In this document: piece after piece, positions 1 to 36,983 of the stretch
Numbering within the stretch: the stretch's first letter is position 1
Layout of the letters: the number at the start of each line of letters is the position of its first letter
NCBI GenBank assembly: GCA_031278815.1
Contig: JAITJS010000066.1
Location: forward strand, 1 to 36,983
DNA length: 36,983 bases
Source of the DNA: Treponema sp.
Lineage (GTDB): Bacteria > Spirochaetota > Spirochaetia > Treponematales > Breznakiellaceae
Reading direction: 5' to 3'
Notes under the pieces: model-generated
Told to the model about the DNA's origin: nothing
Seen by the model: the letters and a program-made list of their open reading frames with translations, nothing else
Databases searched by the model: none
Program-made: the position numbers and the translations under genes

Positions 1-886
1 CGAATTTGCTCGCCTCAATTTTGTTTATATCCAGAATATCGTTTATAACGCCCAAGAGGTGCCTTGAGGCAATCCCGATCTGGTCAAAGGCGTGATCTTT
101 CTTCTCTATGCCGCAAGCGACTTTACCGATGGCGGTCATGCCGATGACCGCGTTGAGGGGCGTCCGTATCTCATGGGACATGTGGGACAAAAACTCGCTC
201 TTACTGATGTTTGCCTTGTCCGCGTGTATTTTGACTCTACTCAGATGGATAATCAAAAAAAACATGAGCGCAACTACGGCGGCGCTCCCTGCGATGACTG
301 CAAGCAGTTTCTTCATGACCACGTCGTATTGCTCAATGGAAACGTCCGCTCCCACTAATCCGATGAACTCTCCGGTATTGGCGTCGAACACCGGTGCGTA
401 GGCCGACATAAGGGTGCCCCATATAGTGGTGACAAAGTCGCCTAAACAGGGGCTCTGAGTGTCATAGGCGCGTCGCCGGGTGTCCGTGAGAGGCTCCCGA
501 AGGCCGGGGCAGGCGAAGGTGGATGACTCTTCTTTTTCTCCGTCAAATAGATACATCATCCTATCTTCTGAAACACGAATTTCCGTATATAAAAAGGCGA
601 TGTTGTCTATGTTGTCAAAGCGGATTTTTTCTATCAGCTTCTTGGTTTTAACATAGTACTCGCTCGTGGTGTCCAGGGTATGGATAAAATTCCGGTATTC
701 CTTGGGGTATACCTCCAGGAGCGCCGCAACCGCAGAGGCAAGGCCGAGGCATTTGTTACCCATTTGCTGTTTCATTATATGAGCGGTGACAGAATAGATG
801 ACAACGCCAAACATGATCACCGCAAAAATCAGAAAAGTTACGGCGTAGGCATAGGTACGGACAGACGCGGCTTTTTTTGCAGTCAT
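1..886 (-). CDS. Membrane sensor histidine kinase, 5' part only
   Basis: This gene begins at the ATG at 886-884, preceded by an AAAGGA ribosome site, and leaves the window at base 1; 295 codons are visible. A first membrane segment lies at about residues 13-35. A periplasmic sensor region follows to about residue 190, with a second membrane segment at about 192-214. The HisKA dimerisation helix then starts, with the H-box SHEIRTPLN placing the phospho-acceptor at His238. The ATP-binding (HATPase) domain and any receiver domain lie outside the window. The membrane topology resembles hybrid kinases with a single extracytoplasmic sensor such as a Cache/PAS-like fold, but I cannot name the ligand. 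It stands alone, transcribed away from rpmF. Kinase identity is secure from the H-box; the output pathway is unknown. Confidence 0.88.
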   Translation of the reverse strand, partial: MTAKKAASVRTYAYAVTFLIFAVIMFGVVIYSVTAHIMKQQMGNKCLGLASAVAALLEVYPKEYRNFIHTLDTTSEYYVKTKKLIEKIRFDNIDNIAFLYTEIRVSEDRMMYLFDGEKEESSTFACPGLREPLTDTRRRAYDTQSPCLGDFVTTIWGTLMSAYAPVFDANTGEFIGLVGADVSIEQYDVVMKKLLAVIAGSAAVVALMFFLIIHLSRVKIHADKANISKSEFLSHMSHEIRTPLNAVIGMTAIGKVACGIEKKDHAFDQIGIASRHLLGVINDILDINKIEASKF

Positions 887-1331
887 ATTCTTTCCTTTCT
901 TCTTTCGTTAATGATGAGTCTAGCAATACGGTAAATACAGGGTAGACAGACTTTAAGTTATAACCCTAGAGGCTCAGCATCCCCATACCCCTGACGCCTG
1001 ACGCCTGCCCGCTATGCATGAGCAGCTAAAAGAGAAGGTACGGTCTTATAAGGATCTGATCCATGTTCTACGCTCATTTTTCCCGCAGCTCCCTTTATTG
1101 CTTCCTCACATAAGTCCATAAAGGGAGTATACCATAGCATAGCATCTATGTCCCAGGGCGCATGAGTGCGGACCGGGATGGTTTCTTAAGGATCGTCCCT
1201 GGGTTGGTGCGGTTTATTCCCTTGAGGGTCCGGTCGATGGTGGCCGGGCTTATCAGCGGATATGCCGGGATACTTCTATGGGTTGGGTATATGTGGGTTA
1301 GATTTTACGTGATACAAATGTAAGCGGGATA
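887..1331. other. Gene-free stretch between kinase and rpmF promoter
   Basis: No reading frame here has a convincing start, ribosome site or family resemblance; the short frames have random-looking composition. I see a perfect 10-bp inverted repeat at 1089-1127 and small tandem repetitions (CTGACGC twice near 985-1000), but no tRNA or recognisable RNA family. It could be eroded sequence left by insertion of the kinase gene upstream of rpmF. Confidence 0.5.
1089..1127. repeat. 10-bp perfect inverted repeat
   Basis: CTCCCTTTAT at 1089-1098 is the exact complement of ATAAAGGGAG at 1118-1127, separated by 19 nt. There is no T-run on either side, so it is a poor terminator. It could be a protein-binding site or a small mobile-element relic. 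Confidence 0.45.
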
Positions 1332-1360
1332 TTGACATAAAATGCAGTTTTTGTTAAACT
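1332..1360 (+). promoter_or_regulatory. Sigma-70 promoter of rpmF-acpP
   Basis: A perfect -35 TTGACA (1332-1337), a 17-bp spacer and a -10 TAAACT (1355-1360) predict transcription from about 1367, just before the two leader hairpins. This is one of the closest matches to consensus in the window, as expected for a ribosomal protein operon. Confidence 0.8.
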
Positions 1361-1371
1361 ACATACACAAG

Positions 1372-1450
1372 GCCTTTTTAAACCGGCGATTTAAAAAGGC
1401 TGTTTTACAAGTAACTGAAGCGGTCTTTCAAAAAAGCGATGCTTGAAAGA
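1372..1450 (+). promoter_or_regulatory. Two-hairpin leader of rpmF (possible attenuator)
   Basis: The first hairpin has a perfect 11-bp stem: GCCTTTTTAAA at 1372-1382 pairs with 1390-1400 around a 7-nt loop, and TGTTTT follows. The second has an 8-bp stem: TCTTTCAA at 1424-1431 pairs with TTGAAAGA at 1443-1450. Both lie in the predicted 5' untranslated region, between the promoter and the rpmF ribosome site. The first resembles a weak intrinsic terminator. An attenuation or ribosomal-protein feedback role is inference; I do not recognise a described RNA family. Confidence 0.5.
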
Positions 1451-1483
1451 GGCTTAAATACAGGTGATTGAGGAGCATTTTTA

Positions 1484-1672
1484 ATGGCTGTACCTAGATT
1501 TAAAACGTCGAAGGCGAGGACCCGCCGTCGGCAGTCGATTAATATGAAGCTTACCGTTCCCACCTTGGTTGAATGTAGTACCTGTGGAAACATGGTCTTA
1601 TTGCACCGGGTATGTCCAAAATGCGGTTTTTACCGGGGTAAACAGGCGATCCTTCCAGAATCGAAAGCATGA
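1484..1672 (+). CDS. rpmF: Ribosomal protein bL32
   Basis: This 62-residue protein is a component of the large ribosomal subunit. It starts with the typical bL32 N-terminus (MAVPRFKTSKARTRRRQ), rich in basic residues for rRNA contact. It then has a zinc ribbon made of the pairs CSTC (about residues 31-34) and CPKC (about 44-47), so this is the zinc-binding form rather than a Cys-free paralogue. The start is set by GAGGAG upstream of the ATG. In many bacteria rpmF precedes plsX and fab genes; here acpP follows directly after 120 nt. Expression probably depends on the strong promoter and two-hairpin leader just upstream. Confidence 0.97.
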   Translation: MAVPRFKTSKARTRRRQSINMKLTVPTLVECSTCGNMVLLHRVCPKCGFYRGKQAILPESKA

Positions 1673-1792
1673 GAGGTGCTGGTACCATTCTGTAAGGTGG
1701 CAGAGAGGTTCCTACACAGCAATCTATATAAAAACCTTCACGCAGGTAACCGGTAAATATTATTTTTATTTAGAAGAAGAGGGATATTTCAG

Positions 1793-2029
1793 ATGGATCC
1801 ATTGTTTGATAAGATAAAAGCGCTCATTGCGGAAAAATTGGAGATTGATGCAGAAAAGATCACCATGGATGCCTCCTTCCGTCAGGATCTGGGGGCAGAC
1901 AGTCTCGATACCTATGAGTTAGTCTATGCCATTGAAGAGCTCCTAGGTATTCAGATTCCCGATGAAAAGGCCAATGAATTTGAAACGGTCCGGGATGCCT
2001 ATGATTTTATTAAATCTCAGCAGCAGTAG
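1793..2029 (+). CDS. acpP: Acyl carrier protein
   Basis: This is a 78-residue acidic four-helix protein that carries growing fatty-acid chains on 4'-phosphopantetheine. The attachment serine is Ser37 in the motif GADSLDTYELV, and the acidic helix II (ELVYAIEELLGIQIPDE) that docks on fatty-acid synthases is intact. A purine-rich ribosome site (AGAGGG) precedes the ATG. It lies 120 nt after rpmF and before rnc on the same strand, so the three probably share a transcript. The usual neighbours plsX, fabD and fabG are absent here. Confidence 0.97.
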   Translation: MDPLFDKIKALIAEKLEIDAEKITMDASFRQDLGADSLDTYELVYAIEELLGIQIPDEKANEFETVRDAYDFIKSQQQ

Positions 2030-2046
2030 CGCTGGGTGATCCGTGA

Positions 2047-2080
2047 GGATTCCTAGGAACCACCGAGTCCTTAGGAATCC
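2047..2080 (+). promoter_or_regulatory. Stem-loop between acpP and rnc
   Basis: GGATTCCTA (2047-2055) pairs perfectly with TAGGAATCC (2072-2080). GGA (2056-2058) extends the pairing with TCC (2068-2070), leaving one bulged T. The result is about 12 bp with a 9-nt loop. The following sequence is pyrimidine-rich rather than a clean T-run, so it may be a weak terminator for acpP or an RNA-processing site upstream of rnc. Confidence 0.5.
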
Positions 2081-2116
2081 CTGGGGTCCCTTCCTTTCAA
2101 GTGTAATTACCCCGTT

Positions 2117-2941
2117 ATGGACCGGTTCTCAATGAACCTAATGGCAGGTATGGTTAGTCACGTCGATGGTGAAGTATCATTTCAATCTTTTGGATCCTCT
2201 CGACGAGTAATTCCTGAAATAGATGCAGGAAGAAAAAAGGTATTAATGGCATTTCAAAAGGTTCTGATGATCAAGTTCAAAAGCCTGGGGCTTTTGAATC
2301 TTGCCTTAACCCATCGTTCGGTTTCCAATGAAGCAGGTCATAAATTCAACAATGAACGGCTTGAGTTTCTCGGTGATGCTATCCTAGGGGCGGTAACCGC
2401 TGCCTTGCTGTATGAAAAATTGACCGATAAAAACGAAGGGGAATTGGCCAAGATCAAGTCCGTGGTGGTTTCTGAGGATATCCTTTCTGGAGTTGCTCGG
2501 GAATTGCAGATCGATAGCCTCCTCTTATTGGGCCGCGGGGAAGACCTTTCTGGAGGAAGGACTAAAAAGACCATCCTCGCAGATGCCTTGGAAGCCCTGA
2601 TCGGCGCCTTGTACCTGGATTCGGGGTATAAGGCGGTTCATACCTTTGTAAGCCGCCTTATGCTTCCTGAGATAAACCGGGTCTTGGATAACCGGCATTA
2701 TCAGGACTATAAATCACTTTTACAAGAATTTACCCAGCGTTTACATAAGACCTATCCGGTTTACCGCCTGTTAAAACGTTCAGGCCCTGAACATGATCGG
2801 TTCTTTTGGATGGAAGTATCGGTTAATGGACAGGTTTTTGGACCGGGGACCGGACGGAACAAAAAAAGCGCGGAGCAGGAAGCTGCAAAGATTGCCTATG
2901 AGCATCTGGTTAACCAAGCAGGGTCAAACCAAACCCTTTGA
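2117..2941 (+). CDS. rnc: Ribonuclease III
   Basis: This double-strand-specific endoribonuclease processes rRNA precursors and structured mRNAs. The catalytic domain carries the signature NERLEFLGDAIL and the second acidic motif ADALEALIGALYLD. The C-terminal third is a double-stranded-RNA-binding domain (from about DYKSLLQEFTQ to AAKIAYEHL). The start is uncertain: from 2117 the protein has 274 residues and an N-terminal extension of about 43 residues with no resemblance to the family and no clear ribosome site. The in-frame ATG at 2246, preceded by AAAAAAGG, would give 231 residues, close to the usual length. It ends convergently with argS, with no obvious terminator between them. Confidence 0.95.
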   Translation: MDRFSMNLMAGMVSHVDGEVSFQSFGSSRRVIPEIDAGRKKVLMAFQKVLMIKFKSLGLLNLALTHRSVSNEAGHKFNNERLEFLGDAILGAVTAALLYEKLTDKNEGELAKIKSVVVSEDILSGVARELQIDSLLLLGRGEDLSGGRTKKTILADALEALIGALYLDSGYKAVHTFVSRLMLPEINRVLDNRHYQDYKSLLQEFTQRLHKTYPVYRLLKRSGPEHDRFFWMEVSVNGQVFGPGTGRNKKSAEQEAAKIAYEHLVNQAGSNQTL

Positions 2942-2977
2942 TCCTTACCCCAAATCCTGAGCCTTACCAGAGCCGGC

Positions 2978-4741
2978 TTACATCATTTCCAAAAAAGGAA
3001 TGCCGATCAGATACAGGGCATCCCGAAGCACCCTAAGGACCCCTTGTGAAAGACCAAGCCGGGTAGCTGCCAGGTCGGGGGTAGCGCTGAGAATGGGGCA
3101 GTCGTGGTAGAAACGGCTGAAGGCTTTGGAAAGCTCGTAGAGGTAACTCGCCAGCAGGGAGGGGTCCATCCGTACTGCGGCTTCAGCCACTGCTTCGGGA
3201 TACGCGCCCAAGGTCTTAAGGAGCTCCCACTCCGCATCCTCCGCAAGCAGTTCCGGCCTCAGGGTTCCGGTTTCCTCTCCTGCTTGCTGGCGTTGTGCAT
3301 GCTTATGGAGTAAAGAAGAAATCCGGGCCCCCATGTACTGTAAATAGGGACCGGTGTTGCCGTTAAAAGCCAGGGATTCCTGAGGCTTAAAGAGCATATC
3401 CTTCACCGGAGCTACTTGGAGCAGGTAATAGTGCAGAGCCCCTAGCGCGATCTTTTCCGCGGTGGCAGCCGCATCTCCCAAGACTGCTTCCCGCTCCTTG
3501 TCCTTGATTTCCTTGAGGGCCAGGGCTTGGAGACGGTCCAAGAGGTCATCCGCATCTACCACCGTGCCTTCCCGGCTCTTCATCTTACCCTCTGGGAGAT
3601 GCACCATGCCGTAAGAAAGATGATAGAGATTTTTTGCCCACTCAAACCCGAATTTTTCCAGGATGCTAAAAAGCACCTTGAAATGGTACTGCTGTTCAGA
3701 ACCCACCACATAGACCAGCCGATCAAACGGCCAGTCCTGATGCCGGAAGATCGCGGTCCCGATGTCTTGGGTAATATACAGCGAGGTTCCGTCGTTACGG
3801 AGGAGCACTTTCTTGTCCAACTGTTCTGCCCGCAGATCCACCCAGACCGCCCCATCAGCCTCTTTATAGAAAAGGCCCGCTTCCAAGCCCTGGAGAACCT
3901 GGGCTTTTCCCTTGAGATAGGTTTGACTTTCAAAATAATACTGATCAAAGGATATGCCGGTACGCCGGTAGGTTTCCTTGATACCTTTCACGGCCCACTG
4001 GTTCATCAGCCTCCATAGCTCTACGGTCTCCGGATCACCTGCCTCCCATTGACGGAGCAGGTCCTGGGCCCGAACTTCTGCCTGGGGATCCTCCTGGCTC
4101 ATCTGGTGAAATCTCACGTACCAATCCCCGACAAAGTGATCGCTTTTGATTCCTTCTGAGGCAGGGCTTGTACCCTTTCCCCCTTCTTTATAGGCCAGCA
4201 TGGACTTGCAGATATGCACCCCTCGGTCGTTGATGATGCAGACCTTCCGTACCTCCGCTCCGCACGCTACGAGGATCCGGGAAATGCTCTCTCCCAGGAT
4301 GTCGTTGCGAAGATGCCCCAAGTGGAGGGGCTTATTGGTATTAGGGCTTGAGAATTCCACCATGATCCGGGAGCCTTTTAGGGTTTCAGGTCTGCCGTAG
4401 GGAAGGGTCTCATCCAGGATGTGGGCAAACAAGCGGTGGGCAAGCCTTCCCCGGTGGAGGTGCACATTCACATAAGGGCCTTCTGCACCATAGCGGTCTC
4501 CCGATTCATCTTTCTCCTCTGCATCCAGAGCGCTCACCACTGCCTGAGCTATCTGGGAAGGGCTTTTCCTGAGGATTTTAGCAAAGGGAAACATGGGAAA
4601 ACCCAGATCCCCCAGTTCCGACTGCGGGGGAACTTCGGCGATCACCTGGGATGCTTCAATACATCCCTGAACCGATGGGGGTAACAGAGTATGTAAAGCC
4701 TCGGCAATCCGGGCTTTCCAGGATTCTTTATAGATAAGCAT
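2978..4741 (-). CDS. argS: Arginyl-tRNA synthetase
   Basis: This 587-residue class Ia synthetase charges tRNA-Arg. The ATP-site motif HLGHLRND is at residues 140-147, preceded by the ArgRS-typical SSPNTNKPL. The second ATP motif is KMKSREGTVV, a KMSK variant common in ArgRS. The N-terminal 120 residues match the tRNA D-loop recognition domain, and the C-terminus (ALYLIGIPFLEMM) is a plausible anticodon-binding end. An AAGGA site precedes the ATG. The gene starts 9 nt after the end of the pgeF-like gene, so they are probably co-transcribed. Confidence 0.97.
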   Translation of the reverse strand: MLIYKESWKARIAEALHTLLPPSVQGCIEASQVIAEVPPQSELGDLGFPMFPFAKILRKSPSQIAQAVVSALDAEEKDESGDRYGAEGPYVNVHLHRGRLAHRLFAHILDETLPYGRPETLKGSRIMVEFSSPNTNKPLHLGHLRNDILGESISRILVACGAEVRKVCIINDRGVHICKSMLAYKEGGKGTSPASEGIKSDHFVGDWYVRFHQMSQEDPQAEVRAQDLLRQWEAGDPETVELWRLMNQWAVKGIKETYRRTGISFDQYYFESQTYLKGKAQVLQGLEAGLFYKEADGAVWVDLRAEQLDKKVLLRNDGTSLYITQDIGTAIFRHQDWPFDRLVYVVGSEQQYHFKVLFSILEKFGFEWAKNLYHLSYGMVHLPEGKMKSREGTVVDADDLLDRLQALALKEIKDKEREAVLGDAAATAEKIALGALHYYLLQVAPVKDMLFKPQESLAFNGNTGPYLQYMGARISSLLHKHAQRQQAGEETGTLRPELLAEDAEWELLKTLGAYPEAVAEAAVRMDPSLLASYLYELSKAFSRFYHDCPILSATPDLAATRLGLSQGVLRVLRDALYLIGIPFLEMM

Positions 4742-4750
4742 AGGTGTTCC

Positions 4751-5614
4751 TTAAAAACAAATTTTTTCCTCTGGCGGATGCAAGGGCCCTACCAGGGCCG
4801 CCATAGCGGTGAAGGCAGGGCCTTCCCGTCGGAACGATCCTAGACGCTCATCCGTGAAGGTACAGTCCTTACATAAGGCAATATGCCGTACCCCGGCATT
4901 AACCAGCATCCGGGCATTGGCCGCCTGGAGATCTAAGGCAGCTCCCTTGACCACCGGCCCTAAAGGATAGGCCCCATCAGGACCGCCGAATTCCTGGTCA
5001 AAAGATTGGACCCGTACTGCATCAACCTGGTAACAGCAGGAACCGATACAGGGACCCAGTACCGCAGCCACCGCTTCAGGCCGGGTATGCCAGCGGGCTT
5101 GCATGAGTTGGAGCGCCTGGAGGGCAATACCCGTTCCCTTCCACCCAGAATGAACCAGCCCGAAACCGCAGCTTTCCGTATCGTATAAATACACCGGTAG
5201 ACAATCCGCCACAGTTACGGCAAGGTAGGTCTGCGGATCCCCGCTTATCATACCATCTACTGGAGGCCCTTCACGAGGACTTTCCGGTTCAAGGACCAGC
5301 ACCTCCCGGGAATGAACCTGAGTACAGGTAAAAACTTGCTCCGGATCCAGTCCCAGGGATGTATACAAGCGGCGCCGATGGAACTGGCCCTGTGGATCAC
5401 GAAGGCTCATCGTACCGGCGGCTCGGGAAGAAATCCCGCAGCCTATACTGCCCTTCTTTCCCGTAAGGACCACGCCATCCATGATAAAGGGGAAATAGGC
5501 TACGGTTTCTCTTTGAAAGACAAGATGAAAAGGATACAGATGCACTGCTTCCTCATCTGCCCCAGCCTCAAGAGAATCAAGCTTATGCTGCGGTGTTGTC
5601 CAGTTCAGTAACAT
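4751..5614 (-). CDS. pgeF: Laccase-domain purine nucleoside phosphorylase (YfiH/PgeF family)
   Basis: About 287 residues of the YfiH/LACC1 family. Members bind zinc and act on purine nucleosides, and E. coli PgeF has been linked to editing of peptidoglycan precursors. The zinc-site residues fall in three recognisable motifs: a His in TQVHSREV, a Cys in TVADCLPVYLYD, and a His in GLVHSGWKGT. The family's GPCIGSCCYQV follows. The most likely start is the ATG at 5614; a TTG just before it is possible. Either way the start lies within the 3' end of the upstream DUF5312-like gene, which suggests translational coupling. The N-terminal 45 residues are unusual for the family, so the true start could be downstream. 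Confidence 0.9.
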   Translation of the reverse strand: MLLNWTTPQHKLDSLEAGADEEAVHLYPFHLVFQRETVAYFPFIMDGVVLTGKKGSIGCGISSRAAGTMSLRDPQGQFHRRRLYTSLGLDPEQVFTCTQVHSREVLVLEPESPREGPPVDGMISGDPQTYLAVTVADCLPVYLYDTESCGFGLVHSGWKGTGIALQALQLMQARWHTRPEAVAAVLGPCIGSCCYQVDAVRVQSFDQEFGGPDGAYPLGPVVKGAALDLQAANARMLVNAGVRHIALCKDCTFTDERLGSFRREGPAFTAMAALVGPLHPPEEKICF

Positions 5615-7442
5615 CAATATCTACCAAGATCTGCAGGGTCTGATGCAATTTCTGTATAACCTCAATTATACTCGTAATAAAAGCAGTCCCTTTTGGTTCA
5701 GATACGGCCGCCTGATTGAGCTGCTCTTCTTTTAAAACACTCTCACTACTGCGTTCTATAAAACGGGACATGTTTGCCAAGGTGCTATATTTCCCATCTA
5801 TATCTTTGCGAATGATCGCTTCTAAAATAGTAAGGAGTCCTTCAATGGAGGCTTTCGCCCGGCTTATAATCTCTGCCGCCTCGGTAGAAGCATCTTCAAG
5901 GGCTACTTGCATTTTCCGTCGTTTCACGGGGATCGATACCTCATTACTTCCCTGCATATACCGCTTACCATAGGATCCAGAGGGAGCGAGGTTGGAATCA
6001 AATCGCTTGATACTATCTTCCAATTTAATCAGGGTGTTATAATGTTCTGTAAAGGCAGTGCGGTGTTCCCGTTTGTAAAAATCTCCGTTCAATAGAATAT
6101 CCCGCAATACCCCGTTAATTTCGGTCATAAACACCAGGGAATAAAAGGTTAATAAAAAAGAGAGGCTAAAAATACCCTGTATGGGCATACCTTCTGGGTT
6201 GGATGCAGACTCCACATATTCGAGGATGTGTAAATTTTTACCTCGAAAAAAGTAGGTAAACGTTTCAAACAACTTCTGCCGCTGGCGATCCCGTTGGAAG
6301 TTCGTAAATTGTTCCTCAATATGCACCTTCCAATAGTCTTGGAATGCCACAAACCAGTCCTCACCACCAGATATTACCTTGGGTTCCAAGGTTACATCCC
6401 GACTGACACAGCGGAGTATGAGGGTCAGGGGAATCTGCCGGTTAAAGGCTCGGATAGCCGCCAGGGAATCTTCAGCTTTGGTCAGAATGTTCTGTAGTTC
6501 CACCGCATCATATTCCTGCTCGTTCAGGATAAACGCAAATAGGGATTCTATCAGTGCCATAGAGGGGGGATCCTTAAAGGAGTATAAAATATTATGTAAG
6601 ATCAGTAACTGATCCTGTACCACCCGGACAGAACAGATTAAGCCGCCTACGGAAGGTTCAAATTCAAAGGCCAAGAGGAGCCTATCGTACAGAAAACTTG
6701 CCAATTCCCTGAGGCAATATAAGGAGCGGGCATGAGCATACATAGCTCCCCGCTGTTCTTCGGTAATTTGAGTGAGGATTTTCTCCATTGTGTGCAAGGC
6801 TAGAGACTGCCATTCCATTTCGATTGCCTCAGGATAGGCTTCGATGATATGCTGGGGGACCGTTTCAGTTTGCAACTGGCAGTGTATATCTTCCATTTCC
6901 AGAGAAACCAGGAAAGCATAGAAAGCCCCTTTATCCCGGTGTACGCTGGAATCCAGGGCAGTATAAAAAAAACGAGCCCCATTTTTTAAGTCTGTCAGGG
7001 CCTTATGAAACAGAGGAAGCAACCAATTCCGTTTATAGTCAAAGGAGTCTGGAAATCGGATCGCTATTTCTTTGCCTAATTTGATGATGCGATTTTCTTC
7101 AAATGCCTTTACCGGGGTGATGGGTTTAAAGAGACTCATAATGAAAAACCAGATATGTCGATACCAGGGCAGACGGGTGAATTGGTCTTCAATGGTTGTG
7201 GGTTTAGCTTTTGGATTATCCTGGGGGCTATCCTCATACAGGGGCTCTTTTGAAAAGGTATATCTTCCTGAAATGTTCGCTAAAAGATTGTTCCGCTCCT
7301 CCATCGACATTTCAGATACTAGATTATGGAACGTCCTATCTTCTTCCATACTTAGAACTATACGTTGTAAAAGGCTAGAGGTCAACTGGCATAGGGATAA
7401 AAACCAGGGCTTAGGATGCCTAAAATCCGGTGGATTTTTCAT
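5583..7442 (-). CDS. Large conserved spirochaete protein of unknown function (DUF5312-like)
   Basis: A 619-residue protein with no enzymatic motif that I can find. It resembles the spirochaete-restricted DUF5312 family by overall feel, such as the N-terminal MEEDRTFHNLVSEMSMEERN. It is rich in long helices, including a hydrophobic patch near LPWYRHIWFFIMSLFKP (about residues 91-107) that could be a membrane-associated hairpin. The C-terminal third (EDASTEAAEIISRAKASIEG onward) looks like a coiled or helical bundle. There is no signal peptide. No ribosome site fits the 7442 ATG well, and the ATG at 7349 starts at MEEDRTF and is an attractive alternative. Its 3' end overlaps the pgeF start, tying it to the pgeF-argS operon. 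Function unknown. Confidence 0.8.
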   Translation of the reverse strand: MKNPPDFRHPKPWFLSLCQLTSSLLQRIVLSMEEDRTFHNLVSEMSMEERNNLLANISGRYTFSKEPLYEDSPQDNPKAKPTTIEDQFTRLPWYRHIWFFIMSLFKPITPVKAFEENRIIKLGKEIAIRFPDSFDYKRNWLLPLFHKALTDLKNGARFFYTALDSSVHRDKGAFYAFLVSLEMEDIHCQLQTETVPQHIIEAYPEAIEMEWQSLALHTMEKILTQITEEQRGAMYAHARSLYCLRELASFLYDRLLLAFEFEPSVGGLICSVRVVQDQLLILHNILYSFKDPPSMALIESLFAFILNEQEYDAVELQNILTKAEDSLAAIRAFNRQIPLTLILRCVSRDVTLEPKVISGGEDWFVAFQDYWKVHIEEQFTNFQRDRQRQKLFETFTYFFRGKNLHILEYVESASNPEGMPIQGIFSLSFLLTFYSLVFMTEINGVLRDILLNGDFYKREHRTAFTEHYNTLIKLEDSIKRFDSNLAPSGSYGKRYMQGSNEVSIPVKRRKMQVALEDASTEAAEIISRAKASIEGLLTILEAIIRKDIDGKYSTLANMSRFIERSSESVLKEEQLNQAAVSEPKGTAFITSIIEVIQKLHQTLQILVDIDVTELDNTAA

Positions 7443-7726
7443 GTCTTGAACAAAATAAGTATTTATACTAACATTTAGTTATGCTTGTTCATGAATATAT
7501 ATTCATGGTTATCTGCATGATATATATGACCCTTCCTTTACTTGTCTTTTTCTTACACTTGAGGATTATGCTTTTATGAATAGGGGAAATCAGGGGACTG
7601 CTAACACAGAGCGGAAATGATGAGATCCTTTTGATGCAGTGAAAAGAAAGTAGGCAACAAGGGATAGCGATAGAGAGCAGTATGCAGTATATAGAGAAAC
7701 AAATTGAGTAACGGAGGCAATGCGTA
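7443..7726. other. Divergent intergenic region before ppdK
   Basis: AT-rich divergent control region between the DUF5312-like gene and ppdK. It holds the 18-bp palindrome at 7490-7507 and a second AT-alternating stretch (GCATGATATATATG) shortly after. A possible ppdK promoter is TTGTCT near 7542 with TATGCT near 7567, but the spacing of 19 is long. No ORF or RNA gene is evident. Confidence 0.5.
7490..7507. promoter_or_regulatory. 18-bp perfect palindrome, candidate operator
   Basis: CATGAATATATATTCATG is fully self-complementary and sits between two divergent genes, about 220 nt before ppdK. Its size and symmetry fit a dimeric repressor or activator site. The regulator is not identifiable from this window. 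Confidence 0.5.
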
Positions 7727-10531
7727 ATGGTAAAGCAAAAACAGGTTTTTTTCTTTGGTGGAGGAAAAGCGGAAGGGGACGCGGGGATGCGGGATATCCT
7801 TGGCGGCAAGGGTGCAAATTTGGCGGAGATGACCAATCTGGGAATTCCCGTACCTCCAGGATTTACGATTTCTACGGAAGTCTGTGCGGCCTATTATGAA
7901 AACAAGGAACGCTATCCTGAGGGGCTTGAAGTCGCGGTGTTAAAGAACCTCAAAAAACTGGAAAAAATGATGGGAAAACATTTAGGGGATCCCGAAGATC
8001 CTCTTCTGGTTTCGGTCCGTTCCGGCGCTCCGGTATCCATGCCGGGGATGATGGATACGATTCTGAATTTGGGGATCAACGACGATGCGGTCTGCGGTCT
8101 GGCACAAAAGACCGGTAATCCCCGGTTTGCTTGGGATGCCTATCGCCGGTTTATTCAGATGTACGGGAATGTGGTCATGCAGGTACCGAGCGAGGCTTTT
8201 GAGCAAGCCCTCACCGGCATAAAACAAACGCGGCAGGTGCAGTTGGATACGGAATTGGACGAAAAGGATCTGGAAGAACTGGTAAGTAAATATAAGAAAA
8301 TTGTTAAAAACCAGAGGAATACCGATTTTCCCCAAGATCCCCTGGAACAGCTGTGGGGTGCGATCAATGCGGTGTTTGGTTCCTGGATGAATGAGCGGGC
8401 CATTACCTATCGACAGCTCAATGGGATTAAAAACATCAAAGGTACTGCAGTCAATGTACAATCCATGGTGTTCGGTAATTTCGGCACTGATTCGGGAACC
8501 GGGGTATGCTTCAGCAGGGATCCTTCCACAGGAGAACGCGTTTTCTACGGAGAGTATCTTATGAACGCCCAAGGAGAAGATGTGGTGGCCGGTATCAGGA
8601 CCCCAGAGTCCCTTTCTTCTTTGGAACAGGAAAACAAACCGATCTACGATCAGTTAGTGAAGATCAAGAACCGGTTGGAAAAACATTTTCGGGATATGCA
8701 GGATATCGAATTCACCATCCAGCAAGGGAAACTCTTCTTGCTCCAAACCAGGAACGCCAAACGAACCGGAGCAGCCGCAGTTAAATCCGCCCTGGACATG
8801 GTGGCGGAAAGACTCATCGATAAAAAGACCGCCATCTTCCGGGTAACTTCAGAACATCTGGACCAACTGCTCCATCCCATGATCAATCCAGAGACCCTCA
8901 AAAGCGCGATCATCCTCACCAAAGGGCTGAATGCCTCTCCTGGCGCGGCTGCGGGAAAAATCGTGTTCTCCGCCCAGGATGCCCAAGCCTGGCATGAAAG
9001 GGGAGAACCGGTCCTCCTGGTCCGGCAGGATACCAGCCCTGAAGATATTGGAGGCATGGTGGTTTCCCAGGGGATCCTCACCTCCACCGGAGGCAGGACC
9101 AGCCACGCAGCGGTGGTTGCCCGGGGTATGGGTACTCCTTGCGTGGCCGGGGCCAAAGGGGTTTCGGTGGAAGGCAATAAGGTGGTGATTGGGAACCGGA
9201 CCTTTAACGAAGGGGACTGGATTACTATTGACGGTTCTACCGGAGCAGTCTATGCAGGAGCGCTCCCCTTGGTGAAGCCAGAAATGACCGAAGATATGCA
9301 GACCTTCCTTAAGTGGTGCGATGCTATTCGCGCTGCCTCGGTCCGGGGCACGCTCAAGGGCTTTGAGGTGCGCACCAATGCGGACCTGCCCGAAGATGCC
9401 CAGAAGGCCTTTAGCTTCGGCGCCCAGGGGGTGGGCCTGTGTCGTACGGAACATATGTTCTTTGGTGAAAAGAAGCTCATGCACTTCCGGTCCATGATTG
9501 TGGCGGATACGTTGGAGGATCGGAAAGAAGCCTTGAAACAGATTTTGCCCCTTCAACGGCAGGATTTCTTCGGTATCTTTAAGGCTATGGAAGGCCGTCC
9601 GGTAACTATCCGGCTCTTGGATCCTCCCCTGCATGAATTCGTTCCCCATACTGAGAAAGAGATCAAAGAACTGGCGGATTATCTAGCGGTGTCGGAGAAG
9701 CAATTAGAGCCTAAAATTGAAAGGCTCAAAGAAGCCAATCCCATGCTCGGTCACCGGGGTTGCCGTTTGGCGGTAAGTTACCCGGAAATCTACGATATGC
9801 AGGTTGAGGCCATTGCCTTGGCCGCGGTGGATTGCATCAAGGCGCAGATCCCCCTTGCTCCTGAGATCATGATCCCCATTGTCTGTGATGAGAAGGAACT
9901 GGCTCTGATCCGTCCTCGGGTAGAGCAGATTATCAAGGCGGTCTTCACCAGGGCAGAGGTAACCCTGCCGGTAAAGATCGGAACGATGATCGAGGTTCCC
10001 CGGGCAGCCCTACGGGCGGATAAGATCGCCGAATATGCGGACTTCTTCAGCTTTGGTACCAACGATCTCACCCAAATGACCTTTGCCTTTAGCCGGGACG
10101 ATGTGGCTTCGTTCCTGCCGGCTTATCTGGAGAAAGGGATACTGCCGGAGGATCCCTTCAAATCCATTGATGAAGCCGGGGTGGGACTCCTCATTACCGT
10201 GGCAACGAAAAAAGGCCGGGCTATCCATGAAGGTCTGAAGATCGGCATCTGCGGCGAACACGGCGGTGATGCGGCAACCATTGACTTCTGTTACCGTTCA
10301 GGCTTAAGTTACGTATCTTGTTCTCCTTACCGGGTACCCATTGCTCGGCTTGCAGGGGCTCAAGCAGTGCTCAGAAATGCGGGCAGTGAACAAGAAGTGA
10401 AACGGAGCAGAGGCAGGCCGCCTAAGGCAGCAGCAGCGGATAAGCCTACTCCCGCAAGCACGAGCAAGTCCTCTCAGCCTGGGAAAGCTCCGAAAGAAGC
10501 GGCAAAACCCGGTAGGAAGCCCCGAAAGTAA
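7727..10531 (+). CDS. ppdK: Pyruvate, phosphate dikinase with basic C-terminal tail
   Basis: This enzyme interconverts pyruvate, ATP and phosphate with phosphoenolpyruvate, AMP and pyrophosphate, and is common in organisms with pyrophosphate-linked glycolysis. The N-terminal ATP-grasp part includes KGANLAEMTNLGIPVPPGF. The swivelling phosphohistidine domain has GGRTSHAAVVARG with catalytic His460. The C-terminal TIM barrel ends in GICGEHGGD with catalytic Cys842. A GGAGG site lies 9 nt before the ATG. At 934 residues it is about 50 longer than usual. From about residue 883 the tail is rich in Lys, Pro, Ala and Ser, with an AT-hook-like KRSRGRPPK and a second PGRKPRK at the very end. The tail is not part of the catalytic fold. 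Confidence 0.97.
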   Translation: MVKQKQVFFFGGGKAEGDAGMRDILGGKGANLAEMTNLGIPVPPGFTISTEVCAAYYENKERYPEGLEVAVLKNLKKLEKMMGKHLGDPEDPLLVSVRSGAPVSMPGMMDTILNLGINDDAVCGLAQKTGNPRFAWDAYRRFIQMYGNVVMQVPSEAFEQALTGIKQTRQVQLDTELDEKDLEELVSKYKKIVKNQRNTDFPQDPLEQLWGAINAVFGSWMNERAITYRQLNGIKNIKGTAVNVQSMVFGNFGTDSGTGVCFSRDPSTGERVFYGEYLMNAQGEDVVAGIRTPESLSSLEQENKPIYDQLVKIKNRLEKHFRDMQDIEFTIQQGKLFLLQTRNAKRTGAAAVKSALDMVAERLIDKKTAIFRVTSEHLDQLLHPMINPETLKSAIILTKGLNASPGAAAGKIVFSAQDAQAWHERGEPVLLVRQDTSPEDIGGMVVSQGILTSTGGRTSHAAVVARGMGTPCVAGAKGVSVEGNKVVIGNRTFNEGDWITIDGSTGAVYAGALPLVKPEMTEDMQTFLKWCDAIRAASVRGTLKGFEVRTNADLPEDAQKAFSFGAQGVGLCRTEHMFFGEKKLMHFRSMIVADTLEDRKEALKQILPLQRQDFFGIFKAMEGRPVTIRLLDPPLHEFVPHTEKEIKELADYLAVSEKQLEPKIERLKEANPMLGHRGCRLAVSYPEIYDMQVEAIALAAVDCIKAQIPLAPEIMIPIVCDEKELALIRPRVEQIIKAVFTRAEVTLPVKIGTMIEVPRAALRADKIAEYADFFSFGTNDLTQMTFAFSRDDVASFLPAYLEKGILPEDPFKSIDEAGVGLLITVATKKGRAIHEGLKIGICGEHGGDAATIDFCYRSGLSYVSCSPYRVPIARLAGAQAVLRNAGSEQEVKRSRGRPPKAAAADKPTPASTSKSSQPGKAPKEAAKPGRKPRK

Positions 10532-10555
10532 GCCGTTCCTCAAAGCACCGGTAAG

Positions 10556-10595
10556 GGGTGTGGGGAGCCTAAGGCTCCCCACACCCTATTTTTCT
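10556..10595 (+). terminator. Strong intrinsic terminator after ppdK
   Basis: A perfect 14-bp GC-rich stem (10556-10569 with 10573-10586) closes a TAA loop and is followed by TATTTTTCT. It lies 25 nt beyond the ppdK stop codon and separates ppdK from rpe. It also shows that rpe cannot start at the upstream in-frame codon at 10560, which lies inside the hairpin. Confidence 0.93.
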
Positions 10596-10658
10596 AAAAG
10601 TGACCGTGGATCAGTCTGCTCCCTACCATTGGCCTGCGACTTTACAAGAAGGGGTTCT

Positions 10659-11339
10659 GTGAGTAGTATTAAAACCATTATGAAACATCCGCTTATCGCA
10701 CCTTCCCTCCTTTCTGCAGATTTTTCTCATTTCGCCGAAGCAGTGGCGGCTATTGACGCCTCCGGGGCGGAATGGGTTCATCTGGACGTGATGGACGGCC
10801 ACTTTGTTCCTAACCTTACCTTTGGTCCAAAACTTGCAGCAGACCTGCGGCCTCAAAGCAGAGGGGTTTTTGATGTACACCTGATGGTCTATGAGCCTGA
10901 AAACCTGGCACGAGCCTTTGCCCAGACTGGGGCTGATTATATTACCTTTCATGCCGAAGCTTTGGTTCATTCCCATAGGCTTCTCATGGTTATTCGGAAA
11001 TTGGGAAAAAAAGGGGGGATTAGTGTGGTGCCCTCCACACCGGTGTCCGGCATAGCGGAACTGTTACCTTTTGTGGATCTGGTTTTAGTCATGACCGTGG
11101 ATCCGGGATTCGGCGGTCAAGCGCTGATTCCTTCTTGCCTTGAGAAGATAAAAACCTTGGTGCAGATCCGGGAACAGAGGCAGTATGAATTTTTAATCTC
11201 TGTGGATGGAGGGGTTAATGAATCCACGGCCTCCCTGGTCCGGGAGGCTGGGGCTGATGTCTTAGTTACCGGATCGGCCTTTTTTAATGCTCAGGATAAG
11301 GCTGCTTTGGTACGGCGCTTAAAAGGTCTGGAAACGTGA
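10659..11339 (+). CDS. rpe: Ribulose-phosphate 3-epimerase
   Basis: This enzyme converts ribulose 5-phosphate to xylulose 5-phosphate in the pentose phosphate pathway. The TIM-barrel signatures are intact: APSLLSADF, HLDVMDGHFVPNLTFGP (metal and catalytic residues), DVHLMV, MTVDPGFGGQ and SVDGGVN. I place the start at GTG 10659, which has AAGAAGGGG a few bases upstream and gives 226 residues, the normal size. The ATG at 10680 has no ribosome site. A longer reading from 10560 would begin inside the ppdK terminator. The gene is followed by a 106-nt gap and the TPR-protein gene. Confidence 0.95.
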   Translation: MSSIKTIMKHPLIAPSLLSADFSHFAEAVAAIDASGAEWVHLDVMDGHFVPNLTFGPKLAADLRPQSRGVFDVHLMVYEPENLARAFAQTGADYITFHAEALVHSHRLLMVIRKLGKKGGISVVPSTPVSGIAELLPFVDLVLVMTVDPGFGGQALIPSCLEKIKTLVQIREQRQYEFLISVDGGVNESTASLVREAGADVLVTGSAFFNAQDKAALVRRLKGLET

Positions 11340-11445
11340 AGGACCTGGGTTTGGGAGGTACCGTTCCTGTGAACTGGAGAAATGATAGATTGTAGAGCCA
11401 GAAGATGAGCAAAACTAACCTATCCTGTGGATATACCGGTAATTA

Positions 11446-12591
11446 ATGAAGTCTGATCCTATCCTCACAAAGGCAATCCATTGGTTAAGGCGAAAGCATT
11501 ACGATAGAGCCATAAAAGTACTCGAACCTGAGGTCAACCGGTACCGGGGTGTTTTCACCTATTACTATGTGTTGGCCATTGCTTATCTGCGTACTGGAGT
11601 GTTTAACCTGGCCTTTACCTATTTTAAACTCGCCCGGGATATAAAAATGCGGGACCCCTGGGTCTTACTCGGCTTAGCGGCTCTCTACCTGCGCCGAGGA
11701 GAAACTGACCGGGCAGTGGATTTTTACCTGGAAGTCCAGGATCAGGATGAGCGCAATAAAATCGCCACCCGGGCACTCAAGGTGATCCGTAAATACTCAG
11801 GCACTGAAGACCTGTCCGCATGGCTTGAGTCCGGGGGACTGACCAAGCTCTTCCCGCCGCCGCCAGCCCCTCCTCTGGCGCCTCCCAACAAGGCAGGTAT
11901 ACTGGTGCTCGTGCTGGGACTAGCCCTGGGGCTGATGATAGCCGGAGGGGTCCTCATCAAGGTTAAAGGGATTGTCCTCCCGATTCCCGTTTTTTCCCCA
12001 AAAAACGAACGGGAAGGGCTTATCACCAGCGCCTTGGATACTACGGAACGGGAGGAACCGGTACAAGTAGGGGGTAGTTATCGGTACATCTTAACCCGAA
12101 ACCAGGTGTTTGATACCTACGAAAAGGCCCGGCAGCTTTTTACGAAATACCGGGACGAGGCGGCAAAAGTGGCCTTGAATCGAATCCTCGAATCCAATGC
12201 CTCGGAAGCCATTAAAACCAAGTCCCGGATCCTCATGGCATACATGGAAGTTCCGGGCTTTGATACCCTGAAGGATCGGTTTACCTATGGGGAGGTGTAT
12301 GAGGACCCGGTGTTGTACCGGGATTGTCATGTGATATGGCGGGGCATGGCCACCAATGTGGAGGTCCTCCAAAATGCCACGGTCTTTAATTTTTTGGTAG
12401 GCTACGATACCCGGAGTATCCTGGAAGGTATTGTACCGGTACGGTTTAACTTTGCAGTTTCGGTAAATCCTGAACGGCCCTTGGAAGTTTTGGGCAAGAT
12501 ACTCCCGGTATCCGCCGAAAAAGGGCAGGGGGGTATCATACTGGAAGGGGTGGCCCTCCATCAAGCAGGGCTGCTCTTAGGGGGAAAGTAA
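11446..12591 (+). CDS. TPR-repeat membrane protein
   Basis: A 381-residue protein of unknown precise role. Residues 1 to about 115 form helical tetratricopeptide-type repeats (for example HYDRAIKVLEPEV, VLAIAYLRTGVFNLAFTYF, LLGLAALYLRRGETDRAVDFY). A proline-rich linker (LFPPPPAPPLAPP) leads to a single membrane helix at about 150-171. A C-terminal domain of about 200 residues would then lie on the other side of the membrane. There is no cleavable signal, so the repeats are predicted to be cytoplasmic. No clear ribosome site precedes the ATG. The stop codon is immediately followed by the dtd start, so the two are coupled. Confidence 0.85.
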   Translation: MKSDPILTKAIHWLRRKHYDRAIKVLEPEVNRYRGVFTYYYVLAIAYLRTGVFNLAFTYFKLARDIKMRDPWVLLGLAALYLRRGETDRAVDFYLEVQDQDERNKIATRALKVIRKYSGTEDLSAWLESGGLTKLFPPPPAPPLAPPNKAGILVLVLGLALGLMIAGGVLIKVKGIVLPIPVFSPKNEREGLITSALDTTEREEPVQVGGSYRYILTRNQVFDTYEKARQLFTKYRDEAAKVALNRILESNASEAIKTKSRILMAYMEVPGFDTLKDRFTYGEVYEDPVLYRDCHVIWRGMATNVEVLQNATVFNFLVGYDTRSILEGIVPVRFNFAVSVNPERPLEVLGKILPVSAEKGQGGIILEGVALHQAGLLLGGK

Positions 12592-13041
12592 ATGCGCGCG
12601 GTAGTGCAGCGGGTTAGGGATGCCTCAGTTTCTGTGGAGGGGGTCATCCAGGGGAAAATCGCCGCAGGGCTTCTGGTATATCTAGGGGTGGCTCAAGGGG
12701 ACACTGAAGCAGATGCCGTTTACCTGGCGGAGAAGATCCCTGCTTTGAGAATTTTTGAAGACCCTCAGGGAAAGATGAACCGTTCAGTCCGGGATACCGG
12801 GGGAGGTGTCCTTGTGGTATCCCAGTTCACCCTCTTAGGAGATGCCCGAAAGGGTAGGCGGCCTTCTTATTCGGGTGCGGCTGAGAGCCCGGTTGCCAAG
12901 GCTTTGTACGAATACTTCATGGAGCGGATCCGGGAACAGGGGCTTTTCTGTGCCAGCGGTATCTTCCAGACCCACATGGAGGTCCGTTCTGCCAATGATG
13001 GTCCGGTTACCCTCTTATTGGATTCCCGGAAAGGATTCTAA
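12592..13041 (+). CDS. dtd: D-aminoacyl-tRNA deacylase
   Basis: This 149-residue enzyme hydrolyses D-amino acids wrongly attached to tRNA. Family motifs are present: MRAVVQRVRDASVSV at the N-terminus, VVSQFTLLGDARKGRRPSY (SQFTL at 77-81) and the C-terminal ANDGPVTLLLDS, whose Gly-Pro (137-138) forms the chirality-selecting site. Length is normal. It begins with the ATG directly after the TAA of the TPR-protein gene, with no spacer, implying translation by ribosomes arriving from upstream. It ends convergently with prs. Confidence 0.95.
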   Translation: MRAVVQRVRDASVSVEGVIQGKIAAGLLVYLGVAQGDTEADAVYLAEKIPALRIFEDPQGKMNRSVRDTGGGVLVVSQFTLLGDARKGRRPSYSGAAESPVAKALYEYFMERIREQGLFCASGIFQTHMEVRSANDGPVTLLLDSRKGF

Positions 13042-13174
13042 GGGTTATGTTTTGGAAACGTACCATAGGACCATGCAGGGTCTATATTGCTCGGTAATGA
13101 AGGAGGCAAGCAAATACCTTATTTGTGGTAGTAGTAATTTTGCATTACATCTTTAATCGGGTTTCCGAACGAAT

Positions 13175-14278
13175 CTAATAATTAAACAGCATAGGGGAGC
13201 GGAGGTAGGTCTCCGCATTAAAGGGTTGCAAGAGCTTACTCATGGGGCTATTGTTTACAATGGCCATGATGATCTTGGCAGATAACTCCGTAGAAGAAAC
13301 CACTTCCAAGTTGAGGATCCTTTCGGGTGTGGAATAGGGACAGTACACCGTGTCGGTTACGATGATACGGCGTAAGAGTCCTTGCTCTGAAAGCTGGTTC
13401 AAGCGTTGAGAAGCAGGGGGTGAAAAGATAGCGTGCACCGCGATGATGTTGATCTCCGCAGGCTTTAAGGGCGCTAAAGCCCCAATGAGGCTTGCCACGG
13501 ATCCAGCGGTATCCACCATATCGTCCACGATCCACAATATCTTACCTTCTATCGGCTCTGCAGAGAGGATATTGATGGATTCAATGGTATTGGCCTGGGA
13601 ATAATCCCGCTGTTTATGGGCCACCACTAAGGGGGCGCCAAAGGCATTGGCAAAATCCCGGGCAAGCTTTTCCCCCCCCGCATCAACCGAACAAAAGGCC
13701 CAGTGGGGACGGACCTCTTCTTCCAGGCTATTACTATTCCGAATATACACAGCACAGAGGTATCGTTTGAGCAGGGTCAGGGCAGGAATATCATCTACCT
13801 TACACAGGGTGGGATCTATCATGGATTTGGATTTATCTGAATGCAATTGGTAGGTTACGATATGCTGCGTTCCCAAGCTTACCAGGGTCTTGAAGTGGAC
13901 CCACAATCCCACAGAACTGCGACGGGTGGTTCTATCGGACCGTGAACAGGAAACAAAAGGCTCAAACAGGATGATTCGGGTGGCCTGGCTACGTTTCAGG
14001 GCATCTACGGCGTGGTAGGCCTCAATCTTGGCCTCTTCCACGGCGATGTTTGCCTCATTGCGGGCACAACTGGTAAAGAGGATCACGTCTTTACCGCGTA
14101 TGGAAGTATTGATCACCACTTCCATCTCCCCATCGCCAAAACGGTCGGTTTTTAAGGCATCAACTGCATTACAGGTCTCTGCTATTGATACAAAACTCGA
14201 AAACTTTGTCACCTGCTCAACCACCCGAGAAGCATATTCCTTCATGGATCGGGTAGCCATTATGACAAATTCATTCAC
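13175..14278 (-). CDS. prs: Ribose-phosphate pyrophosphokinase, divergent long form
   Basis: It makes PRPP from ribose 5-phosphate and ATP for nucleotide, His and Trp synthesis. The PRPP-binding loop is clear (WIVDDMVDTAGS), as are FGDGEMEV near the N-terminus and YQLHSD, where the usual form is DLHAD. At 367 residues it is about 50 longer than the common enzyme. The region corresponding to the ATP-binding KTRPREPI segment reads RTTRRSSVGLW, so the active site is divergent though the fold is recognisable. The start is a GTG at 14278. The tRNA-His gene lies 67 nt upstream on the same strand and could share its promoter. An 8-C run occurs within the coding sequence (13672-13679). Confidence 0.88.
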   Translation of the reverse strand: MNEFVIMATRSMKEYASRVVEQVTKFSSFVSIAETCNAVDALKTDRFGDGEMEVVINTSIRGKDVILFTSCARNEANIAVEEAKIEAYHAVDALKRSQATRIILFEPFVSCSRSDRTTRRSSVGLWVHFKTLVSLGTQHIVTYQLHSDKSKSMIDPTLCKVDDIPALTLLKRYLCAVYIRNSNSLEEEVRPHWAFCSVDAGGEKLARDFANAFGAPLVVAHKQRDYSQANTIESINILSAEPIEGKILWIVDDMVDTAGSVASLIGALAPLKPAEINIIAVHAIFSPPASQRLNQLSEQGLLRRIIVTDTVYCPYSTPERILNLEVVSSTELSAKIIMAIVNNSPMSKLLQPFNAETYLRSPMLFNY

Positions 14279-14345
14279 CTTCTGTACCCCGTTTAGTTAA
14301 TAAGCACGCTCAATCCTCAATAGTACCAGTACACGCTTGTAATCC

Positions 14346-14418
14346 GGTGGATGACGGGGTTTGAACCCGCGACAGCCAGATCCACAATCTGGAACTCTAC
14401 CCCTGAGCTACATCCACC
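14346..14418 (-). tRNA. tRNA-His (anticodon GTG)
   Basis: A complete cloverleaf reads on the minus strand. The anticodon stem CCAGA/TCTGG encloses the loop TTGTGGA with anticodon GTG. The T-arm has GGTTCAAAC. The acceptor has 8 bp because the extra G at position -1, the identity element of histidine tRNA, is encoded and pairs with C73. The 3' CCA is not encoded. Confidence 0.97.
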
Positions 14419-14436
14419 ATACTAGGTATATTGTTG

Positions 14437-14465
14437 AATATGCCTAAAGTCTCTTAGTTTGTCAA
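14437..14465 (-). promoter_or_regulatory. Promoter of tRNA-His (and possibly prs)
   Basis: On the minus strand, TTGACA (14465-14460), a 17-bp spacer and CATATT (14442-14437) place the start of transcription about 10-15 nt before the tRNA. Read-through would supply prs, which has no evident promoter of its own in the 67-nt gap. Confidence 0.75.
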
Positions 14466-14537
14466 GGGGTAAAACAGGGCTTGTGCATGTATAGTAAAAA
14501 ATCCACGAATTACCCTGATTTTTCATACACAACTGCC

Positions 14538-15500
14538 TCACCAGTGAGAACCACTTCGCCGAATAGAGACATCTTCTACCCGTCCTATCCCGTACTGCTG
14601 CATATACCCGGCGATACCCTGAATGATTTCAGGCATAAGCGGGGGATGGGCAAAGGTGGCAGAACCGACTTGGATCGCTATAGCTCCGGCCAGGAGAAAT
14701 TCCAAGGCATCTGCGGTATTGGCAATGCCCCCTAACCCAACCAAAGGAACCGTAACCGTTTCCCAGAGATCCCAGACCATGCGAAGTGCCAGGGGCCTGA
14801 TGCCAGGGCCTGAAAGTCCCGCTGTGATATGCTGAAAAACCGGCTTTCGGCGATAAATATCAATGGCCATACCCTGAAAGGTATTCACCAAGGAAAGGGC
14901 ATCAGCACCGGCAGTAACACAGGCCCTCGCCACTGCCCGGAGATCCGGAGCATTCGGAGAGAGTTTTACCATGAGGGGCTTATCCAAGACCTCCCGCACT
15001 GCCTGTACCACTGAAGATGCGAGCCTGGGATCAAGACCAAAAGCCATACCGCCCGCTTTGACATTGGGACAGGAGATGTTGAGTTCGATCATATCCACCG
15101 ATGACCTGGTCAAGAGCCGAGCGCCCTCGGTATATTCCTCCATGGTTGAACCTGAAAGATTGGCGATTACCACGGGTCCCAATTCCCGAAGTGCAGGAAG
15201 TTCCCGTTCAATAAATGAGGGAATTCCGGGGTTTTCAAGGCCAATGGAATTTAAAAGCCCTGCCGGGGTTTCGTGGAGGCGAGGACCGGTATTTCCCTGC
15301 CGGGGATGGAGGGTAAGCCCCTTGGTACAAATCCCCCCCAGGCAGGCTATATCCAACAGACCCTGATATTCCTGACCATACCCGAAGGTCCCTGATGCAG
15401 CAATGACCGGATTACTGAAGCGGATTCCGGCAATACACACCGAGAGATCCGGGACCGCACCCTTGCCTTGCGAAGGGGCCTGTTCATGGGTATGGATCAA
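14538..15500 (-). CDS. pyrD: Dihydroorotate dehydrogenase B, catalytic subunit
   Basis: This FMN enzyme oxidises dihydroorotate to orotate in pyrimidine synthesis and pairs with PyrK for NAD-linked electron transfer. Class 1B features include NPVIAASGTFGYG, NSIGLENPG, the substrate and active-site segment ELNISCPNVKAGG, VKLSPNAPD, NTFQGMAID and LVGLGGIANTADALEFLLAGA. I choose a TTG start at 15500 because a perfect AGGAGG (15512-15507) lies 6 nt before it, giving 320 residues. A GTG at 15539 without a ribosome site is the alternative. The gene overlaps the end of pyrK by 17 nt. Confidence 0.94.
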   Translation of the reverse strand: MIHTHEQAPSQGKGAVPDLSVCIAGIRFSNPVIAASGTFGYGQEYQGLLDIACLGGICTKGLTLHPRQGNTGPRLHETPAGLLNSIGLENPGIPSFIERELPALRELGPVVIANLSGSTMEEYTEGARLLTRSSVDMIELNISCPNVKAGGMAFGLDPRLASSVVQAVREVLDKPLMVKLSPNAPDLRAVARACVTAGADALSLVNTFQGMAIDIYRRKPVFQHITAGLSGPGIRPLALRMVWDLWETVTVPLVGLGGIANTADALEFLLAGAIAIQVGSATFAHPPLMPEIIQGIAGYMQQYGIGRVEDVSIRRSGSHW

Positions 15501-16272
15501 AGCGGACCTCCTGTGCCCTGAAGATAGGGCCGTCAACACAGCAGCGCCGATTCCCGTGGATTGTGCTCACCGTGCACCCTAAACAAGCCCCCACTCCACA
15601 GGCCATGTGCCGTTCCAGACTGATAAAACAAGGAACCCCCAGGGCTTTACACCGGTCGGCCAGGGCCTTGAGCATAGGTTCAGGGCCGCAGGCGTACACG
15701 CACCGGTAGCGTGCCGGTTCAAGGAAGTCCAGGATCCTGCCTTTGCGGCCGTGGCTGCCATCTTCAGTGGCGATGATGCAGGCATGGGGGGGAATATTTT
15801 CTAAGCCAAAAGGAAGGGACTTAAACCCCCCATAGAAGTCAAAGGTTCCCGTAGGGAGCTCTGCTGCAAGGGCAACACAGGGGGCAATACCTATACCTCC
15901 TCCCACCAGGGCAAGGTGCCCTGGTAGACCTTGCACATCAAAGGCTCCCCAGTAATTACCTAGAGGGCCGGTCAGTTCCACCAGTTCACCCCGCTGGATC
16001 CTGGCTAGTTCCTGGGTCCCTCTGCCGCGTTTGGCAATGGAGAAAGCGACTAAACCCCCGCTGCCCTGGTCGGAGGGCTTCCAACTGGTCACACTTACGG
16101 GCCGGCCCAAAAACACCGAAGTTCGCTGGGGCTTAAGCATAAAAAACTGCCCAGCCCGGGGACTCGGTCCTGGCCAGCTCAATTCAAGCTGGAATACTTC
16201 GGCAGTAAGGTCCTGATACCGACTGACCTTACAAAATAGGTTCTTTTTTGAAGAGCCCCAGGGTATACCCAT
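15484..16272 (-). CDS. pyrK: Dihydroorotate dehydrogenase B, electron-transfer subunit
   Basis: A 262-residue flavoprotein that passes electrons from PyrD to NAD. A ferredoxin-reductase-like FAD domain carries RPVSV. The NAD-binding part has LVGGGIGIAP and ACGPEPM. The C-terminal [2Fe-2S] site uses the cysteines in ACGVGACLGC and the later Cys in RRCCVDGP. Its ATG overlaps the TGA of pyrF by one base (TGATG), and its own end overlaps pyrD. The three genes therefore form a tight pyrF-pyrK-pyrD unit that makes the heterotetrameric complex and the next pathway enzyme together. Confidence 0.95.
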   Translation of the reverse strand: MGIPWGSSKKNLFCKVSRYQDLTAEVFQLELSWPGPSPRAGQFFMLKPQRTSVFLGRPVSVTSWKPSDQGSGGLVAFSIAKRGRGTQELARIQRGELVELTGPLGNYWGAFDVQGLPGHLALVGGGIGIAPCVALAAELPTGTFDFYGGFKSLPFGLENIPPHACIIATEDGSHGRKGRILDFLEPARYRCVYACGPEPMLKALADRCKALGVPCFISLERHMACGVGACLGCTVSTIHGNRRCCVDGPIFRAQEVRFDPYP

Positions 16273-17180
16273 CAGGAAACTCCTGCCGTGCCTGGACTAT
16301 GGAGGGCGACCAAAAGGTCGTCCCGCATCTGGATTACCGCGCTACGGGCTGCTTGTGCGGCAGTGGCCATATCCACCTTTTCCGGGTCCAGCCCTGTCGC
16401 TTGAGTCCAGGCTTTGAGAATGGAACGGGAGGCGTTCACTACCCCACCGTTAGCATGCCTAAACAGTAAGGCCGCATCTTTCGCGTCCCCTCCTTGGGTA
16501 CCATACCCGGGGATGAGGAAGAACAGCTGTTCCCGTTTTGCCCGGATGGAAGCAGCTTCCTCTGGTTCGGTACAACCTACCACTACTCCAAAGGCCCCGT
16601 ACCCATAGACACCGAGGCGCAGCGCGGCTAAGGCGGCTAGTTTATCTCCTACCGCGTCATACAAACGGCCTCCGGCTTGCAGTTCCTGGTATTCAAAATC
16701 CCGCATTCCCGGGTTAGAGGTCCGCATGATCACAAAAGCCCCCTTTCCCTTACGGTCTGCATAGGAAAGCCAGGGCTCAATCGAATCCATCCCCATGTAT
16801 GGGGACAGGGTAACAAAATCCGCTTCAAAGTCCCCTTCAAAATGGGCTTTGGCGTACTGGGCTGCGGTATCTGCGATATCCCCTCGTTTGATATCCGCGA
16901 TAACTAAGCTTCCCTGTTCCCGAATATACCCTAGGGTGTGGGCATAGGCATCAAGGCCGGCCCGTCCCAAAGCCTCATAATAGGCGATCTGGACCTTGTA
17001 GCAAGCAGCAATGTCCACGGTACGGTCCACCAGAGCCCGGTTATAGGCAAGCACGGTTTCCGCATCAGAGGCCCGTTTCCGCCGTTCTTGAGGAGGAACA
17101 TAGGCCGTGGCAGTATCAAGGCCCACACAGACCGGGCCTTTGGATGCCACTGCCTCATAGAGTTGATCCATACTATACAT
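16272..17180 (-). CDS. pyrF: Orotidine 5'-phosphate decarboxylase, type 2
   Basis: It catalyses the last step of UMP synthesis. The active-site signature ADIKRGDIADTAAQYA (Lys/Asp charge network) and TSNPG identify the longer type 2 subfamily. About 302 residues from ATG 17180; ATG 17171 is possible. Neither has a Shine-Dalgarno. A TATAAT on the minus strand at 17193-17188 is only 7 nt before the 17180 ATG, so the mRNA may begin almost at the start codon, although I see no good -35 box. Upstream in-frame sequence as far as 17423 overlaps asnS and is not credible coding. Confidence 0.93.
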   Translation of the reverse strand: MYSMDQLYEAVASKGPVCVGLDTATAYVPPQERRKRASDAETVLAYNRALVDRTVDIAACYKVQIAYYEALGRAGLDAYAHTLGYIREQGSLVIADIKRGDIADTAAQYAKAHFEGDFEADFVTLSPYMGMDSIEPWLSYADRKGKGAFVIMRTSNPGMRDFEYQELQAGGRLYDAVGDKLAALAALRLGVYGYGAFGVVVGCTEPEEAASIRAKREQLFFLIPGYGTQGGDAKDAALLFRHANGGVVNASRSILKAWTQATGLDPEKVDMATAAQAARSAVIQMRDDLLVALHSPGTAGVS

Positions 17181-17325
17181 GAGGTCTATTATACACGGCT
17201 CTACTGGTTCAAATCCATGTCCTCCTTGGGCCGGAGAGACCAGGGCAGCAAGGAATTGAGGGTGCAGATACCGGTGGGGAAAGGGTATGGCGGGTTGTAC
17301 CTTTTTGATAAGACAACGGATAGAC

Positions 17326-17354
17326 TTGATACGCATTCCCCTCCTGGGTATTAT
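17326..17354 (+). promoter_or_regulatory. Promoter of asnS abutting its start codon
   Basis: TTGATA (17326-17331), a 17-bp spacer and TATTAT (17349-17354) form a near-consensus promoter. The predicted transcript start, at about 17361, coincides with the asnS ATG at 17362, implying a leaderless mRNA. Confidence 0.65.
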
Positions 17355-17361
17355 TAAAGAT

Positions 17362-18777
17362 ATGCTCTTTCCTCTTATTAAAGATCTGATGCAAGTCCCC
17401 GCGGAATCCCAGGACCTTACCATCCGCGGTTGGGTCAGGACTAAACGAGAACTTAAAAACCTGACCTTTGTGGAAGTGAACGATGGGTCTTCCCCAGAAA
17501 GTATCCAATGTATTTTCGATCGGAGAAGGAGCGGACATACGCTGCTTCCCCCTTCGGCAGAAACGATTTTAGGGGCCTTGCCGACGGGGAGTTCCGTAGT
17601 AATTCAAGGACGCCTGGTACCCTCTCCTGGTTCAGGACAGGCAGTGGAAGTTGCAGCCTATGCTATTGAATGTATCGGGGATGCCCCCTCCGAAGCATAT
17701 CCCCTGCAGAAAAAACGGCATTCCCTGGAATTCTTGCGGGAGATCGCCCACCTCCGAGCGCGAACCACCATCTTCGGCGCAGTGGCCCGGGTACGGAGTC
17801 GCCTGGCTTTCGGGGTGCATCAATTTTTTCAAGAACAGGGCTTTCACTACATCCATACCCCCATCATCACCGGGAACGATGCAGAAGGAGCTGGGGCGCT
17901 GTTTCAGGTTACTACGCTGGACCTCCCGGCTCTCGCCCAATCCGGTAAAGACCCGGACTATGGAGCGGATTTCTTCGGTAAGCCTGCGTATCTCACGGTC
18001 TCAGGTCAGCTTGAAGCGGAAACCTACGCTACCGCTCTGTCCCGAGTCTACACCTTTGGACCTACCTTCCGGGCAGAAAACTCAAATACCACCCGGCATT
18101 TAGCAGAATTCTGGATGATTGAACCGGAAATCGCTTTCGCCAATTTAGCAGACACCATGCAGTTGGCAGAAGCATTCCTCAAATTCCTCTTTACGGTGGT
18201 ATTACGGGATTGTGCTGAAGACCTGGCCTTTATAGAAAAATTAGAAAAAATAGAAAAGAGTATTACCGCTAGATTGCAAAAAATACTTGATTCCCCGTTT
18301 GTCCATATAAGCTACACCGATGCAGTCGCTGCCCTAGAAAAGAAGGCCTCAAGCTTTACCTTTAAACCCTTCTGGGGCTGCGATCTCCAAAGTGAACATG
18401 AAAAATTCCTCACCGAAAAAGTCGTGGGCGGACCGGTGATTGTAACCGATTACCCTAAGGAAATAAAAGCCTTTTATATGAAGTTGAACGATGATGAAAA
18501 AAACGTCCGAGCCATGGATGTTTTGGTCCCGCGTCTTGGAGAGATTATCGGCGGCTCTCAACGGGAAGAAAACTACACCCGCCTTGAAAACCGGATGCGC
18601 GTAATGGGTATGCACGTCGAAGACTACGCTTGGTACTTAGACCTTCGCCGGTACGGCACGGTCCCTCACGCAGGTTTTGGCATGGGCTTTGAACGGCTCA
18701 TCCAGTATATCACCGGCATGGTAAACATCAGGGATGTGATTCCCTTTCCTCGGGCAGTGGGCCAAGTGGAATTCTAA
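17362..18777 (+). CDS. asnS: Asparaginyl-tRNA synthetase
   Basis: A class IIb synthetase of 471 residues. The N-terminal OB-fold binds the anticodon (IRGWVRTKRELKNLTFVEVNDG). The catalytic domain has motif 2, FGPTFRAENSNTTRHLAEFWMIEPE, and motif 3, GFGMGFERLIQY. The Asn/Asp distinction favours AsnRS because of the LSRVYTFGPTFRAENSNT context, and because the bacterial AspRS insertion is lacking. The start at 17362 (MLFPLIKDL) matches family length. A longer reading from 17287 would run through the promoter. No ribosome site precedes the ATG. Divergent from pyrF. Confidence 0.95.
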   Translation: MLFPLIKDLMQVPAESQDLTIRGWVRTKRELKNLTFVEVNDGSSPESIQCIFDRRRSGHTLLPPSAETILGALPTGSSVVIQGRLVPSPGSGQAVEVAAYAIECIGDAPSEAYPLQKKRHSLEFLREIAHLRARTTIFGAVARVRSRLAFGVHQFFQEQGFHYIHTPIITGNDAEGAGALFQVTTLDLPALAQSGKDPDYGADFFGKPAYLTVSGQLEAETYATALSRVYTFGPTFRAENSNTTRHLAEFWMIEPEIAFANLADTMQLAEAFLKFLFTVVLRDCAEDLAFIEKLEKIEKSITARLQKILDSPFVHISYTDAVAALEKKASSFTFKPFWGCDLQSEHEKFLTEKVVGGPVIVTDYPKEIKAFYMKLNDDEKNVRAMDVLVPRLGEIIGGSQREENYTRLENRMRVMGMHVEDYAWYLDLRRYGTVPHAGFGMGFERLIQYITGMVNIRDVIPFPRAVGQVEF

Positions 18778-18820
18778 TCTTGATGCTGAGTCGCCATGTA
18801 CCCCCTCTAAACCCCATATC

Positions 18821-20053
18821 GTGAGATACCGCAGGATGCCCCCCCTTTTTGTGAGTCTCCTCCTCTGGCTCTTCCTCGTGGAGGCTCTACCCGCGCAAAA
18901 TCCTGCCTTGAACATACCCGAGTTAGGTTCCCGTGCGGCGGTGCTTATGGATGCGACCACCGGTACTTTCCTCTATGTCAAGAATGGAGATGATGAGATT
19001 CCCCCTGCTTCATTGGCAAAACTCATAACCATCCATATAGCCCTCAGTGAAGTGGCCCAGGGTAATGCTGCTCTGGATGAGGTGGTAAGCCTCCCGAGAG
19101 AAAGTTGGGCAGTAAACCAGCCTCCCCGATCAAGCCTCATGTATCTGGCTCCTGGGCAAACCGTAACCCTGCGGGATCTGCTCCTGGGGCTTGCCATTCC
19201 TTCGGGCAACGATGCGGCTGTGGCAGTGGCCCTTAGGTTCGCTTCCACGATACCCGAATTCGCTGAACGGATGAACCAGGAAGCTCGCCGTTTTGGACTT
19301 TTAAAAACCCATTTTGTCGAGCCCTCGGGGGTCTCGGAAAATAACCGAACCACCGCAGTGGAGTTTGCCTTGTTTTGTAGGGAATACCTGCAGCTCCACC
19401 CGGAAACCTTAGCGGACTATCATTCAGTTACGGAATTCGCCTTTCCCCAGGCAGCGAATGTATCGGAACGGTACCGAAACAAACCAGGCACCATCATCCA
19501 GTACAACCACAACAGCTTTTTAAAAACTTTTGCAGGGACAGACGGCTTAAAAACCGGGTATATCGACGAAGCAGGCCACAATATCGCCATTACCACAGAA
19601 CGAGCAGGGACCCGTTTTATCGTGGTCATCCTCGGTGCTCCTGCAGTGTACCGAGGAGATCGGATCCGAGACGAAGATGGGATGAAGTTACTCACCTGGG
19701 GCTTTGACCATTACAAAACCCTCAGACCCACCTTGAATAAACTTCCGCCTATACGGGTATGGAAAGGGAAAGAAGACTACGTTGAGATCACTCCCGGGGA
19801 AGCATTGGAATTTACCACCTTCCGGGATCGGGGGGAGCAGCTCCGCTGGGAAATGGACCTGACTCCTACCATCCTCGCACCCCTCCCGCAGGGTATCTTT
19901 GTGGGCACTCTGGTCCTTTATGATGCTCAGGGGGAACTACGACGGATTCCCCTCATTACCACCCATGAAATAGAAAGGGGAGGCTTTTTTAAACGGCTCT
20001 GGGATTCAATCACCCTGTTCTTTCGTTCTCTAGGGAACAGGAGAACCCCCTAA
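18821..20053 (+). CDS. D-alanyl-D-alanine carboxypeptidase (PBP5/6 type)
   Basis: A secreted penicillin-binding protein that trims the terminal D-Ala from peptidoglycan stem peptides. An N-terminal signal segment (PPLFVSLLLWLFLVEALPA) is followed by a peptidase S11 domain. The triad is SLAK (Ser64, Lys67), SGN (128-130) and KTG (244-246). A C-terminal PBP5-like beta domain follows, then a hydrophobic and basic end (LWDSITLFFRSLGNRRTP) that could anchor the protein at the membrane. The likely start is GTG 18821; ATG 18836 is an alternative, and neither has a good ribosome site. A 7-C run sits near the start. It follows asnS by 43 nt. Confidence 0.93.
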   Translation: MRYRRMPPLFVSLLLWLFLVEALPAQNPALNIPELGSRAAVLMDATTGTFLYVKNGDDEIPPASLAKLITIHIALSEVAQGNAALDEVVSLPRESWAVNQPPRSSLMYLAPGQTVTLRDLLLGLAIPSGNDAAVAVALRFASTIPEFAERMNQEARRFGLLKTHFVEPSGVSENNRTTAVEFALFCREYLQLHPETLADYHSVTEFAFPQAANVSERYRNKPGTIIQYNHNSFLKTFAGTDGLKTGYIDEAGHNIAITTERAGTRFIVVILGAPAVYRGDRIRDEDGMKLLTWGFDHYKTLRPTLNKLPPIRVWKGKEDYVEITPGEALEFTTFRDRGEQLRWEMDLTPTILAPLPQGIFVGTLVLYDAQGELRRIPLITTHEIERGGFFKRLWDSITLFFRSLGNRRTP

Positions 20054-20061
20054 CGTCCCAA

Positions 20062-20301
20062 TCAAAAACCCTTAAGCCCCCGAGTAACCTTCTCCTTATG
20101 TGGTATGGAGGGTATGGGGAACTTTTTGGCTAAAAATGTATCTAATTCTTCTTCCATACTTCGCAAAGCCGCTTCCAGTTCCTGAATGCGCCGCAGGGCA
20201 TATTGTACTTTTTTACCCCATAACCGTTCACAGGTTTGATCCAATAGGGCATCAAAAGATACACTATCGGAACGTAGCTCATATCTTGTATTAAAAATCA
20301 T
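20062..20301 (-). CDS. Small coiled-coil protein of unknown function
   Basis: About 79 residues from ATG 20301; ATG 20319 or a TTG at 20337 would lengthen it. The middle (ALRRIQELEAALRSMEEELDTFLAKK) is a charged coiled coil. The N-terminal part (YELRSDSVSFDALLDQTCERLW) reads like real protein. The coiled-coil length recalls ZapA-like or other small division-associated proteins, but I see no specific signature. It ends 8 nt from the carboxypeptidase gene on the other strand and follows the small membrane-protein ORF and the M23 peptidase gene on its own strand. Confidence 0.6.
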   Translation of the reverse strand: MIFNTRYELRSDSVSFDALLDQTCERLWGKKVQYALRRIQELEAALRSMEEELDTFLAKKFPIPSIPHKEKVTRGLKGF

Positions 20302-20374
20302 AGCATAACTATACTCCATCCTTCCGAGGAGCCACAAGATACAGGGGATCCTTGCTCTCTATAACCAAACCGTA

Positions 20375-20512
20375 TCATTTTTTAGCTCTAGGCTCAGAAA
20401 CCGTTATAGAATTCCTTCCACCGTCGTGCATTCCCGCTTCTGCCTTATCAAACGTCCTAATAAACGTAACCATCGCGATAAAGGCGATGAGGATCAATAC
20501 CAACTTTTGCAT
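20375..20512 (-). CDS. Putative 45-residue small membrane protein
   Basis: An ORF of 45 codons whose ATG (20512-20510) is preceded by GGAGG at ideal spacing. Residues 3 to about 18 (KLVLILIAFIAMVTFI) form one hydrophobic helix with a lysine before it. The rest is hydrophilic and ends in PRAKK. It has the charge layout of a single-span protein or an uncleaved signal. It lies downstream of the M23 peptidase gene on the same strand. I know no family for it; support is the ribosome site plus composition. Confidence 0.55.
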   Translation of the reverse strand: MQKLVLILIAFIAMVTFIRTFDKAEAGMHDGGRNSITVSEPRAKK

Positions 20513-20660
20513 ATTCCTCCGCATGAGAGCACATCTTCACCCTTCGGGTATATCACCATCACCAAAATGATAATATACTTTTTTCTCTATGATACTATAA
20601 AAAATAAGTATCAGAGGATTTACTCCAATACCTTTGAATAAACTCTTTTTAATATAAGAT

Positions 20661-21935
20661 TTATGATTTAAGAAAATCAAGGGGATTAACCGCCCGACCG
20701 TTCTTATAAATAGCAAAATGGAGATGGGGACCGGTACTGTACCCAGTACTACCCACTTCTCCAATCTTGGTCCCTTGTGATACCAGGGCTCCCTGGTTCA
20801 CCGAGGTAGCGCTCATGTGGGCATACATAGTTTGATAGCCGTTGGCATGGGAAATGATGATATATTTACCGTACACCGAATTTACCCCCACCGTGGAAAC
20901 CCGGCCATCCATAGCCGCTTTTATAGGCGTTCCCATAGCAGCGGCAAGATCCAAAGCCGCATGATACCGTCTCACCCCGCTGATAGGATCGTTCCGCCAC
21001 CCAAAGGGGGAGGTAAGGCGTCCCCGGATAGGATAGATAAAAGAATCTCCCAGGATCACCTTGAGGTCTTCACTGCGCATCTTGGCACCAGGGATAAAGA
21101 GCACCTTCCCCGGGGTGAGGGTTTCACTCTGAATATCATTGGCGTCCAAAATGACTTCCAAGGGAACTCCCATGGCATTGGAAATTTTACTCAAGGCGTC
21201 TCCCTTTTTTACGGTATAGGGAATACCGTCCATATTGGGAATACGCAGAATATCTCCTTCCCGCAGGAGCTTGGCATTAGAAATATAATTAGAGGCAATA
21301 ATCGCATCCATAGAAAGGGCATGATTCGCGGCGATCTTGGAGACTGAATCTCCCTTCTTCACCTTATAGGATTCCCATGCAAAGGTTTCTACCAAATTGA
21401 GGGGAATAATCTCATCCTGAACCGGCGAGGTCGGAACCGAGAGCCCGGCATAAGAGGCCAAATTTTGCCGTAACCCCCCATCTGCTCCTGGTTCTAAGTG
21501 ATAGGCCCGCCCCCAAGGAAGGAAGGCCCCCAATCTAAGGGCAGGGTTCTCTGACCAATTTAATGAGAGTAGAATAAACAGTAAAAGTCCACTTATGGCA
21601 AGGATCGGTAAAAGCTTCACCACCACGGATCGATGGGCTCGGCCCGGTTCTTTCTGTACCGGCGAGGCCGATCCGGAATCCGAAAACAAGCCTTTTAAGG
21701 AAATACGGGGTAAAGAAAACTCCGGTAGAATAAAGGGCTCCTTTTTGTTATAATAACGTTGCACCGGGATGGGTTTTTGTTTAATTTGCTCTATTACTAA
21801 TACATTGGCGCTATGGTTGGAAGGTACCGTATACCGCGGGGTATATGAGGAGGGCTTGGGAGTTTTATTCTGGACCCCAACAGTCGATGGTTTACGACGA
21901 CTAATGTGTTGCTGAACGATTAAATCATTCGTCAT
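20661..21935 (-). CDS. LysM/M23 peptidoglycan endopeptidase, membrane anchored
   Basis: A 424-residue murein hydrolase of the NlpD/EnvC/spirochaete type. A basic cytoplasmic N-terminus of about 105 residues precedes a membrane helix at about 106-124. Two LysM domains follow, at about 190-233 (YKVKKGDSVSKIA...) and 240-282 (YTVKKGDALSKIS...), which bind glycan. The M23 domain has zinc ligands His325 and Asp329 (HAALD) and His404/His406 (HLHF), with SPFGWRNDP and MYAHM. The full ligand set suggests an active enzyme rather than a degenerate activator. The long cytoplasmic N-terminus is unusual and may connect to division proteins. Divergent from lepB. Confidence 0.93.
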   Translation of the reverse strand: MTNDLIVQQHISRRKPSTVGVQNKTPKPSSYTPRYTVPSNHSANVLVIEQIKQKPIPVQRYYNKKEPFILPEFSLPRISLKGLFSDSGSASPVQKEPGRAHRSVVVKLLPILAISGLLLFILLSLNWSENPALRLGAFLPWGRAYHLEPGADGGLRQNLASYAGLSVPTSPVQDEIIPLNLVETFAWESYKVKKGDSVSKIAANHALSMDAIIASNYISNAKLLREGDILRIPNMDGIPYTVKKGDALSKISNAMGVPLEVILDANDIQSETLTPGKVLFIPGAKMRSEDLKVILGDSFIYPIRGRLTSPFGWRNDPISGVRRYHAALDLAAAMGTPIKAAMDGRVSTVGVNSVYGKYIIISHANGYQTMYAHMSATSVNQGALVSQGTKIGEVGSTGYSTGPHLHFAIYKNGRAVNPLDFLKS

Positions 21936-21945
21936 GGTTTATTTA

Positions 21946-21974
21946 TCGACAGGTGGATTAAGAATGATTATACT
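21946..21974 (+). promoter_or_regulatory. Promoter of lepB-PBP-DUF115 genes
   Basis: TCGACA (21946-21951), 17 bp, then TATACT (21969-21974). The predicted transcript start near 21981 is only about 9 nt before the lepB ATG, leaving no room for a ribosome site. Confidence 0.6.
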
Positions 21975-21989
21975 ATTATAGACTATAGT

Positions 21990-22388
21990 ATGGAAAATAA
22001 TACATCCATCGAGACCGGTAGGGCAATTGGAGAAGCATTATTCCTTGCCTTATTATTGAAGCTTTTCGTGTTTGATTTTATGATTACTGAAGGACAATCT
22101 ATGGTGCCGGCTATTAAACCGGGTTCCGTACTCGTGGTGAATAAACTGGCTTACGGTCTACGATTTCCTTGGTCCGAAGTCTATCTGGTGTGGTGGGCTG
22201 TACCTAAGCAGGGAGATGTGGTGGTCTTCTATACCCCCTACCGGGAAATTGCAGTAAAGCGGTATGCCGGGCTTGCCGAAAACCATGCCTTCTTGGCATT
22301 GGGGGATAATCGCCGCCAATCCTATGATTCTCGGGCCTACGGTCCTATTCCTCTGAACAATATCCTAGGTAAGGTATTATTACTTTAA
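21990..22388 (+). CDS. lepB: Signal peptidase I, very compact form
   Basis: This enzyme cleaves signal peptides from exported proteins at the membrane. A single N-terminal helix (ALFLALLLKLFVFDFMI) precedes the catalytic Ser37 in EGQSMVPAIKPG. The general base is Lys90 in REIAVKRYAGL. Box E is GDNRRQSYDSRAYGPIP. At 132 residues it is much shorter than most family members: the segment between the lysine motif and box E is reduced to about 13 residues, and there is no second membrane helix. All catalytic residues remain, so it should be active. The stop overlaps the start of the next gene by one base. No Shine-Dalgarno precedes the ATG. Confidence 0.92.
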   Translation: MENNTSIETGRAIGEALFLALLLKLFVFDFMITEGQSMVPAIKPGSVLVVNKLAYGLRFPWSEVYLVWWAVPKQGDVVVFYTPYREIAVKRYAGLAENHAFLALGDNRRQSYDSRAYGPIPLNNILGKVLLL

Positions 22389-24322
22389 TGGCTACTACCA
22401 CAGGAAGGAGCAGCAAAAGGGGCAGGGAACAGAAAGAGCCATTTCCTGCTCAAAACCGCTACAGGGAGCAGTATGATCAAGAGCGCATCATATACCAGCG
22501 GTTTTGGGTGGTTTTTTTTCTGTTTGCCCTGATAACCCTCACCTTAGTACTTCGGTATGCCATGCTGATGCTGAACGGGAATATTTCGGAACAACTAATA
22601 AACCCTAAACCCTTTGCCGAACGAGGTACCATCTTAGACAGAAACGGTCGTATTCTGGCCATGCAGACCAGACTGGCTAACATCAGCGTATGGCGTCCTG
22701 AAATAAACGACCTGGAAGCCTTGAGCAATACGCTCGGTCCGCTGCTTAACCTTTCCAGCGAAGAAATCGTCCGGCGGATCACCACTGCCTCCAGTGATTT
22801 TATATACCTTAAAAAACAGGTGGACCAGGCTACCATACAAAAAATCCAAACCCAGCGCTCCTTGGGGGGGGTCAATATTGAGCCTATTGTAGGCCGGATC
22901 TATCCAGAGAGCAGTCTGGCAAGTCAGATCGTCGGTTTTGTGGGGGATGAGGGGATCGGCCTTGAAGGAATTGAATATGCCTTTGAATCAGAACTCGCCC
23001 CAAATGAAGAGCGGAACGGTAATCAAGTAATCCTCACGATTGATGCCAATGTGCAGTATATCCTGGAAAAAATAGCTACCCAAACCTTAATCGAGAATAA
23101 GGCCGAAGCAGTGATGCTCATGGCTATGGATCCCCGGACCGGCGATATTCTCGGTTCTGCATCCGCACCGGGATTTAATCCCAATGCGCTCCATGATTCG
23201 GATGAAATGAGCCGGATGAACCGGCCCGCAATCTGGGCCTACGAACCTGGTTCAGTGTTCAAGATATTTTCCATTTCTGCGCTTATTGATTCCGGGGCCA
23301 TCACGGGAAACAGCATCTTTATCTGTAATGGCCGCTATGAACGGGTTACGAACTTGGGGGAACGGATCCTCATTAATTGCCTGGGTACCCATGGAAGAGT
23401 GAGCGCCCGAGAAATCATCCGATACTCCTGCAATGCCGGGGCAGCCTATGCAGCGGACCGGTTGGGAGCAGATGTCTTTTATAGGACGATCCAAGATTTC
23501 GGATTCGGTTCTCGGGTAGGGACCGGAAATCCCGGGGAAACCACCGGGGTCTTCCGTTCTGTGGAACGATGGTCTGACCGGTCTAAACCGACCATCGCCA
23601 TGGGTCAAGAGATATCCGTCTCTGCCTTACAGATGATCCAAGCGGCTTCTGCCATCGCTAACGACGGTATCCTGGTTCCTCCGAGGATGGTATCCCGGAT
23701 CCGTTCAAGCGACGGAAGTACAGAACAGCCCTTTAATCCCGGTACTCCCCGGCGGATCCTAAAGCCTGAGACCGCCCAGCTTATGCGTTCTTATATGATA
23801 GATGTTACCTCCAGTACCGGCACGGGACGGCGGGCCAATGTGGAGGATCTATCCTTAGCCGTCAAAACCGGTACTGCCCAGTTCGTAGATCCTGCCACCG
23901 GTACCTATTCAAGTTCCGACTTTATTGCCAGTTGCATGGCCCTGCTCCCCTCAGAAGCCCCTTCCCTGGTTTTGTACATCGTCATCATTAAGCCCCAGGG
24001 AGAATCCTATCTGGGAGGCCGCATCGCAGCCCCGCCTATACGGGAAGCAGCAGAAGCCCTGGTGGATTACCTGGGGATTCCCCGGGGGAGAAACCCTCAG
24101 GTCAATCATTCCGGTTCTATTACCTTGCCTAATGAACAACTCCCCCTTATTGAAGGGAAAGTTCCCAATCTTATAGGGTATGCGAAACGGCAACTCCTTC
24201 CCCTGTTGCTGCGGGATGATCTACACCTGGAAATAAAGGGAGATGGCTGGGTCAAACGGCAAAGTCCGCCTCCAGGAACCGCCTTAACCGCAGATACCGC
24301 CATCATTTTGGAACTGGAATAG
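22388..24322 (+). CDS. Class B penicillin-binding protein (FtsI/PBP2-like transpeptidase) with PASTA-like end
   Basis: A 644-residue peptidoglycan transpeptidase. After a basic cytoplasmic stretch, a single membrane helix lies at about 40-62. The dimerisation domain includes FAERGTILDRNGRILA and IVGRIYPESSLASQIVGFVG. The transpeptidase triad is SVFK (Ser289, Lys292), SCN (347-349) and KTG (493-495). The last roughly 55 residues (KVPNLIGYAKRQLLP to DTAIILELE) look like one PASTA domain, as in septal PBPs. The lack of a transglycosylase domain makes it class B. FtsI is more likely than a lateral PBP2 given the PASTA, but I leave the symbol open. An 8-G run occurs at 22864-22871. Confidence 0.93.
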   Translation: MATTTGRSSKRGREQKEPFPAQNRYREQYDQERIIYQRFWVVFFLFALITLTLVLRYAMLMLNGNISEQLINPKPFAERGTILDRNGRILAMQTRLANISVWRPEINDLEALSNTLGPLLNLSSEEIVRRITTASSDFIYLKKQVDQATIQKIQTQRSLGGVNIEPIVGRIYPESSLASQIVGFVGDEGIGLEGIEYAFESELAPNEERNGNQVILTIDANVQYILEKIATQTLIENKAEAVMLMAMDPRTGDILGSASAPGFNPNALHDSDEMSRMNRPAIWAYEPGSVFKIFSISALIDSGAITGNSIFICNGRYERVTNLGERILINCLGTHGRVSAREIIRYSCNAGAAYAADRLGADVFYRTIQDFGFGSRVGTGNPGETTGVFRSVERWSDRSKPTIAMGQEISVSALQMIQAASAIANDGILVPPRMVSRIRSSDGSTEQPFNPGTPRRILKPETAQLMRSYMIDVTSSTGTGRRANVEDLSLAVKTGTAQFVDPATGTYSSSDFIASCMALLPSEAPSLVLYIVIIKPQGESYLGGRIAAPPIREAAEALVDYLGIPRGRNPQVNHSGSITLPNEQLPLIEGKVPNLIGYAKRQLLPLLLRDDLHLEIKGDGWVKRQSPPPGTALTADTAIILELE

Positions 24323-24331
24323 GAGGAACCC

Positions 24332-26176
24332 ATGAGCAATAGCACCCCTTGGGAGACCAATAGCGCCATCATCAGGGAAAAGTTTCCCGGTCTCTTGGAG
24401 CAACTGAGCAACCCTGAGCCGGGGAATCCAGCATCTATCCGCATAGAAACCGCTGCATCCGGGGATCCGACCCTGATCATCCACGGCATCTCCATTCATT
24501 CTCGACGGGATCCCAGACGGGAAGGCCGGCGATTAGCAGAGACCCTGAAGGGTACGGGTCCCCTCATCATCTTGGGCTTTGGATTGGGGTATGGAGCAGA
24601 AGGGATCCTGGAAAAGACCGGGTTTTCCCCAAACCGTCCCATCATCCTAGTGGAGCGCCGGGCCGAGGTTTTGCGAAAGGCCCTGGAAACCAGAGACCTC
24701 AGTCCCCTCCTTTCTGCAGGTTCCCTGATCTTTGTTCTGGGAGGAGCAGAAGAGGGGATCACCGGAGCGCTCCACTTTTGCAAAACCCAGGTACCCGGTG
24801 GAAAGGGTGCTCCTGAGCTTATCCGCAACCGGGGCCTTATGCAGCTTGATGCGCCGTGGTACGCCGGGGTAGAACGGCATATCCATGCCTGGACCGCCCA
24901 GGATACGGTCAACCAGGCAACCCTCCGACGTTTTGGAAAACGCTGGGTCCGCAATGGCTTACGAAACTTGCAAGCCATCCGGGACCTGCCGGGGATTAGG
25001 CATCTTACCGGAATCCTGACCCCTGAGATCCCTACGTTTCTTGCTGCGGCAGGCCCATCCCTGGACCGGATCGCTCCCCTCTTGCCTGCCATCCAGCAGC
25101 GCTGTGTCATGGTGGCAGTGGATACGGCCCTGCGGTGCTTCGTCCGAGCAGGGGTGGAGCCGGATTTTGCGGTGGCGGTAGATCCCCAATACTGGAACTT
25201 CCGGCATTTGGACCGCCTTCCGTTACCGAAGACCCGGTTCATCCTGGAATCTGCGGTATACCCTCCGGTCCTTCGGCATCCCTGTGCGGGGCGCTTCCTC
25301 TGTGCCTCCCTGTACCCCATAGGCAAGTTTATCGAAGACCGGCTTGACCCCAAGGGGCGTCTCGGTGCAGGAGGCTCGGTGGCAACCACTGCCTGGGACT
25401 TTGCCCGGATGCTGGGTTCATCCTCCATCTGGATAGGGGGTTTGGATCTTGCCTTCCCAGGCCTGAAAACTCATTTTAAGGGGGCCCGTTTTGAGGAACA
25501 GGCCCTCTCAGAAGCGACCCGGTTTAGTCCTGGGGAAACCCGTACGTTCAGGGCCCTACGGGATGGGAACCCGTTCTGGGCGGCGGCTGCGGACGGAAGC
25601 CGGGTTCTGACGGATCAACGCTTATCCCTGTACGCGGCATGGTTTGAAAACCGGTTCCACGAAACTCCAGGACTCAGGAATCATCGCCTTTTTGGGGAAG
25701 GGCTTGCCCTATCCGGCTTGGGGACCGCTTCCCCAGAAGAAGTCCTGGCTCTGCCAATCCTACGGGAGAAAATAGACCAAACCCTGGGGAGGGCTTTTTC
25801 CCGGGTACACCAGGACTTTATGGGGCCAGCTCAGGTACAAGAACGAAGGGTCCGCTATGCTGCGGCCTTGGGGGAATTGGTCCAAGGGCTTAAAACGATC
25901 AAAGCCCTGGCGGATGCTGCAGCGGAGATAGCCCATTCCCAGGAACAGAAAGGAAAAGGCAATTTTTTCCTTAAACAACTGACGACCATTGATAGGGAGA
26001 TTGCCGCAAATCCGGTAAAGGACATAGCAGGCTTCCTCCTGCCCCGAGGGAACCCTGCATCCGAGTCCTTTACCCAATATGGAGCATCTTCCTTGAAACA
26101 GTACCAAGCCCTTTCAGAAGCAGCAGAAGCACAGATTAACCAGATAGTACGGGGAAATTCCCTGCTTGCCGGGTAA
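24332..26176 (+). CDS. DUF115/MptE-like protein (motility accessory factor type)
   Basis: A 614-residue protein with the DUF115 (6-hydroxymethylpterin diphosphokinase MptE-like) domain at about residues 200-400. Recognisable parts are PTFLAAAGPSLDRIAPLLP, VMVAVDTALRCFVRAGVEPDFAVAVDPQYWNFRHL and GGSVATTAWDFARMLGSSSIWIGGLDLAF. In motile bacteria such proteins (Maf) are tied to sugar transfer onto flagellins, while in archaea MptE acts in pterin synthesis. Which applies here cannot be told from sequence; a flagellar role is reasonable for a spirochaete. The C-terminal 200 residues are helical. GGAGG precedes the ATG, 9 nt after the PBP stop, so it belongs to the lepB operon. Confidence 0.82.
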   Translation: MSNSTPWETNSAIIREKFPGLLEQLSNPEPGNPASIRIETAASGDPTLIIHGISIHSRRDPRREGRRLAETLKGTGPLIILGFGLGYGAEGILEKTGFSPNRPIILVERRAEVLRKALETRDLSPLLSAGSLIFVLGGAEEGITGALHFCKTQVPGGKGAPELIRNRGLMQLDAPWYAGVERHIHAWTAQDTVNQATLRRFGKRWVRNGLRNLQAIRDLPGIRHLTGILTPEIPTFLAAAGPSLDRIAPLLPAIQQRCVMVAVDTALRCFVRAGVEPDFAVAVDPQYWNFRHLDRLPLPKTRFILESAVYPPVLRHPCAGRFLCASLYPIGKFIEDRLDPKGRLGAGGSVATTAWDFARMLGSSSIWIGGLDLAFPGLKTHFKGARFEEQALSEATRFSPGETRTFRALRDGNPFWAAAADGSRVLTDQRLSLYAAWFENRFHETPGLRNHRLFGEGLALSGLGTASPEEVLALPILREKIDQTLGRAFSRVHQDFMGPAQVQERRVRYAAALGELVQGLKTIKALADAAAEIAHSQEQKGKGNFFLKQLTTIDREIAANPVKDIAGFLLPRGNPASESFTQYGASSLKQYQALSEAAEAQINQIVRGNSLLAG

Positions 26177-26501
26177 GCACCAGATGGCAGTCTGAGTAAT
26201 AGCAACGGGAAAAGAGCCCTTCTATTGCCGCTTGACCCGTTGGCATCACGGTCCCGAAATGCCTCATTGAGAAAAAAGGTAGCTATTCAGTCGAGGGGAA
26301 AGAGCGATAAGTTTGCATGCATTTATGACATATCGACAAAAACAGGGTAATCGATCAATCGAGAGGGGGATAAGCCCATTACCATACTAAGCAGACCACA
26401 TTGGAGAAGTTCGGGAAAGAACCGCTCAAAACCACCGTTACGTGACGGGTATAAGCCTGATAAGGTATCCATCCGGTTCCCGCGTAAGGCCGTATGAGAT
26501 A

Positions 26502-26660
26502 TTATGAAGCACTTGCGCTCCGGCAATGATTTGGCTTATAGTTTTCATGGCCTGCCGCCGCCTGACATTCTGCGGCCTCCCAGTCATAAGCCGTCTGTTT
26601 TGCCGCATTCTGTAACGTGGCCGCCCAATCCTGTTCCCTCGTGGGTATCCAATCAGCCAT
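26502..26660 (-). pseudogene. Truncated fragment of a treponeme-type hypothetical protein
   Basis: A 52-codon frame starts at ATG 26660 with MADWIPTREQDWAATLQN. From memory this resembles the N-terminus of a family of roughly 200-residue hypothetical proteins common in termite-gut treponemes (a similar start, then a W-rich helical domain). After about residue 41 the sequence stops looking like protein and ends at a TAA. It lacks most of the family length, so I read it as a truncated copy. The family assignment rests on a short stretch and is tentative. Confidence 0.45.
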
Positions 26661-26677
26661 ATCAGACTATGTTTTCA

Positions 26678-27132
26678 TTATCTTACCAAACCCAGGTTTA
26701 GCGGTTCAATACCCGCATTTGGACGTTCCAATATTCTTTTTAATTCTGCCTCTGCTTGGTTTTCATCATCAGCTTCTTTTGCCTTTATCCCATAACGCCA
26801 TATTTGATGGCATTGTTCAGGATTAACTTTTTGGTCTCCCGCTATAATAGAAAACCCGCCAATTTAAATTACCCCCCACATTAAGCCTCTTGGAGCATCC
26901 TTTTTATATTGTGTCCGATATTATTGTAACGCTCTTGTAATTCATCGGTATTGCTTTTTTTATTATACCTATAAAGATGGTACTTCAAACCAGTCTCAAC
27001 GGCATAAAAAAGGATTAATCTCCTCGTCATTTGGTGATCATGAGGTTGTAGAGCATTATAGAGTGCATAATGCTTCTTGAAAGCGCGTTTTAAGTCATTT
27101 TTCGGAGCACATAGCTGAGACACAACCACCAT
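26678..27132 (-). pseudogene. Disrupted HEPN-like gene
   Basis: The minus strand has a frame from ATG 27132 (TTG 27171 is possible) to a TAA at 26881. It contains RRLILFYAVETGLKYHLYR and ERYNNIGHNIKRML, the pattern of HEPN-domain proteins, including an R-x5-H motif (RYNNIGH) like the HEPN ribonuclease RX4-6H motif. Further along, in another frame and after an in-frame TAA, a 61-codon frame (26863-26678) without a start codon reads like a C-terminal continuation (KVNPEQCHQIWRYGIKAKEADD). A frameshift plus a stop would turn a single gene into these pieces. The N-terminal ORF alone might still make a short protein. Confidence 0.5.
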
Positions 27133-27221
27133 CCCCAAAATCAAACCTAATCTCTCTCCCCGCAGCCTCAAATAACATCTCTCTAGTATGTATACCCCGT
27201 CTTGAGTTTTACTTCAATCTC

Positions 27222-27253
27222 GTCGTACCCCGCGCGAGTTCGTAGATTGAAAC
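27222..27253 (+). CRISPR. Single orphan CRISPR repeat of type I-C form
   Basis: A 32-nt element starts GTCGTACCCCG, has an imperfect central palindrome, and ends CGTAGATTGAAAC. This is the length, GTCG start and ATTGAAAC end typical of type I-C repeats. I looked for a second copy at repeat-plus-spacer distance on both sides and found none, and no cas gene is in the window. It is probably a relic of a deleted array, perhaps the degenerate terminal repeat. Confidence 0.6.
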
Positions 27254-27282
27254 CCTGGAACGGAGTACGCGGATATTCCCGA

Positions 27283-27306
27283 AGGAGGCCAAGCGATGGG
27301 CCTCCT
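27283..27306. repeat. 8-bp GC-rich inverted repeat
   Basis: AGGAGGCC (27283-27290) is complementary to GGCCTCCT (27299-27306) with an 8-nt loop. There is no T-run, so a terminator is unlikely; it could be an operator or element end near the fructokinase gene. Confidence 0.4.
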
Positions 27307-27455
27307 AGAGATTGGTAGACTCCCTTCTTTAATTACGCTTTCGTAACTCCGGAGGTGAGCTTGCAGAAAAGGAAACGACCCGGTACCCTAGTATAAGACA
27401 AGTCCATACCCTTGGTATAGAGCAGGGTGTGGTTGCGGTTATATGGAGGTAGTGA

Positions 27456-28451
27456 ATGATTGTATGTTGTGGTGAAGCCTTGATCGATATGGTTCCCGTA
27501 CCCGTGCCTACCCAGGAAAGCCCGGAGAGGGAGACCGGGTTTCTTCCCTGTCCTGGAGGGAGCCCTTATAATACCGCCCTGGCCCTGGGAAGGCTCGGCG
27601 TACCGGTGCAGTTCCTGGGGCAGCTTTCCCGGGATTTCTTTGGGGAACGCCTGATCACCCGACTGAGGCAAAACAAGGTAGGGACCGATTTACTCGTCCG
27701 GTCTGAAGCGCCTTCCACCCTGGCCTTTGTACACATCGAGGCAGGTAAAGAACCGCAGTACCTCTTTTATACCAAAGGGACCGCAGGTCCCTCCCTTACA
27801 CCGGCGGATATTCCCGAGTCCCTCCCTGAAGAGACCCAGGGCATTCTGTTCGGTTCTATTGCCATGACTATGGAACCGATAGCTTCGGCTATTGAGGCTC
27901 TGATCTTCCGGGAAGATACCCAGGCAAGGAAGCAGGGCAAAGAGCCGCCTCTTATCTCTCTGGATCCCAATATCAGGCCCTTCATGATCCCGCATCGGGA
28001 AGCCTATATACACCGGTTTGAAACATGGCTTAAAGCGGTGAGCATCTTGAAGATTTCCACAGAGGATCTGGCCTATATCTACCCGGATCAAGACCTGAAA
28101 GCAGCTATGGAAAGGACCTTGACCCTGGGCGTCCGTTTAGTGCTCCTTACCCAGGGTTCTGCCGGGGCCTTGGCCCTGTTACGGAAGGACCAGGGCGAAA
28201 TTCTCCAGGTACACTTCCCAGGTTTCCCGGTTACCCTAGCAGATACCATCGGCGCAGGGGATACCTTTCACGGAGCCTTCCTCGCCTGGCTGGAACTTCA
28301 CCGCCGCATGTCCCCTTCTCAGGTGGCCTCCCTGACCACCGAGGACCTCTCTCAAGCCCTGGGTTTTGCCAATAAAGCTGCGTCTTTGGTCTGCACCCGG
28401 CATGGGGCGAATCCTCCGACTCTGGCGGAAATGGAAGCCTTTAAGGATTAA
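27456..28451 (+). CDS. Fructokinase-like PfkB sugar kinase
   Basis: A 331-residue ribokinase/PfkB family kinase, most like fructokinases (ATP plus fructose to fructose 6-phosphate). The N-terminus MIVCCGEALIDMVP and the first signature GGSPYNTALALGRLG are typical. The second signature DTIGAGDTFHGAFLA contains the catalytic Asp and anion hole. Residues around SLDPNIRP fit the family. GGAGG lies 7 nt before the ATG. Only 2 nt separate it from aroC, so they form a pair despite unrelated functions. Substrate preference is inferred from similarity. Confidence 0.9.
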   Translation: MIVCCGEALIDMVPVPVPTQESPERETGFLPCPGGSPYNTALALGRLGVPVQFLGQLSRDFFGERLITRLRQNKVGTDLLVRSEAPSTLAFVHIEAGKEPQYLFYTKGTAGPSLTPADIPESLPEETQGILFGSIAMTMEPIASAIEALIFREDTQARKQGKEPPLISLDPNIRPFMIPHREAYIHRFETWLKAVSILKISTEDLAYIYPDQDLKAAMERTLTLGVRLVLLTQGSAGALALLRKDQGEILQVHFPGFPVTLADTIGAGDTFHGAFLAWLELHRRMSPSQVASLTTEDLSQALGFANKAASLVCTRHGANPPTLAEMEAFKD

Positions 28452-28453
28452 TC

Positions 28454-29578
28454 ATGGGAGGAAACTATTTTGGCACTATCTTTAGGGTTACCACCTTTGG
28501 GGAATCCCATGGTCCTGCCTTGGGTTGCGTGGTGGATGGCTGTCCTGCAGGTATTCCCATGGATATGGATGCTCTCAGTGGGGAATTAAAGCGGCGCCGT
28601 CCAGGAGGTGGGGGCCCTGCTACCACTAGGATTGAGGAGGATATCCCCGAGATCCTCTCCGGGGTGTTTGAAGGGAAGACCTTGGGAACCCCTATTGCCA
28701 TCATGGTTCGGAATACCAACCAGCGTTCCGGAGATTATGATGCCCTTAAGGATGTCTACCGGCCAGGTCATGCGGATTGGACCTGGGAAGCCAAGTACGG
28801 ATTTCGGGATCACCGAGGAGGAGGACGAAGCTCAGGCAGGGAAACTCTGGGCCGGGTTGCGGCAGGATCCGTAGCTAAGGCGTTCCTGAGGGAATACGGT
28901 ATTACGATCCGGGCCTGGACATCTTCGGTTGCCGGGATAGAGGTTCCTGGTCCTGAGGATCCGGGGTTTGATCTGGCGGAAGGAGAAAAAAATCCCCTCC
29001 GGATTCCCCACCGAGAAACCGCTGTGCAGGTCCTGGAAGTGATTGAACAGATCCGTGCTGACGGGGACAGCGCAGGAGGTACGGTTTCCTGTGTGGTTCA
29101 CGGAGTTCCTCCAGGACTGGGGGAGCCGGTCTTTGGAAAGCTTGATGCCCGGCTTGCAGGAGCTATGCTTTCCTTAGGGGCAGCCAAGGGGATTGAATTC
29201 GGCACAGGCTTTGCCGCGGCGACTAGTCGAGGGTCAATCCAGAACGACCGGCCCATTCCAGCCGTGGTAAAGGCCTTGGGGCTTCCGCTCGAGGTGCCGG
29301 GTGCAGGGTATCAAAGCAACAAAGCCGGAGGAATCCTAGGAGGCATATCCACCGGGATGGCTTTGGAATTCCGGGTGGCTTTCAAACCGGTTCCTTCTAT
29401 AACTAAACCCCAGCAAGCCATGGATCGCCGCGGCATGGTCCAGGAACTTATCATCCAGGGCCGGCATGATGTGTGCATGGTTCCCCGGGCGGTCCCGGTA
29501 GTAGAGGCCATGACCGCTTTGGTTCTGGCGGACCTCTTGCTCTTACACCGTGGGGCTAGGATAAGGACAGAGCAATAA
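28454..29578 (+). CDS. aroC: Chorismate synthase
   Basis: It converts EPSP to chorismate with reduced FMN, the last step of the shikimate pathway. Signatures in order: GNYFGTIFRVTTFGESHGPALGCVVDG, RPGHADWTWEAKYGFRDHRGGGRSSGRET, GGISTGM and GRHDVCMVPRAVPVVEAM. The usual Pro after GRHD is replaced by Val, a mild departure. Length (374) is normal. It is coupled to the upstream fructokinase by a 2-nt gap, with AAGGA inside the end of that gene. Confidence 0.97.
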   Translation: MGGNYFGTIFRVTTFGESHGPALGCVVDGCPAGIPMDMDALSGELKRRRPGGGGPATTRIEEDIPEILSGVFEGKTLGTPIAIMVRNTNQRSGDYDALKDVYRPGHADWTWEAKYGFRDHRGGGRSSGRETLGRVAAGSVAKAFLREYGITIRAWTSSVAGIEVPGPEDPGFDLAEGEKNPLRIPHRETAVQVLEVIEQIRADGDSAGGTVSCVVHGVPPGLGEPVFGKLDARLAGAMLSLGAAKGIEFGTGFAAATSRGSIQNDRPIPAVVKALGLPLEVPGAGYQSNKAGGILGGISTGMALEFRVAFKPVPSITKPQQAMDRRGMVQELIIQGRHDVCMVPRAVPVVEAMTALVLADLLLLHRGARIRTEQ

Positions 29579-29595
29579 GCGGTCATAAACACCGG

Positions 29596-29619
29596 AGGGA
29601 AGGACTCATCCACTTCCCT
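29596..29619. terminator. Weak inverted repeat between aroC and DUF3786 gene
   Basis: AGGGAAG (29596-29602) pairs with CTTCCCT (29613-29619) around 10 nt, followed by TTTACG on the plus strand. It sits in the convergent 41-nt gap and may act as a weak terminator for aroC. Confidence 0.35.
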
Positions 29620-30324
29620 TTACGTAAGGCCCCTCGGTGAGGGGGAGAGCTTTTCCTGTATCTCCTTAAGCCGTTTGATGATCACCTCCCCGGCATAGGC
29701 GATGTCCTCGGCAGTAAAAGCAAAGGCTACATTATCATCAAACAATATCTGGGCTGAGGGCGGAAACTCCTCATCCCCTGCCCAGACTAAGAAACTTATG
29801 TGTAGGCCGGTCATGAATTCAAACCGGTACCCTGCATCCCCTTGGGTTAAGGGTTCTGCATGTAAGCCTGAGGTTTCTTCCATGATGCGCCTAAACCTGG
29901 GCAGATCCTTTCCAAAGGTATAGGCCAAACGGGTAATACACCGGCCTTTGAAGTTTTGGTAATACACTTCTCCCCAGGGGATCTCATGATAAGAACGCTG
30001 CTTTCCTTGAGACTCCACGTAGGTTCCTTCACAGAGATAATGCAAGAGGAGGATCTTTTCCGCAGGATTTTGTACCACCCTGCCTTGAGGGTCTTGCAGT
30101 GCAAAATCAGGAAAGGCCACAGTATAGGCTGTTCCCATAAAACCCAGGGCAAAGGCCGAAGCCGTAGGATCAAAGGGCAAGGCGCAACGGCGGGCGATTG
30201 TATAGGGATCCAAGGTTTTATAGATCCCCAGGTAATGGAAAAAGGGTACATCCTCTTTCTGATTGGTTCCTTTCTTTTCCGGAAGGTACAGGGAAGTAGT
30301 ACGGGTAGTGCTGGTAGTATCCAT
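29620..30324 (-). CDS. DUF3786 protein
   Basis: About 234 residues from ATG 30324, which lies 4 nt after the stop of the RACE-type gene; ATG 30357 would overlap that gene by 29 nt. The sequence fits the DUF3786 family (TIARRCALPFDP, then LLHYLCEGTYVE, then LPRFRRIMEETSGLHAEPL and SAQILFDDNVAFAFTAEDIAYAGEVIIKRL). These proteins often sit beside corrinoid methyltransferase genes and have no proven biochemistry. No signal peptide or membrane helix. The tight link to the corrinoid activator supports a shared function. Family call from memory of motif layout. Confidence 0.75.
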   Translation of the reverse strand: MDTTSTTRTTSLYLPEKKGTNQKEDVPFFHYLGIYKTLDPYTIARRCALPFDPTASAFALGFMGTAYTVAFPDFALQDPQGRVVQNPAEKILLLHYLCEGTYVESQGKQRSYHEIPWGEVYYQNFKGRCITRLAYTFGKDLPRFRRIMEETSGLHAEPLTQGDAGYRFEFMTGLHISFLVWAGDEEFPPSAQILFDDNVAFAFTAEDIAYAGEVIIKRLKEIQEKLSPSPRGLT

Positions 30325-30328
30325 AGGC

Positions 30329-32284
30329 TTATGTTTCAAGACTAAACAAGGCTCCATCGGTATGGGGGATAAAACAGGCGGCTACGAATTCGTCCATATA
30401 GGAAGGATGGGAGGAGAGTTCCAGATAGGTCATCCCCCGGCCTATTTCCAGCACTTTTTCAGTGGCTTTGCGGGACATCAGCATCCCGTAGGCCCCGGAA
30501 AGGGAACTGTTACCGATATAGTGGTACTGTTCCAAGGGAAGATTGGGGAACATACCGATACGGATGGCGTTTTTCACATTGATACCGCTGCCAATACCTC
30601 CTGAAACATAGACCGCTTCAACAGCATCTATGCTGAAGTCCAGCATGGTGAGCATGGTCCTGATAGCGGAGAAGATTGCCCCCTTAGCACGGATGAAGTT
30701 GTCAATGTCCGTTTCCGTCAATACGATGTCCCGGCCGCTTTCGCTCTGGTCTGCATAAGCCAGGATATAGCCGCCGATTCCCCATTCGTCTCGGAAGGTC
30801 CGTTTTCCTTCATGGGTGATGCGCCCTTTGGCGTTAATAACGCCGCATCGAAAGAGCTCTCCAATGGTATCAATGAGCCCAGAACCGCACAGACCTAGAG
30901 GCTTTTGCCCGGCAGGGCCGATGATCTTGAAGGTCGGCTCCAGGGTGTTCTGGTCAATGGTACAGGCTTCGATGGCCCCGTCGGTGGCCCGCATGCCGCA
31001 ACTGATGTCCCCTCCTTCAAAGGCGGGCCCGGCAGAGCAGGCGCAGGCCATGAGGAATTCCCCGTTTCCAAATACCAATTCTCCATTGGTTCCCAGGTCA
31101 ATAAGCAAGGACAGGGATTCTTTCTTGAAAATCATGGAGGAAAAGGCCCCGGCGGTAATATCCCCGCCCACATAGCTGCCGATACTGGGGGCAATCTCAA
31201 CTTCCGCATCAGGATGCACCCCAAGACCGAGGTCCGTTCCTCGTAAGGTTCCGGTGGTAAAAAAAGCCGGTACATAGGGTTCAAGTCGCAGATGCTCTGC
31301 CGGAACCCCCAAAAACAGGTGGGTCATGGTGGTATTGGCCGCCACTACCACCCGGTACATACTTTCTTGCGGAAGTCCTGCGGTATGACATATCTGCTTG
31401 ATCAAGAGCCCTATACACTCATCGGTTACCGCTTTATGCAGCCGTTCAAGTCCTCCAGGTCGGGTACTTTCGATGATACGGCTGATGACGTCGGCGCCGT
31501 AGCGGATCTGGCCATTACCGGCAGAGCCTACTGCTAAGAGTTCTCCGGTTTGGAGATTTACCAGCAAGATGGATACTGAAGTAGTGCCAATATCTATGGC
31601 AAGCCCTGCCAGCACCGGAGAGGGGTTTTCGCTTTCTGCTCCGGAGAACAGATCCAAAACGGTGTATTTCTGGTCAGCGTCCTGGCGAAGAACAGCGGTA
31701 CCAGAAAAATCCGCACTCCGCAGGACCTGAGGCAGTTTCCGTAAGGCATGAAGGCTGAAGTGGATCGACTCACTGGTACTATTGATCTGTTCCGCCATAG
31801 CCCACAAAAGCCGCTCCCGGTCTGCCATAGCATCGTCTAAAGCAGGTTTTTGAAGCTGAACCCTTACCAGGCTAAGCCCATGATCTCCCCAGAAGCCCCT
31901 GTCCCGCAGTTCCTCTTGCAATGCCGCGAAGATCCCCTGCTCTCGGCTGGTACTCAGATCCGTTACTTTCATGCGGGTTTGATAGGCCAAGGCGCTGGCA
32001 GGTACAGAAACCGTGAGATCCGAACAAATGGTACTGGAACAGGCCAAACGATAGCCGCTGCTGTACTCTTCCGGGGAGATATGCCTGGTTTCCTTGCTTT
32101 CCACCTCTCCGGTAAGCACATGTACCCGGCATTTTCCGCAGGTACCATTCCCAGAACAAGGTGCGTCAATGGCTAGATTCGCCTTCTTCGCTCCTTCCAA
32201 AATAGATGTTCCCGATACAACAGGAACCATTAAATCCTTAGCCCCTTCAACTTTCAAGGTGAGGGTATAGGTAATTGCTTCCAT
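30329..32284 (-). CDS. RACE-type corrinoid protein activator (2Fe-2S plus ASKHA ATPase)
   Basis: A 651-residue protein of the RamA/CooC-independent RACE family (formerly DUF4445), which uses ATP to reduce inactive cob(II)amide on corrinoid methyl-transfer proteins. The N-terminal plant-type [2Fe-2S] ferredoxin has Cys43, Cys49, Cys52 and Cys82 (APCSGNGTCGKC...LACSS). A linker leads to the ASKHA ATPase domain with phosphate loop LAIDIGTTSVS, then ANTTMTHLFLG, DLGTNGELVFG and SGGIGSGIN. No methyltransferase or corrinoid protein is in the window, so the partner lies elsewhere. Fits an acetogenic (Wood-Ljungdahl) or methylotrophic corrinoid system. No Shine-Dalgarno precedes the ATG. Confidence 0.88.
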   Translation of the reverse strand: MEAITYTLTLKVEGAKDLMVPVVSGTSILEGAKKANLAIDAPCSGNGTCGKCRVHVLTGEVESKETRHISPEEYSSGYRLACSSTICSDLTVSVPASALAYQTRMKVTDLSTSREQGIFAALQEELRDRGFWGDHGLSLVRVQLQKPALDDAMADRERLLWAMAEQINSTSESIHFSLHALRKLPQVLRSADFSGTAVLRQDADQKYTVLDLFSGAESENPSPVLAGLAIDIGTTSVSILLVNLQTGELLAVGSAGNGQIRYGADVISRIIESTRPGGLERLHKAVTDECIGLLIKQICHTAGLPQESMYRVVVAANTTMTHLFLGVPAEHLRLEPYVPAFFTTGTLRGTDLGLGVHPDAEVEIAPSIGSYVGGDITAGAFSSMIFKKESLSLLIDLGTNGELVFGNGEFLMACACSAGPAFEGGDISCGMRATDGAIEACTIDQNTLEPTFKIIGPAGQKPLGLCGSGLIDTIGELFRCGVINAKGRITHEGKRTFRDEWGIGGYILAYADQSESGRDIVLTETDIDNFIRAKGAIFSAIRTMLTMLDFSIDAVEAVYVSGGIGSGINVKNAIRIGMFPNLPLEQYHYIGNSSLSGAYGMLMSRKATEKVLEIGRGMTYLELSSHPSYMDEFVAACFIPHTDGALFSLET

Positions 32285-32297
32285 GATGCTTTAGTTT

Positions 32298-32327
32298 ATC
32301 ATAGTCTTGGGGAATAGCAATACACAA
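32298..32327 (-). promoter_or_regulatory. Promoter of RACE-type gene
   Basis: Minus-strand TTGTGT (32327-32322), 18 bp, then TATGAT (32303-32298). The predicted transcript start is about 7 nt before the ATG at 32284, again too close for a ribosome site. Confidence 0.5.
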
Positions 32328-32424
32328 TGGAGCGCTTGAAGCAAGTCCTTACATCCCGGTTTATGCTCAGTATATTTATACACTAATACCCGGTGGATTC
32401 TGCATTTTTTTACATATAACCCTC

Positions 32425-32454
32425 TTGAAAAGGGATGGGGATTCTTATTATAGT
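32425..32454 (+). promoter_or_regulatory. Promoter of ABC transporter operon
   Basis: TTGAAA (32425-32430), 18 bp, then TATAGT (32449-32454), giving a leader of about 27 nt with the AAGGAG ribosome site before the substrate-binding protein gene. The overlap of the promoter with the upstream in-frame codons also rules out the longer reading from 32425. Confidence 0.6.
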
Positions 32455-32487
32455 ACATACACCCTTGAGCATTATGGAGAAGGAGTT

Positions 32488-33495
32488 ATGATGATGAAAA
32501 AGATATGTACGGTTATAGGATTGGGTATCACGGCGATGCTGTTTATGTCCGCTGGAGGAAGAGAGCAGCCTTCAGCGGAAAAGTCCCCGATCCGCATTGG
32601 TATTGCCAAGATCGTCCAACACGAAGCCCTGGATGCCTGTGAACAGGGTATCCAGGACAGCCTCAAGGCCCGAGGAATCAATGCCATCATTGATTTACAG
32701 AACGCCAACGGGGATATGAATACCGCCTCCCAGATTGCCGCCAAATTCAAGGCGGATAAGGTGGATGTGGCGGTGGGGATCGCCACCCCCATTGCGGTAG
32801 CCTTGGCCAACACCTTCAAGGACATCCCGGTGGTGTTCGCCGCAATAACCGACCCGGTAGGGGCGAACTTAGTTTCATCCCTAGCCAATGGTTCAGGAAA
32901 CATTACCGGGCTTTCCGATGCCATACCCACGGGAGAGCATATCGCCCTTTTCAAAGAGATCGCGGGTATCGCCACCCTGGGTTATATTTACACCAGTTCC
33001 GAAGCCAACTCGATTTCTGCCCTCGCCCTGGTTGAAGAAGCATGTAAGGCTCAGGGGATCGGCCTGGTTACCCAGGCCATCAGCACCTCTGCGGAACTGC
33101 GCCAGGCAGCGGAGGCCATTGTGAATCGGGTGGATGGTGTTTATCTCACTACGGATAATACGGTGTACTCAGCCTTACCGGCTTTGGTACAGGTATTCAA
33201 CGGGGCCAAGAAGCCCATCTTTTCCGGAGATGTAACCGGCGCCTTATCCGGAGGCTGTATGATAGCTTCGGGATTCAATTACTATAAGGCAGGGCTGGCC
33301 ACCGGGAACATCGTGGCGGATATCCTTTCAGGTAAAAAACCAGGGGATATTCCGGTGAAATTCCTCACAGACCCTTCCGAATCAGACCTGCTCTTTGATC
33401 TAGATGAGGCAAATAACTGCGGGATTACCATCCCGGAATCGTATCTTTCGGTGGCGAACTATATTTTTCAGAATGGAACCCTGCGATCCCAGTAA
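32488..33495 (+). CDS. ABC transporter substrate-binding protein (TrpX-like, PF04392 type)
   Basis: A 335-residue exported receptor. The start is one of three consecutive ATGs at 32488-32496, after AAGGAG. A signal peptide (KKICTVIGLGITAMLFMSAGG) ends in an ordinary small-residue cleavage site with no lipobox Cys, so this is probably a free periplasmic protein rather than a lipoprotein. The mature part is the two-lobed type seen in tryptophan/tyrosine-family binding proteins (IRIGIAKIVQHEALD, VVFAAITDPVGANLV, GVYLTTDNTVYSALPAL, IFSGDVTGALSGG). Followed by its permease and ATPase. Substrate (aromatic amino acid or other) is inferred from the family. Confidence 0.88.
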   Translation: MMMKKICTVIGLGITAMLFMSAGGREQPSAEKSPIRIGIAKIVQHEALDACEQGIQDSLKARGINAIIDLQNANGDMNTASQIAAKFKADKVDVAVGIATPIAVALANTFKDIPVVFAAITDPVGANLVSSLANGSGNITGLSDAIPTGEHIALFKEIAGIATLGYIYTSSEANSISALALVEEACKAQGIGLVTQAISTSAELRQAAEAIVNRVDGVYLTTDNTVYSALPALVQVFNGAKKPIFSGDVTGALSGGCMIASGFNYYKAGLATGNIVADILSGKKPGDIPVKFLTDPSESDLLFDLDEANNCGITIPESYLSVANYIFQNGTLRSQ

Positions 33496-33523
33496 GGTGC
33501 GGGTCTTTTATATTTGAGGATAT

Positions 33524-34429
33524 GTGGTGATCGAAGGTATTCTGATCGAAGGACTCATTTACGGTATCATGGTTTGGGGGGTGTTTATTACCTTTAGGGT
33601 ATTAAACTTTGCGGACATGACCGTGGATGGTTCCTTCCCCCTGGGAGCGGCTATCATGGCGGTGTTCTTAGTGAAAGGCGCACCCCCTGTGTTGGCTTTG
33701 GCCCTGGCCTTTGCCGGAGGCGCGGCGGCAGGGCTCCTCACCTCCCTCATTCATACCCGACTGAAAATTCCAGACCTCCTCTCGGGGATCCTCACCATGA
33801 CCATGCTCTATTCGATAAACTTACGGATCATGTCCAATCGGGCGAATCTTTCCCTTCTGCGGGTTCCTACCCTCTTTACCCGGATAAGCGATTGGGCCGG
33901 AGGCTTTATGCCTCCTCAAGGGGCCATTGTGATCTACTGCGCCTTGGTGGTCCTGGGCAGCAAGATCATCCTGGATCTCTTTTTCCATACAGATTATGGC
34001 ATATCTATGGGCGCGTTGGGGGCCAATCCCCAGCTTATCATCTCCCAAGGAATGAACCCGGATATGATTAAGATGAGCGGGATATGTCTTGCCAATGGTA
34101 TGGTGGGGGTATCTGGTGCCTTTACCGCGATGTACCAGGGTTTCGCCGATGTGAACCTGGGGAGCGGCATGATCGTTTCAGGACTGGCTTCCCTCATGAT
34201 CGGGGAATTCCTCATCCGTTCCAACAAGATTAGTTCCTTAACCCTTAGGGTCATGCTGGGTTCCATCCTCTACCGGGCCCTTATGTACCTGGCTCGGAAC
34301 TACGGGTATTACTTACACATGACCGCTAATGACTTGAAGCTCATCACCGGGATCCTCATCATCCTCTGTATCATCGTTTCCAAGACCGGATTCCGCAGCA
34401 GGCCTCGGGTTACACGGAGTCGCCCATGA
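33524..34429 (+). CDS. ABC transporter permease (BPD_transp_2 type)
   Basis: A 301-residue membrane protein with about eight hydrophobic segments, beginning LIYGIMVWGVFITFRVLNFADMTVDGSFPLGAA, the typical start of TrpY-like permeases. There are two adjacent in-frame GTG starts (33524, 33527); the GAGGA site is better spaced for the second. An ATG at 33522 is out of frame. It forms the translocation path for the substrate delivered by the upstream receptor. The stop overlaps the ATPase start by four bases (ATGA). Confidence 0.92.
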   Translation: MVIEGILIEGLIYGIMVWGVFITFRVLNFADMTVDGSFPLGAAIMAVFLVKGAPPVLALALAFAGGAAAGLLTSLIHTRLKIPDLLSGILTMTMLYSINLRIMSNRANLSLLRVPTLFTRISDWAGGFMPPQGAIVIYCALVVLGSKIILDLFFHTDYGISMGALGANPQLIISQGMNPDMIKMSGICLANGMVGVSGAFTAMYQGFADVNLGSGMIVSGLASLMIGEFLIRSNKISSLTLRVMLGSILYRALMYLARNYGYYLHMTANDLKLITGILIILCIIVSKTGFRSRPRVTRSRP

Positions 34430-35235
34430 TCCGCCTGGAAAACCTGGATATGGTGTTCGGTCTGGGAACCCTGGATGAACATATCGCCCTGAACCACCTC
34501 AACCTCACCGTAGCCCAGGGGGATTTTATCACCCTGATTGGTTCTAATGGAGCGGGTAAGACCACCCTGTACAATGTGATCGCCGGTTCTTGTATGCCCA
34601 GTGCAGGCCGGATCTTCATCTATGAAAAGGCCGAGAATCGGGAACGGGAGATTACCCGGGAAGCAGAATACCTGCGGGCCCGGTATATCGGCAGGATATT
34701 TCAAAATCCTCTGCTGGGAACTGCGGGAAAGATGAGCCTTGAGGACAATATGATGCTCTGCCATAAAAAAGGCTATAAGGGGCTGCGGATCAGCCTCACT
34801 AAAAGTATGCGGGAAACTTTCCGGGAGCAGCTTCGGGTCTTGGGCATGGGATTGGAGAACCGCTTAAACGACAATGTGGAGCTTTTTTCCGGAGGCCAGC
34901 GTCAAGCCCTGACCCTCCTTATGACGGTAATGTCTCGTCCAAGCCTGTTGCTCCTGGACGAGCATACCGCAGCCTTGGATCCCCGCAATGCCGAGCTGAT
35001 CATGGATCTGACCCTCCGCTTTGCAAAGGAGTATCATTTGACCGTGCTGATGATCACCCACAACATGGGCCATGCTTTGGAATACGGGAACCGGCTGCTT
35101 ATGATGGATCAGGGGGAAATCATCCTGGATATTGGGGCAACCGAAAAGGCCCGCCTCAGTGCAGAGGGGATTGTCCAACGTTTCCGGGATATTAAGAAAC
35201 AGGAACTGACCAGCGACGAACTGCTCTTAAACTGA
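34426..35235 (+). CDS. ABC transporter ATPase
   Basis: A 269-residue nucleotide-binding subunit powering the import system. Walker A is GSNGAGKTT, the signature is FSGGQRQA, Walker B is LLLLDEHTAALD (with Glu and the D-loop), and the H-loop is LMITHNMG. Start at ATG 34426 within the ATGA overlap with the permease. It completes a three-gene receptor-permease-ATPase operon resembling trpXYZ. Confidence 0.96.
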   Translation: MIRLENLDMVFGLGTLDEHIALNHLNLTVAQGDFITLIGSNGAGKTTLYNVIAGSCMPSAGRIFIYEKAENREREITREAEYLRARYIGRIFQNPLLGTAGKMSLEDNMMLCHKKGYKGLRISLTKSMRETFREQLRVLGMGLENRLNDNVELFSGGQRQALTLLMTVMSRPSLLLLDEHTAALDPRNAELIMDLTLRFAKEYHLTVLMITHNMGHALEYGNRLLMMDQGEIILDIGATEKARLSAEGIVQRFRDIKKQELTSDELLLN

Positions 35236-35279
35236 AACTGCTCCCCAGCGTCAGTCAGATACCCAAATCCCATCAACTT

Positions 35280-35672
35280 CTAGCGCTTGGAGAACTGGAA
35301 GCGCCTGCGGGCCCCGGCTTGTCCATATTTCTTCCGTTCCACCATCCGCGAATCCCGGGTTAAATACCCCTTGCTCCTCAAACTCGTGTAATGACCCTGA
35401 TCCGCCTGACAAAGCGCCCGGGCAAGCCCATGCCGACACGCCTCTGCCTGGCCATGCACCCCACCTCCATACACGGTTATCACAATATCCACCTGCTTCT
35501 CTTGATCCGTAGCCACCAATGGCTGACGCACCATCAACGCATGTTCCCCCTGAGGAAAGTACTGGCTTAAGGCTTTCCCATTCACCACGATCTTCCCTTC
35601 CCCTTCCCTCACATAGACCCGGGCTACAGCGGTCTTCCTCCTTCCCGTTCCTATACCAAGATTCTTAATCAC
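35280..35672 (-). CDS. rpsI: Ribosomal protein uS9
   Basis: A 130-residue small-subunit protein. The GTG start at 35672 gives (M)IKNLGIGTGRRKTAVARV, the standard N-terminus, with AAGGAG 9 nt before it. Reading from 35783 would run back into rplM and is not credible. The conserved core (GGGVHGQAEACRHGLARALCQAD) and C-terminal tail (ERKKYGQAGARRRFQFSKR), whose last residues reach the P-site tRNA, are intact. It follows rplM after 43 nt, the usual order. Confidence 0.97.
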   Translation of the reverse strand: MIKNLGIGTGRRKTAVARVYVREGEGKIVVNGKALSQYFPQGEHALMVRQPLVATDQEKQVDIVITVYGGGVHGQAEACRHGLARALCQADQGHYTSLRSKGYLTRDSRMVERKKYGQAGARRRFQFSKR

Positions 35673-35715
35673 TTCCTTACGCTCCTTCCTGTGCTGCGTT
35701 ATTACCCATATCCCC

Positions 35716-36144
35716 CTAGAGGGTAATAGGTTCCGGATGCTGGGCCGCATGGGGATGCACCCCGCCGGCATAGACTTTGACATTCTTCAAGAGCTTGCGC
35801 CCCAGCGGACCCTTGGGCAACATACCGTGGATTGCCTTTTCCAAGGGAGCCCGAGGATGCCGTGCAAGAAGCTGTTCAAAACTCACGGCTTTGAGTCCTC
35901 CGGCATACCCGGAGTGCCGATAATACTGTTTTTGCGTTGCTTTACGGCCGGTGACGAGGATTTTATCCGCATTGACCACGACCACAAAATCCCCCACTTC
36001 TTGATGAGGAGCAAACACCGCTTTTTCTTTTCCTCTGACCAGGGAAGCGGCCTTAGCCGCGACTCTGCCCAGGACTTTATCCTCGGCATCGATCACAAAC
36101 CATTTCCGCTCCACTGAAGCGGGTTTTAGGAATACAGTTTTCAT
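35716..36144 (-). CDS. rplM: Ribosomal protein uL13
   Basis: A 142-residue large-subunit protein, first gene of the rplM-rpsI operon. Typical sequence: RKWFVIDAEDKVLGRVAAKAASLVRGK, then VVVNADKILVTGRKATQKQYYRHSGYAGGLK, then IHGMLPKGPLGRKLLKNVKVYAGGVHPHAAQHPEPI. GAAGGG lies a few bases before the ATG. It is divergent from the phase-variation candidate locus. Confidence 0.97.
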   Translation of the reverse strand: MKTVFLKPASVERKWFVIDAEDKVLGRVAAKAASLVRGKEKAVFAPHQEVGDFVVVVNADKILVTGRKATQKQYYRHSGYAGGLKAVSFEQLLARHPRAPLEKAIHGMLPKGPLGRKLLKNVKVYAGGVHPHAAQHPEPITL

Positions 36145-36173
36145 AGGATACCCTTCTCAATGATATAGGGTCT

Positions 36174-36203
36174 ATATTGCCTCTAAGGGCGTTTGTATGT
36201 CAA
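36174..36203 (-). promoter_or_regulatory. Candidate promoter of rplM-rpsI
   Basis: Minus-strand TTGACA (36203-36198) is perfect. The best -10 at proper distance is CATAT-like CAATAT (36179-36174, spacer 18), with AATATA or TATAGA overlapping it at longer spacing. Leader length would be about 25-30 nt. Confidence 0.55.
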
Positions 36204-36249
36204 GTGGGCATTGGTGGGACATCAGAACTACCGTCCCCTTCCCGATTCT

Positions 36250-36282
36250 GGCGTTCCACAGGTACTATGAAGCATGAACGCC
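36250..36282. repeat. 7-bp inverted repeat upstream of rplM
   Basis: GGCGTTC (36250-36256) is complementary to GAACGCC (36276-36282), 19 nt apart, lying between the divergent rplM and uORF promoters. The spacing of about two helical turns would suit a dimeric regulator. Confidence 0.4.
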
Positions 36283-36368
36283 CAATATATAAAATAGTAT
36301 ACACTCTGTAATGCTTTGTACTGTAAAGAGATAGCATTGTATATACCTGCCTTGACCTACTACATCCC

Positions 36369-36397
36369 TTGACTTTGTATGTCTACAAGTATATACT
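36369..36397 (+). promoter_or_regulatory. Strong promoter of uORF and HD-GYP gene
   Basis: TTGACT (36369-36374), 17 bp, then TATACT (36392-36397): nearly consensus. A second TTGACC lies at 36352-36357 in a CCTTGAC direct repeat 17 bp upstream, which could act as an alternative -35 with TTGTAT. The predicted start near 36404 is only 7 nt before the ribosome site of the 81-codon ORF. Confidence 0.72.
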
Positions 36398-36422
36398 ACC
36401 CCAATACTGCAAGGAGGCTCGT

Positions 36423-36668
36423 ATGGTACCTAATCACCCCAGACGGGGTAACCCTTTACTTACCAGGCATATACCTGGGCAATATATGTCTACTTTATAT
36501 ATCTCAAACCTTATAAAAAAAGTCCACCACCTATCCCTCAGGGGTGTAGCTTATTCTGTTTTATGTTTTATATATACCCCCCCCCCCCCCCCTATAGCAG
36601 GCACCATCGTCCAGCGTACTATTTCAAGCAGCTTATTACACACTAGCCCAGAGGAAACCTATGGTTGA
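36423..36668 (+). CDS. 81-codon upstream ORF containing a 16-C tract
   Basis: The ATG at 36423 has a strong AAGGAGG (36411-36417) 5 nt before it and a near-consensus promoter, so translation is likely although the 81-residue product matches no family I know. The codons across the C-run give TPPPPPI. The stop TGA (36666-36668) overlaps the HD-GYP ATG at 36661 by 8 nt, an arrangement typical of translational coupling. Two short hairpins (ACCCC/GGGGT near 36436, CCAGG/CCTGG near 36463) lie inside. It may act as a regulatory leader rather than as a functional protein. It lacks normal protein composition, so its product may be incidental. Confidence 0.5.
   Translation: MVPNHPRRGNPLLTRHIPGQYMSTLYISNLIKKVHHLSLRGVAYSVLCFIYTPPPPPIAGTIVQRTISSSLLHTSPEETYG
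36577..36592 (+). repeat. Homopolymer of 16 C
   Basis: Sixteen consecutive C sit within the upstream ORF, 68 nt before the HD-GYP start codon. Runs of this length are prone to slippage during replication. By far the longest homopolymer in the window; the next longest G/C runs are 8. Confidence 0.95.
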
Positions 36669-36983
36669 TATTCCAGACAAAATGATGGCCTATCTCAAAT
36701 ATGAGGAATTGCTTAAACGGGTGGAGAGTATTTTTATGAAAATAGCCATGGATCTGGCAGATTATACGATGCATACCCTCCTCTTAGGTTCCTTGCTCCA
36801 TGATGTGGGAATGTTCTGTATTCCCAAGACGATATTCACCACCAAAGATCTGGTAGAAGTGGAACAACGGTACATTCTGGCCCACCCGATTCATGGGTAT
36901 AATGTGATTGTTAAAGAACTCCATTATCCTAACCAGATTGGGTTGATTGCCCTGCAGCATCATGAGTATTGGAACGGTACGGG
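36661..36983 (+). CDS. HD-GYP domain protein (putative c-di-GMP phosphodiesterase), 5' part only
   Basis: A frame open from ATG 36661 to the window edge, 107 codons. It shows the HD-GYP order: LLHDVGMFCIPKTIF with metal ligands His47/Asp48, then AHPIHGYNVI, then LIALQHHEYWNGTG. The GYP signature itself would fall just beyond the window. Such enzymes break down cyclic di-GMP, the signal controlling motility and surface behaviour. The N-terminus starts close to the catalytic domain with no sensor domain visible, unlike many family members. AGAGGA precedes the ATG, and the start is also embedded in the end of the upstream ORF. Confidence 0.8.
   Translation, partial: MVDIPDKMMAYLKYEELLKRVESIFMKIAMDLADYTMHTLLLGSLLHDVGMFCIPKTIFTTKDLVEVEQRYILAHPIHGYNVIVKELHYPNQIGLIALQHHEYWNGT

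Follow-up and report, generated by a model that had tools for sequence, protein, structure and literature searches.

A decayed solitary type I-C-like CRISPR repeat unit among insertion sequence relics in a Treponema genome

Solitary CRISPR repeat units carried by viruses and plasmids are RNA anti-CRISPRs (Racrs), and type I-C is among the systems that they target (PMC10651486). Degenerate repeats outside arrays also occur in CreTA modules, in which one or two ectopic repeats are linked to a cas locus (PMC9458426), and the portion that we draw on here of a review devoted to CRISPR components on mobile elements describes single repeats in viruses as well as CASTs in Tn7- and Mu-like transposons. 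Here we compare with these systems a lone 32-mer on a chromosomal contig of a Treponema sp. (36,983 nt, the whole of which we refer to as the window). We think it probable that this 32-mer is a dead, decayed solitary (ectopic) type I-C-type repeat unit that is stranded among insertion sequence (IS) relics, rather than the end of an array.

Likeness of the 32-mer to type I-C repeats

As read in the window sequence, the 32-mer is GTCGTACCCCGCGCGAGTTCGTAGATTGAAAC (Table 1). It has the length of a type I-C repeat, starts with GTCG and ends with ATTGAAAC, features that the first-pass annotation had already recognised. Real arrays were found with a looser I-C pattern in many genomes of the order, and one of these, in the same genus (G121:C111), consists of four repeats at a spacing of 66-68 nt, two of which are exactly GTCGCACCCCGCGCGGGTGCGTGGATTGAAAC. 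The window unit is identical to this repeat at 28 of 32 letters, the four mismatches being C5T, G16A, G19T, and G23A; the search for a matching repeat in related arrays, which had been proposed as a check, therefore turned up a close match. When scored against a PWM of array repeats the window unit has p = 6.6e-13, with an expectation of 3.6e-6 per genome, and p-values of 5e-9 and 1.5e-7 are obtained for letters 1-25 and letters 1-20 alone. The 14 array repeats behind the PWM were collected with a pattern to which the window unit itself had contributed; this biases the score somewhat in its favour, although the margin is nevertheless large. The I-C pattern, when reversed, has no matches in 294 genomes. 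Judged by its letters, the window 32-mer is no chance string, and its I-C likeness is far beyond chance.

The first-pass annotation also held that the 32-mer stands alone, which is true of close copies. The window contains no second copy of GTCGTACCCCGCGCGAGTTCGTAGATTGAAAC within 3 mismatches and no second repeat at a PWM score above 4; with 3 mismatches allowed the sequence was found once only in the 2.72-Mb draft assembly, and 119 further genomes from the family gave zero copies at ≤3 mismatches. What did not stand is the idea that such a unit is a singular occurrence, as a covariance model identified 21 solitary I-C-like 32-mers in this genome at E<3e-4, none of them in an array, with the window unit ranking 18th.

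Stem pairs 5-19 and 8-16 are both broken in the window unit. Whereas the G121 repeat folds into the expected 7-bp hairpin (-12.8 kcal/mol), the fold of the window unit reaches -2.2 kcal/mol (z +1.31) and the repeat's expected hairpin is not formed. The window unit is thus a worn-out repeat that has lost its hairpin. Because its stem is broken and no I-C cas genes were found, the unit most likely does nothing now.

Table 1. Features in and around the IS relics of the window (positions are those of the window).
Feature	Position	Strand	Remark
MptE-like (PF01973) gene, intact	24332-26176	+	left neighbour; the DUF115 gene of the first-pass annotation
Decayed fragment	26279-26426		77% identical to a stretch of G117 (C75, congeneric)
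Fragments repeated in several congeneric genomes	26447-26551	-	ORF start MKTI-QII-GAQ shared with the L095 DUF772-type transposase ORF
Additional short pieces that recur in congeneric genomes	26566-26730		26566-26605, 26621-26687, 26678-26730
Solitary decayed type I-C-like CRISPR repeat unit	27222-27253	+	32 nt; hairpin lost
IS4-family (Tn5-like) transposase gene fragment (WLETLERSTADIPEG region)	27242-27297	+	frameshifted; strong match from 27247 (TTGAAAC)
Region upstream of fructokinase gene	27340-27455	+	G010 similarity ends at 27340
PfkB-family carbohydrate kinase (fructokinase-like) gene, intact	27456-28451	+

IS relics and the question of a lost array

The description of the site as a stretch of broken genes is borne out, as the 32-mer is surrounded by an approximately 1-kb graveyard of IS fragments, with relics on both sides. 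Specifically, positions 26279-26730 are a mosaic of fragments that are repeated elsewhere in the genus and that include part of an ORF whose L095 counterpart is a DUF772-type transposase, and on the other side the final 7 to 12 letters of the unit also belong to an IS4-family fragment. The motif TTGAAAC is common to the 3′ end of the unit and the transposase relic, the match of which runs to about 27297; an intact copy of this transposase gene (L050) is IS4-family and Tn5-like according to Pfam. The overlap at TTGAAAC is such as a join at microhomology would be expected to leave. Comparison of synteny, a further check proposed in the first-pass annotation, indicated that the fructokinase gene is conserved in seven congeneric genomes but that similarity upstream of it stops at or after window position 27340, the breakpoint at which conserved DNA gives way to rearranged sequence. 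No repeat-like sequence was present at the five of these seven loci that were scanned.

Between the relics lies a 96-aa ORF (26881-27171, minus strand) that has no Pfam match and is possibly no gene. An Rfam scan of 26100-27500 gave only eukaryotic snoRNA matches, far below threshold. Similarity of the intergenic stretch to phages was rejected, the matches being at chance level only, as was the notion that the 3′ flank is a spacer against IS4: the similarity extends across the end of the repeat and beyond spacer length, no repeat follows the flank, and the presumed protospacer is preceded by AAC rather than TTC, the type I-C PAM.

The first-pass annotation had inferred that a CRISPR locus once stood here and was deleted. 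The close match of the G121 array leaves room for this reading, according to which the 32-mer is the terminal repeat of a type I-C array: a deletion took the array and its cas genes, and the repeat left behind then decayed. It would account for the closest sequence being a true array repeat of a congeneric genome, for the state of the unit (terminal CRISPR repeats often decay), and for the position of the site at a rearrangement breakpoint. However, the window holds nothing like an array of two or more repeats with spacers of about 34-36 nt, as no repeat-spacer spacing, leader, or spacer is recognisable around the 32-mer. By eye its flank bears no likeness to the G121 and G214 leaders, a comparison that a decayed leader could escape. 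The reported lack of cas genes nearby extends to the whole assembly (about 90% complete), in which neither Cas1 nor Cas8c/Csd1 was found, and Cas8c likewise went undetected in all 11 congeneric genomes and in G025 and G068, the latter two of which contain the related elements described below; several of the Cas8c-negative genomes are 66-83% complete, which makes single absences weak, yet the overall pattern is consistent. Cas8c is present in G315. Moreover, the inference of a lost array is not supported because it is normal for I-C-like units in this genome, which has no arrays of them, and in its relatives to be solitary, most of them being carried on a mobile element. The lone 32-mer is therefore no evidence for an array at this spot, and we consider it unlikely that one was lost here.

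Solitary units and a dispersed element that ends in a repeat

Among the 21 solitary 32-mers, 17 form the right end of a dispersed mobile element, whereas four, including the window unit, are bare. The three other bare units (on contigs C63, C82, and C59) are of the same sequence class as the window unit, which we read as grouping with them, and bare units of this class are also found in G061, G117, and G120. We note that several of the bare units L137 (G120:C241), L037 (G061:C199), L267 (G000:C59), and L260 (G000:C63) directly follow the end of a repeated gene that resembles DUF3782 (below cut-off), and that the G061 and G120 units have the upstream stretch GACAGCCGAGCTTAGTATGTTATAAG in common. 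Single I-C-like repeats were seen in other settings too. One (L035, G309:C135:18422-18453) lies approximately 130 nt upstream of an HD-type Cas3-like ORF, with Cas8c about 3 kb beyond that ORF, and two on viral contigs, L243 (IMGVR_UViG_2907202186_000003, 11334-11365; followed by a terminator-like hairpin) and L241 (11565-11596), are candidate solitary repeat units.

The dispersed element consists, in order, of AATAAAAAATCCCCGCC, a hairpin, GCGGGGTATTAAACCCCACGGTAAGGGCGCT, and then GTCGCGCTTCATGTGAGCGCGTGGATTGAAAC, with AAYAAA usually next, and occurs in two forms, a short one (approximately 90 bp) and a long one (approximately 170 bp). This genome has 17 strong copies (G000:C48:251-282 and 2855-2886, and copies on C22, C95, C134, C133, C27, and others; L255-L275). 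Overall we collected 40 distinct copies with both ends, and only these were used, the scan list having also held true array repeats of other taxa. Related elements with slightly different 32-mers are present in G117, G123, G061, G025, G068, and G315, and the element is common to related termite-gut treponemes, most of them without detectable Cas8c. One 32-mer of G025, GTCGCGCTCCATGCGAGCGCGTGGATTGAAAC, is identical at every letter to the repeat of a true Melioribacteraceae array (MAG, L167); this G025 copy (L022) has no recognisable left module. The inner ends of the element, AATCCMCGC and GCGKGGATT, are inverted repeats by eye, and in the case of one G068 copy, removal of the element plus one CAATAA by script restores a 230-codon ABC ATPase-like frame, such that the broken ABC gene fits an insertion with a 5-6 bp target duplication of the AATAA type. 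Because of the inverted inner ends and the target duplication at this one gene, we classify the element, from its sequence, as MITE-like, with a type I-C-type CRISPR repeat as its right end.

The stem of the element is kept in 96.8% of cells, by one-sided changes only and with zero double changes, and we therefore rejected covariation as proof of a selected RNA: the pattern is one of a kept stem rather than of compensatory evolution. An ORF start lies within 120 nt on the right side of 21 of 31 copies and on the left side of 12 of 31 as judged with a crude ORF caller, a promoter-like placement that is suggestive only. The element was not found in plasmid and phage records, and no partner transposase was identified for it. 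In three copies (L118 on C22, L113 on C95, and L261 on C125) the left hairpin is interrupted by sequence that has the terminal motif of the IS4 family, TCAAGTTTAG, at its end, as though this were a favoured site for IS4 insertion.

The window unit was rejected as a copy of this element, as the conserved left module is absent beside it: the element model R1 gives 11.7 bits (E 0.26), all of them from the 32-mer. Might it nevertheless be a truncated, decayed copy of the approximately 90-bp form? So many solitary units of the genome are ends of this kind, and IS4 ends abut the element in the three copies just mentioned, both of which would favour such an origin. Against it, the window 32-mer is 8-11 mismatches away from the element 32-mers as opposed to 4 from the array repeat, and the usual AAYAAA is not found 3′ of it. 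We regard a truncated element as improbable.

Origin and comparison with known systems

Least probable of the four readings, after the solitary unit, the lost in situ array, and the truncated element in that order, is a chance resemblance of the edge of the IS4 transposase relic to a type I-C repeat. In its favour, TTGAAAC is part of the transposase similarity, and a 3-nt gap allows the alignment to be extended leftward as far as 27234, so that it takes in GAGTT, two letters of which differ from array repeats. By our reading, however, this extension adds almost no alignment score, and only a few hundred TTGAAAC sites expected per genome have to be set against the p-values of letters 1-25 and 1-20 and the failure of the reversed pattern to match.

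If the 32-mer is a solitary unit, as we favour, a bare unit of the C63/C82/C59 class, similar in sequence to real array repeats, would have arrived at this site, a transposon-driven rearrangement joined at the TTGAAAC microhomology would have placed it beside the IS4 fragment, and neutral decay would have followed. Its intact ancestor may have been active as a crRNA-like decoy RNA or as the end of a mobile element. With 4 mismatches to a true array repeat, an origin from an array, here or elsewhere, would be equally compatible with the letters, and the absence of cas genes is uncertain at approximately 90% completeness.

One repeat that looks like CRISPR should accordingly not be taken to prove that a CRISPR locus has been lost. 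Across this lineage such repeats occur one at a time, dispersed for the most part by a mobile element, and the genomes concerned have no detectable I-C cas genes. The window unit itself is a real but minor relic, and the interesting lead is the dispersed element, in which mobile DNA of small size and a CRISPR repeat are joined. One could speculate, and we hold this to be rather unlikely, that termite-gut treponemes host tiny transposable elements with a complete I-C repeat as their right end (some 17 copies here), that the repeat serves either as a decoy RNA for I-C Cas proteins or as a site for a Cas-derived integrase in transposition, and that the window unit is a decayed stray of this traffic. 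Should the repeat work as a decoy, RNA anti-CRISPRs would extend from viruses and plasmids to MITE-like elements.

With type I-C repeats, namely those of the G121:C111 array and of arrays in G083, G027, and G090 (which carry Cas8c), the window unit shares the length of 32 nt, GTCG, and ATTGAAAC. Unlike these arrays it is single and has no spacers and no recognisable leader, its stem is broken, and no I-C cas genes were found. Like a Racr (PMC10651486), it is a single I-C-like repeat outside an array and without cas genes; unlike a Racr, it is chromosomal, lies in an IS graveyard, and has no I-C system that we found for it to inhibit, and the repeat hairpin that a Racr needs for binding Cas proteins is not kept. 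It resembles the repeats of CreTA in being degenerate and outside an array, but neither the link to a cas locus nor the guide-like stretch of CreTA was found for it. Broken as it is, and in a genome in which no cas genes were found, the window unit at present functions neither as a Racr nor in the manner of CreTA. As for the dispersed element, an element of MITE type ending in a CRISPR repeat receives no mention in the portion of the review of CRISPR in mobile elements considered here, nor did we find one in the literature covered, which takes in few subscription papers and no bioRxiv preprints; because this coverage is incomplete, the novelty of the element is provisional. In common with MITEs, it is short, non-coding, and dispersed, with short inverted ends and a target duplication at the one broken ABC gene. 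What distinguishes it from MITEs is its right end, a complete type I-C-type CRISPR repeat.
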